Of a stretch of DNA of 64,000 bases, positions 1 to 64,000 are shown piece by piece. This DNA comes from Rubrivivax sp. Lineage in GTDB: Bacteria > Pseudomonadota > Gammaproteobacteria > Burkholderiales > Burkholderiaceae_C. The translations under genes and the position numbers were made by a program. The number at the start of each line of letters is the position of its first letter. Positions within the stretch are counted from its first letter, which is position 1. The notes under the pieces are model-generated. The model saw only the letters and a list, made by a program, of their open reading frames with translations, was not told where the DNA came from and ran no database searches. Where the stretch lies: assembly GCA_027484825.1 (NCBI GenBank), contig JAIXSE010000018.1, positions 1-64,000 of the forward strand, given 5' to 3'.

Positions 1-598
1 CCAGGTAGTGCAGCGGAATGTCCGGGCGGCTCCAGGCGTCAGGGGCGGGGGACAGGTCGTCGGTGTTGGTTTCGCCGGGCACCTTGAAGACGGTGACGGT
101 GATCTTCTTCTCGACTTCCGGACGCGAGGTGAACCATTCGGCGTCGGCCCAGCTGTGGATGACGGCGGTGGCCTGGGCATTGCCGGCCTTGGCCTTTTCG
201 GCGACATCATGGAAGGCGTCGAACATCAGCAGGGTCTTCTTGAGACCGGCCGCAGCGACGGAGGCGACTTCCTTGTCGTCCAGCAGGTCGACCAGCGGCT
301 TGACGTTGTAGCCGCCGACCATGGTGCCCAGCAGTTCGGTGGCCTTGGTCTTGGAGAGCAGGGCGACGGTCAGGTCACCATGCGCAACGGCGGCCAGGAA
401 GCTGGCCTTGACCTTGGCGGCATCGTCCACGCCCGGAGGGACGCGGTGGGTGAGCAGGTTGAGCAGGAATTCGCCTTCGCCGGCAGGCGGGTTCTTGATC
501 AGTTCGATCAACTCGGCGACTTGCTTGGCATCCAGCGGCAGCGGCGGGATGCCCAGCGCGGCGCGCTCGGCTTCATGTTGGCGGTAGGCTTGCAGCAT
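1..598 (-). CDS. acnB: Aconitate hydratase B, N-terminal part (cut by window edge)
   Basis: This is the first 199 codons of aconitase B, the TCA enzyme that interconverts citrate and isocitrate through a 4Fe-4S cluster. The start is the ATG at 596-598, and the frame runs open off the left edge, so the catalytic and cluster-binding parts are outside the window. The visible protein opens MLQAYRQHEAERAALGIPPL and has the helical HEAT-like N-terminal domain of AcnB (KNPPAGEGEFLLNLL, HRVPPGVDDAAKVKASFLA), then the start of the swivel domain (FKVPGETNTDDLSPAPDAWS). AcnA-type enzymes lack this N-terminal domain. The gene lies only 57 bp downstream of vapC on the same strand, so it may be read from the vapBC promoter or from a very short promoter of its own. 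Placement with mdh, sdh and gltA fits the Burkholderiales TCA cluster. Confidence 0.95.
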   Translation of the reverse strand, partial: MLQAYRQHEAERAALGIPPLPLDAKQVAELIELIKNPPAGEGEFLLNLLTHRVPPGVDDAAKVKASFLAAVAHGDLTVALLSKTKATELLGTMVGGYNVKPLVDLLDDKEVASVAAAGLKKTLLMFDAFHDVAEKAKAGNAQATAVIHSWADAEWFTSRPEVEKKITVTVFKVPGETNTDDLSPAPDAWSRPDIPLHYL

Positions 599-655
599 TG
601 CGAACTCCAGTCTCTGTAGTCTCTGGCTTGGGTCAGTGAAGCGGGATCTTGTCGG

Positions 656-1180
656 TCAGGGGGCACTGGGCACGATGACTTTGAGTCCCTTGAAATAGTC
701 CCGGAAAAATCCGTGGTCGCGGGTGATGAGGCCGTCACACTGCAGCATGGCGTGGGCGCCGACGAGGAAGTCGGCGAGGGCGCGGGTGCTGGTGGCGGCC
801 TCGGTGGAAGGGGCGGTGGTGGTCGCTTTGGCCGCTGTGGCTGCTTTGGTTGCAGCGGCGCCGGCGGTGGAGCGGGGGGCGGTTTTGGGCGCGGCGTCTG
901 CGGGGGCGGTCTGGAGCAGGCGCTGTTTGAACTTGCGCTGCATTTCGCCGGCGCGGATGGCGGCACGCTGGTCGATGGGGGAGAAACTCAGGCCCATTTC
1001 TTCCAGCGCATCCATGACCTCAGAGCCGTGGCCCAGGCCCGCCGTGACCTCCGACAGCACCACATCACACAGCACGACCGGGCCGGTGGAAAGCGCCAGG
1101 CGCAGCGCAGCTTCGGCCGCGTCGGCGCCCGGTGCGTCGCCCAGGAGGTCGATCAGGACGGAGCTGTCAACGGCAATCAT
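656..1180 (-). CDS. vapC: VapC-type PIN-domain ribonuclease toxin with a low-complexity insertion
   Basis: Predicted toxin of a type II toxin–antitoxin pair; PIN-domain VapC proteins are Mg-dependent endoribonucleases that cut tRNA or rRNA. Candidate acidic active-site residues are D5 (in MIAVDSSVLIDLL), E44 (in VVLSEVTAG), D137 (in ALADFLVGAHAM) and D155 (in ITRDHGFF). At 174 residues it is longer than the usual 125–140. The excess is a hydrophilic Ala/Thr/Pro stretch at about residues 90–131, between the second and third acidic residues, which looks like a repeat expansion. The ATG at 1178-1180 lies 8 bp after the vapB stop, so the two are co-transcribed. PIN family membership is secure from the motif spacing; the RNA target cannot be inferred. 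Confidence 0.85.
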   Translation of the reverse strand: MIAVDSSVLIDLLGDAPGADAAEAALRLALSTGPVVLCDVVLSEVTAGLGHGSEVMDALEEMGLSFSPIDQRAAIRAGEMQRKFKQRLLQTAPADAAPKTAPRSTAGAAATKAATAAKATTTAPSTEAATSTRALADFLVGAHAMLQCDGLITRDHGFFRDYFKGLKVIVPSAP

Positions 1181-1188
1181 GCAGGGGC

Positions 1189-1434
1189 TCAGGCCTTGGT
1201 GGGGTCGGTGGGGGCACGGCCGCGGAGGTCACGCATGACATCATCGGTGCTGGTGCCGTCCGGGAGTTTGAACCGGCCGCGGGCGCGGGAAATCGCGTCG
1301 TCCACATTCTTGCGGAGGATGATGCGGGGGCCGTCCAGCTCGACCTTCAATGTGGTGCCCTTGGTCAGGCCCAGCGCGTCGCGGACGGCTTTGGGCAGGG
1401 TGATCTGACCGCGTTCGGCGACGGTGGCTTCCAT
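1189..1434 (-). CDS. vapB: VapB-type AbrB/SpoVT (MazE-like) antitoxin
   Basis: Predicted 81-residue antitoxin that binds and neutralises the adjacent PIN toxin and represses its own promoter. The N-terminal half is a swapped-hairpin AbrB DNA-binding domain: TVAERGQITLPKAVRDALGL followed by KGTTLKVELDGPRIILRK. The C-terminal tail (residues about 50–81) would wrap the toxin. The ATG is at 1432-1434, preceded by a GGAG ribosome-binding site. A near-perfect inverted repeat about 34 bp upstream (1468-1492) is the likely operator. Antitoxin-first order with a short gap to the toxin is typical of vapBC. Confidence 0.88.
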   Translation of the reverse strand: MEATVAERGQITLPKAVRDALGLTKGTTLKVELDGPRIILRKNVDDAISRARGRFKLPDGTSTDDVMRDLRGRAPTDPTKA

Positions 1435-1467
1435 GAGGGGGCTCTCCGGAGGGTGGTATGGACTGGA

Positions 1468-1492
1468 AAGTATGTATGGATTCTACATACTT
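1468..1492 (-). promoter_or_regulatory. Palindromic operator overlapping the vapBC promoter
   Basis: Two perfect 9-bp arms, AAGTATGTA (1468-1476) and TACATACTT (1484-1492), are separated by 7 bp. On the minus strand the spacer and inner right arm contain TAGAAT (1480-1485), a good -10 hexamer for vapBC. An AbrB-type antitoxin dimer bound here would block its own promoter, the usual autoregulation of such pairs. The -35 region is weak. The arms are seen directly; the role is inferred. Confidence 0.7.
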
Positions 1493-1559
1493 GGGGGGTG
1501 GGAGGGAACTGCGTCTGGCGCGTTCTGGGGGGGGGGCGGGAGCGGGGGCGAGCGGAGCG

Positions 1560-1660
1560 GCATCGAAGACCAGGGGCACCCTGTTCCCTTCATGTCCCCC
1601 GGCCCCTCCGGGGCCTCCTCCTTTTACTTCCGGGAACAGGGCACCCCTGGTCTTCGATGC
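1560..1660. repeat. Long imperfect inverted repeat with nested hairpin
   Basis: The 29-bp left arm (1560-1588) and right arm (1632-1660) are complementary apart from a 2-bp mismatch in the middle. The loop holds a second perfect hairpin, GGCCCC-TCC-GGGGCC (1601-1615). The arms are far longer than a factor-independent terminator needs, and no T-tract follows on either strand. It could be a non-autonomous mobile or extragenic repeat element, or a structured RNA; one copy cannot decide between these. Confidence 0.75.
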
Positions 1661-1973
1661 AACCTCACCGAGGTTCGTCCCCCATTTGGTGTGCGACGGC
1701 TGGAGCGGCATCGGGTGCGGCATTTCATGCGGCGGTTGATGCGGTGTTCTGGGAAGAGTGCCGGGTGGCGGCTGGTGAGGCGTCCCCTGCGGACTCGGCA
1801 TGCGGTGCTTTTGTCCTTGAGGAACTGGCGGAGAAACACATTCCCCCATCAAGACCATTCAGCCTCCATCAGTCAGCCGCTTCGACCATCGCCAAGTGAC
1901 TCGCCAAGTGACTCTCGGCAAGTCACCATCGCTCAGAGACGCTCACCAAGGGGACGATCGGTGACGTGCGGAC

Positions 1974-1998
1974 GAAAAAAAGCGCGCCGTGGCGCGCT
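1974..1998 (-). terminator. Rho-independent terminator of the exported-protein gene
   Basis: Read on the minus strand, a perfect AGCGCGC-CACG-GCGCGCT hairpin is followed by a run of seven T residues. It begins about 20 bp after the stop codon at 2019 and gives the gene its own 3' end, separating it from vapBC. Confidence 0.9.
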
Positions 1999-2018
1999 TG
2001 CTTGGAGCAGAAGCTCGA

Positions 2019-2570
2019 TCAGTGACCAGCGGGGGTGATGCCCAGGCTGCTGACCGGCACTGCAGAGGCCGAGCGGGCGGCTTCGATGGCAGCGCGCTGG
2101 GTCGGGTGGATGCACTCGTCCACCAGGCGGCGGCCCGCGTTGACGTCCAGCAGCATCGACTTGTTGGCGATCTGGACCATCAGCGTGCGACCCGTCACGT
2201 CTTCCAGACGCAGAGCGCCCGTGGAAGACAGCACCGGCTTCATCGTGAAGACCTGCTTCAGGAACGAGACGTCAATGTAGCCCGGGTGCTTGGCATTGGG
2301 CTGGATGTCCACGGACTGCTTGAATTCGCAGTCGTAGTGGCCCATGTAAGCCTGCTCGGCAGCAGCCAGTTGCTCCGGGCCAGCTTCGGCCAGCGGGGCA
2401 GGGCCGGCCGGCTTGGCAGGGGCCTTCTTGGCAGTGGTTTTGGCCGTGGCGGCCTTCGCCGGTGCCGGCTTGGTGTTGTTGCCCTGCACCGACGGTTCGG
2501 CGCAAGCAAGACCGGCAGCCAGCAACACGGCGGCAGCAACGGTGCTGGACAGAGCGAAGGAGGTTTTCAT
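2019..2570 (-). CDS. Exported protein of unknown function
   Basis: 183 residues starting at the ATG 2568-2570. Residues 1–24 form a classical signal peptide (MKTSFALSSTVAAAVLLAAG, cleavage predicted after LACA), so the product is periplasmic or outer-membrane associated. A Lys/Pro/Ala-rich linker follows (residues about 30–58). The C-terminal part has conserved-looking features, YMGHYDCEFKQSVDI and LVDECIHPTQ, with two cysteines that could form a disulfide. I do not recognise the family with certainty; there is a faint resemblance to small MliC-type lysozyme-inhibitor folds that I would not rely on. It is transcribed alone and ends at a strong terminator. Confidence 0.8.
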   Translation of the reverse strand: MKTSFALSSTVAAAVLLAAGLACAEPSVQGNNTKPAPAKAATAKTTAKKAPAKPAGPAPLAEAGPEQLAAAEQAYMGHYDCEFKQSVDIQPNAKHPGYIDVSFLKQVFTMKPVLSSTGALRLEDVTGRTLMVQIANKSMLLDVNAGRRLVDECIHPTQRAAIEAARSASAVPVSSLGITPAGH

Positions 2571-2708
2571 GGGAGTCGTCTTGAGTCTTGAAGAAATCGG
2601 TGCAGATGAGTCGTCCCAGGAGCTCAATGTGCTCTGGCTCGACGGCAAGCGAATTCTCGCGCCGGGCAAGCCGCGTGCACACAGGGTTTGTTTCAAAGGG
2701 TAGGGGGT

Positions 2709-3740
2709 TTAAGCCCCGTTTGTGCTGCTGGCGCCCTCGTTTTGTGGGCTGAACCACGCTTGTGCGATTTCGGCAGGCAGCGGCTGGCCTGTGCGATATG
2801 CACGCTGCAACAAGTGCCAGAAGAGTCGGTAGCTGGCTCGGTCGTGAAGCATGTCACGATGCTGGATAGGGGCCCAGTCCACCGCCTGCGCAGCACTGAG
2901 GATGTCGATGGCCTCGTCAATCTCCGCCACGCTGGGCGCAAAGGCGTCAATGATCGGTCGAATCTGTTGCGGATGGATACTCCACATGCGGGTGTACCCG
3001 AACTCCCGTGCGGCCCGCTCCGCCGCCGATTGAATGGCGCGCTCGCTTTTGAACTCGGTGACGACGCAGTGAGATGGGGTTTTCCCGTAGGTGTGAGCGG
3101 CGGCGGCGATGTCGAGCTTGGCCCGAACCACCAGAGGATGGGTGAATTGCCCCTCCACCGTTAGCGCGGCCCGCGGAATGGCGCCGCGGTGAGCGGAGAC
3201 ATAGTCCATCAGCCCAAAGGACAGGGATTCAATGCGGGGCAGGGCGGCAATCGCCATGACATCGCGCAGTGCGCCGTGGGTCTCGATGAGGGTATGCAGC
3301 GGCAGCGGCTTGCGCACCTGGTGGCGCCGCAGGCTGTCGTCAATGAAGGCAATGGCGCCTTGCAGGTCGTCCAGGCCTTCCGGCTTGGGGATCATCAGAT
3401 ACGCCAGCTTCTCGCCGCCGCCCGCAATGACGGCTTCCACATCCGCCTCAAAAGCCGGGTGACGGAACGGGTGGACCCGCACCCCCACGCGCCCATGCAC
3501 ATTCAGCGGGCCATTGAGAAGATGCAACACGAGCAGCATGTGCTCGGCTTCCCCGCCCACCGGGGCCCCATCTTCGCAATCCAGGGTGATGTCGAACACC
3601 GGACCCATCTGGGCCTGGAGTTCCAGGCTCTTGATCATCCGCGACTCGACGCCGCAGTAGTGGTCCACCACCGGCAGGACGCTCGGCGCCTGGCCCTCAT
3701 CAAAAAGCGCTTGTGCGGGATGAAGCGAAGTGCTGCTCAT
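2709..3740 (-). CDS. HpcH/HpaI aldolase / citrate lyase beta (CitE)-like protein
   Basis: 343-residue TIM-barrel C–C lyase of the HpcH/HpaI–CitE superfamily, which includes citryl-CoA, malyl-CoA and related acyl-CoA lyases. The ATG at 3738-3740 is preceded by AAGAGA; a start 18 bp further upstream has no ribosome-binding site. Family features include FDITLDCEDGAPVG near residue 55 (metal-binding acidic residues), RVGVRVHPFRHPAF, YLMIPKPEG, a LIETHGALRDV segment supplying the second metal ligand Glu, and MWSIHPQQIRPI near residue 280. The substrate cannot be named from sequence. Its place beside mdh and acnB suggests a link to C4/C2 acid metabolism, such as malyl-CoA or citramalyl-CoA cleavage. 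Confidence 0.85.
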   Translation of the reverse strand: MSSTSLHPAQALFDEGQAPSVLPVVDHYCGVESRMIKSLELQAQMGPVFDITLDCEDGAPVGGEAEHMLLVLHLLNGPLNVHGRVGVRVHPFRHPAFEADVEAVIAGGGEKLAYLMIPKPEGLDDLQGAIAFIDDSLRRHQVRKPLPLHTLIETHGALRDVMAIAALPRIESLSFGLMDYVSAHRGAIPRAALTVEGQFTHPLVVRAKLDIAAAAHTYGKTPSHCVVTEFKSERAIQSAAERAAREFGYTRMWSIHPQQIRPIIDAFAPSVAEIDEAIDILSAAQAVDWAPIQHRDMLHDRASYRLFWHLLQRAYRTGQPLPAEIAQAWFSPQNEGASSTNGA

Positions 3741-3879
3741 GACGTCTCTTAAAACCAATCAATCCTTCGGCCAGGCCCACGCCTCACCGAACCTTGCCGA
3801 CCGCGAGCCGACCCCCAAGTGTCACCCAACGCCTACCCGACCCAAAACGATATGGCTCATCCACCTCAGCGGCACAAAG

Positions 3880-3909
3880 AAAAAAGGCCAACCCGCAAGT
3901 CAGCCTTTT
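3880..3909 (-). terminator. Terminator-like hairpin downstream of mdh
   Basis: On the minus strand AAAAGGC pairs with GCCTTTT around a 16-base region that includes further AC/GT pairing, and it ends in a run of six T. It lies about 165 bp beyond the mdh stop and upstream of the lyase gene on the same strand, so it probably separates the two transcripts. The A run at the other end lets it also work, more weakly, on the plus strand. Confidence 0.65.
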
Positions 3910-3929
3910 AAGCAGATCACCGCCCGGTT

Positions 3930-3986
3930 CACCCGGCGCAGCCCGGGTGCCCCTCGAGCTCACCCGGCGCAGCCCGGGTGCCCCTC
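3930..3986. repeat. Two direct 26-bp repeats, each forming a hairpin
   Basis: Identical 26-bp units at 3930-3955 and 3961-3986 are spaced 31 bp start to start. Each contains CACCCGG…CCGGGTG, a 7-bp stem with a short loop. They lie in the 3' region of mdh, directly before the larger hairpin cluster. Confidence 0.85.
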
Positions 3987-3991
3987 CAGCG

Positions 3992-4056
3992 GAGCCCGAG
4001 GAACTGGCTCTGCCAGGCCTCTGGGCTCGCCCCCTTGAGGGGGCCGCCGAAGGCGG
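3992..4056. repeat. Nested hairpin cluster after the mdh stop
   Basis: GAGCCC (3992-3997) pairs with GGGCTC (4023-4028) with further AGG/CCT pairing. It is followed by CCCCC-TTGA-GGGGG (4030-4043) and CCGCC-GAA-GGCGG (4044-4056). No T-tract is present. Such stem-loops after genes are common in high-GC Burkholderiales and may protect mRNA 3' ends; that is general knowledge rather than something shown here. Confidence 0.6.
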
Positions 4057-4073
4057 TAGGGGGTGGGCTTACC

Positions 4074-5060
4074 TCACAAAAGATGCTTGACGCCGTTCTG
4101 TTCGTCGGTCAGCTCGCCCAGAGTCTTGTTGATGCACTCTTGCGAGAAGGCATCGATCTCCAGACCTTGCACGATCTTGTATTCGCCGTTCTCGGTCGTG
4201 ACCGGGAAGCCGAACATCACTTCCTTCGGAATGCCGTACGAGCCGTCCGACGGCACACCCATCGTGACCCACTTGCCGTTGGTGCCCAGGGCCCAGTCGC
4301 GCATGTGGTCGATGGCGGCGTTGGCAGCCGAAGCCGCCGACGACAGGCCGCGCGCAGCAATGATGGCGGCGCCACGCTTGCCCACGGTAGGCAGGAAGGT
4401 GTTGCGGTTCCACTCTTCATCATTGATCAGCGGCTTCACGGCCTGACCGTCGATGGTGGCGAAACGGTAGTCCGCATACATCGTGGGCGAGTGGTTGCCC
4501 CACACAGCCAGCTTCTCGATGCTGCCCACCGGCTTGCCGGTCTTGGCCGCGATCTGCGAGGCCGCACGGTTGTGGTCCAGGCGCAGCATGGCGGTGAAGT
4601 TCTTGGCCGGCAGGTCCGGCGCCGACTTCATGGCGATGTAGGCATTGGTGTTGGCGGGGTTGCCCACCACCAGCACCTTCACATTGCGCGAAGCCACCGC
4701 ATTCAGCGCCTTGCCCTGCACCGTGAAGATCTGGGCGTTGGCCGCCAGCAGGTCCGCACGCTCCATGCCCGGGCCACGCGGACGTGCGCCCACCAGCAGG
4801 GCGTAGTCGGTGTCCTTGAAGGCGGTCATGGGGTCGCTGTGCGCTTCAATGCCGGCCAGCAGCGGGAAGGCGCAGTCTTCCAGTTCCATGATCACGCCCT
4901 TGAGCGCGTTCTGAGCCTTCTCGTCCGGGATCTCCAGCAGTTGCAGGATCACAGGCTGATCCTTGCCCAGCATTTCGCCAGAAGCAATGCGGAACAGCAG
5001 GGCATAGCCGATCTGGCCGGCAGCGCCAGTCACGGCGACGCGAACGGGTTTCTTGCTCAT
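4074..5060 (-). CDS. mdh: Malate dehydrogenase
   Basis: 328-residue NAD-dependent malate dehydrogenase (malate to oxaloacetate, TCA cycle, cytoplasm). The N-terminal Rossmann motif is [20 protein letters not shown]. The substrate-binding loop contains [15 protein letters not shown], the NAD-site segment is [15 protein letters not shown], and the catalytic histidine lies in [13 protein letters not shown]. This is the cytosolic-type (LDH-like MDH group) enzyme usual in Burkholderiales. The start is the ATG at 5058-5060, with GGAG upstream. It is transcribed away from gntR, with 380 bp between them that hold a triple repeat and a palindrome. Confidence 0.97.
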
Positions 5061-5100
5061 CACGAGGTCTCCGAAAGTGAAAAGGCAAAAGCCAATTGAA

Positions 5101-5138
5101 TGCGCAACAAAAACTGCGCAACAGTTGAATGCGCAACA
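5101..5138 (-). repeat. Three-fold TGTTGCGCA repeat in the mdh leader
   Basis: The motif TGCGCAACA on the plus strand (TGTTGCGCA in the mdh direction) occurs at 5101-5109, 5115-5123 and 5130-5138, with periods of 14 and 15 bp. The outer two are part of a 14-bp exact repeat (TTGAATGCGCAACA). The array starts about 40 bp upstream of the mdh start codon. It may be a set of regulator sites or a feature of the 5' untranslated leader. Confidence 0.75.
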
Positions 5139-5401
5139 GAAGCGAAAGTGGCCGCAGAGCTCCGCGCAACCGCCCATGTGCGCACGTGAAAGCACGTGGC
5201 AGCGCATGTCGGCACGCATCGCGACGCAGCGGCCTGCGGAAACGGTTGTCCGGTCGGCGCGGTCGCGAGCCCACGCCAGCGTCCACAAGTGTAGGCCCAT
5301 CAGGGCCGCTGCGCTTGGAGGGAGCCGTCTTATTCGCCCACCCGCCACCGCCCCGCGTCCCAAAAACCCAAGCCAACATGGCAAGAATCTGACACTCTTG
5401 T

Positions 5402-5415
5402 GTCTTATATAAGAC
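5402..5415 (+). promoter_or_regulatory. Perfect palindrome GTCTTATATAAGAC, likely GntR operator
   Basis: A perfect 14-bp palindrome 26 bp before the gntR start. Its TATATAAG core doubles as a likely -10 region, and CTGACA lies a little upstream (5389-5394). GntR/HutC regulators bind short AT-centred palindromes and commonly repress themselves, so this regulator probably binds here and controls the gntR–sdh transcript. No second copy was noticed in the window. Confidence 0.65.
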
Positions 5416-5440
5416 TAACCTGCTGGGTCTCCCGGTTTTG

Positions 5441-6262
5441 ATGGACGTCAACCCAGGGTTTGTGCTCGAATGCCGCCCCATGTCTCCCCCCGTCCCGTCG
5501 CCCCATCCGGTCACGCCGCTCAATGAGCTGGCGCGTGCCGAGGCGACACCGGCGTTCAGCCCCCTCTACCGCCAGATCAAAGGCTTGATCCTGGCCGGTC
5601 TGCAGGCCGGTGAATGGAAGGCTGGCGACACGATTCCCAGCGAAATGGAGCTGGCGGGTCGTTTTGGCGTCAGCCAGGGCACCGTCCGCAAAGCCGTGGA
5701 CGAGCTGGCCGCCGAGAATCTGCTGGTGCGCCGCCAGGGCAAGGGCACGTTTGTGGCCACCCATGCCGAGCAGCAGCAGCAGTTCCGCTTCCTGCGCCTG
5801 ACGCCGGATGCCGGTTCATCGGCCACCCTGGGCCGACAGCTGCTGGACTGCCGCCGCCAGCGCGCGCCCGCCTGGATCGCCCGCCAGATGAATCTGCGCG
5901 CCGGCGATCCAGTCATCGAGATCCGCCGCCTGCTGCACAGCGGCGGCGAGCCGGTGGTGCTGGATGACATCTGGCTGCCCGGCGCCATGTTCAAAGGCCT
6001 GACCGCCGAGCGGCTGCGGGAGCATCGCGGCCCGTTCTATGGCCTGCTCGAAACCGAATTTGGTGTGCACATGATTCGTGCACAGGAAAAGATCCGCGCA
6101 GTTGCAGCCGACGTAGAAGTCGCTGAGCTGCTGCAGGTGTCGCCCGGCAGTCCGCTGCTGAGCGTGGAGCGGCTCTCCTTCACCTACGGCGACAAGCCGG
6201 TGGAGTTGCGCCGCGGTCTCTACAACACGACCCATCACTTTTACCGCAACGATCTTCAATGA
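5441..6262 (+). CDS. GntR-family (HutC/UTRA) transcriptional regulator of the sdh region
   Basis: 273 residues. The N-terminal winged helix (about residues 40–105) contains YRQIKGLILAGLQAGEWKAG, then IPSEMELAGRFGVSQGTVRKA and LVRRQGKGTFVATH. The C-terminal UTRA ligand domain (about 120–270) includes RRLLHSGGEPVVLDDIWLP and ends LYNTTHHFYRNDLQ. UTRA domains sense small metabolites. The start is uncertain: the ATG at 5441 is used here, but the ATG at 5480 would give 260 residues, closer to family length. It lies 103 bp upstream of sdhC on the same strand, so it probably controls TCA genes; the effector is unknown. Confidence 0.9.
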   Translation: MDVNPGFVLECRPMSPPVPSPHPVTPLNELARAEATPAFSPLYRQIKGLILAGLQAGEWKAGDTIPSEMELAGRFGVSQGTVRKAVDELAAENLLVRRQGKGTFVATHAEQQQQFRFLRLTPDAGSSATLGRQLLDCRRQRAPAWIARQMNLRAGDPVIEIRRLLHSGGEPVVLDDIWLPGAMFKGLTAERLREHRGPFYGLLETEFGVHMIRAQEKIRAVAADVEVAELLQVSPGSPLLSVERLSFTYGDKPVELRRGLYNTTHHFYRNDLQ

Positions 6263-6327
6263 AGGGTCGCGGGGCTGTTGTTGAACGACATGCGCCCTCG
6301 ATGCCTGCCAGACACAAGTCATTGCTC

Positions 6328-6333
6328 TAAAAT
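6328..6333 (+). promoter_or_regulatory. Candidate -10 of an sdhC promoter
   Basis: TAAAAT lies 32 bp before the sdhC start in the 103-bp gntR–sdhC gap. The matching -35 is poor. If real, sdhCDAB can be transcribed separately from gntR. Confidence 0.35.
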
Positions 6334-6365
6334 CATTGGGTTTCACATCGATTACAAGGTCGGAC

Positions 6366-6806
6366 ATGACGGACGCCACTTCAGCCACCACCAAGCAACG
6401 ACCGGTCTACACCAACATCCATGTCACGCAGATCGTCGGCTACCGGCTGCCCCCGGCCGGCATCGTGTCGATCCTGCATCGCATCAGCGGCCTGCTGATG
6501 TTCTTCCTGCTTCCCTTCGTCATCTGGCTGTTCGACAACAGCCTGACGTCGGAAATCTCCTATGAGTCCTTCACCAGCGCCTATCTGGGCGGCATCGGTT
6601 TCGTGCCCGCCTGGTTCGTCAAGCTGGCCACGCTGGGACTGATCTGGGGCTATCTGCATCACTTCATCGCCGGCGTGCGTCACCTGTGGATGGACTTCAC
6701 CCACAGCGTGAGCAAGGCTCAGGGCCACACCAGCGCCATCGTGACGCTGGTGCTGAGCCTGGCGCTGACCGTCGTGCTGGGCGCCAAGCTGTTTGGCCTG
6801 TACTGA
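6366..6806 (+). CDS. sdhC: Succinate dehydrogenase cytochrome b556 subunit
   Basis: 146-residue membrane anchor of succinate dehydrogenase (complex II), which carries haem b and the quinone site with SdhD. Three transmembrane helices are visible: about residues 37–58 (ILHRISGLLMFFLLPFVIWL), 77–98 and 118–143. The family signature PVYTNIHVTQIVGYRLPPAGIVSILHR places the quinone-site serine and arginine before helix 1, and HHFIAGVRHLWMDF holds the haem-ligand histidine. The ATG at 6366 was chosen because an upstream in-frame extension has no ribosome-binding site. It is first in the sdhCDAB order. Confidence 0.95.
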   Translation: MTDATSATTKQRPVYTNIHVTQIVGYRLPPAGIVSILHRISGLLMFFLLPFVIWLFDNSLTSEISYESFTSAYLGGIGFVPAWFVKLATLGLIWGYLHHFIAGVRHLWMDFTHSVSKAQGHTSAIVTLVLSLALTVVLGAKLFGLY

Positions 6807-6876
6807 CCGTTTGCTGATCGTCGCGACGGGCCATGTCCGCATGGCTCCCGCAACAACGGTTGACGATGGATTGACC

Positions 6877-6909
6877 GCTGATTCAACGCTGACTCAACGC
6901 TGATTGACC
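6877..6909 (+). repeat. Triple 11-bp tandem repeat between sdhC and sdhD
   Basis: Three degenerate 11-bp units based on GCTGATTCAAC (6877-6887, 6888-6898, 6899-6909) fill part of the 119-bp sdhC–sdhD gap, just before the GAGG ribosome-binding site of sdhD. Such a gap is long for two genes whose products work one-to-one. The units probably arose by slippage; a role is not evident. Confidence 0.7.
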
Positions 6910-6925
6910 CGAGGGGCAAATCAAA

Positions 6926-7288
6926 ATGACAACTTATGGATCCAAGCGCATCGTTGTCGGTGCGCACTACGGCCTGCGTGACTGGATGGTCCAGCGCGCC
7001 ACGGCCCTGCTGATGGCCGTGTTCACCATCGTCCTGCTGGTGCAGGTGCTGATGCCAGGTCGCCCGCTGGGCTATGACCTGTGGGCCAGCATCTTCAGCC
7101 AGCAATGGATGAAGTTCCTGACCTTCGCGCTGATCCTCTCCCTGTGCTGGCATGCCTGGGTCGGTGTGCGCGACATCTGGATGGATTACGTGAAGCCGGT
7201 GGGCGTGCGGCTGGCGCTGCATGTGTTCACGCTGGTGTGGTTGACGGGTTGCGCGGGTTGGGCGATCCAAGTGCTCTGGAGGCTGTAA
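6926..7288 (+). CDS. sdhD: Succinate dehydrogenase hydrophobic membrane anchor subunit
   Basis: 120 residues with three transmembrane helices (about 22–42, 60–82 and 95–117). Family features are KRIVVGAHYGLRDWMVQRAT at the N-terminus and LCWHAWVGVRDIWMDYVKP, which carries the haem-ligand histidine and the quinone-site region. It pairs with SdhC to anchor SdhAB. It ends 3 bp before the sdhA start, so the two are translated together. Confidence 0.95.
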   Translation: MTTYGSKRIVVGAHYGLRDWMVQRATALLMAVFTIVLLVQVLMPGRPLGYDLWASIFSQQWMKFLTFALILSLCWHAWVGVRDIWMDYVKPVGVRLALHVFTLVWLTGCAGWAIQVLWRL

Positions 7289-7291
7289 GAA

Positions 7292-9097
7292 ATGCAAATC
7301 GGAACCTCGCTCCCCAAGCGCAAGTTCGACGTCGTCATCGTTGGAGCCGGTGGCTCTGGCATGCGCGCTTCGCTGCAACTGTCCCTGGCCGGCCTGAATG
7401 TGGCCGTGCTGTCCAAGGTCTTCCCGACCCGCTCCCACACGGTGGCGGCACAGGGCGGCATTGGCGCCAGCCTGGGCAACATGTCGGAAGACAACTGGCA
7501 CTACCACTTCTACGACACCGTCAAGGGCTCGGATTGGCTGGGTGACCAGGACGCCATCGAGTTCATGTGCCGTGAAGCCCCGAAAGTGGTGTACGAGCTC
7601 GAACACTTCGGCATGCCGTTCGACCGCAACCCCGACGGCACCATCTATCAGCGTCCGTTCGGCGGCCACACCGCCAACTACGGCGAAAAGCCGGTGCAGC
7701 GCGCCTGCGCCGCGGCTGACCGCACCGGTCACGCCATGCTGCACACGCTGTATCAGCAAAACGTCAAGGCCCGCACCAACTTCTTCGTGGAGTGGATGGC
7801 CCTGGACCTGATCCGCGACGCCGACGGCGACGTGGTGGGTGTGACCGCGCTGGAAATGGAAACCGGCGAGATCCACATCCTGGAAGCCAAGACCGTGCTG
7901 CTGGCGACCGGCGGTGCAGGCCGCATCTTCGCCGCCTCCACCAACGCCTTCATCAACACCGGTGACGGCCTGGGCATGGCCGCCCGTGCGGACATCCCGC
8001 TGCAGGACATGGAGTTCTGGCAGTTCCACCCGACCGGCGTGGCCGGTGCCGGCGTGCTGCTGACCGAAGGCTGCCGCGGTGAAGGCGCCATCTTGCGCAA
8101 TGCCAACGGCGAGCGCTTCATGGAGCGTTACGCCCCGACGCTGAAGGACCTGGCTCCGCGTGACTTCGTCTCGCGCTGCATGGACCAGGAAATCAAGGAA
8201 GGTCGCGGCTGTGGTCCCAACAAGGACTACGTCGTGCTGGACATGACTCACCTGGGCGGCGACACCATCCTGAAGCGCCTGCCCTCGGTCTTCGAGATCG
8301 GCCACAACTTCGCCAACGTCGACATCACCAAGGAACCGATCCCGGTGGTGCCGACCATTCACTACCAGATGGGCGGCATTCCGACCAATATCCACGGTCA
8401 GGTGGTCGTGCCCAAGGGCGACGACTACAAGAGCGTGGTCAACGGTCTGTACGCCGTGGGCGAATGCTCCTGCGTGTCGGTGCACGGCGCCAACCGCCTG
8501 GGCACGAACTCGCTGCTGGACCTGCTGGTGTTCGGGCGCGCGGCCGGCAACCACATCGTCGATGCGCACAAGAAGGGCGTCTCGCACAAGCCGCTGCCCA
8601 AGGACGCCGCTGACCAGACCCTGGCCCGCCTGAACCGTCTGGAAAGCAACAACGGCGGTGAATACGCCCAGGACGTCGCCAACGACCTGCGCACCGCCAT
8701 GCAGGCCCACGCCGGTGTGTTCCGCACCCAGGCGATGCTGGACGAGGGCGTCGGCGCCATCGCCGCCATCCGCGAGCGCGTCAAGAACATCACCCTGAAG
8801 GACAAGTCCAAGGTGTTCAACACCGCCCGCGTGGAAGCGCTGGAAGTGGACAACCTGATCGAAGCCGCCCAGGCCACCATCGTCTCCGCTGCAGCCCGCA
8901 AGGAATGCCGCGGCGCCCACACCGTCAACGACTACGAGCGTGGTGCCGACGATGCGGAATTCCCGCTGGGCCGCAATGACAAGGAATGGATGAAGCACAC
9001 GCTGTGGCACAGCGCCAGCAACAGCCTGACCTATAAGCCGGTCAACCTTCAGCCGCTGACCGTTGAAAGCGTGCCCCCGAAGGTCCGTACCTTCTAA
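7292..9097 (+). CDS. sdhA: Succinate dehydrogenase flavoprotein subunit
   Basis: 601-residue FAD subunit that oxidises succinate to fumarate on the cytoplasmic face of complex II. The FAD Rossmann motif FDVVIVGAGGSGMRASLQL is at residues about 12–30, and the covalent FAD histidine lies in TRSHTVAAQGGIGASLGNM. Active-site segments include FHPTGVAGAGVLLTEGCRGE and SVHGANRLGTNSLLDLLVFG. The C-terminus carries the usual HTLWHSASNSLTYKPVNLQP. Full length, no defects. Confidence 0.98.
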   Translation: MQIGTSLPKRKFDVVIVGAGGSGMRASLQLSLAGLNVAVLSKVFPTRSHTVAAQGGIGASLGNMSEDNWHYHFYDTVKGSDWLGDQDAIEFMCREAPKVVYELEHFGMPFDRNPDGTIYQRPFGGHTANYGEKPVQRACAAADRTGHAMLHTLYQQNVKARTNFFVEWMALDLIRDADGDVVGVTALEMETGEIHILEAKTVLLATGGAGRIFAASTNAFINTGDGLGMAARADIPLQDMEFWQFHPTGVAGAGVLLTEGCRGEGAILRNANGERFMERYAPTLKDLAPRDFVSRCMDQEIKEGRGCGPNKDYVVLDMTHLGGDTILKRLPSVFEIGHNFANVDITKEPIPVVPTIHYQMGGIPTNIHGQVVVPKGDDYKSVVNGLYAVGECSCVSVHGANRLGTNSLLDLLVFGRAAGNHIVDAHKKGVSHKPLPKDAADQTLARLNRLESNNGGEYAQDVANDLRTAMQAHAGVFRTQAMLDEGVGAIAAIRERVKNITLKDKSKVFNTARVEALEVDNLIEAAQATIVSAAARKECRGAHTVNDYERGADDAEFPLGRNDKEWMKHTLWHSASNSLTYKPVNLQPLTVESVPPKVRTF

Positions 9098-9114
9098 GGA
9101 CGCAGGAGCCAAAC

Positions 9115-9819
9115 ATGATCAAGCGCACCTTCGAGATTTATCGCTACGACCCGGACAAGGACGCCAAGCCCTACATCCAGACCATCGAGCTGGAGCTGGC
9201 CGGCAACGAGCGCATGTTGCTGGACGCCCTGCTCAAGCTCAAGGCCGTGGACCCGACGCTGTCCTTCCGCCGCTCCTGCCGTGAAGGTGTGTGCGGTTCG
9301 GATGCGATGAACATCAACGGCAAGAACGGTCTGGCCTGCCTGACCAACCTGCGTTCGCTGCCGGACGTCATCAAGCTCAAGCCGCTGCCCGGTCTGCCGG
9401 TGGTCCGCGACCTGATCGTGGACATGACGCAGTTCTTCAAGCAGTACCACTCGATCAAGCCCTTCCTGCTGAACGAGACGCGCCCGCCCGAGAAGGAGCG
9501 TCTGCAGTCGCCGGAAGAGCGCGACGAGCTCAACGGCCTGTATGAGTGCATCCTGTGCGCCAGCTGCTCGACCAGCTGCCCCAGCTTCTGGTGGAACCCC
9601 GACAAGTTCGTCGGTCCCGCCGGTCTGTTGCAGGCCTACCGCTTCATCGCGGACAGCCGCGATGAAGGCACGGCCGAGCGTCTGGACAACCTGGAAGACC
9701 CGTACCGTCTGTTCCGCTGCCACACCATCATGAACTGCGTCGATGTCTGCCCCAAGGGTCTGAACCCGACGAAGGCCATCGGCAAGATCAAGGAACTGAT
9801 GGTGCGTCGCGCCGTCTGA
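9115..9819 (+). CDS. sdhB: Succinate dehydrogenase iron–sulfur subunit
   Basis: 234-residue subunit that carries electrons from SdhA to quinone through three iron–sulfur clusters. The 2Fe-2S ferredoxin domain (1–105) has RRSCREGVCGSDAMNINGKN and a later cysteine in LACLTNL. The C-terminal helical domain has CILCASCSTSCP (4Fe-4S) and CHTIMNCVDVCPKGLNP (3Fe-4S and 4Fe-4S ligands). It follows sdhA by 17 bp and completes the sdhCDAB operon. Confidence 0.98.
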   Translation: MIKRTFEIYRYDPDKDAKPYIQTIELELAGNERMLLDALLKLKAVDPTLSFRRSCREGVCGSDAMNINGKNGLACLTNLRSLPDVIKLKPLPGLPVVRDLIVDMTQFFKQYHSIKPFLLNETRPPEKERLQSPEERDELNGLYECILCASCSTSCPSFWWNPDKFVGPAGLLQAYRFIADSRDEGTAERLDNLEDPYRLFRCHTIMNCVDVCPKGLNPTKAIGKIKELMVRRAV

Positions 9820-9851
9820 CGGCGTTGCTTCACGACGCACCGGAGCCCGCC

Positions 9852-10130
9852 ATGACTGCCTCCCCGAACGACCTCATCAACGAGAGGGATCTCTCTAAGC
9901 TCAAGTGGCGCTGCCGGCGCGGCTTGCTGGAGAATGACCTCTTCATCGAGCGGTTCTTCCGGCGGCATGAAAGCCAGCTGACCGAGTTCCATGCGGAAGG
10001 CCTCAGGCAACTGATGGACCTCTCCGACAACGACCTGCTGGATCTGATGCTGGCTCGCAAAGAGCCCGCCGACGATCTGGCACGGCCGGATGTGCATGCG
10101 GTCCTGGCAATGCTCCGGACGCCGCAATAA
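9852..10130 (+). CDS. sdhE: FAD assembly factor SdhE
   Basis: 92-residue protein that promotes covalent attachment of FAD to SdhA. It has the diagnostic RGxxE motif in KWRCRRGLLENDLFIERFF (residues about 19–35) and the five-helix fold pattern with the later SDNDLLDLMLARKEP segment. The ATG at 9852 follows CGGAG; a non-ATG start 27 bp upstream is less likely. It lies 32 bp after sdhB and 36 bp before gltA, consistent with one transcript. Confidence 0.93.
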   Translation: MTASPNDLINERDLSKLKWRCRRGLLENDLFIERFFRRHESQLTEFHAEGLRQLMDLSDNDLLDLMLARKEPADDLARPDVHAVLAMLRTPQ

Positions 10131-10166
10131 GAGACAAGAACCCCACAGAAGTCATAAGGAATGCCC

Positions 10167-11477
10167 ATGACCCCCTCTGACGTCAAAGCCACACTGTCGT
10201 TCTCGGACGGCAGCCCGCAGATGGATCTGCCGCTGTACAAGGGCACGATCGGCCCGGATGTCATCGACATCCGCAAGCTGTATGCGCAGACGGGCAAGTT
10301 CACCTATGACCCCGGCTTCCTGTCGACGGCGTCCTGCAATTCCACTATCACCTACATCGACGGTGACAAGGGCGAACTGCTGTATCGCGGCTACCCGATC
10401 GAACAGCTTGCAGTGAACTGCGACTACCTGGAAACCTGCTATCTGCTGCTGTACGGGGAGCTGCCCACCCCGTCGCAGAAGGAAGAGTTCGTCGGCCGCG
10501 TGACCCATCACACGATGGTCAACGAGCAGATGCAGTTCTTCCTGCGCGGTTTCCGTCGCGACGCCCACCCGATGGCCGTGATGGCCGGCCTGGTGGGGGC
10601 GCTGTCCGCCTTCTATCACGACAGCCCCGACATCAATAACCCCGAGCACCGCGAGATCGCGGCGATCCGCCTGATCGCCAAGATGCCGACGCTGGTGGCC
10701 ATGGCTTACAAGTACACCATCGGCCAGCCCTACATCTATCCGAAGAACGACCTGTCCTATGCAGGCAACTTCATGCGGATGATGTTCGCCACGCCCTGTG
10801 AAGAGTACAAGCCCAATGACGTGCTGGTGCGCGCCATGGACCGCATCTTCACGCTGCATGCCGACCACGAGCAGAACGCCTCGACCTCCACCGTGCGTCT
10901 GTGCGGCTCGTCGGGCACCAACCCGTTCGCGGCCATCGCTGCCGGCGTTGCCTGCCTGTGGGGCCCGGCTCACGGCGGTGCCAACGAAGCCGCCCTGAAC
11001 ATGCTGCACGACATCCAGAAGCAGGGTGGCGTGGCCAAGATCGGTGAGTTCATCAAGCAGGTGAAGGACAAGAACAGCGGCGTCAAGCTGATGGGCTTCG
11101 GTCACCGCGTCTACAAGAACTACGATCCGCGCGCCAAGCTGATGCGCGAAACCTGCCACGAAGTGCTGAGCGAACTGGGTCTGGAAAACGACCCGCTGTT
11201 CAAGCTGGCCATGGAACTGGAAAAGATCGCGCTGGAAGACGAATACTTCGTCGCCCGCAAGCTCTACCCGAACGTGGACTTCTACTCGGGCATCGTGCAG
11301 CGCGCCATCGGCATCCCGGTTCCGCTGTTCACCGCGATCTTCGCCCTGGCCCGCACGGTCGGCTGGATCGCCCAGCTGAACGAAATGATCGGCGACCCCG
11401 AGTACAAGATCGGCCGTCCGCGTCAGCTGTTCGTCGGCGCCACCAAGCGCGACGTCAAGCCGATCGCCCAGCGCTGA
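10167..11477 (+). CDS. gltA: Citrate synthase
   Basis: 436-residue type II (hexameric, Gram-negative type) citrate synthase, which condenses acetyl-CoA and oxaloacetate. It has the N-terminal small domain with [20 protein letters not shown] and catalytic segments [28 protein letters not shown] and [16 protein letters not shown], carrying the active-site His and Asp. Two in-frame ATGs lie 6 bp apart; the second (10167) has AAGGA at ideal spacing, so it is used. A strong terminator follows, marking the end of the gntR/sdh/gltA block. Confidence 0.97.
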
Positions 11478-11496
11478 GACGCCGTCTCACCCCGCC

Positions 11497-11531
11497 AAAC
11501 CCCTGCGCCCTTGCGCTCAGGGGTTTTTTTT
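11497..11531 (+). terminator. Rho-independent terminator after gltA
   Basis: AAACCCCTG pairs with CAGGGGTTT around a GC-rich loop (itself able to pair GCGC/GCGC) and is followed by eight T residues, 20 bp after the gltA stop. Confidence 0.93.
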
Positions 11532-11590
11532 CGTCCTGGCCTTGGAGGGTCCCCTTTGGCGTTGGGGTCGATGCGATATGCTTCGCCGTC

Positions 11591-11606
11591 TTGCAAACGT
11601 TTGCAA
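11591..11606 (+). promoter_or_regulatory. LacI-family operator TTGCAAACGTTTGCAA
   Basis: A perfect 16-bp palindrome with the central CG typical of LacI/PurR/CcpA-family operators, 44 bp before the lacI-type gene start. It very likely binds the regulator encoded next to it, giving autoregulation and control of the downstream nucleoside genes. No other copy was seen in the operon. Confidence 0.85.
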
Positions 11607-11650
11607 CCAATCCCGGTCTCCATCCATTCTGAAGAAAGCCAAAACCCGGA

Positions 11651-12667
11651 ATGAGCACCATCAAGGATGTGGCCGCGCTGGCGGGGGTGTCCTTCACCAC
11701 GGTGTCGCATGTGTTGAACAACACGCGGCCGGTCAGCGCGCAGGCCCGTGCCCGCGTCTTGGCCGCTGTGGACGAGATCGGCTATTTGCCCAGTGCCGTG
11801 GCCCGGTCGCTGCGGCGCAGCGAGACCAAGATCGTCGGGGTGCTGGTGCCCAACGTGCGCAACCCCTTCTTTGCGGAGCTGGTGGTGGGCGTGGAGGAAT
11901 GGTGCCGGCAGGCCGGTTATTCGGTGTTCCTCTGCAATTCGGACAATGATCCCAAGCATCAGCAGTCCTATCTGCGCACGCTGCTGGAAAAGCGTATCGA
12001 CGGACTGCTGCTGAGCTCCGCGGGCGATACCGAAACCCTGGCCACCACCTTCCGCCATGCCAGCGTGCCGGTCGTGACGGTGGACCGCCTGGTGCCAGGC
12101 GCTCGCGCGGACCGGGTCAGTGTCAACAACCAGGCGGGCGCTGCGGCAGCGGTGGGCCATCTGCTGGATCTGGGCCACCGCCGCATTGGCTGCGTCAGCG
12201 GCCCGGCGGAATTCGAGGTCACCCGGGAGCGCGTGGCCGGTTGGCAGTCGGCCCTGCGCGAGCGTGGCCTTGAGGCGCAGGAGGGCTGGCTCATCGAGAG
12301 CGACTTCAGCACCGCCGGCGGTTATGAAGCCGTCAAGGCCTTGCTCACCCGTCACCCGGAGCTGACCGCCGTCTTCACCAGCAATGACCTGATGGCGATG
12401 GGTGCGCTGCGCGCCGCCGCCGAACTGGGCCGCAGTGTCCCCCGCGAGCTCAGCGTCGTCGGCTTTGACGGCATCGAGCTGGGCAGCTACATCTATCCCG
12501 CGATCACCAGCGTGGGATGCTCGATCCGCGACCTCGGCCGGGAGGCTGGCCGCGCCCTGATCGAGCGCATTGAAAACCCGCAGGCCCCCTTCAAGGACCT
12601 GCAGCTCACGCCGCAGATGGTGCTGCGTGAAAGCACCTCTGCGCCTTTGTCTTCGGAGCAAGCATGA
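11651..12667 (+). CDS. LacI-family regulator of ribose/nucleoside genes
   Basis: 338 residues. The DNA-binding domain is STIKDVAALAGVSFTTVSHV at residues 2–21, followed by a hinge helix (NNTRPVSAQARARVLAAVDE, about 23–45). The periplasmic-binding-like sensor domain (about 60–330) contains GVLVPNVRNPFFAELVVGVE, VNNQAGAAAAVGHLLDLGHR and VFTSNDLMAMGALRAA. It resembles RbsR-type regulators and is translationally coupled to ribokinase (ATGA overlap), so ribose or a nucleoside is the likely inducer. A matching palindrome lies just upstream. Confidence 0.9.
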   Translation: MSTIKDVAALAGVSFTTVSHVLNNTRPVSAQARARVLAAVDEIGYLPSAVARSLRRSETKIVGVLVPNVRNPFFAELVVGVEEWCRQAGYSVFLCNSDNDPKHQQSYLRTLLEKRIDGLLLSSAGDTETLATTFRHASVPVVTVDRLVPGARADRVSVNNQAGAAAAVGHLLDLGHRRIGCVSGPAEFEVTRERVAGWQSALRERGLEAQEGWLIESDFSTAGGYEAVKALLTRHPELTAVFTSNDLMAMGALRAAAELGRSVPRELSVVGFDGIELGSYIYPAITSVGCSIRDLGREAGRALIERIENPQAPFKDLQLTPQMVLRESTSAPLSSEQA

Positions 12668-13635
12668 ATCTGGAAAAGGCTGCGGCCACCGTGGTGGTGG
12701 TGGGCAGCATCAACATGGACCTGGTGGCGCATGCCCGTCGGCTGCCGGCCCCAGGCGAAACTTTGATCGGTGAGGCCTTCGCCGGCACCCCCGGCGGCAA
12801 GGGCGGCAATCAGGCGGTGGCGGCTTCCCGCCTGGGTGCGGATGTGGCGCTGGTGGGGCGTGTCGGTCTGCGTCAGCATGGCCATGAGCTGCTGGCAGCG
12901 CTGGAACAGGAACATGTGTCCACCGACGCCATCCACCGCGACGACGCGACCTGGCCCGGCGTGGCCGTCATCATGGTGGCGAAAGAGGGCGGAGAGAACG
13001 CCATTGTGGTGGTGCCCGGCAGCAATGCCGACCTGACGCCCGCCGATGTGGATGCCGCCGCCCGCCAGATCCAATCCGCCCGCGTGGTGGTGGCGCAGCT
13101 GGAAGTGCCGGTGCCGGCCATCCAGCGTGCGTTCGAGCTGGCCCGCCAGGCCGGCGTGACCACCGTGCTGAATGCCGCGCCGGCCCAGTCCCTGCCGGCG
13201 GCCTTGCTGGCGCTGACCGACTGGCTGGTGGTGAACGAAACCGAAGCCGCCCAGCTGTGCGGCGAGGCGCTCGATGCCGCCGCCCGTGCCGATGAACTCA
13301 CGCTCGCGCGCGAATCCGCCCGCCATCTGCGCACGCTGGGCCCGCGCCATGTGCTGGTGACCCTGGGCGGGCAGGGAGCCTGGCTGCTCGGGGACCAGCA
13401 TCCGGACGGCCGTCACCTGCAGGCCACCCGCGTGGCCGCCATCGACACCGTCGGCGCTGGCGACACCCTGGTCGGCGGCCTGGCGGTCGGCCTGGCCGAA
13501 GGGCTGGATGCGCTGCAGGCCGCCTCCCTGGGCCAGTCCGCTGCCGCCGTGGCGGTCAGCCGCTCCGGCGTTCAGCAAGCCATGCCCTACCGTTCCGAGC
13601 TGCCGGCCCTGGCCGACAGCATGACTCCTGCCTGA
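12664..13635 (+). CDS. rbsK: Ribokinase
   Basis: 323-residue PfkB-family sugar kinase that phosphorylates D-ribose to ribose 5-phosphate. It has N-terminal VVGSINMDLVAHARRLPAPG, the substrate motif GGKGGNQAVAASRLGA (signature 1) and the C-terminal DTVGAGDTLVGGLAVGLAEG (signature 2, with the catalytic Asp and anion hole). The start overlaps the regulator's stop. Beside a nucleoside hydrolase it would capture the released ribose. Confidence 0.93.
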   Translation: MNLEKAAATVVVVGSINMDLVAHARRLPAPGETLIGEAFAGTPGGKGGNQAVAASRLGADVALVGRVGLRQHGHELLAALEQEHVSTDAIHRDDATWPGVAVIMVAKEGGENAIVVVPGSNADLTPADVDAAARQIQSARVVVAQLEVPVPAIQRAFELARQAGVTTVLNAAPAQSLPAALLALTDWLVVNETEAAQLCGEALDAAARADELTLARESARHLRTLGPRHVLVTLGGQGAWLLGDQHPDGRHLQATRVAAIDTVGAGDTLVGGLAVGLAEGLDALQAASLGQSAAAVAVSRSGVQQAMPYRSELPALADSMTPA

Positions 13636-13654
13636 CCTGGAAGCCGTATCCACC

Positions 13655-14620
13655 ATGGACAGCCCCAAGATTCCCGTCATTTATGATACCGACCCCGGCA
13701 TTGACGACGCGCTCGCGCTCGCGCTGCTGGCGGCCCATCCCCGTTTCGACCTGATCGCCATCACGGCGGTGCACGGCAATGCCTCGGTGGCGCTCACCGC
13801 CCACAATGCGCGAGGCCTGGCCGCGCTGTTCAAGTTGGACATTCCGGTGGCCACCGGCGCGGCCGGTCCGCTGCTGGACCATCGCCGCCGCGACGGCGCC
13901 CTGCATGTGCATGGCGACGACGCACTGGGCGGCATCGCCCACCAGTTGCCCACGCCCACCCGGGCCGCCGACCCGCGACCGGCCCACCAGCTGATCTGCG
14001 ACCTGGTCAATGAGCGCCCCGGCGAGTTGACACTCGTGGCCGTCGGTCCCTTCACCAACCTGGCCCTGGCCCTGCGCCAGGATCCTGGCATCGCCGCCAA
14101 GGTCAAGCAGGTGGTGGTGATGGGCGGCGCCTTCGGTCTGAAGGGTCACAGCGGCAATGTGTCGCCGGTGGCCGAAGCCAACATCATGGCCGACCCGGAA
14201 GCCGCCGATGAAGTGCTGACCGCGCCCTGGCCGGTGATCGTCGTGGGGCTGGACGTCACGCAGGAAGTCATCATGCGTGAGGCCGACCTGGCCCGCCTGC
14301 GCGGCCGTGGCGACGGCGCCGGTGAATTGCTGTGGCAGGCCACCCGTCACTACCAGAAGTTCTACGATGCCCGCGACAGCATCGGCGGCATCTATGCTCA
14401 CGATGCTAGCGCTGCCGCCGTGCTGCTGGTGCCGGATGCATTCACCCTGCGCAGCGGCCCGGTGCGGGTGGCGCTGGAGGGCATCGCAACCGGCCAAACC
14501 ATCCAGGACTGGCGCGGCGAGCAATCGCAGCCCACCGCCTGGACCGGCCATCCGGCCCAACAGGTGTGCGTGGCCGTGGATGCGCCGCGCGTGCTGGCCC
14601 TGTTCGACGAGATTTTCTGA
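13655..14620 (+). CDS. Inosine/uridine-preferring nucleoside hydrolase
   Basis: 321-residue IunH-family enzyme that splits ribonucleosides into base and ribose. The calcium-binding signature DTDPGIDDALALALL lies at residues about 10–24, preceded by VIYD. Further active-site segments are AVHGNASV, VAVGPFTNLALAL and the histidine-containing GGIYAHDASAA near residue 245. The exact base preference (purine or pyrimidine) cannot be told. It is third in the operon; a deaminase follows with GGAG spacing. Confidence 0.92.
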   Translation: MDSPKIPVIYDTDPGIDDALALALLAAHPRFDLIAITAVHGNASVALTAHNARGLAALFKLDIPVATGAAGPLLDHRRRDGALHVHGDDALGGIAHQLPTPTRAADPRPAHQLICDLVNERPGELTLVAVGPFTNLALALRQDPGIAAKVKQVVVMGGAFGLKGHSGNVSPVAEANIMADPEAADEVLTAPWPVIVVGLDVTQEVIMREADLARLRGRGDGAGELLWQATRHYQKFYDARDSIGGIYAHDASAAAVLLVPDAFTLRSGPVRVALEGIATGQTIQDWRGEQSQPTAWTGHPAQQVCVAVDAPRVLALFDEIF

Positions 14621-14631
14621 GGAGATACCCC

Positions 14632-15972
14632 ATGACCGCCCAAGCCTCCCAAGCCTCTCCAGGCGTGAAGCTGCTGTTGCCCCGCTGGCTGATCTCCATG
14701 ACGCCGGGCAGCCCGGTGCTGGAGCAGCATGCGCTGGCCATGGAGGGCGAGCGCATCGCCGCCGTGCTGCCGCGTGAAGAAGCCCTGCAGCGCTATGCCG
14801 ATGCGGAGCGGGTCGAGCTGCCGCATCATGTGCTGATCCCCGGCCTGATCAACGCCCACACCCATTCGGCCATGTCGCTGCTGCGCGGCGTGGCGGACGA
14901 CCTGGCGTTGATGGACTGGCTGAACAACCACATCTGGCCGCTGGAGCGGCAGTGGGTGAGCGAGGACTGGGTCTACCAGGGCTCGCTGCTGTCGGCGGCG
15001 GAAGCCATCCGGGGCGGGGTGACCTACCTCAACGACATGTATTTCTTCCCCACCGCCATGGCCCGCGCCGCGGTGGACAGCGGCCTGCGCGCCGGCGTGT
15101 CGATCAATGTGATCGACTTCCCGACCGGTTATGCCGCCAATGCCCAGGACTACATCCAGAAGGGCCTGGCCGCTTACGAGCAGTTCAAGGGCGAGTCGCT
15201 GCTGGACTGGACCAGCGCCCCGCACGCGCCCTACACCGTGTCGGACGACACCTTCACCCAGCTGCGCGAGCTGGCCGAGAAGTACGACCTGCAGGTGCAC
15301 TGCCACATCCACGAGACGCAGGACGAGATTGACGGCAGCGTCAAGCAGTACGGCATGCGTCCCCTGGAACGTCTGGACAAGCTGGGCCTGCTCAACGAGC
15401 GCATGATCGCCGTGCACATGGTCCACCTGTCCCCGCAGGAGATCGAGCTGATCGCCGCCAAGGGCGTGCACCTGGTGCACAACCCCAGCTCCAACCTGAA
15501 GCTGGCCTCCGGCATCGCCCCGGTCAAGGCGTTGGAGGCGGCCGGCGTCAACACGGTGCTGGGCACCGACGGCGCAGCCTCCAACAACCGCCAGGACATG
15601 TTCACCGAGATCCGCGCCGCCGCGCTGCTGGCCAAGGGCTCGACTGGCGACCCGCTGACCGTCTCCGCCCGCACCGCGCTGGAGATGGCCACCGTGCGTG
15701 CCGCCAAGGCGATGGGCCGGGCCCACGACCTGGGCACCCTGGAAGCGGGCAAGCAGGCCGACGTGGTGGCGGTGTCCCTGGAAGCGCTGGAATGCCAGCC
15801 GGTCTATCACGCAGACGCGCAACTGGCGTATGTGGCCGGCCGTGAACATGTCACGGATGTGTGGGTGGCAGGCAGGCAGTTGTTGAAAAATCGCACAAAT
15901 ACCTCGATCGACACGGTGTCTCTGATGGGACGCGTGCAGGACATCGTGGCTAAGATGCGCGCGGGGCGTTAA
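14632..15972 (+). CDS. Amidohydrolase: TRZ/ATZ-family (methylthioadenosine/SAH deaminase-like)
   Basis: 446-residue metal-dependent deaminase of the amidohydrolase superfamily. The metal-binding motif INAHTHSAMSLLRG is at residues about 77–90, with further ligands in VHCHIHETQDEI and the aspartate in GTDGAASNNRQDMFTE. The overall pattern is that of enzymes annotated as MTA/S-adenosylhomocysteine deaminases or chlorohydrolase-like proteins. Here it would deaminate a purine base or nucleoside, fitting its operon with nucleoside hydrolase and ribokinase. The ATG at 14632 has GAGGAGA upstream. The substrate remains uncertain. Confidence 0.87.
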   Translation: MTAQASQASPGVKLLLPRWLISMTPGSPVLEQHALAMEGERIAAVLPREEALQRYADAERVELPHHVLIPGLINAHTHSAMSLLRGVADDLALMDWLNNHIWPLERQWVSEDWVYQGSLLSAAEAIRGGVTYLNDMYFFPTAMARAAVDSGLRAGVSINVIDFPTGYAANAQDYIQKGLAAYEQFKGESLLDWTSAPHAPYTVSDDTFTQLRELAEKYDLQVHCHIHETQDEIDGSVKQYGMRPLERLDKLGLLNERMIAVHMVHLSPQEIELIAAKGVHLVHNPSSNLKLASGIAPVKALEAAGVNTVLGTDGAASNNRQDMFTEIRAAALLAKGSTGDPLTVSARTALEMATVRAAKAMGRAHDLGTLEAGKQADVVAVSLEALECQPVYHADAQLAYVAGREHVTDVWVAGRQLLKNRTNTSIDTVSLMGRVQDIVAKMRAGR

Positions 15973-16111
15973 CCCCCTCATTCGAGGGATCGGGTTAGTG
16001 CCAGGCGCCGACCCGGGATCCTCCCTCCACAAGACGGAGGACGGTCGGCATTGGGGACACTCGCCGGCGAGGTGGCTTGCACAAGCATGCCCGTCGGCAG
16101 GAATCATCAGA

Positions 16112-17263
16112 ATGAAAGACCGTTCAACCGTCGTCGGCCGCCTGCTGGCCTCCGTTCTTCCTACCACTGCGCTGGTCGCGGGCCTGCTGGGCGCTGCCTT
16201 CAGCGCCCAGGCCCAGATCATCGTGGGCCAGACCAATGGCGTGACCGGACAGGTCGCCGCCAGCGTCAAGGAACTGAACCTCGGCGCCAAGCTCTACATC
16301 GACCATGTGAACGCCACCGGCGGCGTCAATGGCCAGAAGATCGAGCTCATCGCCATGGACGATGCCTTCGATCCGAAGAAGACGGCGGCCAATGCCCAGG
16401 CGCTGATCGACAAGAATGCGGTGGCCCTGTTCCTGACCCGCGGCACGCCGCACACGCAGGCGGTCATGCCGCTGCTGGACAAGTACCAGATCCCTCTGGT
16501 GGCCCCGTCCACCGGCGCGATGCTGCTGCACAAGCCGGTCCACCCCTACATCTTCAACGTCCGCTCCACCTACCAGCGGGAATCGGAGCGCGCCGTCCAG
16601 CTGCTGCTGGAAATGGGCAACCAGCGCATCGCTCTGGTCCAGGTGAATGACACCTTCGGCCAGGACGCCGCCACCGGCGCACTCAAGGGCCTGGCCGACC
16701 AGAAGGTCAAGCCGGTCGCCCACATCACCTTCGACCGGGACAAGCCGGATGTGCCCAACCTGGTCAAGCAGGTCATGGCCGCCGACCCGCAAGTGGTGCT
16801 GTTCATCGGCTCCCAGCAACTCGTGGCCGATTGCATCAACAGCATGCGCACGGCCGGTTCGCGGGCCATGGTCTCGACCCTGTCGAACAACGCCTCCGCC
16901 GGTTTCCTGCAACTGCTGGACAAGAACGCGGCCGGCGTGATCGTGTCGCAGGTCTTCCCCAATGAGCGGACCATGACCATGCCGATGGTGCGCGAGATCA
17001 CCGACCTGGTGAAGAAGGCGCCCGAGAGCGGCGGTGTCGTGACGCCGGCCATCATGGAAGGCTTCGCTTCCGCCAAAGTGCTGGTCGAAGCCATCAAGCG
17101 CGCCGGCAAGGATGTCAATCGTGGCACCGTCCACCGGGCCCTGAACGGCATGAGCAAGTACGACCTGGGCGGTCTGGAGATCTCCTTCAGCCCGGGCGAC
17201 CACACCGGCGCGACCTATGCGGACATCGCCATCATCGATCCGCGGGGCCGCTTCCTGCGCTGA
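16112..17263 (+). CDS. ABC transporter substrate-binding protein, branched-chain amino acid type
   Basis: 383-residue periplasmic binding protein of the LivJ/Peripla_BP_6 family. It has a signal peptide over about residues 1–35 ending in AFSAQA, followed by IIVGQTNGVTGQVAASVKEL. Ligand-domain segments include YIDHVNATGGVNGQKIELIA and LVAPSTGAMLLHKPVHPYIF. Family members bind amino acids, amides, aromatic acids or urea, so the ligand is open; the neighbours suggest a purine-related compound is worth testing. No permease or ATPase gene adjoins it, so it either feeds a transporter encoded elsewhere or acts in sensing. A terminator follows. Confidence 0.88.
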   Translation: MKDRSTVVGRLLASVLPTTALVAGLLGAAFSAQAQIIVGQTNGVTGQVAASVKELNLGAKLYIDHVNATGGVNGQKIELIAMDDAFDPKKTAANAQALIDKNAVALFLTRGTPHTQAVMPLLDKYQIPLVAPSTGAMLLHKPVHPYIFNVRSTYQRESERAVQLLLEMGNQRIALVQVNDTFGQDAATGALKGLADQKVKPVAHITFDRDKPDVPNLVKQVMAADPQVVLFIGSQQLVADCINSMRTAGSRAMVSTLSNNASAGFLQLLDKNAAGVIVSQVFPNERTMTMPMVREITDLVKKAPESGGVVTPAIMEGFASAKVLVEAIKRAGKDVNRGTVHRALNGMSKYDLGGLEISFSPGDHTGATYADIAIIDPRGRFLR

Positions 17264-17317
17264 TCTCTGCGCTGATCCCTGCGCTGATCGATCCGCCGTG
17301 ATCCTCTGACCGGCATC

Positions 17318-17347
17318 AAGGCCATCCCCTGCGGATGGCCTTTTTTC
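17318..17347 (+). terminator. Rho-independent terminator after the binding-protein gene
   Basis: AAGGCCATCC-CCTGC-GGATGGCCTT, a perfect 10-bp stem, followed by TTTTTT. It separates the nucleoside region from purL. Confidence 0.95.
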
Positions 17348-17409
17348 TTTCTGTCGTCCTTTGCCAAGGGGCCAGGAGGCTTGTTGCGCGCGTGGCGGCG
17401 CTTCCCTCA

Positions 17410-17437
17410 GGGACAACCCTTCCACCCTGGCTACAAT
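17410..17437 (+). promoter_or_regulatory. Candidate purL promoter
   Basis: GGGACA (17410-17415) and TACAAT (17432-17437) are separated by 16 bp, 54 bp before the purL ATG and downstream of a strong terminator. The -10 is a good match and the -35 partial. No PurR-like operator was recognised. Confidence 0.5.
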
Positions 17438-17491
17438 CATCAGTTCTCCGCCGCGACCCCCCACGGCGCCAGACCCTCAGAGACCAGCTTC

Positions 17492-20400
17492 ATGGCCAGC
17501 ACCACCTCCTCCAAGCATCTGATTCACTTCGAGGGGGGCAATGCCCTCTCGGCATTCCGGGCCACGGCGCTGCTGGCGCGCCTGCAGGCCGTGAGTGACC
17601 GCATCACCGCCGTGCATGCCCGCCATGTGCACTGGGTGTGGACCGACCAGGCGCTGGACGACACCAGCCAGGGCAAGCTGGCCGCGCTGCTGAACTACGG
17701 CGACGCCTACGACGGCCCTTCGGATGGCGCCCTCATCGTCACCGCCCCCCGCCTGGGCACGCTGAGCCCCTGGGCCTCCAAGGCCACCGACATCGCCCAC
17801 AACTGCGGTCTGGCCATCCACCGCGTCGAACGCGTCACCGAATACCGCCTGACCCTGAAGGGCGGCCTGCTGAGCACCGTGACGGCGGGCCTGGCCGGCA
17901 GCACCAAAGCGCTGACCGAACAGGAACTGCTGGCCTGCGCCGAGCTGCTGCACGACCGCATGACCGAAAGCGTCCTGCTGCGCCGCGAAGACGCCGTGCA
18001 TCTGTTCGACGACAAGCAGGCCCAGCCGCTGGCCCATGTGGATGTCATCGGCCGCGGCCGCGCCGCGCTGGACGAAGCCAACGGCGCCTGGGGCCTGGCC
18101 CTGTCGGACGACGAGATCGAGTACCTGGTGAGCGCCTTCCAGCGCCTGGGCCGCAATCCCAGCGACGTGGAACTGATGATGTTCGCCCAGGCCAACAGCG
18201 AACACTGCCGCCACAAGATCTTCAATGCGCAGTTCACCATCGATGGTGAAGCGCAGCCGCTCTCGCTGTTCGGCATGATCCGCAACACCGAGAAGCTCAA
18301 CAGCCAGCACACCGTCATCGCCTATGCGGACAATGCCGCGGTGATGGAAGGCCACAGCATCGAACGCTGGATGGCGGCCGGCGACCAGCGCGCACCGCGC
18401 TACGAAGCCCGCACCGAAACCGCCCATGTGCTGATGAAGGTGGAGACCCACAACCACCCGACGGCCATCTCGCCCCATCCTGGCGCCTCCACCGGTGCCG
18501 GCGGCGAGATCCGCGATGAAGGCGCCACCGGCCGCGGCGCCAAGCCCAAGGCCGGCCTGACCGGCTTCTCCGTCTCCAACCTGCAACTGCCCGGCCTGAG
18601 CGAGCCCTGGGAGCAGAACGCCATCGGCAAGCCGGCCCACATTGCCAGCCCGCTGCAGATCATGACCGAAGGCCCGCTGGGCGGCGCCGCGTTCAACAAT
18701 GAATTCGGCCGTCCTGCGCTGGGCGGCTACTTCCGCGTCTATGAGCAGGACGTGGACGGCATCCGTCGCGGCTATCACAAGCCCATCATGATCGCTGGCG
18801 GCGTCGGCGCCATTCGCGCGGACCTGACCAAGAAGATCGAGTTCCCGGCCGGCACGCTGCTGATCCAGCTGGGCGGGCCCGGCATGCGCATCGGCATGGG
18901 CGGCGGTGCCGCCAGCTCGATGGCCGCCGGCACCAACACCGCCGACCTGGACTTCGATTCCGTGCAGCGCGGCAACCCCGAAATCCAGCGCCGTGCGCAG
19001 GAAGTGATCAACCATTGCTGTGGCCTGGCCGAGCGCAATCCCATCCTGGCGGTGCATGACGTCGGCGCGGGCGGCATCTCCAACGCCTTCCCGGAACTGG
19101 TGAACGATGCCGGCCGCGGCGCCTGCTTCGACCTGCGCAAGGTCCCGCTGGAAGAGTCCGGCCTGGCCCCGAAGGAAATCTGGTGCAACGAGAGCCAGGA
19201 GCGTTATGTCCTGGCCATCGCCCCGGAGAGCCTGCCGCTGTTCCAGAGCATGTGTGAACGCGAGCGCTGCCCGTTCGCCGTCGTCGGCGTGACCACCGAG
19301 CACCGCGAACTGGTGCTGGAAGACGGGCAGGGCGGTGAACGCGCCATCGACATGCCGATGGACGTGCTGCTGGGCAAGCCGCCCAAGATGCACCGCGATG
19401 TGAAGCGGGTGGCCCGCTCCGGCGGCCGCCTCAACCTGGACGGCGTGGACCTGGCCCAGGCGGTGACCCATGTGCTGCGTCATCCGACCGTGGCCTCCAA
19501 GCGCTTCCTGATCACCATCGGCGACCGCACCGTGGGCGGCCTGAGCCACCGCGACCAGATGGTCGGCCCCTGGCAGGTGCCGGTGGCCGATTGCGCCGTC
19601 ACACTGGCCGACTTCAAGGGCTTTGCCGGTGAAGCCATGAGCATGGGCGAGCGCACCCCGCTGGCCTCGGTCGATGCCCCGGCCTCCGGCCGCATGGCGG
19701 TGGCTGAAGCCATCACCAATCTGCTGGCGGCCCCGATCGAGCTGTCCCGCGTCAAGCTGTCGGCCAACTGGATGGCGGCCTGCGGCGAAGCCGGCGAAGA
19801 CGCCGCGCTCTACGACACCGTCAAGGCCGTGGGCATGGAGCTGTGCCCGGCCCTGGGCGTGTCGATTCCCGTGGGCAAGGATTCCCTGTCCATGCGCACC
19901 CGCTGGACGGACAACGGTGAGACCCGTCAGGTCACCGCGCCGGTGTCATTGATCGTGTCGGCCTTTGCGTCGCTGCCGGATGTGCGGGGCACGCTGACCC
20001 CGCAACTGCAGCCGGGCGACACCACGCTGGTGCTGATCGACCTGGGCCAGGGGCGCCACCGCATGGGCGGCTCCATCCTGGCGCAGACGCTCAATCAGTT
20101 CGGCCCGGAAGTGCCGGACCTGGATGATCCCGCGCTGCTCAAGCAGACCGTGGCGGCCGTCAACGCGCTGCGCGCTGAAGGCAAGCTGCTGGCCTACCAC
20201 GACCGCAGCGACGGTGGCCTGTTCGCCGCCGCCGCCGAAATGGCCTTCGCCGGCCAACGCGGGGTGAGCCTGAATGTGGACATGCTGGTCACGGAAGGCG
20301 ACGGCATCAGCGACAGCCGTGCCGACACCGGCGACTCGAAGAACTGGGCCAGCCAGGTCAGCGGCCGCCGCGACGAGCTGACGCTCAAGGCACTGTTCAA

Positions 20401-21508
20401 CGAAGAGCTGGGCGTGGTGCTGCAGGTGGCCACTGGCGACCGTGACGCGGTGCTGCAGACGCTGCGGGCGCATGGCTTGTCCAAGCTGTCGCATGTGGTG
20501 GGCAAGACCAATGACGCGGCCCAGGTGGAAGTCTGGCGCGATGCCAAGAAGGTGTTCGCCGCGCCCTTGCAGCAACTGCATCAGGAATGGGACCAGGTGT
20601 CCTGGCGCATTACGCGCGACCGGGACAACCCCGTCTGCGCGGACCAGGAACATGCACTGGCCGGCGCGCCGGTGGCGGGCCTGCACTGGCAGCCGACCTT
20701 CGATGCGAATGAGGATGTGGCGGCTCCCTTCATCCAGACGGGCGTGCGGCCCAAGGTCGCCATCCTGCGGGAGCAGGGCGTCAATTCGCATGTGGAGATG
20801 GCCTACGCCATGTCACAGGCGGGCTTTGACAGCTATGACGTCCACATGAGCGACCTGCAGGCGGGTGCCGTCGATCTGAGCCAGTTCAAGGGCTTTGTGG
20901 CCTGCGGCGGCTTCAGCTATGGGGACACGCTGGGCGCGGGCGAAGGCTGGGCGCGGTCCATCCTGTTCAATCCGCGTCTGAAGGATGCATTTGAAGGCTT
21001 CTTCGCGCGGCAGGACAGTTTTGCGCTGGGCGTGTGCAATGGCTGCCAGATGCTGGCGGCGCTGTCTCCGATGATCCCGGGCGCGCAGCACTGGCCGAAG
21101 TTCGTGCGCAACCGCAGCGAGCAGTTCGAGGCGCGTCTGGCGCAGGTCGAAGTGCTGGAGTCCCCCAGCCTGTTCTTCCGGGGCATGGCCGGTACGCGCC
21201 TGCCGATCGCCGTGGCGCACGGGGAAGGCTTTGCGGACTTCTCGCAGCGCGGTGATGCTGGTCAAGTGATCCGGGCCATGCGGTATGTGGACGGCAAGGG
21301 CCAGGCCACGGAGCAATATCCGCTGAATCCGAACGGCAGCCCGGGCGGCCTGACGGCAGTGACCACGGCCGATGGCCGCTTCACCGCGCTGATGCCGCAT
21401 CCGGAGCGGGTGTTCCGCAACATCCAGATGAGCTGGACCGGCGGCGACACGGCCACCTTCAGCCCCTGGATGCGGATGTTCCGTAACGCCCGCGTCTGGG
21501 TGGGTTGA
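17492..21508 (+). CDS. purL: Phosphoribosylformylglycinamidine synthase
   Basis: 1338-residue large-type FGAM synthase, fourth step of de novo purine synthesis. The N-terminal PurS-like part, the linker (with [20 protein letters not shown]), two AIRS-like halves ([31 protein letters not shown]) and the C-terminal glutaminase domain (about residues 1080–1338) are all present. The glutaminase nucleophile is in [13 protein letters not shown] and its partner histidine in [10 protein letters not shown]. The start ATG at 17492 matches the family start; earlier in-frame codons lie over the promoter. The single-chain form is standard for beta- and gammaproteobacteria. Confidence 0.97.
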
Positions 21509-21509
21509 T

Positions 21510-22496
21510 TCAGGCCAGGCCCGACAGCAACTCGTAGGAGCGGCGCCGGGCCTTGGCGTCATGCACGGCGCAGGCGACGATGAATTCGTCGGCGCCGGTC
21601 CGCGCCTGCACTTCCTGCAGGCCGGCCTTGACGGTGGACGGTGAGCCCACAATCGATTCGGCCAGCATGCGCTCCACCTGGAACTGCTCGGACGGCGTCC
21701 AGACGTCATCCATCTGCGCAATCGGGCGGGGCAGCAGGCCTCGCTGGCCGCGCTGCATGCCCAGGAAACGCTGCTGGATCGACGTAAAGAGGTGGCGCGC
21801 CTCGGCATCGGTATCGGCCACGATGATGTTCAGGCCGACGGCCGCATAAGGCTTGGGATGCTTCTCGCTGGGCCGGTATTGGGCGCGGTACATCTCCAGA
21901 GCCTGCATCAACATGGCCGGTGCGAAGTGAGAGGCAAAGGCGAAGGGAAGGCCCATGTACGCTGCCAGCTGGGCCCCGTACAGGCTGGAACCCAGCAGCC
22001 AGATCGGCACTTCCGTGCCTTGTCCCGGCACGGCCCGCACGACCTGACCCGGCGTGGCCGGCGCCAGATAAGCCTGCAGTTCCAGCACGTCTTCGGGGAA
22101 ACGGTCTTCGTGGGCGGTCGACAGATGTCGGCGCAGGGCGCGCATGGTGGGCCCGTCCGTGCCCGGTGCACGGCCCAGGCCCAGGTCGATGCGGCCAGGG
22201 AAGAGGGTGGCCAGGGTGCCGAATTGCTCGGCAATGGTCAGTGGCGCATGGTTGGGCAGCATGATGCCGCCCGACCCGACGCGAATGCGCTCCGTGGCGG
22301 CTGCGATCTGCCCGATCAGCACCGCCGTGGCGGAGGAAGCCACGCCCTCCATGTTGTGATGCTCGGCCACCCAGAAGCGCTCATAACCGAGCCGCTCCGC
22401 CCATTGGGCCAGCGCAATGCTGTCCCGCAGAGCCTGGGCGGGCGAGCCGCCTTCCACCACAAACGCCAGATCAAGAATGGAGAGTTTTGAAGCCAT
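21510..22496 (-). CDS. Luciferase-like (LLM class) flavin-dependent monooxygenase
   Basis: 328-residue bacterial-luciferase-fold oxidoreductase, probably FMN-dependent and of the YhbW/MsnO8 group. Features are [20 protein letters not shown] at the N-terminus, [20 protein letters not shown], then [34 protein letters not shown] and [15 protein letters not shown]. The substrate is unknown. Its stop codon is 1 bp from the purL stop, so the genes converge with no terminator space. Confidence 0.88.
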
Positions 22497-22569
22497 GCCG
22501 CCAGTCTAGGACGGGCGGGGCAGACGCGTCGGCGGCAAGGCTATTGGACTTGTGGTGATCCCTCCGGGG

Positions 22570-24639
22570 TCACTTGGGCTCCTCCACCACGTTCATCGAA
22601 TCCGAGGGTGAGGAGTCGAAGTAGACCCAGTCGTACTTCTTGGGGTCCACCGTGGAGTCACCAGGCGGGTACTGGGCCACCCACGCTTCGTACTCCGGGC
22701 TGGTCCAGGTGGACGTGCCGTAGACATGGGTGTTGCCGTTCGTGGCCCGGTCCGGCTTGCAGTACAGCAGGAAACGCGTCATGCCGTAGTACCGCCCCTT
22801 GGCCCACTGCATCACATTGACCGCGCGTGACATGGCCACGTCGCTGTAGGGATCGCACTGGGTGCCAGGCGTGACGCGCGGGAGACGCACATTGGCGCCG
22901 TTGCGGATGTAGAAGTTGAACTTGTTGTTGGTGGTGTCGATGCTGCCGAGTTTGAAGGTCCTGCCGTTGATCTTGACTTCGTCAGCGGTGACCGAAGATG
23001 AACTGAGCTGGTTCGCGCTCAGCGACTTGGCCTCGACGTTGTGAGCGATCAGGGCGCTGTTCACCCCCATGACCATGTTGCCGTTGACCGACATGACGGC
23101 CGTACGCCCCTGCGTCGGGAGCGACGTGCCCAGGCCCACCACCGCCGTGCTTCCGGCAATCTGCTGACCCTGCACCAGATCGGCATTGGTCAGGTTGTGG
23201 CCGGCCAGGTCCCAGGTCGGGCTGGTGCCGGTGCCCGAGCCACCGCCAGCGGTAGTGCCGGTGTCCGCCACCAGGTTGACGAGGGCGAGGATGCCCGGCA
23301 TGCCCTGCAGGCGGTCGCGCGAGCGGATGGGATTGTCCGATTCCGAATGACCGTACAGGCCCCGCATGACGGTGGTTTCCGCCATCGTGGCCCCTCTCAG
23401 GGTGGACAGCCGTCCGCCGAAGCCGGCGCGCTCCAGCGCTGCGCCCATTTGCGCGGACGCACCGAGCGGCAGCGGGTCGTTGCCGTAGTAATAGGGCTGT
23501 GTGTTGAAGACCACAGACTCAAGCGCGATGTCGGAGCTGCCCTGGCCCGGTGTGGGCGTGGGGGTGGTCGTGGTGCCACCGCTCGTCGCCAGCTTCCCGA
23601 ACTGCCACTGCTCGGGGAACTTTTCCTGCATGTAGCGGCAGTACTGGGAGCCGTTGAAGAAGTACCGGGCCTTGCCTTGCGACACGATGCCGCCGGGTTG
23701 GGTGGCCGACTCAATCTCATCAAGCGTGTAGAGCGGCAGTACTTTGTTCGGGTCGGCCGAATCCACGATGACGAGGCGGTTCTCTCGGCTGTAGTAAGGG
23801 TCTTGCGTGCCGGTCCCGATGGTGGCGGACTCCCCGTTGTAGCAATTGACGCCGTTGATGGTCGGGGGCAGGTCCAGCGCCGCACGCGTGAACGGGGTGG
23901 TGATGACCTGTCGCTTGGCGGCCGTGGTGGTGGCTGCGCTCACGCTGCCGCCTGTGGCGAGATCCACCGAGGGGAACTCCGCAACCAATGGCCCCGTGCC
24001 CGGGGTGCCGCCGGGGCCCGTGGTGGTGTTGGGGACCGGGCGGATCCAGACCGCGATTCGGGCGACGGCCGAGTCACCGGTGGCCAGTTCCTCGACCACC
24101 CCGGGCGAGAAGGGAAGCAGCAATTGGTCGTTGGCCCTCACCAGATTGAGTCGGTTCAGGTCCAGGACTGTCGGCTGAAAACCGTTTTCCACCGTCACAT
24201 CGCCCAGCTTGAGCGAGCACCCGGTGGGGAGTGGCGGCTTCGTTGAGTTGGCGGGACCGCCAAAGACGTACATGGGCTCTGCGCAACTGGCGGGCAAGGC
24301 TTGAATCTGGCGGCCGTATCGCTTCATGTAGCGCTCGGCGCCCTCGCTGATGGTGGCGAGCTGTTCACCGACGGCGACGCCCTGGCGCACGATCTGCGTA
24401 TAACGCAGGCCCGCCAGCAAGGACGCCGACAGGCCGACGATGATGACGCCGGACACCGCCGTTTCCATCAGGGTGAAGCCGCGCTCGCGCAAGGGGCGTC
24501 GGCGACGACCGCGAACGCCGCCCGGGTTGCGATGCTGACGCAAGGGGGACGCGCTGGGCCCGTCCCACACGGTGGGTGAGCGGTGGGCGGACCTGATGTT
24601 GGAGGATGGGGAAGATCGTACTGGCAGGCGTGGTGGCAT
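22570..24639 (-). CDS. Very long type IV pilin-like protein (PilV/shufflon-adhesin-like), orphan
   Basis: About 689 residues from the ATG 24637-24639. A prepilin-peptidase site, RERG|FTLMETAVSGVIIVG, is followed by a hydrophobic helix, so it should be assembled on or near a type IV pilus or secretion pseudopilus. The Arg-rich leader would be about 53 residues, unusually long; a GTG start 33 residues before the cleavage site is possible. The body has Gly/Thr/Pro-rich linkers (GGTTTTPTPTPGQG) and a C-terminal domain with paired cysteines, resembling the constant part and tip of PilV adhesins. No other pilus gene or recombinase is nearby. Function in adhesion is an inference. Confidence 0.7.
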   Translation of the reverse strand: MPPRLPVRSSPSSNIRSAHRSPTVWDGPSASPLRQHRNPGGVRGRRRRPLRERGFTLMETAVSGVIIVGLSASLLAGLRYTQIVRQGVAVGEQLATISEGAERYMKRYGRQIQALPASCAEPMYVFGGPANSTKPPLPTGCSLKLGDVTVENGFQPTVLDLNRLNLVRANDQLLLPFSPGVVEELATGDSAVARIAVWIRPVPNTTTGPGGTPGTGPLVAEFPSVDLATGGSVSAATTTAAKRQVITTPFTRAALDLPPTINGVNCYNGESATIGTGTQDPYYSRENRLVIVDSADPNKVLPLYTLDEIESATQPGGIVSQGKARYFFNGSQYCRYMQEKFPEQWQFGKLATSGGTTTTPTPTPGQGSSDIALESVVFNTQPYYYGNDPLPLGASAQMGAALERAGFGGRLSTLRGATMAETTVMRGLYGHSESDNPIRSRDRLQGMPGILALVNLVADTGTTAGGGSGTGTSPTWDLAGHNLTNADLVQGQQIAGSTAVVGLGTSLPTQGRTAVMSVNGNMVMGVNSALIAHNVEAKSLSANQLSSSSVTADEVKINGRTFKLGSIDTTNNKFNFYIRNGANVRLPRVTPGTQCDPYSDVAMSRAVNVMQWAKGRYYGMTRFLLYCKPDRATNGNTHVYGTSTWTSPEYEAWVAQYPPGDSTVDPKKYDWVYFDSSPSDSMNVVEEPK

Positions 24640-24706
24640 GACAGAAGCGCGGAGGCGCGCGTGATGAGAAGTGCGGCCATGATTCCCCGGGGCGCCGACT
24701 TCAACA

Positions 24707-24735
24707 ATTACAGCAATGTGCTGTGTGCCACCCAA
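24707..24735 (-). promoter_or_regulatory. Candidate promoter of the pilin-like gene
   Basis: On the minus strand TTGGGT (24730-24735) and TGTAAT (24707-24712) are 17 bp apart. Transcription would begin near 24700, leaving a leader of about 60 bases before the ATG at 24639 and arguing against upstream in-frame starts. Confidence 0.45.
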
Positions 24736-24800
24736 AAGTTGAGTGAGAGGTGGGTGAAGCACCCTCTATAGGTGGGGAGGTCGGTGGAGGGCCGACCCGA

Positions 24801-25919
24801 TCACGCGGGGCAGGGGTCCCGGTAGTCCTCGGCAATCTGTCGGAAGCGGTCCTGCACGTGGAGGAAGGCATCCACCACATCGGGGTCGAAGTGAGTGCCC
24901 CGGCCCTGCGCAATCAGTTGCACGGCGGCTTCATGCGGCATCGGCGGCTTGTAGACCCGGCGGGTGATCAGTGCGTCATACACATCGGCCACCGCCATCA
25001 GACGGGCCGGCAGCGGAATGTCTTCGCCGCGCAGGCCCCGCGGATAGCCGGAGCCGTCCCATTTTTCCTGATGGCCGTAGGCGATGTCCTTGGCCGTCTG
25101 CAGGAAGGCCACCGGGGTGCCCAGTTGCCGCTCGGCCTGCTCAATGGCATCCCGCCCGAGCGTGGTGTGGGTCTTCATCACTTCGAACTCGTCCGGCGCA
25201 AACGGACCTGGCTTGAGCAGGATGCGGTCGGGAATGCCCACCTTGCCAATGTCATGCAGCGGCGCTGACTTGAACAGGGTGGCGATGTACTGGTCGGTCA
25301 GCAGTGCGCAGAAGCGCGGATGCTGCCGCAGTGCCTCCGCGAGCGTACGCACGTAATGCTGCGTGCGCCGCAGATGCTGCCCGGTTTCGTTGTCACGGGT
25401 CTCGGCCAGCGAGGCCATGGCGTGAATGGTCACGTCCTGGATGGCAGCCAGCTCGGCGGTGCGTCGCTGCACCTCATGCTCCAGGTAGCTGGCCTTGTCC
25501 CGCAGGAAATCGGCACTGGCCTTGAGTTGCAGATGGGTGCGCACCCGTGCCAGCACCAGCGGCGGGCTGATGGGTTTGGTGATGTAGTCCACCGCGCCCA
25601 ACTGAAAACCGCGGGCTTCGTCCTGCGTGTCCACCCGCGCGGTCAGGAAGATCACCGGAATGTCGCGGGTGGTCGGCTGCGCCTTGATGGCCTGGCAGGT
25701 GTCGTAGCCGTCCATGCCCGGCATCATCACGTCCAGCAGGATGAGGTCGGGCAGCGGCGCCGTCTCCAGCCGCCGCAGCGCTTCATACCCGTCCGCCGCG
25801 GTCACCACGTGATAGTGCATGTCCAGCAGCGCGCCCATCAGGGCCAGATTGGTCGGCGTGTCGTCCACGACCAGAATCGTTGAACGCGGCGCGGTGGCCG
25901 GTTCCTCGTGCAATGTCAT
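24801..25919 (-). CDS. Response regulator with HD-GYP domain (cyclic-di-GMP phosphodiesterase)
   Basis: 372 residues. The receiver domain (about 14–130) has STILVVDDTPTNLALMGALL, phospho-acceptor Asp in LILLDVMMPGMDGYDT and FLTARVDTQDEARGFQLGA. A coiled linker leads to an HD-GYP domain (about 165–360) with APLHDIGKVGIPDRIL and HQEKWDGSGYPRGLRGEDIP. Metal and GYP motifs are intact, so it should hydrolyse c-di-GMP when phosphorylated. RpfG-type proteins of this form control biofilm, adhesion and motility. The partner kinase is not adjacent; the pilin-like gene lies 161 bp downstream. Confidence 0.93.
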   Translation of the reverse strand: MTLHEEPATAPRSTILVVDDTPTNLALMGALLDMHYHVVTAADGYEALRRLETAPLPDLILLDVMMPGMDGYDTCQAIKAQPTTRDIPVIFLTARVDTQDEARGFQLGAVDYITKPISPPLVLARVRTHLQLKASADFLRDKASYLEHEVQRRTAELAAIQDVTIHAMASLAETRDNETGQHLRRTQHYVRTLAEALRQHPRFCALLTDQYIATLFKSAPLHDIGKVGIPDRILLKPGPFAPDEFEVMKTHTTLGRDAIEQAERQLGTPVAFLQTAKDIAYGHQEKWDGSGYPRGLRGEDIPLPARLMAVADVYDALITRRVYKPPMPHEAAVQLIAQGRGTHFDPDVVDAFLHVQDRFRQIAEDYRDPCPA

Positions 25920-26091
25920 GCGGCGCTCCCTGTGTCTGGCCGGGGCGACTGCGGGCCGCCCGAACGTGTGTGGTCCGCCAGCATGCCTGATAGTAGCGGC
26001 GCGAGGGGCTGAGTGGGGACGCTCAGCCCCTGCTGCATAAGGGTTGCCGTCCTACACCTGGGGATAAACGCTCCGCACTACGATCCGGGTC

Positions 26092-27186
26092 ATGACAGTG
26101 CGTACGAGTCCGGCTTCCGACCTGATCGTCGCCCGGCCGGAGGGGCTGTACTGCCCGGCAGGTGACTTCTATATCGACCCCTGGCGCCCGGTGGCGCGGG
26201 CGGTCATCACCCATGCCCACAGCGACCATGCACGCTGGGGCCACGGCCACTACCTCGCCCATGAGCACAGCGCCGCCATCCTGCGCCGCCGACTGGGCGC
26301 GGATATTCAGTTGCAAACCCTGCGCTACGGCGAATCGATTCATCATCACGGCGTACGACTCTCGCTGCATCCCGCCGGCCATGTGCTGGGCTCGGCCCAG
26401 GTCCGGCTGGAGGTGGGCGGCGAGGTCTGGGTGGCATCCGGCGACTACAAACTGGAGTCCGACGGGACCTGTCCCCCCTTTGAACCGGTGGCCTGCCACA
26501 CCTTCATCACTGAGTCGACCTTTGGCCTGCCCATTTACCGCTGGCCCTCCCAACCCGAACTGTTCCAGGACATCAACGCCTGGTGGGCTGCCAATGCGGC
26601 GCAGGGCAGGGCGTCGGTGCTGTATGCGTATGCCTTGGGCAAGGCGCAGCGCTTGCTGCATGGGCTGGATCCGGCCATCGGCCCCATCGTCTGCCACGGC
26701 GCGGTGGAGCCGCTCAATGCGGTCTATCGCGATCATGGGGTGTCCCTGCCGCCGACGGTGATGGCCACGGATCCGTCGCTGGACCGGGCCAGTCTGGGGC
26801 GGTGCCTGGTGATCGCCCCGCCGTCCGCCGCCCGTTCGACCTGGCTGCGCCGTTTCGGGCCCGACCTGGCCGACGCCTTCGCCAGTGGATGGATGCAATT
26901 GCGCGGCACGCGGCGCCGGCGCGGCGTGGATCGCGGCTTTGTCGTGTCGGACCATGCCGACTGGCCGGGGCTGCAGACCGCGATTCGGGCGACTGGCGCC
27001 GAGCGGGTCTTCGTCACCCATGGCAGCGTGCCGGTGATGGTGCGCTGGCTTTGTGAGCAGGGCCTGCAGGCGCAGGCCTTCGCCACGGAATACGGCCAGG
27101 AGGACGACACGGAGCCCAGCGCACCGGCAACTGAGACGGAGACAGAGACGAAGGCCGAGACGGAGACGGGGGCCACAGACTCATGA
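26092..27186 (+). CDS. Ligase-associated DNA repair exonuclease (metallo-beta-lactamase fold)
   Basis: 364-residue beta-CASP-like nuclease of the ligase-associated repair cassette. The metal motif THAHSDHARWGHGHYLAHE is at residues about 41–59, with further ligands in LHPAGHVLGSAQV, ASGDYKLESDG and, near the C-terminus, VVSDHADWPGL. It opens YCPAGDFYIDPWRPVARAVI as in the family. The last 20 residues are a Thr/Glu repeat (ETETETKAETET) encoded by hexanucleotide repeats. It overlaps the ligase start (ATGA), so the two are co-translated. It is predicted to trim DNA ends before ligation. Confidence 0.9.
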   Translation: MTVRTSPASDLIVARPEGLYCPAGDFYIDPWRPVARAVITHAHSDHARWGHGHYLAHEHSAAILRRRLGADIQLQTLRYGESIHHHGVRLSLHPAGHVLGSAQVRLEVGGEVWVASGDYKLESDGTCPPFEPVACHTFITESTFGLPIYRWPSQPELFQDINAWWAANAAQGRASVLYAYALGKAQRLLHGLDPAIGPIVCHGAVEPLNAVYRDHGVSLPPTVMATDPSLDRASLGRCLVIAPPSAARSTWLRRFGPDLADAFASGWMQLRGTRRRRGVDRGFVVSDHADWPGLQTAIRATGAERVFVTHGSVPVMVRWLCEQGLQAQAFATEYGQEDDTEPSAPATETETETKAETETGATDS

Positions 27187-28838
27187 AGGCCTTCGCCGCG
27201 CTGTACCGCGCCCTGGACGCGTCCACCGGCAGCCTGGCCAAGCAGGCCGCCTTGCAGTCCTACCTGCGCGAAGCCCCGCCGGCCGATGCCGCCTGGGCGG
27301 TCTATTTCCTGGCCGGCGGCAAGCCACGCCAACTCGTGCCGGTGAAGCTGCTGCGCGAGCAGGCGCGGCAGGCATCGGGTCTGCCCGAGTGGCTCTTTGA
27401 CGAATGTTATGAGGCGGTGGGTGACCTCGCCGAGACCTTGTCCCTGCTGCTGCCGCCGCCCACCCAGGTGACCGAATGGCCGCTGTCCGACTGGATGGAG
27501 CAGCATCTGCTGCCGCTGCGCGGTCTGCCGCCGGAGACGCTGGTCGAGCGCTTGCAGCAGCAGTGGCAGAGGCTGGCGGCGGATCAGCGCCTGGCCTATT
27601 TCAAGCTGATCACCGGGGCCTTCCGGGTGGGTGTGTCCAGGTTGCAGGTCACGCAGGCCCTGGCGGCCGTCAGCGGTGTCGACGCCCGGCAGATCGCCCA
27701 GCGCCTGATGGGCTACACCCACATCGGCGCCCGCCCGGTGGCGGCGGACTTCCTGGCACTGATCGCGCCGGAGGAGCTGCAGCCGGACGGCCCGTCGCGC
27801 GGCGGCCAGCCCTATCCGTTCTTCCTGGCCCATCCCTTCACCCAGCCGGTGGCGCAATTCGACGCGCAACTGGGCCCGCCGCAGGACTGGCTGGTGGAAT
27901 GGAAGTGGGACGGCATCCGCGCCCAACTCGTCAAGCGCGAGGGCGGGGTGTGGTTGTGGTCGCGCGGCGAGGAGCTGATCAGCGACCGCTTCCCCGAACT
28001 TCAGGCCATGGGCGACGCCTTGCCGGACGGCACCGTACTGGACGGTGAAGTCCTCATCTGGCGGGACGACCGCGTGCAGCCCTTCGCGGAACTTCAGCGC
28101 CGCATCGGTCGCAAGCTGCTGGGCCCCAAGCTGCTGCGGGAGCTGCCCGCGGTGCTGGTGGTCTACGACCTGCTCGAAGCCCAGGGCCAGGACTTGCGGG
28201 ACCATCCCCAGCATGAGCGGCGCCAGCGGCTGGAGCGGCTGGTGGCCGAGCAGCAGCATCCGGCCTTGATCCTGAGCCCGCTGGTGACCGCCGAGACCTG
28301 GTCCGACCTGGCCCGCGTGCGGGAGGAGGCGCGTGAGCGCGGCGTGGAAGGCATGATGCTCAAGCGACTGGACGCCCGCTATGGCGTAGGCCGCACCAAG
28401 GAAGTGGGCGTCTGGTGGAAATGGAAGATCGACCCGATGTCAGTGGATGCGGTGCTGCTGTATGCGCAGCGCGGCCATGGCCGCCGCGCCAGTCTCTACA
28501 CCGACTACACCTTCGCCGTCTGGAACGGCCCGCCCGACGACCCGGCCCGCCAACTGGTGCCGTTTGCCAAGGCGTATTCGGGCCTGACCGACGAGGAGAT
28601 CCGCGCCGTGGACGCCATCATCCGCAAGACGACGGTGGAGAGCTTCGGTCCGGTGCGCAGCCTGCAACCGACGCAGGTGTTCGAGCTGGGCTTTGAAGGC
28701 ATCTCGCGCAGCAGCCGCCACAAAAGCGGCCTGGCCGTCCGTTTCCCGCGCATGCTGCGCTGGCGCACCGACAAACCGGTGACCGAGGCCGATTCCCTCA
28801 ACACTCTGCAGGCCCTGCTGCCCGGAGGCCCGACGTGA
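27183..28838 (+). CDS. ATP-dependent DNA ligase
   Basis: 551-residue ATP-dependent ligase of the bacterial LigC/LigB-like type that travels with an exonuclease and Lhr-type helicase. The adenylation-site lysine is in [14 protein letters not shown] (about residue 240). Further nucleotidyltransferase motifs are [28 protein letters not shown] and [20 protein letters not shown]. The C-terminal OB domain includes [11 protein letters not shown]. It differs from the NAD-dependent LigA used in replication and is expected to act in repair. It overlaps its neighbours on both sides. Confidence 0.94.
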
Positions 28839-31570
28839 CCCAAGCCGCGCAATGGCTGACGCAGCGGGGCTGGGCCGCCTTCGACTTTCAGCGTGAGGTC
28901 TGGGCCGCCATGGCGCAGGGACGCAGCGGTCTGCTGCATGCCAGTACCGGCAGCGGCAAGACCCTGGCCGTCTGGCTGGGGGCGCTGGACGCCTTGCCGG
29001 CTCAAGGGGTCGAGGGGCGGGGGGACAAACCGCCGCCGCTGTCCGTGGTCTGGATCACGCCGATGCGCGCATTGGCCGCGGACACGTTCCGCGCGCTGCA
29101 GGAACCCATGCGGGACCTGCATCCGGACTGGACCATCGGCCTGCGTAGCGGCGACACCACCTCCAGCGAGCGCGCCGCGCAGGACCGGCGACTGCCCACC
29201 GTGCTGGTCACCACCCCGGAAAGCCTGTCCCTGCTCATGTCCCGCGCCGATGCGCCGGACCTGCTGCGCCATGTGCGCCTGACGGTGGTGGACGAATGGC
29301 ATGAGCTGATGGGCAACAAGCGCGGCGTGCAGACGCAGCTGGCGCTGGCCCGGCTGCGGCGCTTCCAGCCGGGGTTGATGTCCTGGGGCCTGTCCGCGAC
29401 GCTGGGCAATCTGGATGAAGCTCTGCAGACCTTGCTCGGGCCGGCGGAACCGGCGCACGCGGACTCGCATCCGCACCCATCCCCGCACCCATCCCCGCAA
29501 CCACCCTCGCAACCCGCTCGGCTGCCTCCCGCCTTGGTGCAGGGCAGCACCGACAAGACCCTGGTGATCGACACCCTGCTGCCCGTCACCGCCGAGCGCT
29601 TCGCCTGGGCCGGCCACATGGGCCTGCGCATGCTGCCGCAAGTGGTGCAGGCCATCGAGGAGAGCGAGAGTTGCCTGGTCTTCACCAACATGCGCTCGCA
29701 GGCGGAACGCTGGTATCGGGCACTGCTGGAAGCGCGGCCGGACTGGGCGGGTGTGCTCGCACTGCATCACAGCTCTCTGGACCGTGAGGTGCGGGAATGG
29801 GTGGAGCTGGGCCTGAAGGAAGGCCGCATCAAGGCGGCCGTCTGCACTTCTAGCCTGGACCTGGGCGTGGACTTCCTGCCGGTGGACCGGGTGCTGCAGA
29901 TCGGCTCGGCCAAGGGCGTGGCCCGGCTGGTGCAGCGGGCGGGGCGCTCGGGGCATGCGCCGGGGCGACCGTCCCGCATCACCCTGGTGCCGACCCACAG
30001 CCTCGAACTGGTGGAGGCGGCTGCGGCACGGGAAGCGGTGTCGACCGGTCAGGTGGAGGCCCGGCACAGCCCGCGTGAGCCGCTGGATGTACTGGTGCAG
30101 CATCTGGTGACCGTCGCCTTGGGAGGCGGCTTCCGGCCCGACGACTTGCTCAGTGAGATCCGCAATACCGTCGCCTATCAGCACCTCAGCGCCGAGGCCT
30201 GGCAATGGTGCCTGGACTTCGTGCGGCAGGGCGGCCCGTCGCTGGCGGCCTATCCGGACTATCACCGCGTGGTGCCGGATGAAGACGGCCTGTGGCGGGT
30301 GCCGGATGCGCGGCTGGCGCGTCGGCACCGGGTCAACATCGGCACCATCGTCAGTGATGCCGCCATGACGGTGCAGTATTTGGGCGGGGGGCGACTCGGC
30401 ACGGTGGAAGAGGGCTTCATCGCCCGTCTCAAGCCGGGCGATGCCTTCATGTTCAGCGGCCGGCTGCTGGAGCTGGTGCGGGTGGAGCAGATGACCGCGC
30501 TGGTGCGCCGGGCCACGGCGGGCCGCGTGGCGCTGCCGCGATGGAACGGCGGCCGCATGCCGCTGTCCAGCACCTTGGCCGATGCGGTGCTGCGGCAGTT
30601 GCAAGCGGCCGACGAGGGTCGCTTCGACAGTCCGGAGATGGCCTGCGTCCGCCCGCTGATCGACATCCAGCGGCGCTGGTCCGGCGTGCCGACGCCGGAC
30701 GTGCTGCTGGCCGAGACCTTCAAGTCCCGCGAGGGCTGGCATCTGTTCCTCTATCCCTTCGCCGGTCGGCAGGTGCATCTGGGCCTGGCCGGTCTGCTGG
30801 CCTGGCGGGCGGCGCAGCCCGAGACCGGCACCTTCTCGATCGCGCTGAACGATTACGGCATTGAACTGCTCAGCGCCAAGGCGATCGACTGGCAGGAGCG
30901 GTTGCCCGGCCTGCTGGGGCTGCCGCCGATGGAGCAGTTGCTGGGCGAGGTACTGGCCAGCCTCAATGCGACCGAACTGGCGCGGCGGCGATTTCGGGAG
31001 ATTGCGCGGGTGGCAGGGCTGATCTTCCAGAGCCATCCGGGTGAGCGCCGCAGCAATCGCCAGTTGCAGGCCTCGGCCAGCTTGTTCTTCGAGGTGTTCC
31101 AGCAATACGACCCGAACAACCAACTGCTCAAGCAGGCCGAACGTGAGCTGCTGACCCAGGAGCTGGATGTGCAGCATCTGGCGCAGGCGCTGGGCCGCAT
31201 GCAGGGCCAGACCCTGCGCATCCATGCGCTGCGCAAGCCCACGCCGCTGGCGTTTCCGCTGATGGTGGAGCGCTTTCGCGAGAAGCTCAGCAATGAATCG
31301 CTGGCGGACCGGATTGCGCGCATGGTCTCGGCGCTGGAGCGCAGTGCGGGCGGGGAGACGGTGGGCACGTCGCATGAACGCGCCGACCAGGTCTTTGCGC
31401 GGGCGGATGCGCCGGACATGGCGGTCGGGCAGTCGCTCGCGCTGGAGACACGCGGGGATACCTCCGGCGACCGGGCACCGTCCGCGAGTCGGGGGTCGCG
31501 CCGATCACGAAGCGCCAACGCGCGTCCTTCGCGGGTCAAGCGTCGTGCCGCGCCCGTGGATGTTCACTGA
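28835..31570 (+). CDS. Ligase-associated DEXH-box helicase (Lhr type)
   Basis: 911-residue superfamily 2 helicase. Motif I is [20 protein letters not shown], motif Ia [18 protein letters not shown], motif [16 protein letters not shown], motif III GLSATLG, and later [20 protein letters not shown] and [19 protein letters not shown] (motif VI). A winged-helix/Lhr C-terminal core follows. Two features are unusual: a His/Pro/Ser insertion at about residues 208–235 after the first RecA domain, encoded partly by 12-bp tandem repeats, and a basic Ser/Arg-rich tail over the last 40 residues. The GTG start at 28835 overlaps the ligase stop. Predicted DNA repair unwinding enzyme. Confidence 0.93.
29471..29494 (+). 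repeat. 12-bp tandem repeat within the helicase gene
   Basis: Two exact copies of CCGCACCCATCC lie at 29471-29482 and 29483-29494, followed by degenerate copies. They encode the [10 protein letters not shown] part of the linker insertion. Confidence 0.85.
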
Positions 31571-31629
31571 TCAGCGCTGGCGCCCTCCATGCCGCGATGA
31601 GGTCGCCCCTCCTCGGCGATGATGGCGCC

Positions 31630-32319
31630 ATGGCATCGCTTGTGAATTTCACATTGCCGGCAGGGGCCCGGCGTCTGACGGTCGGCGACGATGTGCTGGA
31701 CCTGCTGCCCGGACGGGCCGCCTGGTGGCCGTCGCAGCGCACCCTGTTCGTGGCGGATGTGCACATCGGCAAGGCGGCGAGCTTCCGGGCGCTGGGCCAG
31801 CCGGTACCTGCCGGCACCACGCAGGACAACCTGGCGCGGCTGACCGCGCTGGTGCAGGACTGCGAGGCGGAGCGTCTGGTCGTGCTGGGCGACTTTTTGC
31901 ACGCCGCAGCGGCCCAGCAGGCGCAAGTGGTGGACCAGGTGCAGGTCTGGCGCGACCGGCTGAGCACGCTGGACTGCGTGCTGGTGCGCGGCAACCACGA
32001 CAGCCATGCCGGGGATCCGCCCGCATCGCTGCGTTTCCAGGTGGTGGATGAGCCCAGTCCGATGGGGCCGTTCCTGGCCTGCCATCATCCCGGCGCGCGA
32101 CCGGGCGGACTGGTCCTGGCGGGCCACCTGCATCCCGCCGTGGCGCTTCGCGGGCAGGCCCATGATCGGCATCGGCTGCCGTGCTTCTGTCTGACCCGGG
32201 ACCAACTGATCCTCCCCGCATTCGGCGCCTTCACCGGCACCACGCTGCAAGGCCTGCCCGACGGGGCACGCTGTTTTCCAATCGCCGCAGACCAGGTGCT
32301 GGGACCTATCGCCGCTTGA
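31630..32319 (+). CDS. pdeM: Ligase-associated endonuclease PdeM (metallophosphoesterase)
   Basis: 229-residue calcineurin-like phosphoesterase, fourth member of the ligase-associated cassette. The metal-site motifs are FVADVHIGKAASF, VLGDFLHAAA, VRGNHDSHAG and LAGHLHPAVAL, in the right order. The N-terminus VLDLLPGRAAWWPSQRTLF matches the family. The ATG at 31630 gives the usual length; an ATG at 31597 would add 11 residues, and neither has a clear ribosome-binding site. It starts 59 bp after the helicase stop, unlike the overlaps elsewhere in the cassette. Confidence 0.88.
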   Translation: MASLVNFTLPAGARRLTVGDDVLDLLPGRAAWWPSQRTLFVADVHIGKAASFRALGQPVPAGTTQDNLARLTALVQDCEAERLVVLGDFLHAAAAQQAQVVDQVQVWRDRLSTLDCVLVRGNHDSHAGDPPASLRFQVVDEPSPMGPFLACHHPGARPGGLVLAGHLHPAVALRGQAHDRHRLPCFCLTRDQLILPAFGAFTGTTLQGLPDGARCFPIAADQVLGPIAA

Positions 32320-32370
32320 GCGTGCGATGCCATGACGGCTTGGTGGTTTGGCGGCGTGGCGGCTTGACGC

Positions 32371-32607
32371 CTAGGGCAGCAGCCCACCCACATCCGTGTG
32401 GAAGTCCCCGACCTCCGTCCACGCCTTGAGGTCGGCGGGCACATCAAAGACTTTGGACAAGGCCTCAGCCGCTTCCTCCGCAGAGGCGAAGGAGTCGCCC
32501 CAGGGCAAGCTGTTGTGCTTGACCCGCCATCGACGGGAGAGACGGGGCTTGATGGAGAAGGTGCCTTCCGGCCCCTGGAAGACATAGGTGACGATGTCGA
32601 GATCCAT
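32371..32607 (-). CDS. Small conserved-looking protein of unknown function
   Basis: 78 residues, opening MDLDIVTYVFQGPEGTFSIK and ending VGDFHTDVGGLLP. The ATG at 32607 has GGAG at 7 bp, which favours it over an upstream in-frame ATG that overlaps the mgtC stop. No signal peptide, membrane segment or cysteine is present; it is probably a small cytoplasmic alpha/beta protein. I do not recognise the family. It lies downstream of mgtC on the same strand, 137 bp away. Confidence 0.7.
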   Translation of the reverse strand: MDLDIVTYVFQGPEGTFSIKPRLSRRWRVKHNSLPWGDSFASAEEAAEALSKVFDVPADLKAWTEVGDFHTDVGGLLP

Positions 32608-32744
32608 GGTGGCACTCCGCAATCGGCGCTGCGGGCCGGTGGGGGCCCGCGCGCGCCAGAGTTCCAGGCTATCGCAGCCGTCCTGGGCGGATGGCTGCTC
32701 CGTGGCAGTGTCGCCCTTGGCGGGGACGCGTCGGCGTCGGGCGA

Positions 32745-33275
32745 TCATTCGTCGTCTCCGTCATCCCAACGGGAGGATGCGCCGCGCTGACCAGACAGCA
32801 GATGCGGCACCCAGGTCAGGATGGCCAGGGCAATCAGCATGCTGAGCACCGCCGTGGCCTCGCGGCCCATGCCGCAGGCGATGCCGATGGCGGCGGTCAT
32901 GAAGATGCCGGCCGCCGTGGTCAGGCCCTGGATGCGGCCCGGCTCCTCCTTGTGCTTGATGATGGCCCCGGCCCCCAGAAAACCGATGCCGGCAATCACG
33001 CCCTGCAGCACCCGGCTCATGTCGGCCGTCGCCATGCCGGCCTGCTGCGGCACCAGCACAAACATCGCCGCACCCAGGCTGACCAGCATGTGGGTCCGCA
33101 GGCCCGCCGCCTTGCCATGGCTCTCACGCTCATAGCCCAGGATGCCGCCCAGCAAGGCCGCCAGCATCAGCCGCACCACGATGCGAGTGGCCTGGGCCAC
33201 GTCCGGCACGTCCGAGAACTCCTGACGCAGGGTGTCCACCACTGCGTCGAGTGTCGACATGCCGGACGCGCTCAT
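32745..33275 (-). CDS. MgtC/SapB-family inner-membrane protein
   Basis: 176 residues with about five transmembrane helices from residue 25 onward. The family signature is ARIVVRLMLAALLGGILGYERESHGKAAGLRTHMLVSLGAAMF with the conserved Arg/Glu pair, then IAGIGFLGAGAIIK and GLTTAAGIFMTAAIGIACGMG. In pathogens MgtC modulates ATP synthase and helps survival in low magnesium; here the role is unknown. The ATG at 33273-33275 overlaps the stop of the upstream ABC gene, so the two are translationally coupled, a pairing worth noting. Confidence 0.9.
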   Translation of the reverse strand: MSASGMSTLDAVVDTLRQEFSDVPDVAQATRIVVRLMLAALLGGILGYERESHGKAAGLRTHMLVSLGAAMFVLVPQQAGMATADMSRVLQGVIAGIGFLGAGAIIKHKEEPGRIQGLTTAAGIFMTAAIGIACGMGREATAVLSMLIALAILTWVPHLLSGQRGASSRWDDGDDE

Positions 33276-35158
33276 GCTGGCACCTCTCCGTCTTCGAAAC
33301 TGAATCCCTCCGCGGGGTGCACGGCCCAGGCGCCGTTGCCCTTCAGGTGCAGCACATGGCTGTGATGCTTGAGCACGGCAGGGCGGTGGGCAATGCTCAC
33401 CAGAGTGACACCGTCGGTGCACAGGCGCTTGTACAGGCGGTTCTCATTGATGCCGTCCAGCGCGCTGGTGGCCTCGTCCAGAATCACCATGCGCGGCTTG
33501 CGGACCAGCACCCGGGCGAAGGCCAGACGCTGCTGTTCCCCCATGGAGAGCACCTTGTCCCAGTCCTGCACCGCGTCCAGTCCGCCGACCCGCTCGGCCA
33601 GTTCGGGCAGGGCCACTTCGGTGAGGATCTCCAGCAGGTCGGCGTCGTTCAGTGAAGTCTTGGTGTCCGGATAGATCATCTGGCTGCGCAGCGACCCTTG
33701 TTGCAGATAGGGCCGCTGGGGCAGGAAGAAGATGTCTTCAATGGCCGGATGCTCGATGGTGCCGGAGCCGGTTTTCCAAAGGCCGGCAATGGCGCGCAGC
33801 AGGGAGCTCTTGCCGCATCCGCTGACGCCGGTGATGAGCAGGCTTTCGCCCGGCTTCAGATGCAGGTCCAGCTTCTCCACCAGCTTGCGGTCGAATTGCG
33901 GCGTGAACAGGGTGAGCTCGCGCAGGGCCAGTTGATCGCCCTTGGCGGTCTGGATCTTTTCCTGCTCGCGCAGCGCGCGGTCCTTGCGCTTGATGATCAG
34001 CTCCGACAGCGCATGCAGGCGGTCGATGCCGGCGACGAAGCGCGAGAGGCTCTCGAAGTTCTCAACGATCAGCGACACCGCCGTGAGCACAGCGGCGAAG
34101 GCCCCGGCGGCCTGCACGGCGGCGCCCACTTCCAGGTCCCCGGACAGGACCCGGTCGGCCAGGATCACGGCCGGCACCACCAGCGTCAGCTGGCTGAAGC
34201 CACGCTGGAAGAGGTTGAGGGAGCGCTGCTTCTTGATGAGCTTGGCATAGTTGTCATAGACCTCCCCGAAGCGCTGTTCGATGTTGGCCCGTTCCTGCGG
34301 TTCGCCGCGATAGAAGGCGATGGATTCGGCGTTCTCGCGCAGCCGCATGAGGCCGAAGCGGAAATCCGCTTCGCGCCGCAACTGCCAGAAGTTCAGCCGG
34401 ATCAGCGGTGAGCCAAACACATACAGCGCCAGGAAGGTGCCGACGATGGCATACACCGCGAGGAAGGCCACCAGGGCCTTGGACAAGGACCACAGCACGG
34501 CGCTGAAGGCCACCAGCTGCATGGCCGAGCCAGTCAGCATCAGCAGGAAGTGGGTGGAGCGGCCGGTGAAGGTGTTGATGTCTTCGCTGATCCGCTGGTC
34601 GGGGTTGTCGATGTCACCGCCGTTGCCGATCTCGTAGTACTTGCGGCCGTTGAGGTAGCCGTCGAGGAAGCGCCCGGTGAGCCAGCGTCGCCAGTGGTTG
34701 GAGAAGGCGTCACGCATGTAGTAGTAGAAGGCGTAGACGGGCACGGCGAAGGCCAGCACCAGCAGCGTGTCGCGTACGGCCAGCCAGAAGCGGCTGCGCT
34801 CGTGGGCGGCCAGGGCGGAGGTGAGCTCGCCGGTCTTGTCGTTGAGCAGCACCGCGAGCTGGGTCTCGCAGAGCATCAGCACGACCATCAAGGCGAGCAG
34901 GGTCCACGCCGCGCGCTTTTGGTCACCCAACCAGTAGGGTTTGGCCAGTTGCATGAATTGCCGCCAGGCCGCCAGGGACAGGCCTGGGGGGCGGCGCAGT
35001 CGCTTCTTGCGAGGGGCACCGGGGGCGGCCGTGGAATCAGACGCGGCGCCCGGTCCGTTGGACGGGGCACCCGAGGATGAGGAAGCGGAGGTAGGACGTG
35101 CAGTCGCAGCGCCGGAGGGGGTGGCGGGATCGGGTGCGTGGAGGGCGGTCGGGGGCAT
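33272..35158 (-). CDS. SbmA/BacA-type ABC transporter, fused membrane and ATPase domains
   Basis: 628 residues. A low-complexity Ser/Pro/Ala N-terminal stretch (1–60) precedes a six-helix membrane domain of the ABC_membrane_2 (SbmA/BacA, YddA) type: LSLAAWRQFMQLAKPYWLGD, then MRDAFSNHWRRWLTGRFLDG, and NPDQRISEDI. The ATPase domain (about 410–610) has Walker A ITGVSGCGKSSLLRAIAGLW, signature LSMGEQQRLAFARVL and Walker B MVILDEATSALDG. YddA-like relatives are poorly characterised; ABCD4-type proteins handle vitamin B12 or peptides. It is coupled to mgtC downstream. Confidence 0.88.
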   Translation of the reverse strand: MPPTALHAPDPATPSGAATARPTSASSSSGAPSNGPGAASDSTAAPGAPRKKRLRRPPGLSLAAWRQFMQLAKPYWLGDQKRAAWTLLALMVVLMLCETQLAVLLNDKTGELTSALAAHERSRFWLAVRDTLLVLAFAVPVYAFYYYMRDAFSNHWRRWLTGRFLDGYLNGRKYYEIGNGGDIDNPDQRISEDINTFTGRSTHFLLMLTGSAMQLVAFSAVLWSLSKALVAFLAVYAIVGTFLALYVFGSPLIRLNFWQLRREADFRFGLMRLRENAESIAFYRGEPQERANIEQRFGEVYDNYAKLIKKQRSLNLFQRGFSQLTLVVPAVILADRVLSGDLEVGAAVQAAGAFAAVLTAVSLIVENFESLSRFVAGIDRLHALSELIIKRKDRALREQEKIQTAKGDQLALRELTLFTPQFDRKLVEKLDLHLKPGESLLITGVSGCGKSSLLRAIAGLWKTGSGTIEHPAIEDIFFLPQRPYLQQGSLRSQMIYPDTKTSLNDADLLEILTEVALPELAERVGGLDAVQDWDKVLSMGEQQRLAFARVLVRKPRMVILDEATSALDGINENRLYKRLCTDGVTLVSIAHRPAVLKHHSHVLHLKGNGAWAVHPAEGFSFEDGEVPA

Positions 35159-35296
35159 GAATGAGCCTGAAGCTTCCGTATGCCTGCACGGTAGCCCGCC
35201 CGGATCACGAACCTTGTCGGACGCTGCCGACAGTGGGTGAAGGAGAGAGGCGCTTCTCAGAGCGCCTGGCGCGCTGAGAAAGCACCCATGCGCTGG

Positions 35297-36184
35297 TTAA
35301 GCGTCGCAGCGCGGGCTGGAATTGCTCCGCAGAATCCATCGTTCGGACTTGCGGGTCAGCAGCGCCAGGGACGACAGGGTGCCGGTGCTGCAGGTGCCCG
35401 GATCCACCTCGGCGAACTGCTCCAGCTCGATGGTGTTGGCGTCCCGCCAACGCATGAAGCGGAAACTCACGCCGCGCTGTTCCGGCGTCGCCTCAAACTT
35501 GTAGCGCTCCACCAGCCGGTCTCCGTCCAGCGTCCACACCACCACGCCGTTGAATTCCGCGCCCGGCGATGCATGGGTCACGACCAGGGAGCGGCCGTCC
35601 GGCGACGGGTTCACATTGCCGTGCATCTCGTAGCGCGTACCGTCCTTGCGGGAGATCCACAGCACTTCGCTGCCAAAGGCCAGGGTGACGCGGACCACAT
35701 AGAAGCCTTTGTCCGGGGACAGTCCGTCCAGGCGGAAGTCCACGTAAGGAATCTGGCCGCCATCGTCCGGCTCGGGCCGACGGCTGTCCAGCATCACCGG
35801 ACGGCCCTGCTCGATGAACAGCATCAGCCGCTGCCCTTCACGCCGGGCGACTGGCCCGACCTTGCGGAGCACCTGCGCTTCGGCCTGCGCGCGGAAAGCC
35901 TCGTCGGAGCCGTCATCCAGCGCGGGCTGTTCGGAAACCATGGCCGCAGCGGATGCAGCCGTCGCCGGCGTTGGCGCCTGGCTGCGGGGCGCAATGGCGA
36001 GGGGCCTTGGCGCAGGGCCGCCGCCAGGGACGGCCGCAGCCAGCATGGGAATGGCCAGGGCGATCACGAGCAGCAGCGCGCCGATCACTTTCAAGGCAAT
36101 GGGAATCTCGCGGGTGCTGGCGGGAGCGTCGGACTCGGGCGCGAGCGGGTCGTGCAGCGCGCCGGGAACAGTGGGCGAGGTCAT
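35297..36184 (-). CDS. Membrane-anchored protein of unknown function
   Basis: 295 residues. A cytoplasmic N-terminus (1–30) precedes one transmembrane helix (about 31–53, VIGALLLVIALAIPMLAAAV), then an Ala/Pro-rich linker and a periplasmic beta-rich domain (about 85–290) with IPYVDFRLDGLSPDKGFYVV and a possible disulfide between Cys residues near positions 266 and 293. I do not recognise a family. It is transcribed in the same direction as its neighbours but with gaps over 100 bp on both sides. Confidence 0.75.
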   Translation of the reverse strand: MTSPTVPGALHDPLAPESDAPASTREIPIALKVIGALLLVIALAIPMLAAAVPGGGPAPRPLAIAPRSQAPTPATAASAAAMVSEQPALDDGSDEAFRAQAEAQVLRKVGPVARREGQRLMLFIEQGRPVMLDSRRPEPDDGGQIPYVDFRLDGLSPDKGFYVVRVTLAFGSEVLWISRKDGTRYEMHGNVNPSPDGRSLVVTHASPGAEFNGVVVWTLDGDRLVERYKFEATPEQRGVSFRFMRWRDANTIELEQFAEVDPGTCSTGTLSSLALLTRKSERWILRSNSSPRCDA

Positions 36185-36386
36185 GTAGGCGGGTCAGCGA
36201 TCACTGAGGCGTCGCCCGATGCTGCAGCGACGCTTGGCCCGGCGCGCCTCCAGGTGCGCCGCAGGAGCGCGAGTCTAGAAGGCAGGGTTTCCTCGCACCA
36301 GGGAAAGTTACCGGCGGTCACAGGCTCGAACCCTGGTCCGCAGGGGACTGTGACAAATGCCTCGGTCCGGGAGGCTCGGCGCGCCC

Positions 36387-36410
36387 GCGGTCCCGGGTTC
36401 AGGGGACCGC
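36387..36410 (-). terminator. GC-rich hairpin downstream of the yjfB-like gene
   Basis: GCGGTCCC pairs with GGGACCGC around an 8-base loop, 9 bp after the yjfB-like stop. It has no T-tract, so it may mark a Rho-dependent or stabilised 3' end. The rest of the 234-bp gap to the next gene shows nothing recognisable. Confidence 0.4.
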
Positions 36411-36418
36411 AGCCTGCG

Positions 36419-36634
36419 TCAGGCGTAAGTGTTGAGGTTGCGCCCGAGGGTGCCAGCCGTCGCCAGTGCAGGCTGCGGCGGCAAGGCATCCAGCAGCGCG
36501 AGGGCGCCGGCCTGCTGCACATCCAGCGCTTTTCGCAGCACGAGCAGGCTGGCGGCCTGGCTGGTCGTGCCGGGCGCGGCGTTGGAGGCGCTGCTGACCG
36601 CAGCGGCGACGGTGGAGGCAGAGGTGATGTCCAT
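36419..36634 (-). CDS. YjfB-family putative motility protein
   Basis: 71 residues opening MDITSASTVAAAVSSASN, then SLLVLRKALDVQQAGALALLDALP and ending GTLGRNLNTYA. This pattern (MDI start, LxxLKKAxD, ALxLLxxLP, and a final GxxLxxxA) is that of the small YjfB family, noted in Bacillus as a putative motility protein. It has no signal peptide or membrane helix. The sequence GCCGATAA, a perfect match to a flagellar sigma-28 -10 element, lies directly upstream on the coding strand. Function unknown in any organism to my knowledge. Confidence 0.8.
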   Translation of the reverse strand: MDITSASTVAAAVSSASNAAPGTTSQAASLLVLRKALDVQQAGALALLDALPPQPALATAGTLGRNLNTYA

Positions 36635-36640
36635 GCCTTG

Positions 36641-36648
36641 TTATCGGC
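36641..36648 (-). promoter_or_regulatory. Sigma-28 (FliA)-like -10 element GCCGATAA
   Basis: The exact consensus -10 for flagellar sigma factor lies 6 bp before the yjfB-like start codon. The -35 (TAAAGTTT at 11 bp) is not well matched. The position would put the transcription start at or next to the ATG, so either the message is leaderless or the match is chance. Confidence 0.35.
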
Positions 36649-36732
36649 AGCGCAGCGGCCGGCCTAAATCGGTCGTGGGAAGACCCTGCCCGGCGCAGGG
36701 GTAGCCCCATGCCGGGGGAGGGCGTTCAAGCT

Positions 36733-36957
36733 TCAGCCGTGGATCGCCGCCGCCACGATCTGCCCGATGGAGATGCACATGGCCGCCACCACCACCGCCA
36801 GCGCCATGTTCTTGTGCTCGACGATCTCCTCCCACAGCTTGTAGGGGGTGAGCTTGTCGATGATGATGAAGCTGATCCAGAACACCAGCACCCCGATGAC
36901 CGCATACAGGATGGAGCCCAGCACGATGCCGGGCTTGAGGTAGTCAAAACCTTCCAT
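36733..36957 (-). CDS. DUF350 family small membrane protein
   Basis: 74 residues with two transmembrane helices: about 10–30 (IVLGSILYAVIGVLVFWISF) and 50–72 (MALAVVVAAMCISIGQIVAA). The motif DKLTPYKLWEEIVEHKNMAL between them is typical of DUF350 proteins. The ATG at 36957 follows GGAG. It is third in a row with DUF4178 and SPFH genes on the same strand, a module linked in other bacteria to envelope stress. Function unknown. Confidence 0.85.
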   Translation of the reverse strand: MEGFDYLKPGIVLGSILYAVIGVLVFWISFIIIDKLTPYKLWEEIVEHKNMALAVVVAAMCISIGQIVAAAIHG

Positions 36958-36988
36958 GCCACTCTCCTTGACGGTGCTGATGCACCCG

Positions 36989-38587
36989 TTACTTGTGTCC
37001 GCCGCCCCCGCTGCTGTAGCCGCCGTAGGAGCCACCGCCCGAGCCTGAATAGATCACACCGCTACCGCCGTTGCGTTTGCACTGCTGGTATTCGGCGCTG
37101 CTGGCGCCGTAGGTGTCCTTGAAGTCCTGGCAGTCGTCCCGGCTGCAGGCACGCAGGAAAGCAAACAGCAGCGCCACCAGCAGCATCAGCACCACGATCT
37201 TGACCAGCATGCCGGACGTGCCGGAGCCTGAGGTCACATCGCGCTGCAGGGCCTTCATCGAGTCCGCGCCCAGCGAGAACGCCCGCTGCACTTCGGACGC
37301 ATCCACCGCGCGACCATGGCTCCAGGTGATCTCCAGGCCGGTCTGCTCCGAGCTGAGCAGCTCCAGCCGGGTGCCGTTGCGCCATTCATAGTCCCTCACC
37401 AGGGCCCGTTCTTCCCGGCGCACGCGCCAGTAGAACTCCCCCAGCACCCAGGTGACCTTGGCCGAGTAGGACCAGCGCCGCTTGAAGGGCTTGTCCTGGT
37501 AGCTGACGGTGTCCTTGCCGGTCTTGGCCGGTGCGCCGGTGATGGGGCGCACCACGCTCCAGCCTTCCTCGGTGTCCACCAGGAACGCGAAGCCTTCGGT
37601 CTTGTTGAACAGCAGGTATTCGCGCCAGAAGGTCTGCTCGTCCTCCGGGCTTTCGGGCAGGTCCACCCGCTCCATGTAGCCGACCACCTGCCACGGCTTG
37701 GGCGTGCCGCCGTTCAGGGCCAGCGAGCCGGTGGTGCCCAGCGGAATCTGCGGCTCACCGCCGTTGCTCTGCTGGAAGGCCGACAGGTCGGCCCCCGCGC
37801 CCTTGGAGATGTCCACCACCGATTTGCATTGGTGGCAGACGATCGACTGGGTGCTGTCCAGCCGCGGCTCCAGCGATGCGCCGCAGTTGGGACAGGGCAG
37901 GGTGCGGGAGGCGACGCTGGCGGTGCTGTCCTGCCGCAGACCGGTCATGGCCAGATCGGCCAGCTTGACCGAGCGGCCCACGGACCAGCTTGGCGCGGCG
38001 GGGTCGCTGTAGTCGAGTGTGGCGACCTCGCCCTGGGTGCTGCGCAGGTCCGCCACCCAGAAGCTGCTGTCCATGCGCGGCGGATGTGGCAACTCGCCTT
38101 CCGCAGCGGCCAGGGTGGCGCTGACCTTGGAGGCCACCTGCCACGCCGTGCCCGCCAGCATCTGCAGGCCGCCGACGTTCAAGAACTCCGCCGCAGGCGG
38201 GCGTTCCTGCAGCGGCGCCTCGAAACTCATCACGAACTGGCCGTTGTCCTCGCTCAGCCAGCCGCTGCGCGGCGTCTCGGTGGCGGAGGCATCGAACAGC
38301 ACATGCCATTCATTCCAGCCGCCGTCGGCATAGGCCATCTGCAGGCGGCCCACCACCACAAAACCGGTGCCCGCAAACCGGCCCGCCGCGCCCAGCTGGA
38401 GCGGCGAGTAGTCCTGGAACAGTTCTGAGCTCTGCCCAATGCGGCGCAGCGTGTCGCCCTCACGCAGCAGCGTGGAGCGGCAATAACTGCAGACCGTGCT
38501 GGCGGACGCGGGCGAGGCGAACTCGACCGGTCCGCCGCAATTGGGGCAGTTCGCCTGCCAGCGGCGTTGGGGGGCGATCGTGGCCAA
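36989..38587 (-). CDS. DUF4178 protein with zinc ribbons and a C-terminal membrane anchor
   Basis: 532 residues. Two CxxC pairs form an N-terminal zinc ribbon (CPNCGG…CSYC, residues 14–33), and a second pair sits near residue 235 (CPNCGASLEP…CHQCKS). DUF4178 domains follow each ribbon, one with FVVVGRLQMAYADGGWNEWH and one with WQVVGYMERVDLPESPEDEQ. One transmembrane helix lies at about 471–490 (KIVVLMLLVALLFAFLRAC), and a Gly/Ser-rich tail ends the protein. The architecture resembles YdjG of Bacillus, which recruits stress proteins to membranes. It sits between DUF350 and SPFH genes with gaps of 31 and 14 bp. Confidence 0.87.
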   Translation of the reverse strand: MATIAPQRRWQANCPNCGGPVEFASPASASTVCSYCRSTLLREGDTLRRIGQSSELFQDYSPLQLGAAGRFAGTGFVVVGRLQMAYADGGWNEWHVLFDASATETPRSGWLSEDNGQFVMSFEAPLQERPPAAEFLNVGGLQMLAGTAWQVASKVSATLAAAEGELPHPPRMDSSFWVADLRSTQGEVATLDYSDPAAPSWSVGRSVKLADLAMTGLRQDSTASVASRTLPCPNCGASLEPRLDSTQSIVCHQCKSVVDISKGAGADLSAFQQSNGGEPQIPLGTTGSLALNGGTPKPWQVVGYMERVDLPESPEDEQTFWREYLLFNKTEGFAFLVDTEEGWSVVRPITGAPAKTGKDTVSYQDKPFKRRWSYSAKVTWVLGEFYWRVRREERALVRDYEWRNGTRLELLSSEQTGLEITWSHGRAVDASEVQRAFSLGADSMKALQRDVTSGSGTSGMLVKIVVLMLLVALLFAFLRACSRDDCQDFKDTYGASSAEYQQCKRNGGSGVIYSGSGGGSYGGYSSGGGGHK

Positions 38588-38601
38588 TCAGGCGCCTGGA
38601 A

Positions 38602-39678
38602 TCAGCTGAGTTTCTTGAGCAGCTCAGCCTTCTTGGCAGCGAACTCTTCGTCGGTGAGGATGCCCTTGGCTTTGAGGTCGCCCAGCTTCTCGAGCAGCAG
38701 CAGCACTTCGTCGGCGCTCTGGCTGACCGGTTGCGGGACCACGGCGGCGGCAGGCTGGCCCTGCGCCGGACCCTGACCTTGGGCCTGAGCCTGGTTCGGA
38801 TTCAGCCCGCTCTGCAGTTGCTGGGCCAGCGTCTGGCCCAGCGCCAGACCGGCGCCCAGCCCCATCGCGTCGCCAGCGACGCCGCCACCGCCCGAGCCGA
38901 CGCCTTCGGCCAGCTTGGGAATGGCCTGCGCCGTCTGGTATTGCAGGAACTGGTTCATGTTCTGGCCGATCATGCCCATGCCGATCTTCTGGTCGAGGAT
39001 CTTCTGCAGTTCCTCAGGCAGGGACACGTTCTGCAGGGTGACCGATTCCAGCTTCAGGCCCAGGGCCTCGAAGGCGGGGGCCGTGGCGGCTTGCAGGGCC
39101 TTGGCGAATTCCACCTGGTTGGCAGCCAGGTCCAGGAAGGGGATGCCGGACTGGGCCACGGCATCGCTGATGTGCTGGAGCATCAGGCCACGCAACTGGC
39201 CGTCCAGCTCGGTGACGGTGTAGCGCTCGCGGGTGCCCGAGATTTCGGTGTGGAAGCGCTTGGCGTCCGCCACGCGGTAGCTGTAGTTGCCGAAACCGCG
39301 CAGGCGCACCGCGCCAAAGTCTTTGTCGCGGATGGTGACGGGCTGGGTGGTGCCCCAGCGCTGGTCCACCTGCTGGCGGGTGCTGAAGAAGTAGACGTCG
39401 CTCTTGAACGGGGATTCAAACAGCTTGTCCCAGTTCTTCAGGTAGGTCAGCACCGGCAGGGTCTGGGTGGTGAGCTTGTACATGCCGGGGCCGAAGACGT
39501 CCGCCACCTTGCCTTCGTTCACGAACACCGCCACCTGCGACTCCCGCACGGTGAGCGAAGCCCCGTACTGGATTTCGAAGTCCTGCATGGGGTAGCGCCA
39601 GGCGAGGACGCCGTTGTCGTCCTCCGTCCACTGGATGATGTCTATGAACTGTTTCTTGATGAAGTCCATCAGGCCCAT
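38602..39678 (-). CDS. SPFH/band-7 domain protein with C-terminal SHOCT motif (YdjI-like)
   Basis: 358 residues. The N-terminus MGLMDFIKKQFIDIIQWTED leads to an SPFH domain (about 40–220) with VRESQVAVFVNEGKVADVFG, then GPGMYKLTTQTLPVL. A Gly/Gln-rich linker (about 265–315) follows, and a SHOCT motif ends the protein (LLEKLGDLKAKGILTDEEFA). It lacks a transmembrane helix, like YdjI/virion-core-like proteins. Members form oligomers at membranes with PspA-like partners. It is first of the three-gene SPFH–DUF4178–DUF350 set. Confidence 0.9.
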   Translation of the reverse strand: MGLMDFIKKQFIDIIQWTEDDNGVLAWRYPMQDFEIQYGASLTVRESQVAVFVNEGKVADVFGPGMYKLTTQTLPVLTYLKNWDKLFESPFKSDVYFFSTRQQVDQRWGTTQPVTIRDKDFGAVRLRGFGNYSYRVADAKRFHTEISGTRERYTVTELDGQLRGLMLQHISDAVAQSGIPFLDLAANQVEFAKALQAATAPAFEALGLKLESVTLQNVSLPEELQKILDQKIGMGMIGQNMNQFLQYQTAQAIPKLAEGVGSGGGGVAGDAMGLGAGLALGQTLAQQLQSGLNPNQAQAQGQGPAQGQPAAAVVPQPVSQSADEVLLLLEKLGDLKAKGILTDEEFAAKKAELLKKLS

Positions 39679-39850
39679 GGCGCTGCTCCGAGAGAAAAGC
39701 GACCCTGTTGATCGCAGCGCGGAGTATCTCTCAGCCGCACAGGGGCGTCGCTCCCCCCGCGGGGGGGCGAGGGGGGTGGGGCACTTCGGAGCGGCCTTGC
39801 CGGGATGAAGGAAATCCCTGAGGCGGCCGGGTGCCCGTCTTTACGGAATC

Positions 39851-39879
39851 TTGATACCGGGCTCCCGAGCTTCTACACG
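39851..39879 (+). promoter_or_regulatory. Weak candidate promoter of the kdp operon
   Basis: TTGATA (39851-39856) and TACACG (39874-39879) are 17 bp apart, about 70 bp before the first small ORF. The -10 is poor, as expected for an activator-dependent promoter such as one using KdpE. No KdpE-like T-rich box is evident. Confidence 0.3.
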
Positions 39880-39946
39880 CCTTTGACGGCCGGCTTTCTA
39901 GAGTTCAGTCATCCCAAAACGTCCCCGCTGCACGGGGCTGACTCTC

Positions 39947-40039
39947 ATGGATGCACTGTTTCTTGGACTGAGTGCGCTGCTGTTCCTGGTGGCCGTCGGG
40001 CTGGCCATGGCCAGCCACCGGCTGGCGGAGGGCGAGTGA
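39947..40039 (+). CDS. 30-residue membrane microprotein ahead of kdpF
   Basis: The ORF encodes MDALFLGLSALLFLVAVGLA followed by MASHRLAEGE, with one predicted transmembrane helix (about 3–22). Its TGA overlaps the kdpF ATG (TGATGA region at 40037-40041), so if translated it would be coupled to kdpF. The upstream ribosome-binding site is weak (GGGGCTGA). Size and topology resemble kdpF itself, suggesting a second small Kdp-associated peptide. This reading is inferred; no homology search was possible. Confidence 0.6.
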   Translation: MDALFLGLSALLFLVAVGLAMASHRLAEGE

Positions 40040-40128
40040 TGACAGTCCTTTATTGGCTCACCGGCCTGATCTCGGCCGCCCTGTTTGTTTATCTGCTCGT
40101 GGCGCTGTGGCGCGCCGAGCGGTTCTGA
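40039..40128 (+). CDS. kdpF: Potassium-transporting ATPase small subunit KdpF
   Basis: 29 residues, MTVLYWLTGLISAALFVYLL then VALWRAERF. It is a single transmembrane helix with the family pattern ending LxxALxxxExF. KdpF stabilises the KdpABC complex in the inner membrane. It starts in overlap with the preceding microprotein stop and ends 9 bp before kdpA. Confidence 0.9.
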   Translation: MTVLYWLTGLISAALFVYLLVALWRAERF

Positions 40129-40137
40129 AAGCTGGCC

Positions 40138-41934
40138 ATGAACAGCCTGGCAACACTCAATCTGATTCTTTTCCTCGGCCTGGTCCTGCTGCTGGCCTGG
40201 CCGCTGTCCCGCTTGATCACCCGTCTGGCCACCGGCCGCCTGCCGGGGTGGATGCTGGCGGTGGAGCGTCCGTTCTTCCGCCTGGCCGGCATCCGGCCGG
40301 AACAGGGCATGCACTGGAAGCAGTACGCCCTGGCGCTGCTGATCTTCAACTTCCTGGGCGTGCTGGCGGTGTATGCGCTGCAGCGCCTGCAGGGCGTGCT
40401 GCCGCTCAATCCGCAGGGCATGGCGGGCGTGACACCGGACTCGGCCTTCAATACCGCCATCAGCTTCGTGGCCAACACCAACTGGCAGGGCTATGGCGGT
40501 GAGGCCACCATGAGCTACCTCACCCAGATGCTGGCGCTGACGGTGCAGAACTTCCTGTCCGCGGCCACCGGCATTGCCGTGGTCTTTGCCCTGATTCGCG
40601 GCTTCGTGCTCAAGCGCAGTGGTCAGGTGGGCAATTTTTGGTCGGACCTGAGCCGCATCACCGTCTGGCTGCTGCTGCCGCTGTCCTTCGTGCTGGCGAT
40701 GATCTTCGTTCAGCAGGGGACGATCCAGAACTTCGACGCCTATCAGTCGGCGCAGACCCTGGAAGCCACCGATTACCAGACGCCGCGCCTGGGCGCCGAC
40801 GGCCAGCCGGTCAACGACGACAAGGGCCAGCCGGTGATGGACAACCAGCGCACCACCACCCAGACCCTGGCCATGGGCCCGGTGGCTTCGCAGGAGGCCA
40901 TCAAGATGCTGGGCACCAACGGCGGCGGTTTCATGAATGCCAACTCGGCTCATCCCTACGAGAACCCGACACCGCTGACCAATCTGCTGCAGATGATGGC
41001 CATCTTCCTCATCCCGGCCGCGCTGTGCCTGAGTTTCGGCCAGTGGGTCGGCGACTGGCGGCAGGGCGCAGCGGTGCTGTCCGCCATGACGGTGCTGTTC
41101 CTGGCCGGCGTGCTGGTGGCGACGCCGGCGGAGCAGGCGGGCAATCCGCTGGTGGCCGCGCAGGGCGTGGACATCCAGGCCAGCGACCTGCAGGCCGGCG
41201 GCAACATGGAAGGCAAGGAGACCCGCTTCGGCATCTCGGCCAGCTCGCTCTTCGCGGTGGTCACCACGGCCGCCTCCTGCGGCGCGGTCAATGCCATGCA
41301 CGACTCCTTCACGCCCATTGGCGGCGCCGTGCCCATGGTGATGATGATGCTGGGTGAAGTGGTCTTCGGCGGCGTCGGCACCGGTCTTTACGGCATGCTG
41401 GTGTTCGCCATCCTGGCGGTGTTCATCGCCGGCCTGATGATCGGCCGCACGCCTGAATACCTGGGCAAGAAGATCGAACCCTTCGAGATGAAGATGAGCG
41501 CCGTGGCGCTGCTGGTCACGCCCATCGTGGTGCTGGCGGGCACGGCCGTGGCGGTGCTGACGCCACTGGGCACCGGCAGCGTGGCCAATCCGGGCGTGCA
41601 CGGCTTCAGCGAGATCCTCTACGCCTTCACCTCCGCCGCCAACAACAACGGCAGCGCCTTCGCCGGCCTGTCCGCCAACACCCCGTTCTACAACACGCTG
41701 CTGGGCATCGCGATGTGGCTGGGCCGCTTCCTGATGATCGTGCCGGTGCTGGCCATTGCCGGCAGCCTGGCCGCCAAGAAGAAGGTGCCAGTGGGCGAGG
41801 GCACCTTGCCCACCCACGGCCCGCTGTTTGTGGTGCTGCTGATCGGCACCGTGCTGCTGGTCGGCCTGCTGAACTATGTCCCCGCGCTTGCGCTCGGCCC
41901 GATCGTGGAGCACCTCATGCTCCTGGCCCATTGA
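40138..41934 (+). CDS. kdpA: Potassium-transporting ATPase subunit KdpA
   Basis: 598-residue channel-like subunit that binds and conducts K+ in the inner membrane. The four selectivity-filter-like loops are recognisable, including the first [20 protein letters not shown] and the second [20 protein letters not shown]; later ones are [20 protein letters not shown] and [19 protein letters not shown]. About ten transmembrane helices span the length. Full length and intact; second gene of the conserved kdpFABC order. Confidence 0.97.
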
Positions 41935-41950
41935 TGCGCCGGAGCCCATC

Positions 41951-44176
41951 ATGACAACTCAACTCAAGACGTCTTCCTCTCTGGCCCCGACCACCCCTGT
42001 GGCGGGTGCGCCTGGGGCCGCACCGGCCGCTGGCAACGGACATCCCGGCGCCACGCCGCCCAGCCGCGGCCCGCGCGCCCAGCGCGACGGCAGCCTGTGG
42101 GACCCCGCGCTGGTGAAGCCCGCGCTGCGCCAGTCCTTCGCCAAGCTGGCCCCGACGGTCCAGTTGCGCAATCCGGTGATGTTCGTGGTGTACGCGGGCA
42201 GCATCCTGACCACCGGCCTGTGGCTGGCCAGCTTCGCGGAACCCGCGCTGGCCGGTGCCGAAGGCCCGGGCTTCATGCTGGGCATCGCGCTGTGGCTGTG
42301 GTTCACCGTGCTGTTTGCCAACTTCGCCGAAGCCTTGGCGGAAGGCCGGTCCAAGGCCCAGGCCGCCTCGCTGCGCGGGCTCAAGGCCAAGACCTGGGCC
42401 AAGAAGCTGGACCAGCCCCGTCACGGCTCTTCGTGGCATCCGGTCAACTCCGACGAACTGCGCAAGGGTCATGTGGTGCTGGTGGAAGCCGGCGACCTGG
42501 TGCCGCTGGACGGCGAGGTGATCGAAGGCGTGGCGTCAGTGGACGAAAGCGCCATCACCGGTGAATCCGCTCCGGTCATCCGGGAATCCGGCGGCGACTT
42601 CTCCGCCGTGACCGGAGGGACGCGCGTGCTGTCCGACTGGATCGTGGTGCGCATCGCGGTGAATCCGGGCGAGGCGTTTCTCGACCGCATGATCGCCATG
42701 GTGGAGGGCGCCAAGCGCCAGAAGACCCCCAACGAGATCGCGCTGACCATCCTGCTGGTGGCCCTGACCCTGGTCTTTCTGGTGGTCACGGTGACGCTGC
42801 TGCCGTTCTCGCTCTACAGCGTGACCGCCGCCGGCGCCGGCACGGTGGTGTCGATCACCGCCCTGGTGGCGCTGCTGGTCTGCCTGATCCCGACCACCAT
42901 CGGCGGCCTGCTCTCGGCCATCGGCGTGGCCGGCATGAGCCGCCTGATGCAGGCCAATGTGGTGGCCACCTCGGGCCGTGCGGTGGAAGCCGCCGGTGAC
43001 GTGGACGTGCTGATGCTGGACAAGACCGGCACCATCACCCTGGGCAACCGCCAGGCCAGTGCCTTCCTGGGCGCCCCCGGCGTGACCGAGCAGGGCCTGG
43101 CCGATGCGGCGCAACTGGCCTCGCTGGCCGACGAGACGCCGGAAGGCCGCAGCATCGTGGTGCTGGCCAAGCAGCGTTTCAATCTGCGGGAGCGCGAGCT
43201 GTCCAGCCTGCAGGCCCACTTCGTGCCTTTCACCGCCCAGACCCGCATGAGCGGTGTGGACTTCGGTGATGCGGCTGCCCCCCATCGCCAACTGCGCAAG
43301 GGCGCGGTGGACGCCATCCGCCGCTTCGTGGAGACCCACGGCGGCCAGATGCCGGCCCAGGTGACCGCCGCAGCGGATGAAGTCGCCCGCCGCGGCAGCA
43401 CGCCGCTGGTGGTGGCGGACCTGGAAGCCGGCCGTGCCCGCGTGCTGGGCGTGGTGGAGCTCAAGGACATCGTCAAGGGCGGCATCAAGGAGCGTTTTGC
43501 GCAGCTGCGCCGCATGGGCATCAAGACGGTGATGATCACCGGCGACAACCGCCTGACCGCCGCCGCCATTGCCGCCGAGGCCGGTGTGGACGACTTCCTG
43601 GCCGAAGCCACGCCCGAGGCCAAGCTGCAGCTGATCCGCGACTACCAGGCCGAAGGCCGCCTGGTGGCCATGACCGGCGACGGCACCAACGACGCCCCCG
43701 CGCTGGCCCAGGCCGATGTGGCCGTGGCCATGGCCAGCGGCACGCAGGCGGCCAAGGAGGCCGGCAACATGGTGGACCTGGACTCCAACCCCACCAAGCT
43801 GCTGGAGATCGTGGAGACCGGCAAGCAGCTCCTGATGACCCGCGGCTCGCTGACCACCTTCTCCATTGCCAACGACGTGGCCAAGTACTTCGCCATCATC
43901 CCGGCGATGTTCCTGGGCGCCTATCCGCAACTGGCCGCGCTGAACGTGATGCAGCTGCACAGCCCGGCCTCGGCCATCCTGTCGGCGGTGATCTTCAATG
44001 CGCTGATCATCGTGGCGCTGATTCCGCTGGCACTCAAGGGCGTGGCCTACCGGCCCATCGGCGCCAGTGCGCTGCTGCGGCGCAACCTCTGGATCTACGG
44101 CCTGGGCGGGCTGGTCGTGCCATTCATCGGCATCAAGATCATCGACCTGCTGCTGGTGGCGCTGCATCTGGTCTGA
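41951..44176 (+). CDS. kdpB: Potassium-transporting ATPase ATP-binding subunit KdpB
   Basis: 741-residue P-type ATPase that powers K+ uptake. The phosphorylated Asp is in [16 protein letters not shown], the dephosphorylation loop is [20 protein letters not shown], and hinge/nucleotide motifs include [19 protein letters not shown] and [20 protein letters not shown]. The N-terminal 45 residues are Pro/Ala/Gly-rich and longer than usual. The ATG at 41951 follows GGAG; an open frame upstream overlaps kdpA and is not used. Confidence 0.97.
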
Positions 44177-44221
44177 GGACCGGACCTTCTGCCCAGCACT
44201 CAAGCTTCAAGGATTGTTCCT

Positions 44222-45004
44222 ATGTCATCCCCCACAACTTCAACCTCGACCGCCACTCCCGGCCTGCGCACTGCGGATCGCAGCGGCGCGCAGGACACCG
44301 CGGTGAGCACCGCCGTGCCGCAATCGTCCATGCTCCAGATGCTGCGCCCGGCCCTGGTGGCCTTCGTGCTGCTCAGCGCAGTGACCGGTCTGCTGTATCC
44401 GGCGGCGGTCACCAGTCTGGCCAAGGCGGTGTTCCCGCGTCAGGCCTCGGGCAGCCTGGTGGAAGTGAATGGCCAGGTGGTCGGCTCCGAGCTGATCGGC
44501 CAGAACTTCAGCAGCCCGCGCTACTTCTGGGGCCGCCCGTCGGCCACTGGCCCGATGTCCAACAACGCTGCCAACTCCAGCGGCTCGAACCAGGGCCCGA
44601 CCAACCCGGCGCTGGTGGATGCGGTGAAGGCGCGCATCGAGGCACTCAAGGCCGCGGACCCGGGCAACACGGCGCCTGTGCCGGTGGACCTGGTCAGCGC
44701 CTCCGCCAGCGGACTGGATCCGCACATCAGCATGGCTGCCGCCCGTTACCAGGCGGCGCGTGTCGCGCGTGAGCGTGGCCTGTCGCTGGAGACGGTGCAG
44801 CGCCTGATCCAGGCCCACACCGAAAGCCGTGACCTGGCGGTGCTGGGTGAGCCTCGCGTCAATGTGCTGATGCTCAACCTGGCGCTGGACAAGGAGCCGG
44901 GGCAGAAAACGGCACCCGTTGCGGCCGCCCCGGCGGCAACGACCGCGGAGCAGGGCGCCAGCGCTGCCGCCATGGGCGCCGCGCCCCCTCGGCAAGTGCC
45001 CTGA
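44222..45004 (+). CDS. kdpC: Potassium-transporting ATPase subunit KdpC, extended
   Basis: 260 residues, whereas KdpC is usually about 190. The core (about 38–225) is standard: [20 protein letters not shown] forms the membrane helix, then [20 protein letters not shown], and [20 protein letters not shown]. The extra length is a Thr/Ser-rich cytoplasmic N-terminus (1–36) and an Ala-rich C-terminal tail (about 232–260). KdpC is thought to help KdpB bind ATP. It ends the kdpFABC set and is followed by a hairpin and a porin gene. Confidence 0.95.
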
Positions 45005-45012
45005 TTCCCTCA

Positions 45013-45034
45013 TCGGCAGCCGCTGCGCTGCCGA
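45013..45034. other. Hairpin between kdpC and the porin gene
   Basis: TCGGCAG and CTGCCGA form a 7-bp stem with an 8-base loop, 9 bp after the kdpC stop, without a T-tract. It may stabilise the kdpFABC message end or partly attenuate reading into the porin and kdpDE. Confidence 0.4.
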
Positions 45035-45117
45035 CCTTCCGCGTCCCGGACTGTCCGAGCCTGGCCTGCTGTGATGCAGCCGCTCGGCGGGCCGCCGCAT
45101 TCGCTTTTGACTTCACT

Positions 45118-45990
45118 ATGAAAACTCGTCTGCTGACCCTGTTCCTGACCTCGTCCTGCCTGCTGCATGCCGCTGCGCGTGCCGAAGGCGAGGGGACCCC
45201 GCCGGCCCAGGGCCCGGCTGCTGCCGCCCCCACCGCCGCGCCGGCCGCAGCGCCCTTGACCGCCAACATCGCCCTGGTGTCCGATTACCGCTTCCGCGGC
45301 ATCAGCCAGACCTGGAAGCGTCCCGCCGTGCAAGGCGGTTTCGACTATGCCCACAGCAGCGGCTTCTATCTGGGCACCTGGGCCTCCAATGTCTCCGGCA
45401 ACAGCTACAACAACGGCGCAGGTCTGGAGATGGACCTGTATGGCGGCTTCAAGACCGCCGTGGCAGAAGGCGTGACCCTGGACCTGGGCGCGCTGGCCTA
45501 CGTCTACCCGGGTGCTCGCATGAACCGTGCGACGGGCACACCCAGTGGCGATTCGTACAACAACGTCGACCTGTACGCCGCCGTGTCCGCCGGCAATTTC
45601 TCCGCCAAGCTGTCCGTCGCCGCCACCGACTATTTCGGGCTGGACGGCAACACCGCCGGCTACGCCTACTTCAACGCCCTGACACCCGCCGGCAGCTCCA
45701 AAGGCAGCGCCTACCTGGATCTGAACTATGGCTTCGACCTCGGCCAGGGCCTGACGGCTGGCGCCCATGTGGGTCACCTGTGGGTGCGCCACTACGGCGA
45801 CCTGTCCTACACCGACTGGAAACTGTCGCTCAGCAAGCCGCTCGACAGTCTGGGCGGCCTGACCCTCAGCGCCTCGCTGGTCGGCACCGATGCGGACAAG
45901 CGCTTCTATCAGGCCGGTGATGCCGCCGGCCTGAAGGCCAAGCGGCTGGGCACCACCGGCCTGGTGCTGGGCGTGAGCAAAGCCTTCTGA
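45118..45990 (+). CDS. TorF-family putative porin
   Basis: 290-residue outer-membrane beta-barrel of the family first annotated as gammaproteobacterial putative porins (TorF). A signal peptide spans about residues 1–22 (ending ARA). An Ala/Pro linker leads to the barrel, which opens ANIALVSDYRFRGISQTWKR and has regular aromatic girdle strands. It ends with Phe (VLGVSKAF), the usual BAM recognition signal. Its place between kdpC and kdpD is unexpected and suggests coordinated expression with K+ uptake. The pore substrate is unknown. Confidence 0.88.
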   Translation: MKTRLLTLFLTSSCLLHAAARAEGEGTPPAQGPAAAAPTAAPAAAPLTANIALVSDYRFRGISQTWKRPAVQGGFDYAHSSGFYLGTWASNVSGNSYNNGAGLEMDLYGGFKTAVAEGVTLDLGALAYVYPGARMNRATGTPSGDSYNNVDLYAAVSAGNFSAKLSVAATDYFGLDGNTAGYAYFNALTPAGSSKGSAYLDLNYGFDLGQGLTAGAHVGHLWVRHYGDLSYTDWKLSLSKPLDSLGGLTLSASLVGTDADKRFYQAGDAAGLKAKRLGTTGLVLGVSKAF

Positions 45991-46018
45991 GGCCCGGACT
46001 CAAGGCGACAATGCAGCC

Positions 46019-48766
46019 ATGACTGTGGACGACGACCGCCCCGATCCTGACGCGCTGCTCGCGCAGTTGCGCGAGCAGGCCCAGGCCGAGCAGCGCGGAC
46101 GGCTGCGCATCTACTTCGGCGCGTCGGCGGGCGTGGGCAAGACCTACGCCATGCTGCAGGCCGCTCGGCAACTGCTGGGGCAGGGGCGCTCACCGCTGGT
46201 GGGCGTGGTGGAGACGCATGGTCGCGCGGACACCCTGGCTGTGCTCGACGCATCGCCGCGCCTGGCGCAGTTGCCGCTGCGACAGGTCCCCTACCGGGGC
46301 CGCAGCCTGCCGGAGTTCGACCTGGACGGCGCGCTGGAGCGCCTCAAGGGCCAGCCGGACCCGCTGATCCTGGTCGATGAACTCGCCCACAGCAATGTGC
46401 CGGGCTCCCGCCATCCCAAGCGCTGGCAGGACGTGGAGGAACTGCTGGCCAATGGCATCAGCGTCTACACCACGCTCAATGTCCAGCACCTGGAAAGCCT
46501 CAACGACGTGGTGGGCGGCATCACCGGCGTGCGGGTGCAGGAGACCTTGCCCGACACCTTCTTCGACCGGGCCGACGAGGTGGTGCTGGTCGACACGCCG
46601 GCCGACGAGCTGCTGACCCGCCTGAAAGCCGGCAAGGTCTACCAGGGCGCCCAGGCCGAGCGGGCCGGCCAGCATTTCTTCCGCAAGGGCAACTTGATGG
46701 CCCTGCGGGAGCTGGCGCTGCGCCGCACCGCCGACCGGGTCGAGAACGATGTTCAGGCCTGGCGCAGCAATGAGCGCATAGCCCAGGTCTGGAAAACGGA
46801 ATCGGCCATCCTCTGCGCCATCGGGCCCGGGGATGAAGCGGAAAGCGTGGTCCGCAGTGCGGCGCAACTGGCACAGCAGCTGGCGGTGAGCTGGCATGCG
46901 GTCCATGTGGAAACGCCGCGGCTGCATCGGCTTTCCGACTCCCAGCGGGAACGGGTGCTGCGGGTGGTCCGCCTGGCGGAAGACCTGGGCGCGACAACGG
47001 CGGTGCTGGCTGGCCAGGAGCCCAGCAGCGTGCTGCGGGACTACGCCCGGGCGCACAACCTCTCCAAGCTGGTGATGGGCCGCGGCGTGGCCCGGCGCTG
47101 GTGGCAGCCTGGCAAGGACCTGGCCACCTGGCTGCGAACGGCGGCGCCGGAGCTGGACCTGGTGCAGGTCGGCGCCTCGCGCACGCAGCGCAGCTCTGAA
47201 GACCTGGGGGTCCGCCGTCTGACCGATCCGGCGCGCTATCTGCGGGCCACCCTGGCCTGCGCGGCGGTGGCGCTGGCCTGCTGGCCGCTCAGCCATCGCG
47301 TGGCCACCGACAACATCGTCATGCTGTTCCTGCTGGGGGTGGTGGGTGTGGCCATGCGGCTGGGGCGCGGGCCTGCGGTGCTGGCCAGCTTCCTCAGCGT
47401 GGGTTTCTTCGACTTCTTCTTCGTGGCCCCGCGCCTGAGCCTGGCGGTGAGCGATGTCCAGTACCTCATCACCTTCGGTGTGATGCTGGCCGTGGGCCTG
47501 GTGACCGGCCAGCTGACGGCCGGCCTGCGCTATGAGGCGCGGGTGTCCTCCGACCGGGAAGCCCGGGCCCGGGGCCTGTTCGAGTTGACCCGAGAGCTGG
47601 CGGGCGCTTTGCAGGTCGAGCAGGTCGTGGCGACGGCGGAGCAGCAACTGGCGCAGCAGTTCGGGGGGCGCGCCCTCATCTATGTGCTGGATGATGACGA
47701 CCATCTGCAGCCGTCTCCGGCACAGGCCCCGTTGAGCCCGGTCGATGCGCCGGACGCCGGCACCGCCCGCTGGGCCCTGGACCACGAGCAGCCGGCCGGG
47801 CAGGGCACCGACACGCTACCGGGCAGCGCCTGGTTCTACCTGCCGCTGCGGGCGCCGATGCGCAGCCGCGGCGTGCTGGCCATCCAGCCGGGCGACGCGC
47901 GCACGCTGCTGCTGCCCGAGCGTCGCGCCCAACTGGACACCGCCGGCCGCATCACCGGTCAGGCGCTGGAGCGGGTGCATTACGTCGAGGTCGCTCAGCA
48001 GGCGCTGCTGCAGATCGAATCCGAGCGACTGCGCAATTCGCTGCTGTCCGCGCTGTCGCACGACCTGCGCACACCGCTGGCGGCGCTGCAGGGGCTGGCC
48101 GAGACCTTGTCGGCGACGCTGGCGGATGAGGCGCCAGCCGCCGCGACCGCACAGCGACAGGCCCAGGCCCTGGACGCCGCCCGCGCCATCGAGCAGCAGT
48201 CGCTGCGCATCAATGCGATGGTGCACAACCTGCTGGACATGGCCCGGCTGCAAAGCGGTGCCCTCAAGCTCAACCGCCAGTGGCAGCCCATTGATGAAGT
48301 GGTGGGCAGCAGCCTGGCCCTGATGGGCAGCGCCTTGGCCCGTCACCGGGTGGTGCTGGATGTGCCGGCCAGCTTGCCGCTGGTGGAGGTGGACGCTGCG
48401 CTGCTGGAGCGGGTGCTGGCCAATCTGCTGGAGAACGCCGCCAAATACACGCCGCCCGGCAGCGAGGTGCGGGTGGTGGCCCGTGCGCGCCAGGAGGAGT
48501 TGTGGCTGTCGGTGGAGGACAACGGCCCGGGCCTGCCGGCCGGCCGGGAAGAGCTGCTTTTCGAGAAATTCACCCGGGGCCACAGCGAGTCCCACCTGCC
48601 TGGCGTGGGCCTGGGGCTGGCCATCAGCCGTGCCATCATGCAGGCCCATGGCGGACGGATCTGGGCCGAGCGTGCCGGCCCGTCGGGCGGTGCCCGCTTC
48701 AGCCTGGCCGTGCCGCTGGGCACGCCGCCCGCAGTGCCGAATTTTGAGCAGGAGAGTGTGTTGTGA
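46019..48766 (+). CDS. kdpD: Osmosensitive K+ channel histidine kinase KdpD
   Basis: 915-residue sensor kinase. The N-terminal KdpD domain (about 20–230) has a Walker-type GASAGVGKTYAMLQAARQLL and DELAHSNVPGSRHPKRWQDV. A USP-like domain follows (about 255–375), four transmembrane helices of DUF4118 (about 410–500) and a GAF-like domain. The HisKA box is LSALSHDLRTPLAALQGLAE (phospho-His near 682), and the ATPase motifs are NLLENAAKYTPPG and GVGLGLAISRAI. It senses low K+ and phosphorylates KdpE. It follows the porin by 28 bp. Confidence 0.96.
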   Translation: MTVDDDRPDPDALLAQLREQAQAEQRGRLRIYFGASAGVGKTYAMLQAARQLLGQGRSPLVGVVETHGRADTLAVLDASPRLAQLPLRQVPYRGRSLPEFDLDGALERLKGQPDPLILVDELAHSNVPGSRHPKRWQDVEELLANGISVYTTLNVQHLESLNDVVGGITGVRVQETLPDTFFDRADEVVLVDTPADELLTRLKAGKVYQGAQAERAGQHFFRKGNLMALRELALRRTADRVENDVQAWRSNERIAQVWKTESAILCAIGPGDEAESVVRSAAQLAQQLAVSWHAVHVETPRLHRLSDSQRERVLRVVRLAEDLGATTAVLAGQEPSSVLRDYARAHNLSKLVMGRGVARRWWQPGKDLATWLRTAAPELDLVQVGASRTQRSSEDLGVRRLTDPARYLRATLACAAVALACWPLSHRVATDNIVMLFLLGVVGVAMRLGRGPAVLASFLSVGFFDFFFVAPRLSLAVSDVQYLITFGVMLAVGLVTGQLTAGLRYEARVSSDREARARGLFELTRELAGALQVEQVVATAEQQLAQQFGGRALIYVLDDDDHLQPSPAQAPLSPVDAPDAGTARWALDHEQPAGQGTDTLPGSAWFYLPLRAPMRSRGVLAIQPGDARTLLLPERRAQLDTAGRITGQALERVHYVEVAQQALLQIESERLRNSLLSALSHDLRTPLAALQGLAETLSATLADEAPAAATAQRQAQALDAARAIEQQSLRINAMVHNLLDMARLQSGALKLNRQWQPIDEVVGSSLALMGSALARHRVVLDVPASLPLVEVDAALLERVLANLLENAAKYTPPGSEVRVVARARQEELWLSVEDNGPGLPAGREELLFEKFTRGHSESHLPGVGLGLAISRAIMQAHGGRIWAERAGPSGGARFSLAVPLGTPPAVPNFEQESVL

Positions 48767-49461
48767 GTGAGCCGCAGCCGGTGGCCCTGATTGTGGAGGA
48801 CGAGCCCAACATCCGCCGTTTCGTGCGGCTGGCGCTGGAAGGCGAGGGCTGGACCGTGCACGACGCCGCCACCGTCAAGCAGGGGCTGATCGACGCGGGC
48901 ACCCGCCGCCCCGATCTGGTCGTGCTGGACCTGGGCCTGCCCGACGGGGACGGGGTGGACTTCCTTCGCGACCTGCGCGGCTGGTCCACGGTGCCGGTGA
49001 TCGTGCTGTCCGCCCGCGGGGCCGAAGAGGACAAGATCGCCGCCCTCGACGCCGGCGCGGACGACTATCTCTCCAAACCCTTCGGCGTCGGTGAGCTGAT
49101 GGCGCGGGTGCGGGTGGCGCTGCGGCGCAGCCAGGCCCGGGCCAGCGAGCAGCAGGACCCGGTGTTCCGCTTCGGCGACGTGGAAGTGGACCAGGCCGCG
49201 CGCCGGGTGCGACGGGGCGGAGCAGAGGTGCACCTCACCCCGATCGAATACCGGCTGCTGAGCCATCTCATCGCCAATGCCGGCAAGGTGCTCACCCACC
49301 GCCAACTGCTGAAGGCGGTCTGGGGGCCGGCGCATGTGGAGCAGAACCACTACCTGCGGGTCTACATGGGCAACCTGCGGCAAAAGCTCGAGGCCGAACC
49401 CGCCAGCCCCCGCCATTTGCTGACCGAGACCGCGGTGGGATATCGGCTGATGCAGGGCTGA
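48763..49461 (+). CDS. kdpE: KdpE response regulator
   Basis: 232-residue OmpR-family regulator of kdpFABC. The receiver domain has VALIVEDEPNIRRFVRLALE, phospho-Asp in LVVLDLGLPDGDGVDFL and the switch Lys in DDYLSKPFGVGEL. The winged-helix domain (about 133–230) has LTPIEYRLLSHLIANAGKVL and RVYMGNLRQKLE. The GTG start at 48763 overlaps the kdpD stop, so kinase and regulator are co-translated. Confidence 0.96.
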   Translation: MSEPQPVALIVEDEPNIRRFVRLALEGEGWTVHDAATVKQGLIDAGTRRPDLVVLDLGLPDGDGVDFLRDLRGWSTVPVIVLSARGAEEDKIAALDAGADDYLSKPFGVGELMARVRVALRRSQARASEQQDPVFRFGDVEVDQAARRVRRGGAEVHLTPIEYRLLSHLIANAGKVLTHRQLLKAVWGPAHVEQNHYLRVYMGNLRQKLEAEPASPRHLLTETAVGYRLMQG

Positions 49462-49569
49462 CAAAAAAGTTGCATCCGGTGCCGGAGGGGCTGCGTATAG
49501 CGGCCCAGGGCGAATCTTTCGTCCTGCGGGACCCACCACATCCGTCCCGCTCCAACCGAGGAGCCACCG

Positions 49570-51096
49570 ATGACATCGATCCAACCGACGCCTCTGCGCG
49601 CCGTCTTTCTGGCGTGCGCCGCACTGTGCGCCAGCGCGGCCTTCGCGTCCAGCCACCGAGAGGCACCGTTCATCACCACGGTGCCCAAGGCGGATGCCAC
49701 CGACTTCTACCTGTTCATGAGCTATGAGCCGGGGCGTACAGACTACGTCACGCTCATTGCCAACTATCTGCCGCTGCAGGACCCTTACGGCGGGCCCAAC
49801 TATTTTTCTCTGGATCCCAACGCCCTCTACGAAATCCACGTCGACAACAACGGGGACGCCAAAGAAGACATCACCTTCCAGTTCCGGTTTAAGAACACGC
49901 TCAAGGCGACCGCCCTGACGATTGGCGACAAGAGCGTGCCCATTCCGCTGATCCAGTCCGGCTCGGTGTCCGACCCGAAGGCCGCAGCGCTCAACCTGAA
50001 CGAGAGCTTCACGGTGGATGTGGTGCGCGGCGACCGGCGGTCCGGCACGCGGGCGTCCATCACCAACACGGCGGGCGGTGCCACCTTTGACAAGCCGGTG
50101 GACAACATCGGCAAGAAGACGATTGCCGACTACGCCGCCTATGCCGCCAAGCATATCTACACCGTCAACATCCCGGGCTGCAGCCAGCCAGGCAAGGTGT
50201 TCGTGGGCCAGCGCAAGGATCCGTTTGCGGTCAACCTGGGGACGATTTTTGACCTGGTGAATGCGCCGGTCGATGTCATCACCGACCCGAGCAAGATCAA
50301 TGCCGCAGCCAATGTCCTGGAAGGCAAGAACGTCACCACGCTGGCGCTGGAAGTGCACAAGAGCTGTCTGGTGGCCAGCGGGGAACCGGTGATCGGCGGC
50401 TGGACCACGGCCAGCATGCGCCAGGCCCGCTTGCTCGACCCGTCCCCCAAGGCCGGTCATCAATCGGCGGACAAGGCCGGCGGCGCTTGGGTGCAGGTGT
50501 CGCGGCTGGGCATGCCGCTGGTCAATGAAGTGGTCATCGGCCTGCCGGACAAGGACCGCTTCAATGCCTCCAAGCCCAAGGACGACGCGCAGTTTGCCAC
50601 TTACGTCACCCATCCCACGCTGCCGGCCTTGCTGGCGACGGTGCTCAATCTGCCGGGGTCCGCGCCGACCAATCTGCCGCGCAATGACCTGGTGACCACC
50701 TTCCTCACCGGCATTCCCGCGCTCAACAAGCCCGCCACGGTGACGCCGTCCGAGCAACTGCGGCTGAACACCGGCATCCCGGCCGTGCCCTTTGCGCAGC
50801 AGAACCGACTGGGTGTGGTGGGCAACATCCTGGCGGGCGGTACGGACAATGCCGGCTTCCCCAATGGCCGCCGTCCCAAGGACGATGTGGTGGACATCTC
50901 GCTGGTGGCGGTGATGGGCGGTCTCTGCATGGCCAATGGCAACAATGATGCGCTGGGTTTCGGCCCGGCCTGCAAGCCGTCGGCGGTCCCGCTGGGCGCG
51001 ACCTCGCTCAAGCTGCATGACGCGGTGGACCAGGCGGTGGTGCCGCTGCTGCCGGCCTTCCCCTACCTGTACACGCCGGTTGGCGGTACGCAGTGA
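49570..51096 (+). CDS. Exported DUF4331 protein
   Basis: 508 residues with a signal peptide (1–26, ending AAFA). The mature protein opens SSHREAPFITTVPKADATDF, the hallmark of DUF4331 proteins. The body is predicted beta-rich, with GGPNYFSLDPNALYEIHVDN and repeated Asp/Asn-rich loops that could bind calcium. Cysteines near 205, 285, 450 and 464 could form disulfides. The function of the family is unknown. It starts a tight four-gene group with a lipoprotein, a repeat protein and a HupE/UreJ-type membrane protein. Confidence 0.9.
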   Translation: MTSIQPTPLRAVFLACAALCASAAFASSHREAPFITTVPKADATDFYLFMSYEPGRTDYVTLIANYLPLQDPYGGPNYFSLDPNALYEIHVDNNGDAKEDITFQFRFKNTLKATALTIGDKSVPIPLIQSGSVSDPKAAALNLNESFTVDVVRGDRRSGTRASITNTAGGATFDKPVDNIGKKTIADYAAYAAKHIYTVNIPGCSQPGKVFVGQRKDPFAVNLGTIFDLVNAPVDVITDPSKINAAANVLEGKNVTTLALEVHKSCLVASGEPVIGGWTTASMRQARLLDPSPKAGHQSADKAGGAWVQVSRLGMPLVNEVVIGLPDKDRFNASKPKDDAQFATYVTHPTLPALLATVLNLPGSAPTNLPRNDLVTTFLTGIPALNKPATVTPSEQLRLNTGIPAVPFAQQNRLGVVGNILAGGTDNAGFPNGRRPKDDVVDISLVAVMGGLCMANGNNDALGFGPACKPSAVPLGATSLKLHDAVDQAVVPLLPAFPYLYTPVGGTQ

Positions 51097-51110
51097 CCCG
51101 GGAGTCGATC

Positions 51111-51413
51111 ATGTTCAGCATCACCAAGCTTTGCGTCTCGACGACGCTGCGGCGCGTCGCTGTCCTGCTGGCTCCGGCAGTGGCTGCGGGCGTGATGACC
51201 GGATGTTTTGGCGGAGGCGGGGACGACGGTTCACCCATCGTGTCCACGCCGGCAGCGTCGGTACCGGACAGCGCGCTGGCCTCGGCCACGGCCTACACGC
51301 AGTTCACGTTGGCCACCACGCTCAGCAGCAGCGAGACCGCCGAGCCGCTGACGGCCGACAACGTGACAACGCCGCCGTCCACGGACACCGACGAACCGGT
51401 GCCGGTCAGTTGA
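51111..51413 (+). CDS. Small exported lipoprotein of unknown function
   Basis: 100 residues. The signal peptide ends in a lipobox-like VAAGVMTGC (Cys about residue 31), followed by a FGGGGDDG linker. The remainder is Ser/Thr/Ala-rich and probably unstructured. The ATG at 51111 has GGGAG upstream; a GTG at 51093 would overlap the DUF4331 stop. Its own stop overlaps the TTG start of the next gene, so it lies within a coupled operon. Family not recognised. Confidence 0.75.
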   Translation: MFSITKLCVSTTLRRVAVLLAPAVAAGVMTGCFGGGGDDGSPIVSTPAASVPDSALASATAYTQFTLATTLSSSETAEPLTADNVTTPPSTDTDEPVPVS

Positions 51414-52678
51414 GCCGCCCGCGTGCGTGCAAGCGCAGGGTCGGGCTGACGCTGTCTGCCGGGGTGCTCGGCGCGCTGAGCATGCTGAGCGCACTGAGCG
51501 TGCATCCCCCGGCGTTCGCTGCGCCGGTCACTCCCCGCGCTGACGATGAAGTGGTCGAGCGCCTGCCGCTGCGGGCGGCCTCCGCTGGAGAGCGGGCGCG
51601 ACAGCGTGCGGCGCAGCGGATGCTGGCCCAGGGGCCTCACGACCTGGGCCAGGCCTTGGGCAACGCCCGTGAGGCGCTTGAGCAGGCACGGCGTGAAGGC
51701 GACCCGCGTCTGCTGGGCACCGCCCAGGCCTGGCTGCAGCCGTGGTGGAACGACCCATCGGCACCGCCCGGCGCGCGTGTGCTCAAGGCCATGGTGCTCC
51801 AGGCCCGCCACGATTTCGAGGGCGCGCTGAGGGAACTCGACCATGTGCTGGCGTCACCGCGGCTGCCGTCGACGCTGGACGCCCAAGCCACGCTGACCCG
51901 ATCCGCCGTGTTGCAGGTGGTGGGCCGCTGGGACGAAGCCCGGGTGGGCTGCCAGCGTCTGGCGGCCCCGCCGTATGGGTTGCCCCACGGGCGTGCCTGC
52001 CTCCTGGAACTGGACAGCCTGCAAGGCCGCAGCACCGACCTCCAGCAGTCCCTGGAAGCGCTGGACAGATCCGCCGCGGCGCCTCACGCCTGGTTGGCGC
52101 TGCTGCGGGCCGAAGGCGCGGAACGGGCAGGCAGCGTCGCGGCTGGCGCCCTGTATGCCAGGGCTCTTGCACTGGATGAGGGCGTGTATGCGCGTGCGGC
52201 CTACGCGGACTGGCTGCTGGATCGCGCGAGGCCGGCGGAGGCGGCCGCGGTCGCACTCGGCCGGGAGAGCCGGGAGGGCCGGGACCGCCAGGACCGTCCC
52301 AGCCCGCCAGACGCGGCGGGGTTGGACGAGCTTCCCGACGCATTGCTGCTGCGAGTGGCCATCGCCTGGCAGCGATCGGGCCACCGCGATGCGGCGCGTG
52401 CGGCGGACCTAATGCAGGCCCGCTTCGACGCGGCTGCCCTGCGGGGCGACACCACGCACGCCCGGGAGCGCGCACGCTTTGCACTGGATGTCCGTCACGA
52501 TCCCGCCATGGCGCTGCAGCAAGCCGCGCTCAACTGGACGCATCAACGTGAACCTGCCGATGCGGTGCTGCTGGTGCGCGCTGCCCGCGCTGCCGGACAA
52601 CCCGCGGCCGCCGAACCGGTGATGGCGCTGGTCCGCGCACACGCCCTGAAAGACCGCCGCCTGGAGGTGCCGAGATGA
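51410..52678 (+). CDS. Exported helical-repeat (TPR-like) protein
   Basis: 422 residues read from a TTG start that overlaps the previous stop codon; no ATG or GTG gives the signal peptide intact. That signal peptide covers about 1–38 (RVGLTLSAGVLGALSMLSAL, ending AFA). The mature part is almost wholly alpha-helical with TPR-like repeats such as ARVLKAMVLQARHDFEGALR and GALYARALALDEGVYARAAY. It probably acts as a periplasmic scaffold for its partners. It overlaps the following HupE/UreJ-like gene by 4 bp. Confidence 0.75.
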   Translation: MSRPRACKRRVGLTLSAGVLGALSMLSALSVHPPAFAAPVTPRADDEVVERLPLRAASAGERARQRAAQRMLAQGPHDLGQALGNAREALEQARREGDPRLLGTAQAWLQPWWNDPSAPPGARVLKAMVLQARHDFEGALRELDHVLASPRLPSTLDAQATLTRSAVLQVVGRWDEARVGCQRLAAPPYGLPHGRACLLELDSLQGRSTDLQQSLEALDRSAAAPHAWLALLRAEGAERAGSVAAGALYARALALDEGVYARAAYADWLLDRARPAEAAAVALGRESREGRDRQDRPSPPDAAGLDELPDALLLRVAIAWQRSGHRDAARAADLMQARFDAAALRGDTTHARERARFALDVRHDPAMALQQAALNWTHQREPADAVLLVRAARAAGQPAAAEPVMALVRAHALKDRRLEVPR

Positions 52679-53898
52679 CGGCCGCGCCGAGCCATTCGTG
52701 GGGCGCCGCCTGGCGGGCCCGCCTGACCGTTGCACTGATGACCCTGGTCGGCGTCGCGCTGCTGACCGGGGTGCTGCCGGCATGGGCCCACAAGGCCAGC
52801 GACGCCTATCTGCAAATCACTGTCCAGCCGCATGCGCTCACCGTGCGCACCGATGTGGCCCTGCGCGATCTGGATCGCGAGCTGGTGCTGGATACCGACG
52901 GCGACGGACTGCTGACCTGGGGGGAAGTGCGGGTGCGCAGTGCGGAGATCGAGTCCCTGGTCGACCGGAACATCGTGTGGCAGATGCGGGACGCCTCGCA
53001 TCAGCCCTGCGACGCCGGCCCCCCCGCCGCCCTGCAACTGGAGCAGCACAGCGACGGCCGCTATGCCGTGCTGCAGCGGACCTGGACCTGCCGCGACGAC
53101 GCCGCCTCCGCCGCGCTGACCTACCGGCTCTTCGGCGCCAGCGATCCGACCCATCGAGGCATCCTGCTTTGGCGTGATGCGGAAGTGCCGCGGACCACGG
53201 TGCTGGCGCCAGGGGCGCCAACGCTGACGCTGTCATGGCGGGACGGCGACCGCCCGTCTGCCGACGCAGAGTCCTCCGGCGCCCTCTGGGCGAGCCTCTT
53301 TCGGGACGGGGTCCACCACATCTGGGTGGGGGTGGATCATGTGCTGTTTCTCGTGGTGCTGCTGTTACCGGCCGTGCTGCGCCGCGAGGCCGGGCACTGG
53401 GTGCCTGCGCAGGCCTGGCGTCCGGCGGTCGGACGGGTGCTGGGGGTGGTGACCGCCTTCACGGTGGCCCACTCCATCACCCTCGGGCTGGCCGTGTTCG
53501 AGGTGGTCCAACCGCCTTCGCGGTGGGTGGAAAGCCTGATCGCGCTGAGTGTGCTGCTGGCGGCGCTCAACAATGTGCGGCCCGTCATGGTGAAGTCCAG
53601 CTGGCGGTTCACCTTCGTCTTCGGGCTGGTCCATGGCTTTGGCTTCGCCAGTGCGCTGAAGGACCTGGGGCTGTCCCGGTCCGAGCTGGCAGCGCCGCTG
53701 CTGCTGTTCAACCTGGGCGTGGAGGCCGGGCAGCTCGCCATCGTCAGCCTGCTGGTGCCACTGGCCTGGTGGGCGCGGCGCTGGACAGGGTACCCGCGCT
53801 GGGTGCTGGGAGCGGGGTCGGTGGGGGTGGCCGGCATGGCGGCGCTGTGGCTGGTCGAGCGGGTGTTTGATCTGCAGCTCCTTGGGCTGGGAGGGTGA
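52675..53898 (+). CDS. HupE/UreJ-family membrane protein with EF-hand-like loop
   Basis: 407 residues. A signal-like helix (about 18–38) precedes a periplasmic domain (about 39–195) containing LVLDTDGDGLLTWGEVRVRS, an EF-hand-like calcium loop, and two cysteines. The C-terminal half has six or seven transmembrane helices of the HupE/UreJ type, starting DGVHHIWVGVDHVLFLVVLL and including AFTVAHSITLGLAVFEV and FVFGLVHGFGFASALKDLGL. The histidines in these helices (DGVHHIWxGxDH, GLVHGFGF) match nickel/cobalt-transport-like families, but this subtype's ligand is unknown. Confidence 0.88.
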   Translation: MTAAPSHSWGAAWRARLTVALMTLVGVALLTGVLPAWAHKASDAYLQITVQPHALTVRTDVALRDLDRELVLDTDGDGLLTWGEVRVRSAEIESLVDRNIVWQMRDASHQPCDAGPPAALQLEQHSDGRYAVLQRTWTCRDDAASAALTYRLFGASDPTHRGILLWRDAEVPRTTVLAPGAPTLTLSWRDGDRPSADAESSGALWASLFRDGVHHIWVGVDHVLFLVVLLLPAVLRREAGHWVPAQAWRPAVGRVLGVVTAFTVAHSITLGLAVFEVVQPPSRWVESLIALSVLLAALNNVRPVMVKSSWRFTFVFGLVHGFGFASALKDLGLSRSELAAPLLLFNLGVEAGQLAIVSLLVPLAWWARRWTGYPRWVLGAGSVGVAGMAALWLVERVFDLQLLGLGG

Positions 53899-54011
53899 AC
53901 AGGAATATCCGTCACGCAGTGGAGGAAAACCCGTGCATCCGCTGGGCAAAGGCCCGCGTAAAGCCTTGGAAGCTGCATCATGTCGACGCAGCTGCCCTTG
54001 GAGGAGCCACC

Positions 54012-54623
54012 ATGATCCGTTTGAATGCCCACCGCATCCCCTTCGCCCGTGTGGCACTGCCGCTGATGGGTGCGGCGGTGCTGAGCGCCTGTGCCACGTC
54101 CGGCATGTCCGGTAAGTCCGGTATGCCTGGCAGCGGCGCCAAGCCGATGTTTTCCCAGGCGGGCCTGCCCACCAGCGTCCAGGTCCCCGAGGGGCACCGG
54201 GTGGCGCTGGAGACGGTGGGTGTCGGCACCATCACTTATGAATGCCGCGCCAAGCAGGACATGGCCGGACAGTTTGAATGGGTGTTTGTCGGCCCTTCGG
54301 CGACCTTGATGGACCGCCAGCAGCAGACGGTGGGCAAGTACTACGGGCCCCCGGCAACCTGGGAAGCCAAGGACGGCTCCAAGGTGACCGGCACGCAGGT
54401 GGCCGTGGCGCCGGCGGCGACGGGCAATATCCCGCTGCAACTGGTGAAGGCCAATCCGGCCATGGGCGCCGGTGCAATGCAGGGCGTCAGCTACATCCAG
54501 CGGGTGGCCACCCAGGGCGGCGTGGCGCCGGCCGTGGCCTGTGGCGCCGCGAACGTCAGCCAGCGCCAGACGGTCAACTACCAGGCGGATTACATCTTCT
54601 GGACCATGGGTTCGGCGCGGTGA
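54012..54623 (+). CDS. DUF3455 lipoprotein
   Basis: 203 residues with lipoprotein signal peptide and lipobox LSAC (Cys about 26). The mature domain has VPEGHRVALETVGVGTITYE, then WVFVGPSATLMDRQQQTVGK and PATWEAKDGSKVTG, typical of DUF3455. Function unknown. The ATG at 54012 follows GAGGAG. Its stop overlaps the start of the sigma-factor gene (TGATG), so it is co-translated with the sigma/anti-sigma pair and is a likely member of that regulon. Confidence 0.87.
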   Translation: MIRLNAHRIPFARVALPLMGAAVLSACATSGMSGKSGMPGSGAKPMFSQAGLPTSVQVPEGHRVALETVGVGTITYECRAKQDMAGQFEWVFVGPSATLMDRQQQTVGKYYGPPATWEAKDGSKVTGTQVAVAPAATGNIPLQLVKANPAMGAGAMQGVSYIQRVATQGGVAPAVACGAANVSQRQTVNYQADYIFWTMGSAR

Positions 54624-55270
54624 TGCAGGGGCCGACCGCTCTGCCGGAGCGGGATGCCCAACTGGAGCGCCTGATGCTGCGCGTGGCCCGCGCGGACCGT
54701 CAGGCGTTTCAGACGGTGTATGAGCTCACCGGCCCCACGCTGTTTGCGGTGGTGCTGCGCATCCATCGGGATCGCAGTGCGGCCGAGGACATCCTGCAGG
54801 AAGTGTTCATGACCGTGTGGCGCCAGGCCGAGCGTTACGACAGCAGCCAAAGCCGTGTCATGACCTGGCTGACCACCATCGCCCGCAACCGGGCCATCGA
54901 CAGCCTCCGGCGAAAATCGTCGGAGCCCGTGACCATCAGCCGGTTCTCGAGCCTGGGCAGCGGGGCGGACGATGACGGCGAGGCGGACCTGCTCGACGGC
55001 ATGCGCAGCGACGACCCCGGCCCGCTTGAATTGCTGGACGACGCCACGCGGGCCAATGATCTGGAGCGCTGCATGCAGCAATTGACGGGGGAACAGCGCA
55101 GTTCCCTGGCCCTGGCCTATTACCAGGGGCTTTCTCATGCGGAGGTGGCCCAGCACATGAGCCAGCCGCTGGGCACGGTGAAGAGCTGGGTGCGACGCGG
55201 GCTGCAAAGCCTGCGCAGTTGTCTGGATCGCGCGGTCCGGCAAGTCCGTGCCGAGGGGAGGGTGGCCTGA
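54623..55270 (+). CDS. ECF sigma factor, SigK-like
   Basis: 215-residue extracytoplasmic-function sigma factor. Region 2 (about 20–90) has AAEDILQEVFMTVWRQAERY and TWLTTIARNRAIDSLRRKSS. Region 4 (about 145–205) has LTGEQRSSLALAYYQGLSHA and GTVKSWVRRGLQSLRSCLD. It overlaps DUF3455 at its start and the anti-sigma factor at its stop. It should drive genes of an envelope response when released from the RskA-like partner; target promoters are unknown. Confidence 0.9.
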   Translation: MQGPTALPERDAQLERLMLRVARADRQAFQTVYELTGPTLFAVVLRIHRDRSAAEDILQEVFMTVWRQAERYDSSQSRVMTWLTTIARNRAIDSLRRKSSEPVTISRFSSLGSGADDDGEADLLDGMRSDDPGPLELLDDATRANDLERCMQQLTGEQRSSLALAYYQGLSHAEVAQHMSQPLGTVKSWVRRGLQSLRSCLDRAVRQVRAEGRVA

Positions 55271-55983
55271 TGGATTACGGACATCCCGAACGTGCGGATC
55301 GACTTGCCGCGGAATATGCCGCCGGCTTGCTGCGCGGCGGCGCCCGCCGGCGGTTCGAGCGACTGCTGCCGGCACATCCCGCTTTGGCGGCAGCGACGGC
55401 CCAGTGGACCGACCGCCTGCAACTGCTGGCCGACCGCATTCAGCCGGTGGCCCCGCCGGCCCGTGTGTGGATCAGCATTCAACGCCAGCTCTTCGGCGCG
55501 GCCAATGATGCGCAGGCGCCGTCACCCGCCAACGGGGTGCGGCTGGACGGACAGCGGCAATTGAGGGCGTGGCGGGTCATCGGGTCCACCGCGCTGGCGG
55601 CGTCCCTGGCGCTGGGCTTCGTGGTCCTCCGTCCGGTTGAGCCGCAGGCGCCGATCGTCGTGGTGCTACATGAGACGCCGGAAGGTCTGGCCGTGTCCAG
55701 GACGGGATTTGTGGCCAGCGTGTCGCCGGACGGCGGTGCCCTGGTGCTCAAGCCGCTGGGCCCGATCAAGATCGAAGCCGCGCAGGCGCTGGAGCTGTGG
55801 GCGGTTCCCACCCAGGGCAAGCCGCGGTCGCTGGGCCTGGTGGCCGCTGGCGACACGGCCACCACCGTCATCCGGACCGATCTGCTCAAGGGCACCAAGG
55901 CCTTTGCGGTGAGCCTGGAGCCGGCCGGAGGCTCACCGACGGGTCAGCCGTCCGGGCCGGTGGTGTCGGCCGGGCACGTCTGA
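55270..55983 (+). CDS. Anti-sigma-K factor (RskA-like)
   Basis: 237 residues. The N-terminal zinc-less anti-sigma part (about 1–85) contains RADRLAAEYAAGLLRGGARR and ends near the transmembrane helix (about 101–119, WRVIGSTALAASLALGFVVL). The periplasmic RskA domain (about 125–237) has VVLHETPEGLAVSRTGFVAS and LELWAVPTQGKPRSLGLV. It would hold the sigma factor at the membrane until cleaved by regulated proteolysis. The ATG at 55270 overlaps the sigma stop. Confidence 0.9.
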   Translation: MDYGHPERADRLAAEYAAGLLRGGARRRFERLLPAHPALAAATAQWTDRLQLLADRIQPVAPPARVWISIQRQLFGAANDAQAPSPANGVRLDGQRQLRAWRVIGSTALAASLALGFVVLRPVEPQAPIVVVLHETPEGLAVSRTGFVASVSPDGGALVLKPLGPIKIEAAQALELWAVPTQGKPRSLGLVAAGDTATTVIRTDLLKGTKAFAVSLEPAGGSPTGQPSGPVVSAGHV

Positions 55984-55996
55984 CCCCACGGGGGCT

Positions 55997-56725
55997 TCAA
56001 GCCGCCCGTGGCCGTGCCAGCACCGGCCGCCGGTCCAGGTGGCCGATCCAGTGGTGATACACCGCCCGGGCGGCTGTGCGCAGCCGGGCCAGCCGCTGCG
56101 GCAGGTCCGCCAGGATCTCCTGCTCCGTCTGCACCGTCGGTCCGTGGCATTGCGCCAGCTCGGAGCGCCCTTGGGCGCACCAGGCGCGCAGCCCCGGGTC
56201 GGTGATTTCCAGATGGCTTTGCAGGCCCAGATGCGGCCCCAGCGCAAACCCCTTGTTCAAGCCGTGCACGCCAAACAGGGTCCGTGTGGCTCCGGGCGGC
56301 ATCTGGAAGCTGTCGTGATGCCAGTTGAAGCTGAGCAGCCGCTCCTGGCCGTCGAACAGGTGGCGGGCCGCCGGCGTGATCCACAACTCGCGCCAGCCGA
56401 TGTCCGGCCGCGGATTGCGCTGCACCGCGGCCCCCAGCGTCCGCGCCAGTTGCTGCGCACCGAAGCAGTGTCCCAGCACCGGCCGCTCCAGCCGCAGGGC
56501 ATCCGCCAGCAGCAGCCGCTCACGCGCAATCCAGGGCAGGCGGTCCTGCACCGAATGGTCGCTCCCCAGCACCACCAGGCCGCTGAAGTCGGCGGCGTAG
56601 GCGGGGGGACGGTCTCCCAGGTCGGGACGCAGCAGTTCCACGTCCAGGCCATGCTCACGCAGGCATTGCAGCAGGTAGCCGGGACCCTGGGCGGGTTCGT
56701 GCTGGAGGATAAGCACCGGTCTCAT
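55997..56725 (-). CDS. Class I glutamine amidotransferase-like protein
   Basis: 242 residues with the GuaA-like amidotransferase fold. The nucleophile is the Cys in RPVLGHCFGAQQLARTLGAA, and HHDSF and HLEITD provide the usual following segments, the second carrying a candidate catalytic His (LQSHLEIT). N-terminal VLILQHEPAQGPGYLLQCLR matches the stand-alone family found next to no synthetase. It probably hydrolyses a gamma-glutamyl or similar amide, but the substrate is unknown. Confidence 0.82.
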   Translation of the reverse strand: MRPVLILQHEPAQGPGYLLQCLREHGLDVELLRPDLGDRPPAYAADFSGLVVLGSDHSVQDRLPWIARERLLLADALRLERPVLGHCFGAQQLARTLGAAVQRNPRPDIGWRELWITPAARHLFDGQERLLSFNWHHDSFQMPPGATRTLFGVHGLNKGFALGPHLGLQSHLEITDPGLRAWCAQGRSELAQCHGPTVQTEQEILADLPQRLARLRTAARAVYHHWIGHLDRRPVLARPRAA

Positions 56726-56868
56726 GAAGGGGGCGTCCTGAAGACGCTGTGGTGACGATGCCCGCAGGGTAGAAAAACGGCTGTCCAGACGGTGGCAAGA
56801 GCGGGGCGGGCGGTGTCAAGAAATCATCAAGACAGCGGCCCGGCCGGCGCGATGAGAAAATGCGCCGC

Positions 56869-57351
56869 ATGAACCCGCCCCGCGTCCGCATCCAGACCGA
56901 AGACTTTGACCTCAGCGCCGAAACCCTGTCCTTGCGGGCCGATGACGGCGGCGTGGGGGCGGTGGTGAGTTTTGTCGGGACGGTGCGGGATGCTGCGGAC
57001 GGCAGTCCGGTCACGCTGATGGAGCTCGAACACTATCCGGGCATGACCGAGGCCTCGATCGAGGCGATGGTGGACGAAGCCTTCCGGCGCTTCGACATCC
57101 TCGGGGCCCGGGTCATCCACCGGGTGGGTCCCCTGGCGGCGCGCGCGCAGATCGTGCTGGTGCTGGTCAGCTCCCGCCATCGCGGCCAGGCCTTCCAGGC
57201 GTGTGAGTTCCTGATGGACTATCTCAAGACCCAGGCGCCGTTCTGGAAGAAAGAACACGGGCCGCAAGGGGCCCATTGGGTGGATGCCCGCGTCACCGAC
57301 GACGAGGCGCTGGCGCGCTGGGGCATCACGACGCCGGCGAACGGCGGCTGA
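56869..57351 (+). CDS. moaE: Molybdopterin synthase catalytic subunit MoaE
   Basis: 160-residue large subunit of molybdopterin synthase, which converts cPMP to molybdopterin using MoaD thiocarboxylate. Conserved segments are GAVVSFVGTVRDAADG, ELEHYPGMTEASIEAM, IHRVGPLAARAQIVLVLVSS and YLKTQAPFWKKEHGPQGAHW, with the catalytic Lys pair. The ATG at 56869 gives the typical start; an ATG 9 bp earlier is possible. No other moa gene adjoins it. It would serve molybdoenzymes such as the xanthine dehydrogenase-family protein at the right edge. Confidence 0.94.
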   Translation: MNPPRVRIQTEDFDLSAETLSLRADDGGVGAVVSFVGTVRDAADGSPVTLMELEHYPGMTEASIEAMVDEAFRRFDILGARVIHRVGPLAARAQIVLVLVSSRHRGQAFQACEFLMDYLKTQAPFWKKEHGPQGAHWVDARVTDDEALARWGITTPANGG

Positions 57352-57376
57352 ACCGCTGTTCCTGGACGGTTCAGGC

Positions 57377-57676
57377 TTAAGCGCCGAAGACGCCCGCCTG
57401 CCCCATCGACAGCAGCACCCCCGCCGCCAGGGCGGCGATCCACAGACGCATCGGTGCCGGTTCCGTTCGCGGGCGGCGCTGCTGGTGCCGGTGGCCCAGG
57501 AAACAGGCCACTGCAGCGGCCCCAGCCACCAGGAAGACCAGCGCGAAGCCCAGACCCTCCACGCTGCGACCGTGGTGAATCGCCATAGCCAGGACAACCT
57601 GACCCAGCATCAGTCCGGCCACCCCCGAAGCGGCGGTGGAGGACAGGGCGGACATGGTGGCAGAAGACTTGCTCAT
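57377..57676 (-). CDS. Small membrane protein of unknown function
   Basis: 99 residues with three predicted transmembrane helices: about 14–31 (AASGVAGLMLGQVVLAMAIH), 39–58 (GFALVFLVAGAAAVACFLGH) and 77–95 (LWIAALAAGVLLSMGQAGVF). The ATG at 57676 follows GGAGTCC. No family is recognised. It lies on the opposite strand to its neighbours, divergent from pepA. Confidence 0.65.
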   Translation of the reverse strand: MSKSSATMSALSSTAASGVAGLMLGQVVLAMAIHHGRSVEGLGFALVFLVAGAAAVACFLGHRHQQRRPRTEPAPMRLWIAALAAGVLLSMGQAGVFGA

Positions 57677-57984
57677 GACCAGGGACTCCAAGGGCACAAC
57701 GACAACGAAAGAATTGTGGTGGGACCCCTGGACTTTCATGACGTGGAAAACGCAGAGAAGTCCGCAGTAATTGGCAACGCGCCGGTTTTCAGATCGTGTT
57801 GTGGAGACGCCAATTCGATCCCCCGTGAATGCGGGGTCAACCATAGAAACGCTTGGTCCGTAGTCCCCCCTGGAGGTGACAACTGGCTCATCACTGTGGG
57901 TGGGCGCACAGACGTGAATTCCTCACGGTGGCGAAATGCCCTTGGTCCGCGAGGTGCGGACATCTTTATATCGGAGCAACCACC
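57677..57984. other. 308-bp noncoding stretch upstream of the PEP-CTERM gene
   Basis: No gene is seen. It should hold the divergent promoters of the small membrane protein and the PEP-CTERM gene. I looked for a sigma-54 GG-N10-GC site because PepA-type genes can depend on RpoN, and found only near misses, for example TTGGCA with GT in place of GC around 57770-57785. Confidence 0.5.
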
Positions 57985-58773
57985 ATGACCCTGCCTTTGC
58001 TCTCCCGGAAGTCTCCGGCGTTCCAGCGTACCCTGCTGGCTCTCGCCCTGGCTGCCGCTAGCGCCAGTGCTTCTGCACTTCCTTCCTTCACCTGGGACCC
58101 GTCCAAAGCCGGTCTGAACGGTGATGCCTTCACCGCCGACAACCTGCTGATCTCGAACTACTCGACGATCAACTTCACGGGTACCAACTCCTTCACGGAA
58201 GAAGGTTACCTGGCGGTCAGCGCTGCTCAGCTCGGCGGCAGCTCTGTACTGCCCTCTGGCCTGAACAGCGACTACGGCCTGTACATCAAGTTCAGCGGCA
58301 CCGGCACCATCAGCGCCGGCAACCCGGCCACCACGGTGACCCTGGGCCAACTGACCTCGCTGACTTACACGCTGTACGGCTTCAACGGCACCTCGAACTA
58401 CACCTTCGACGGCACCAAGTGGAATGAGTCCGCCTCCGGCGAAGTGGCCCTGGCTTCGGGCAACCTGAACTGGGGCAACGTGGCCACCGTGCCCGCTGGC
58501 AACGGTTCGTTCAACCCGTCGGCCAACGCCGGCCTGAACATCAACTGGCTGGTGGACGGCTTCTCGAGCCCCACCTACCTGCTGGGCCTGACCTCGTTCT
58601 CCAACACCACGTCGCAAGTGACGGTCACCCCGACCGGCTTTGTGATCAGCCAAGGTGGCGGTTCGATCAACTTCGCTTCGCCGGTGCCGGAACCCGCCAG
58701 CTACGCCATGCTGCTCAGCGGCCTGGCTGCTGTGGGCTTCGTGGCCCGTCGTCGCAGCCGCGGCGAGAAGTGA
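57985..58773 (+). CDS. pepA: Flocculation-associated PEP-CTERM protein, PepA-like
   Basis: 262 residues. A signal peptide (1–31, ending SASA) is followed by SFTWDPSKAGLNGDAFTADN and ISNYSTINFTGTNSFTEEGY, the pattern of PepA proteins of floc-forming betaproteobacteria. The C-terminal sorting tag is VPEPASYAMLLSGLAAVGFV followed by ARRRSR, to be cut by an exosortase encoded elsewhere. The protein is rich in Ser/Thr/Asn, consistent with glycosylation and surface export with exopolysaccharide. The ATG at 57985 follows GGAG. No exosortase or EPS gene lies in the window. Confidence 0.9.
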   Translation: MTLPLLSRKSPAFQRTLLALALAAASASASALPSFTWDPSKAGLNGDAFTADNLLISNYSTINFTGTNSFTEEGYLAVSAAQLGGSSVLPSGLNSDYGLYIKFSGTGTISAGNPATTVTLGQLTSLTYTLYGFNGTSNYTFDGTKWNESASGEVALASGNLNWGNVATVPAGNGSFNPSANAGLNINWLVDGFSSPTYLLGLTSFSNTTSQVTVTPTGFVISQGGGSINFASPVPEPASYAMLLSGLAAVGFVARRRSRGEK

Positions 58774-58873
58774 TGTGACGGCGACCACCGGCGCTTCGGC
58801 GTCGGCGGTTGCCGGGCTGGAATGGGGCCTCTTCGGAGGACTTGTTCAAGCCCAGAAAAAAAGCCCATGAAAA

Positions 58874-58888
58874 GCCCCGTGACGGGGC
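58874..58888. terminator. Hairpin between the convergent pepA and crp/fnr-type genes
   Basis: GCCCCG-TGA-CGGGGC, followed on the minus strand by TTTTC and then, after a second possible stem, a run of seven T. It lies in the 263-bp space between the two converging genes and can serve either direction, better for the minus-strand gene. Confidence 0.65.
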
Positions 58889-59036
58889 CTTCCTGGGCCG
58901 ATGTGAGTGGAATGTGTGAAGGACCGCGGACGTTGCTCAGGCACCGGCCGTTTTCTTGCCACGCATTCATGACCGCGGCCGCGTGGCTGCAGTCATTGTG
59001 AAAACGGGTTTGTTGAAGTGACGGCGTGGTGCCGTC

Positions 59037-59825
59037 TCAGGCTTGGACAGCAACTGGCGCGAAGGCGGCAGAGGTGGTCGCGTGAGTTTCAGTCACAGCT
59101 TGAGGCAGCAGCCGCTGGAAGTCCGGCTTCAGCAGGGCATAGCATTCACAAGCCCGTGCTTCCAGCCCCGGCCGATCCAGGACCGCGATATGACCTCGCG
59201 TGTACCGGATCAGGCCGGCGGCCTGGAGGCGTTGTGCCGCTTCGGTCACCCCTTCGCGACGCACCCCCAGCATGTTGGCAATCAGCTCCTGCGTGACAGA
59301 GAGTTCCTGATGGCCATGCTGACGATCCAGCACCTGCAGCAGCCAGCGGCACAGTTGACGCTCCAGCGAGTGATGACGGTTGCACACCGCCGTCTGCGCC
59401 ATTTGCGTCATTTGCGACTGCACATACCGCAGGACCGTATGCGTGACGAGACCGCCGCGCAAAAACTCATCCTTCAGCACATTGACGCGCAGCCGATAGG
59501 CCAGGCCTGCCCGCTGCACGACGGCACGGGAGCCCGGCGATTCGCCGCCCAGCAGCGACGACACACCCACCAGGCCCTCCGGGCCGATCATCGCCACTTG
59601 TGATGAGGCGCCGGAATGCGTCGTGTAGATCAGCGACACGATCGAGCTGGCGGGGAAAAAGACATGAGGGGAGGGGGCGCCTGCTTCGAACAGGACGCGA
59701 CCCTTGAGCAGTTCCACCGCTTCAAGATGGGGCAATACGCGAGCGAGTTCCTCCTGCGGCCATTGGGCCAGGAGATAGTTGCCACGGGGGACCGTGCCAC
59801 TAATTGTTGTAGAGGACATGACCAT
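59037..59825 (-). CDS. Crp/Fnr-family transcriptional regulator
   Basis: 262 residues from the ATG 59825, which has GGAG at 7 bp; a second ATG two codons later is also possible. The cyclic-nucleotide-binding-like domain (about 20–130) contains LKGRVLFEAGAPSPHVFFPA and GPEGLVGVSSLLGGESPGS. The winged helix (about 165–235) has LSVTQELIANMLGVRREGVT. It lacks the N-terminal cysteine cluster of FNR, so oxygen sensing by Fe-S is unlikely, and no clear cAMP-contact Arg is seen. Effector and targets unknown. Confidence 0.88.
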   Translation of the reverse strand: MVMSSTTISGTVPRGNYLLAQWPQEELARVLPHLEAVELLKGRVLFEAGAPSPHVFFPASSIVSLIYTTHSGASSQVAMIGPEGLVGVSSLLGGESPGSRAVVQRAGLAYRLRVNVLKDEFLRGGLVTHTVLRYVQSQMTQMAQTAVCNRHHSLERQLCRWLLQVLDRQHGHQELSVTQELIANMLGVRREGVTEAAQRLQAAGLIRYTRGHIAVLDRPGLEARACECYALLKPDFQRLLPQAVTETHATTSAAFAPVAVQA

Positions 59826-60174
59826 GAATTCGCTCCAACGTGTTCCAAGGAAGAGCAGTGGCAAACCGCGTGCCCAATCCGAGGGACGAGAGATTTCATT
59901 GGTGTCCAACTTCAAGAAAGTTGAACCGCAATCTGGCACGAGCGTCTGATAGCAACTCACGTGCCCGGTGTCGCACAGGCGATCAACCGCACTGCAGGTG
60001 TGCAGCGGACCGCAGAAGTGTCCTGCAAGCTGGACACACTGCGTGCAACCGATTGCAATTTCATGGCAATGGCCCAATTCCCCCTCCCGGGGGATGGATC
60101 CTCGATGGAATCAGGGCTTTGCGATGTTTCGAATGAACATACCGCTACGTCCGAAACACATCCAGGGGCGACGG
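59826..60174. other. 349-bp noncoding stretch between crp/fnr-type and response-regulator genes
   Basis: No gene is seen. Two small inverted repeats may be regulatory: CAACTT-N5-AAGTTG (59907-59923), about 80 bp before the Crp/Fnr gene, and TGCAA-N4-TTGCA (60044-60057). Promoters for the leftward Crp/Fnr gene must lie here; the response regulator ends at 60175, so its 3' end also falls here. No terminator was found. Confidence 0.5.
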
Positions 60175-60864
60175 TCAGGCCCGCACTTCCAGCACATAAC
60201 CCATGCCGCGCACGGTATGGACCAGCGGCGTGTCAAAGGGCAGATCCAGCTTGGTCCGAAGCCGCCGCACCGCCACTTCCACCACATTGGTCTCGCTGTC
60301 GAAATTCATGTCCCAGACCTGCTCGGCCAGCTCCGTGCGTGACAGCACCTCGCCCTGGCGCCGCAGCAGCAGCGTCAGCAGGCTGAATTCCTTGGCGGTG
60401 AGGTCCAGCCGCTGGCCCTGGCGCTGCGCCTTGCGACGCAGCAGGTCCAGTTCCAGATCCCCCAGCTTGAGGACGGTCGCATCGCCGCCATGCGACCCCT
60501 GGCTGCGGCGCATCAGCCCATGCAGCCGCGCCACCAGTTCCGAGAAGGCAAAGGGCTTGACCAGATAGTCGTCCGCCCCGGATTGCAGTCCTTTGACCCG
60601 GTCTTCCACATCTCCGCGCGCGGTGAGCATGAGCACCGGCAGCGATTGCGTCCGCTTGTGCTGGCGCAATGCCGCCAGCACGGCCAGGCCGTCCAGCCCG
60701 GGCAGCATGCCGTCCAGCACCATCAGGTCGTATTGGCCCTCACAGGCCTGATGCAGACCCTGCAGTCCATCATTCGCCACGTCGACAATGAATCCTTCCT
60801 GCGTCAGACCATGGCGCAGGTAGTCGGCCAATTTGATTTCGTCTTCCACCAGCAAGAGCTTCAT
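60175..60864 (-). CDS. OmpR-family response regulator (CusR/CopR/heavy-metal type)
   Basis: 229 residues. Receiver domain opens MKLLLVEDEIKLADYLRHGL, with phospho-Asp in YDLMVLDGMLPGLDGLAVL and switch Lys in DDYLVKPFAFSELVARL. The winged helix has KEFSLLTLLLRRQGEVLSRT and NVVEVAVRRLRTKLD, ending VRGMGYVLEVR, close to CusR/IrlR regulators. The ATG at 60864 was chosen from that alignment; an upstream in-frame ATG has no ribosome-binding site. No classical kinase partner is adjacent; only the divergent hybrid kinase is near. Confidence 0.93.
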   Translation of the reverse strand: MKLLLVEDEIKLADYLRHGLTQEGFIVDVANDGLQGLHQACEGQYDLMVLDGMLPGLDGLAVLAALRQHKRTQSLPVLMLTARGDVEDRVKGLQSGADDYLVKPFAFSELVARLHGLMRRSQGSHGGDATVLKLGDLELDLLRRKAQRQGQRLDLTAKEFSLLTLLLRRQGEVLSRTELAEQVWDMNFDSETNVVEVAVRRLRTKLDLPFDTPLVHTVRGMGYVLEVRA

Positions 60865-60952
60865 GGCTTGCATTCTGCACAAACGACTGCTGACATTGGC
60901 TTACCGTTTTGTCATCTCGACCGGGGCGATTCACGACCACTAGAATCCGCCG

Positions 60953-63238
60953 ATGCCCTCCGCCGCTGCAGCAGCCACTGCCCCACCCTTGAGGTCCAGT
61001 TCCATCAGCGGCAAGTTGAAGGCCATGGTGTGGCTCATGGTCTTGCCCACGCTGCTGCTCTCCATGATGGCGGGCGTGGCGGTGTTCCAGACCGAGCAGC
61101 GCGCGGCCATCAATGCCGCCATGGAAACGGCCGAGGCGCTGAGCCTGGTCACCGACCGCGAAATGGCCGTGCGCTCCGCCATGCTGCAGGCCCTGAGCAT
61201 CTCGCCGAGTCTGGCGGAAGGTCGTCTGGACCAATTCCATGCGGAAGCCCGTCGATTGGTCGCCGGCTCGTCCAGCACGATCGCATTGACCCGCGCGGAT
61301 GGGCAGCAAATGGTCAACACCCGGGTGGACTGGGGCCAGGCGCTGCCCACCACCTCGATCTTTCGGCCCGATACCCGGCCGCAGCGGCCCTTGATCGTGT
61401 CCGACCTCTATACCGGGCCGCATGACAAGCGACTGAGCTTTGCCGTACGGGTGCCGGTGACGGTGGCCGGGCAGCCGATGAAGCTGGGACTGGGCAGTCC
61501 GGTGACGGATTTGCAGCAGATCTTCCGTCAGCAGCCGCTGCCCAATGGCTGGTTGGGTGTGGTGCTGGACAGCCAGGGCTATGTCGCAGCCCGTACGCTG
61601 GACCCCGACAAGCGCGCTGGCCAGCGCGCCAGCCCCGCGATGTTGGACGCCATGGCCAAGTCCGACCGCGGCGTGGTGGAAACCAAGACGCTGGACGGCG
61701 TGCCCGTCTTCACCGTCTTTGCCCGTGCCCCGGACTCCGGCTGGCTGGTGCTGATCGGCCTGAGCCGTGAGCAACTGGCGCACACCGCCTGGATGGCCTT
61801 TGGCGTCACGCTGTGCGTGTCCTTCATTTTCATTGTGGTGGCCACGCTGGTGGCGCGACGCATCGGCGGCTCCATCGTGCATCCGCTGCACGGGTTGCGA
61901 AATGATGCGCTGGCGCTGGGCGCCGGGGAGCGGGTGCAGGCCACGGCCAGCGGCCTGGAGGATGTGGACATCGTGCAGCGAGCGCTGGTGAAGGCCAGCG
62001 AGGAGCGCAGCGGCCATGACCAGCGCATGCGGGCCGAGATTGAAGCGGCCGTCGCCCAGGCCCGGCAGGCGCAGGAAGCGGCCTTGCGCAGCCAGAAGCT
62101 GGAAGCGCTGGGCCGCTTGACCGGCGGGATTGCCCACGATTTCAACAATCTGCTGCAGACGATGACGACCGGGTTGCAGCTCGCCCGCAAGCTCAGTGCG
62201 GACCCGCGGGCGGACCAGGCGCTGGCCGCCTGTCAGCGGGCCACCGGCAAGGCCTCGCAGCTGACACGTCAGTTGCTGGCCTTTGGCCGACAGCAGGTGG
62301 GGCATGAATCGGTGCTGGATCTGCGGCAACAGTTGCCGGAGCTGATGGAGCTGGTGCGCGGCGCCGTGGGCAGTTCCATCGAGAGCCAGCTGGAGATGGA
62401 GGACGGTGTCTGGCCGGTGCGGACCGACCCGGTGCAACTCGAGCTGGCCATCCTGAACCTGGCGCTGAATGCCCGGGACGCGCTGCACGGTCGCGGCCGA
62501 CTGACGATTCGCGCCGCCAATCGCCAGGTTGCGGCGGGTGACGTGAGCGATCTTCTGCCTGGGGACTATGTCTGCATCACCGTCATCGACGATGGCGACG
62601 GCATGACGCCGGACCAGATGGCCCATGCCTTCGAGCCCTTCTTCACCACCAAGCCAGTGGGGCAGGGCACAGGTCTTGGCTTGGCGCAGGTCTATGCGCT
62701 GGCCCGCGCCACGGGCGGCACGGCCACGCTCAACAGCAAGATCGGCCTGGGCACGGAGGTGGTGCTGTGGCTGCCGCGTTCGCTGGGACGGACCCGGTCG
62801 CTCGAGGCCCAGAGGCCGGTCAGCGGGCAGCGCTATGTCGGCACGGTGCTGCTGGTGGAAGACGATGCCTCGGTGCGGGAACTCACCGCCCAGGCGCTGG
62901 AGGACCTGGGCTTCGGCGTGGTGACGGCACCCACTGCCGATCACGCCCTGGACCTGCTGCGCGGCGGCGCCAAGGTGGACGTGGTGCTGTCGGACATCGT
63001 GATGCCCGGCACCCGCAGCGGGGTGGACCTGGCCCGCACGCTCAAGGTGCTCAAGCCGACGCTGCCGGTGGTGCTGGCCAGCGGCCACCCGGTGCGCATC
63101 GAGGAGGCGCCGGATGTGCCGCTGGTGGCCAAACCCTATGACACCGACCAGGTGGCCGCCCAACTGGCCGCCGCCATGGACCTGGCCCGCAGCAGCCTGC
63201 CGCCGACCGGGGCCGCGACCACGGCAGCGGCGGACTGA
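60953..63238 (+). CDS. Hybrid sensor histidine kinase with C-terminal receiver
   Basis: 761 residues. Two transmembrane helices (about 23–43 and 281–303) enclose a periplasmic sensor domain of dCache type (about 45–280). After a HAMP-like stretch comes HisKA with LGRLTGGIAHDFNNLLQTMT (phospho-His near 394), and an ATPase domain with NLALNARDAL, DDGDGMTPDQ and GTGLGLAQVYALARATGG. The receiver (about 635–745) has LLVEDDASVRELTAQALEDL and phospho-Asp in VVLSDIVMPGTRSGVDLA. No output domain is fused, so the signal must pass to another protein. It diverges from the response regulator with 88 bp between. Confidence 0.92.
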   Translation: MPSAAAAATAPPLRSSSISGKLKAMVWLMVLPTLLLSMMAGVAVFQTEQRAAINAAMETAEALSLVTDREMAVRSAMLQALSISPSLAEGRLDQFHAEARRLVAGSSSTIALTRADGQQMVNTRVDWGQALPTTSIFRPDTRPQRPLIVSDLYTGPHDKRLSFAVRVPVTVAGQPMKLGLGSPVTDLQQIFRQQPLPNGWLGVVLDSQGYVAARTLDPDKRAGQRASPAMLDAMAKSDRGVVETKTLDGVPVFTVFARAPDSGWLVLIGLSREQLAHTAWMAFGVTLCVSFIFIVVATLVARRIGGSIVHPLHGLRNDALALGAGERVQATASGLEDVDIVQRALVKASEERSGHDQRMRAEIEAAVAQARQAQEAALRSQKLEALGRLTGGIAHDFNNLLQTMTTGLQLARKLSADPRADQALAACQRATGKASQLTRQLLAFGRQQVGHESVLDLRQQLPELMELVRGAVGSSIESQLEMEDGVWPVRTDPVQLELAILNLALNARDALHGRGRLTIRAANRQVAAGDVSDLLPGDYVCITVIDDGDGMTPDQMAHAFEPFFTTKPVGQGTGLGLAQVYALARATGGTATLNSKIGLGTEVVLWLPRSLGRTRSLEAQRPVSGQRYVGTVLLVEDDASVRELTAQALEDLGFGVVTAPTADHALDLLRGGAKVDVVLSDIVMPGTRSGVDLARTLKVLKPTLPVVLASGHPVRIEEAPDVPLVAKPYDTDQVAAQLAAAMDLARSSLPPTGAATTAAAD

Positions 63239-63242
63239 AGGC

Positions 63243-64000
63243 TCAGGCCACGCGCGGCATCTTCGCCAGCAGCTTGTCCAGCGTCACCGGATACTCCCGC
63301 ACCCGCACGCCGGTGGCGTTGTAGATGGCATTGGCCACCGCCGCACCGACGCCGCAAATGCCCAGCTCGCCCACACCCTTGGCCTTCATCGGGGACGAGA
63401 TCGGATCGGTCTCGTCAAGGAAGATCACGTCCTGATGCGGAATGTCAGCATGTACCGGCACCTCGTAACCCGCCAAGTCGTGGTTGACGAAGAAGCCGCG
63501 CTTCTCGTCCACCTGCAGCTCTTCCATCAGTGCCGCGCCCACGCCCATCGTCATCGCGCCGATCACCTGGCTGCGGGCGGCCTTGGGGTTGAGGATGCGT
63601 CCGGCCGCGCACACGGCCAGCATGCGCCGCACGCGGATTTCTCCGGTGAAGGCATTCACCGCCACCTCGACAAAATGGCCGCCAAAGGTGGACTGCTGGT
63701 ACTTCTTGTCCAGGTCCCCATATTCCATCTTGTCCTCGGCCACCAGACCTTCGTGGCCGGCCGCCTCGCCGAGCGGGACCGCCTTGCCGCCGTCCCGCAC
63801 CGAGCCGTCGGCAAACACCGCCTTCTCCGGATCCATACCTTGCTTGCGGGCAATGATCTCGCGCAGTTGCATGCAGGCCGCATAGACGCCAGCGGTGGAG
63901 CTGTTGCCGCCCCACTGGCCGCCGGAGCCGCAGGAGACCGGCAGGTTGGAGTCGCCCAGCCGCACCACCACCTTGTCCAGGCCCACGCCCATCATTTCCG
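63243..64000 (-). CDS. Xanthine dehydrogenase-family molybdopterin-binding subunit, C-terminal part (cut by window edge)
   Basis: About 252 codons of the large molybdenum subunit of an aldehyde/xanthine oxidoreductase, running off the right edge. Visible segments include LGDSNLPVSCGSGGQWGGNS, then TFGGHFVEVAVNAFTGEIRV, VNHDLAGYEVPVHADIPHQD and KAKGVGELGICGVGAAVANA, the last carrying the catalytic Glu of GxGE. It resembles PaoC/YagR-type aldehyde oxidoreductases more than true xanthine dehydrogenase. The substrate cannot be told, and the FAD and iron–sulfur subunits would lie outside. It converges on the hybrid kinase with 4 bp between stops. Confidence 0.92.
   Translation of the reverse strand, partial: EMMGVGLDKVVVRLGDSNLPVSCGSGGQWGGNSSTAGVYAACMQLREIIARKQGMDPEKAVFADGSVRDGGKAVPLGEAAGHEGLVAEDKMEYGDLDKKYQQSTFGGHFVEVAVNAFTGEIRVRRMLAVCAAGRILNPKAARSQVIGAMTMGVGAALMEELQVDEKRGFFVNHDLAGYEVPVHADIPHQDVIFLDETDPISSPMKAKGVGELGICGVGAAVANAIYNATGVRVREYPVTLDKLLAKMPRVA

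Follow-up and report, generated by a model that had tools for sequence, protein, structure and literature searches.

A DUF4331 protein, a HupE/UreJ-2 permease and a SigK/RskA-like pair form a candidate module for extracytoplasmic copper or nickel capture in Rubrivivax sp.

DUF4331 is a large protein family without known function, which raises the question of what its member might do in a conserved gene cluster of Rubrivivax sp. The window, that is, the whole 64,000-nucleotide stretch of contig JAIXSE010000018.1 that was analysed, encodes on its forward strand an exported DUF4331 protein (49570..51096; PF14224, E 2.1e-149), a small lipoprotein of 100 aa with a lipobox recognized by eye (51111..51413), an exported TPR-type helical repeat protein of 422 aa (51410..52678) and a HupE/UreJ-2 permease with an N-terminal periplasmic domain (52675..53898; PF13795, E 3e-48). 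The initial annotation described these genes as a four-gene exported module, and much of that description holds: a Sec-type or lipoprotein signal is seen by eye in each of the four products, the Pfam matches agree with the DUF4331 and HupE/UreJ identities, and the last three genes overlap, by 4 nt between the repeat protein and HupE and by 4 nt between the lipoprotein and the repeat protein if the latter begins at the TTG at 51410. This spacing is compatible with co-transcription of the four genes. The operon is indeed conserved, but its extent had been drawn too small, as the unit reaches 55983 and also contains a DUF3455 lipoprotein (54012..54623; PF11937, E 4.7e-35), a SigK-like ECF sigma factor with a Cys150/Cys200 pair (54623..55270; PF04542 and PF08281 above cut-offs) and an RskA-type anti-sigma factor (55270..55983; PF10099, E 1.6e-18, above cut-off), all on the same strand. 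The sigma/anti-sigma pair and two promoter-like sequence copies were missing from the earlier description. Relative to Roseateles depolymerans, dN/dS is 0.05 for DUF4331, 0.14 for the TPR-type protein, 0.28 for HupE and 0.44 for the lipoprotein, the loosest of the four, and these ratios indicate that the frames are under purifying selection.

It had been set beforehand that the genes should recur together in other genomes, and they do so in Burkholderiales, in further orders represented among the phylum loci and on plasmids. The 79 relative loci are drawn from the best 80 of 494 DUF4331-encoding stretches confirmed in one scan, and by their record titles they are nearly all from Burkholderiales. 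TPR and HupE genes both lie 3' of DUF4331 in 44 of the 68 loci with room for them, neither does so in 24 and a single one in none, TPR accompanying HupE in 44/44 HupE-bearing loci; outside these 68, TPR is found without HupE nearby in L022, L155 and L198. Full-length DUF4331 is encoded in 8 of 16 same-genus genomes, the present one included, and in all eight the cluster also holds TPR, HupE, SigK and RskA. Several of the 15 phylum loci come from one genus, and some genomes appear under two handles (L090 = G003, L031 = G013, L033 = G004, L034 = G005, L032 = G009, L030 = G014); the L and G sets were therefore not summed. The plasmids with co-occurring genes belong to Pseudoalteromonas, Marinobacter and Lichenicola, and a Streptomyces plasmid carries DUF4331-TPR-NicO. 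A CHRD label in L187 was assigned by eye. In the window, the helical protein itself has no Pfam match, and the gene in its slot scores as TPR in Pseudoalteromonas, Streptomyces, Adhaeribacter and Miltoncostaea. Similarly, a match to a profile of the small lipoprotein, at a low threshold of 15 bits, adjoins DUF4331 in 62 of 80 loci.

One indication of function comes from the permease. Its AlphaFold2 model (pLDDT 88.2) has a helical membrane core at about residues 199-397, and the N-terminal domain matches PDB 9GCE by fold (Foldseek E 1.2e-4, prob 1.00, TM to target 0.56) and by fold only, 9GCE being absent among the sequence matches up to E 1 or E 10. As in 9GCE, the model shows an Ig-like beta-sandwich whose strands 2 and 3 (residues 54-62 and 100-106) are separated by three helices (63-70, 82-87 and 89-99). 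Cleavage sites were placed here by the AxA rule for signal peptidase rather than by a predictor, and by this rule alone the predicted mature N-terminus of HupE is His39 (A-W-A|H39; codon 52789-52791). This histidine is invariant in 37/37 aligned HupE sequences, A36 and A38 are each kept in at least 90%, and the pattern anchored all but 12 of 48 genes, the putative site immediately preceding the His in 35 of these 36. In the available text of PMC12537917, 9GCE represents the 'Ang-1' domain, with copper bound, of an 'anglerase' of the HupE/UreJ-2 type, a permease family described there as nickel permease, and RbAng-1a binds Cu2+ (Kd 73.6 nM) and Ni2+ (220 nM) via His1. By analogy, the HupE protein of the window may bind Cu2+ or Ni2+ through its own His1. 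It shares with the anglerases the PF13795 permease, the periplasmic beta-sandwich, the His at the predicted mature N-terminus and the helices between strands 2 and 3, and it differs from them in a conserved EF-hand-like loop, in having no sequence-level match to 9GCE and in an operon context of DUF4331, TPR and SigK/RskA, none of which is named in the available portion of PMC12537917, whose main text makes no mention of ECF or SigK. The initial annotation knew of no experimental description of such a module, which still applies to DUF4331, on which a search of the available literature found no paper, but not to the HupE/UreJ-2 N-terminal domain class, published in October 2025 (PMC12537917).

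The DUF4331 protein itself matches PF14224 over its full length (498.8 bits, profile positions 1-421 of 421), and its predicted mature N-terminus is Ser27-Ser28-His29 (codons 49648-49656). An N-terminal X-X-His is the ATCUN motif, which binds copper and nickel, and the Ser-Ser-His may thus form a site of this type. A signal-peptidase-like site lies two residues ahead of the His in 107 of 113 N-terminus pattern matches (106 Ser-Ser-His, one Thr-Ser-His); four of the 113 (L052, L060, L082 and the second L197) have no DUF4331 sequence behind them, and the real exceptions to the spacing are L155 and L195. Among anchored DUF4331 genes the distance from site to His is exactly two in 78/78 (3 of 81 were not anchored), and a comparison set of crudely picked exported proteins has His at position 3 in 7/252. 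The same cleavage-site test on the TPR-type protein, run as a control, anchored only 8 of 50 genes and was uninformative. The conserved N-terminal motif, SSHREAP, is longer than ATCUN requires, and His29 could therefore be structural. The structure model of the protein is poor at this end (pLDDT <50, residues 21-42), and a search for solved relatives yielded no sequence match up to E 1 and no convincing fold match, the best having E 0.036 and probability 0.06.

Substitutions at the locus point in the same direction as the permease. On a Streptomyces plasmid (L197), a NicO nickel transporter occupies the permease slot 3' of DUF4331-TPR; its N-terminal domain also starts A|H and has an EF-hand-like loop by eye, but its core is NicO and not HupE/UreJ-2. 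Furthermore, 5 of the 24 loci that lack HupE have DUF4198 in the vicinity of DUF4331, versus 0 of 44 with HupE (Fisher p 0.004, the loci not being independent), and in one case DUF4198 follows the upstream sequence described below. Proteins of the DUF4198 family are secreted nickel binders according to the part of PMC12537917 available. They resemble DUF4331 in being exported with an N-terminal His, and differ in belonging to another Pfam family and in that the DUF4331 His is at position 3, not 1.

A common upstream sequence connects the two halves of the unit. TGCATCC-N16-CGTA is found with zero mismatches 5' of both the DUF4331 operon (49471..49497, forward strand) and DUF3455-sigK-rskA (53934..53960, forward strand), and both copies are promoter candidates of SigK type; the M. 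tuberculosis SigK consensus reads CCATCC... At up to three mismatches the window holds 10 matches against 7.7 expected, and therefore only the zero-mismatch copies count. No sigma-70-type promoter was found in 49300-56100 (0.2 expected). The looser form GCATCC-N15-17-CGT precedes 58 of 81 DUF4331 genes (mean 0.26, maximum 2 in 200 mononucleotide shuffles) and the strict form 55 of 81. On the reverse strand of these upstream regions the pattern occurs in 19/81, also above the shuffles, and several such matches precede genes transcribed divergently, among them sigK, PEP-CTERM-like and receptor genes. The strict form has 94 matches in 1.5 Mb. For 79 of them a called gene begins no more than 300 nt downstream, namely DUF4331 in 55 cases, sigK in 6, a PEP-CTERM-like gene in 5 (a label below the Pfam cut-off, 18.5 vs 20.7 bits), DUF3455 in 4, a TonB receptor in 1, DUF4198 in 1 and another gene in 7. 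The DUF3455 site of the window is one of the 15 counted as having no gene, because the crude gene caller started DUF3455 too early. The sequence lies within 250 nt 5' of only 4 of 24 sigK genes (shuffles 0.13), and in the window, L031, L082 and L090 it precedes DUF3455 instead of sigK. Among phylum and plasmid DUF4331 genes the sequence precedes 10 of 22 (shuffled mean 0.11) and is missing from 12. In the Rubrivivax genome, YGCATCCR-N15-CGTA has 9 matches versus 2 for a reversed control pattern; a wider regulon there was considered and set aside, two of the nine being the window sites and the three others inspected falling within genes or having no called gene behind them. With the same sequence ahead of both operons, the SigK-like factor may drive its own promoter and that of DUF4331.

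The best NCBIfam match of this factor is SigK, at 151.3 bits below the cut-off of 226, hence the label 'SigK-like', and its partner is the sole PF10099 match found in the genome, which is 95% complete. Of 47 aligned SigK sequences, 40 have both Cys150 and Cys200, which lie 50 residues apart, as do 34 of 41 once six same-genome repeats are removed; from their spacing the two are taken to correspond to Cys133/Cys183 of SigK from M. tuberculosis, a sequence outside the alignment. The cassettes mpt83-sigK-rskA of M. tuberculosis and Yersinia, as far as described in the available text of PMC7509140, likewise combine a SigK-like ECF factor bearing a Cys pair, an RskA_C anti-sigma factor and exported targets, but the target here is DUF4331-TPR-HupE and not the fasciclin protein MPT83. 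None of the seven genes of the unit has a fasciclin match; two matches elsewhere in the genome, both on another contig, were set aside as candidate targets. In the same source, students of SigK/RskA call its signal unknown.

These findings suggest, with a probability of roughly 0.6, that the locus works as a self-contained module under ECF control and captures copper and/or nickel in the extracytoplasmic space. In this scheme RskA would retain the SigK-like factor until a cue, possibly redox, releases it, and the released factor would transcribe both DUF3455-sigK-rskA and DUF4331-lipoprotein-TPR-HupE from the two upstream copies. The exported DUF4331 protein would then bind the metal via its mature Ser-Ser-His, the lipoprotein and the TPR-type protein would keep it close to the membrane, and the His1 domain of HupE would accept the ion, which the permease core would conduct. 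The analysis itself establishes the order of the genes, their conservation, the common upstream sequence, the sigma/anti-sigma pair and the fold match of the HupE domain; the signal cleavage sites, the binding of metal by DUF4331, the hand-over, the direction of transport, the choice between the two metals and the control of both operons by the sigma factor are predictions.

The main rival is an envelope oxidative-stress module, in which SigK/RskA senses redox state via its Cys pair, protection or repair of the envelope falls to the exported proteins and metal is only a cofactor. The retention of the pair in most SigK relatives speaks for it, together with the redox activity of the M. tuberculosis pair in the available part of PMC7509140, the light induction, reported in that of PMC9861118, of mpt83/mpt70 homologues of M. 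kansasii that have putative SigK sites, and the Cu/Zn SOD and ferritin-like protein encoded in sister loci that share the upstream sequence. However, HupE, NicO, DUF4198 and TonB receptors belong to transport or metal-binding families and not to repair enzymes, and there is no peroxidase or reductase among the seven genes. This explanation is considered rather unlikely. It is less probable again that DUF4331 serves at the cell surface as a secreted structural protein or adhesin, with the other genes as export and anchoring helpers and an accidental link to metal. In 4/4 Rhodobacterales plasmid records inspected, type II secretion genes adjoin DUF4331 and the stretch carries no HupE annotation, and the five PEP-CTERM-like cases behind the upstream sequence also agree with such a role, but the constant pairing of TPR and HupE in the 68 loci, the replacement of HupE by NicO and the fixed distance from cleavage site to His in DUF4331 argue against it.

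The metal or calcium chemistry proposed initially is supported as regards metal, by the copper-bound solved relative of the HupE domain, but not as regards calcium. That HupE binds Ca2+ with its EF-hand-like loop, and DUF4331 with an Asp-rich loop, is the most improbable of the readings. Both elements exist: the 12-residue DxDxD-x6-E loop, which follows the EF-hand loop pattern as D73-x-D75-x-D77-x6-E84, is kept in 46 of 47 HupE relatives of at least 300 aa, and within DUF4331 residues 92-100, D92, G95, D96 and E99 are invariant in 41/41. Nevertheless, the one characterised relative identified binds Cu/Ni and carries Cu at His1, and both the nickel permease family and the nickel-binding DUF4198 weigh on the same side (PMC12537917, available text).

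Copper and/or nickel capture, the preferred reading, can be extended, more tentatively and at somewhat less than even odds, to DUF4331 as a widespread secreted X-X-His metal-capture family, which together with a TPR scaffold and an anglerase-like permease would form a Cu/Ni envelope relay under a SigK/RskA regulon whose DUF4198, TonB receptor, DUF3455 and Cu/Zn SOD serve the same metal economy. The link of DUF4331 with a metal-binding permease and SigK/RskA would offer a concrete hypothesis for the role of the family. If it is true, X-X-His capture proteins escape searches for an N-terminal His at position 1, and the locus hints at the signal answered by the SigK/RskA class. For the TonB receptor, a weak BtuB-like plug and sub-cut-off matches name no substrate. 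The Rubrivivax genome encodes a 70% identical receptor elsewhere, beside a DUF2946 gene; this gene runs with another receptor, and its adjacency therefore says little. Among the HupE-bearing loci, a TonB receptor lies nearby in 7 of 44.

The DUF4331 gene (49570-51096, forward strand) lies downstream of kdpE and is followed on the same strand by genes for a small lipoprotein (51111-51413), a helical repeat protein (51410-52678), a HupE/UreJ-2 protein (52675-53898), a DUF3455 lipoprotein (54012-54623), a SigK-like ECF sigma factor (54623-55270) and an RskA-type anti-sigma factor (55270-55983). The repeat protein of the window has no Pfam match; the gene in its slot gives a TPR score in Pseudoalteromonas, Streptomyces, Adhaeribacter and Miltoncostaea. 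A scan of genome contigs yielded 494 DUF4331-encoding stretches, the best 79 of which were retained (80 loci with the window). In the 68 of these 80 that extend at least 4 kb 3' of DUF4331, TPR and HupE genes both follow it in 44, neither does in 24, and one alone in none, which bears out the initial annotation of the first four genes as one module. A small lipoprotein match lies downstream in 62 of the 80, and SigK or RskA is found near DUF4331 in 18 of the 44 loci with TPR and HupE versus 5 of the 24 without. The DUF4331-lipoprotein-TPR-HupE set is thus a real unit, although its pairing is not strict everywhere, since three loci outside this set (L022, L155, L198) hold TPR with no HupE nearby.

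Full-length DUF4331 is present in 8 of 16 genomes of the genus, including that of the window, and TPR, HupE, SigK and RskA cluster with it in all eight. The phylum sample comprised 398 genomes, and DUF4331 was matched in 22 of them, that of the window included. Fifteen further full-length loci were fetched from it: 11 contain TPR and HupE, and SigK and RskA lie near DUF4331 in 11 of the 15 and, more weakly, in 2 more. Furthermore, a Pseudoalteromonas plasmid carries consecutive genes for sigma, anti-sigma, DUF4331, an Ig-like-domain protein, a repeat protein and HupE, and Marinobacter and Lichenicola plasmids carry DUF4331, a repeat-protein-like gene and HupE.

The AlphaFold2 model of HupE is good (pLDDT 88.2), and its top PDB match (E 1.2e-4, probability 1.00) is 9GCE, a copper-bound Ang-1 domain from a HupE/UreJ-2 protein; zinc-bound ZrgA and PA4063 rank next. 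As described in the anglerase paper, Ang-1 starts with a conserved His1 and binds Cu2+ (73.6 nM) and Ni2+ (220 nM), and its proposed role is to supply the permease (PMC12537917). The predicted mature start of the window HupE is AWA|HKASD by the AxA rule, and His39 is invariant (37/37). The EF-hand-like loop (residues 73-84) is present in 46 of 47 sequences and, by counting from His1 alone, spans residue 79, where Asn41, the second residue to bind copper in RbAng-1a, would fall. In the permease part, an H-x5-D-H motif is kept in 47 of 48.

Sequence and fold searches found no solved relative of the DUF4331 fold. In 107 of 113 matches, its N-terminus has a small residue at -3, a variable one at -2 and Ala at -1, with His as the third residue after this Ala (Ser-Ser-His in 106, Thr-Ser-His in 1), and the pattern is found in both translated Actinomycetota loci. 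The nearest cleavage-type site lies exactly two residues before the His in all 78 anchored genes; a crudely picked comparison set of 252 exported proteins has His at the corresponding position in 7. A free X-X-His N-terminus is an ATCUN site for copper or nickel. Since the motif runs on as Arg-Glu-Ala-Pro, it may have a structural role. In the four Rhodobacterales plasmid records opened (L153, L154, L195, L196), DUF4331 has type II secretion genes as neighbours, three stretches also hold an A24/PulO prepilin peptidase, and none has a HupE annotation. These secretion neighbours suggest that DUF4331 can leave the cell, and in these loci it is perhaps a dedicated secretion substrate.

Substitutions in DUF4331 loci point to a metal. 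On a Streptomyces plasmid, a NicO nickel transporter is the third gene of DUF4331-TPR-X, and inspection by eye shows an A|H start and an EF-hand-like loop in its exported domain. Of the 24 loci that lack HupE, 5 have DUF4198, shown in PMC12537917 to bind Ni2+, in the vicinity of DUF4331; none of the 44 loci with HupE does (p 0.004, the loci not being independent). TonB receptors of one family occur near DUF4331 in 7 of 44 loci with HupE and 3 of 24 without, and in L031, L032, L034, L036 and L038 the receptor gene is directly 3' of HupE on the same strand. Elsewhere in the window genome (L206:3716-6839), a TonB receptor 70% identical to that of the relatives' operons is divergent from a DUF2946 gene, which precedes another receptor.

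A candidate SigK-type promoter, TGCATCC-N16-CGTA, occurs with zero mismatches 72 nt 5' of DUF4331 (49471-49497) and 51 nt 5' of DUF3455 (53934-53960). Because the pattern was derived by eye from these two copies, the evidence for it comes from the relatives and not from the pair itself. In 250 nt upstream plus the first 20 nt of the gene, the looser GCATCC-N15-17-CGT is found at 58 of 81 DUF4331 genes, window included (200 shuffles: mean 0.26, maximum 2), and the strict form at 55. The looser form also precedes 10 of 22 phylum and plasmid DUF4331 genes, Pseudoalteromonas among them (shuffled mean 0.11). It stands directly 5' of only 4 of 24 sigK genes (shuffled mean 0.13), as sigK often sits behind other genes. 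The strict form has 94 matches in 1.5 Mb of loci, 79 of them at most 300 nt before a called gene: DUF4331 (55), sigK (6), a PEP-CTERM-like protein (5), DUF3455 (4), a TonB receptor (1), DUF4198 (1) and others (7).

In a genus member without DUF4331 (L186:5261-10431), three copies precede a ferritin-like gene, DUF3455 and sigK-rskA. In the Roseateles relatives L187, L188 and L192, the sequence accompanies DUF3455, a small repeat-like exported protein and Cu/Zn SOD; L187 and L192 have a second SigK/RskA-type pair in this set, and the L188 stretch has no sigma gene. As it recurs before DUF4331, sigK, DUF3455 and ferritin-like genes and beside Cu/Zn SOD, the sequence appears to be the signature of a SigK-like regulon whose products are exported. 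In L190, L191 and L193, small exported proteins of ~110 and 84 aa are encoded as pairs in tandem arrays, and one gene of the array has the sequence upstream. It is also seen before a divergent gene adjoining DUF4331 whose 116-119 aa exported product has no family assignment (L037, L039, L043).

The best account, with a probability of about 0.58, is a capture module for copper or nickel, in which SigK/RskA would command the genes, DUF4331 would be the exported metal binder, the lipoprotein and TPR protein would form a scaffold, and HupE would be the receiving permease. Its main rival, a rather doubtful one, is oxidative-stress defence, owing to the SOD and ferritin-like genes of the sister loci and to Cys150 and Cys200 of the sigma factor, a pair kept in 40 of 47 SigK sequences (34 of 41 distinct). 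According to PMC7509140, the equally spaced Cys133/Cys183 of M. tuberculosis SigK are redox-active and influence RskA binding, and Yersinia has a minimal mpt83-sigK-rskA cassette. In the window, DUF4331-TPR-HupE stands in for MPT83. The calcium-related chemistry suggested initially is the least supported reading and very improbable.

Within the literature searched, no paper naming DUF4331 was found. The initial statement that no experimental description is known is partly outdated, as the HupE domain class is treated in PMC12537917, a paper whose consulted sections contain no DUF4331 operon.

The source genome comprises 5.66 Mb in 36 contigs, and the nearest relative named among the listed matches, Roseateles depolymerans, has a DUF4331 protein with 95% identity. 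The kdpD and kdpE genes of the window (46019-49461) are directly upstream of DUF4331, and a kdpE-like gene occupies the same place in R. depolymerans (L090) and is absent there in the other listed loci.
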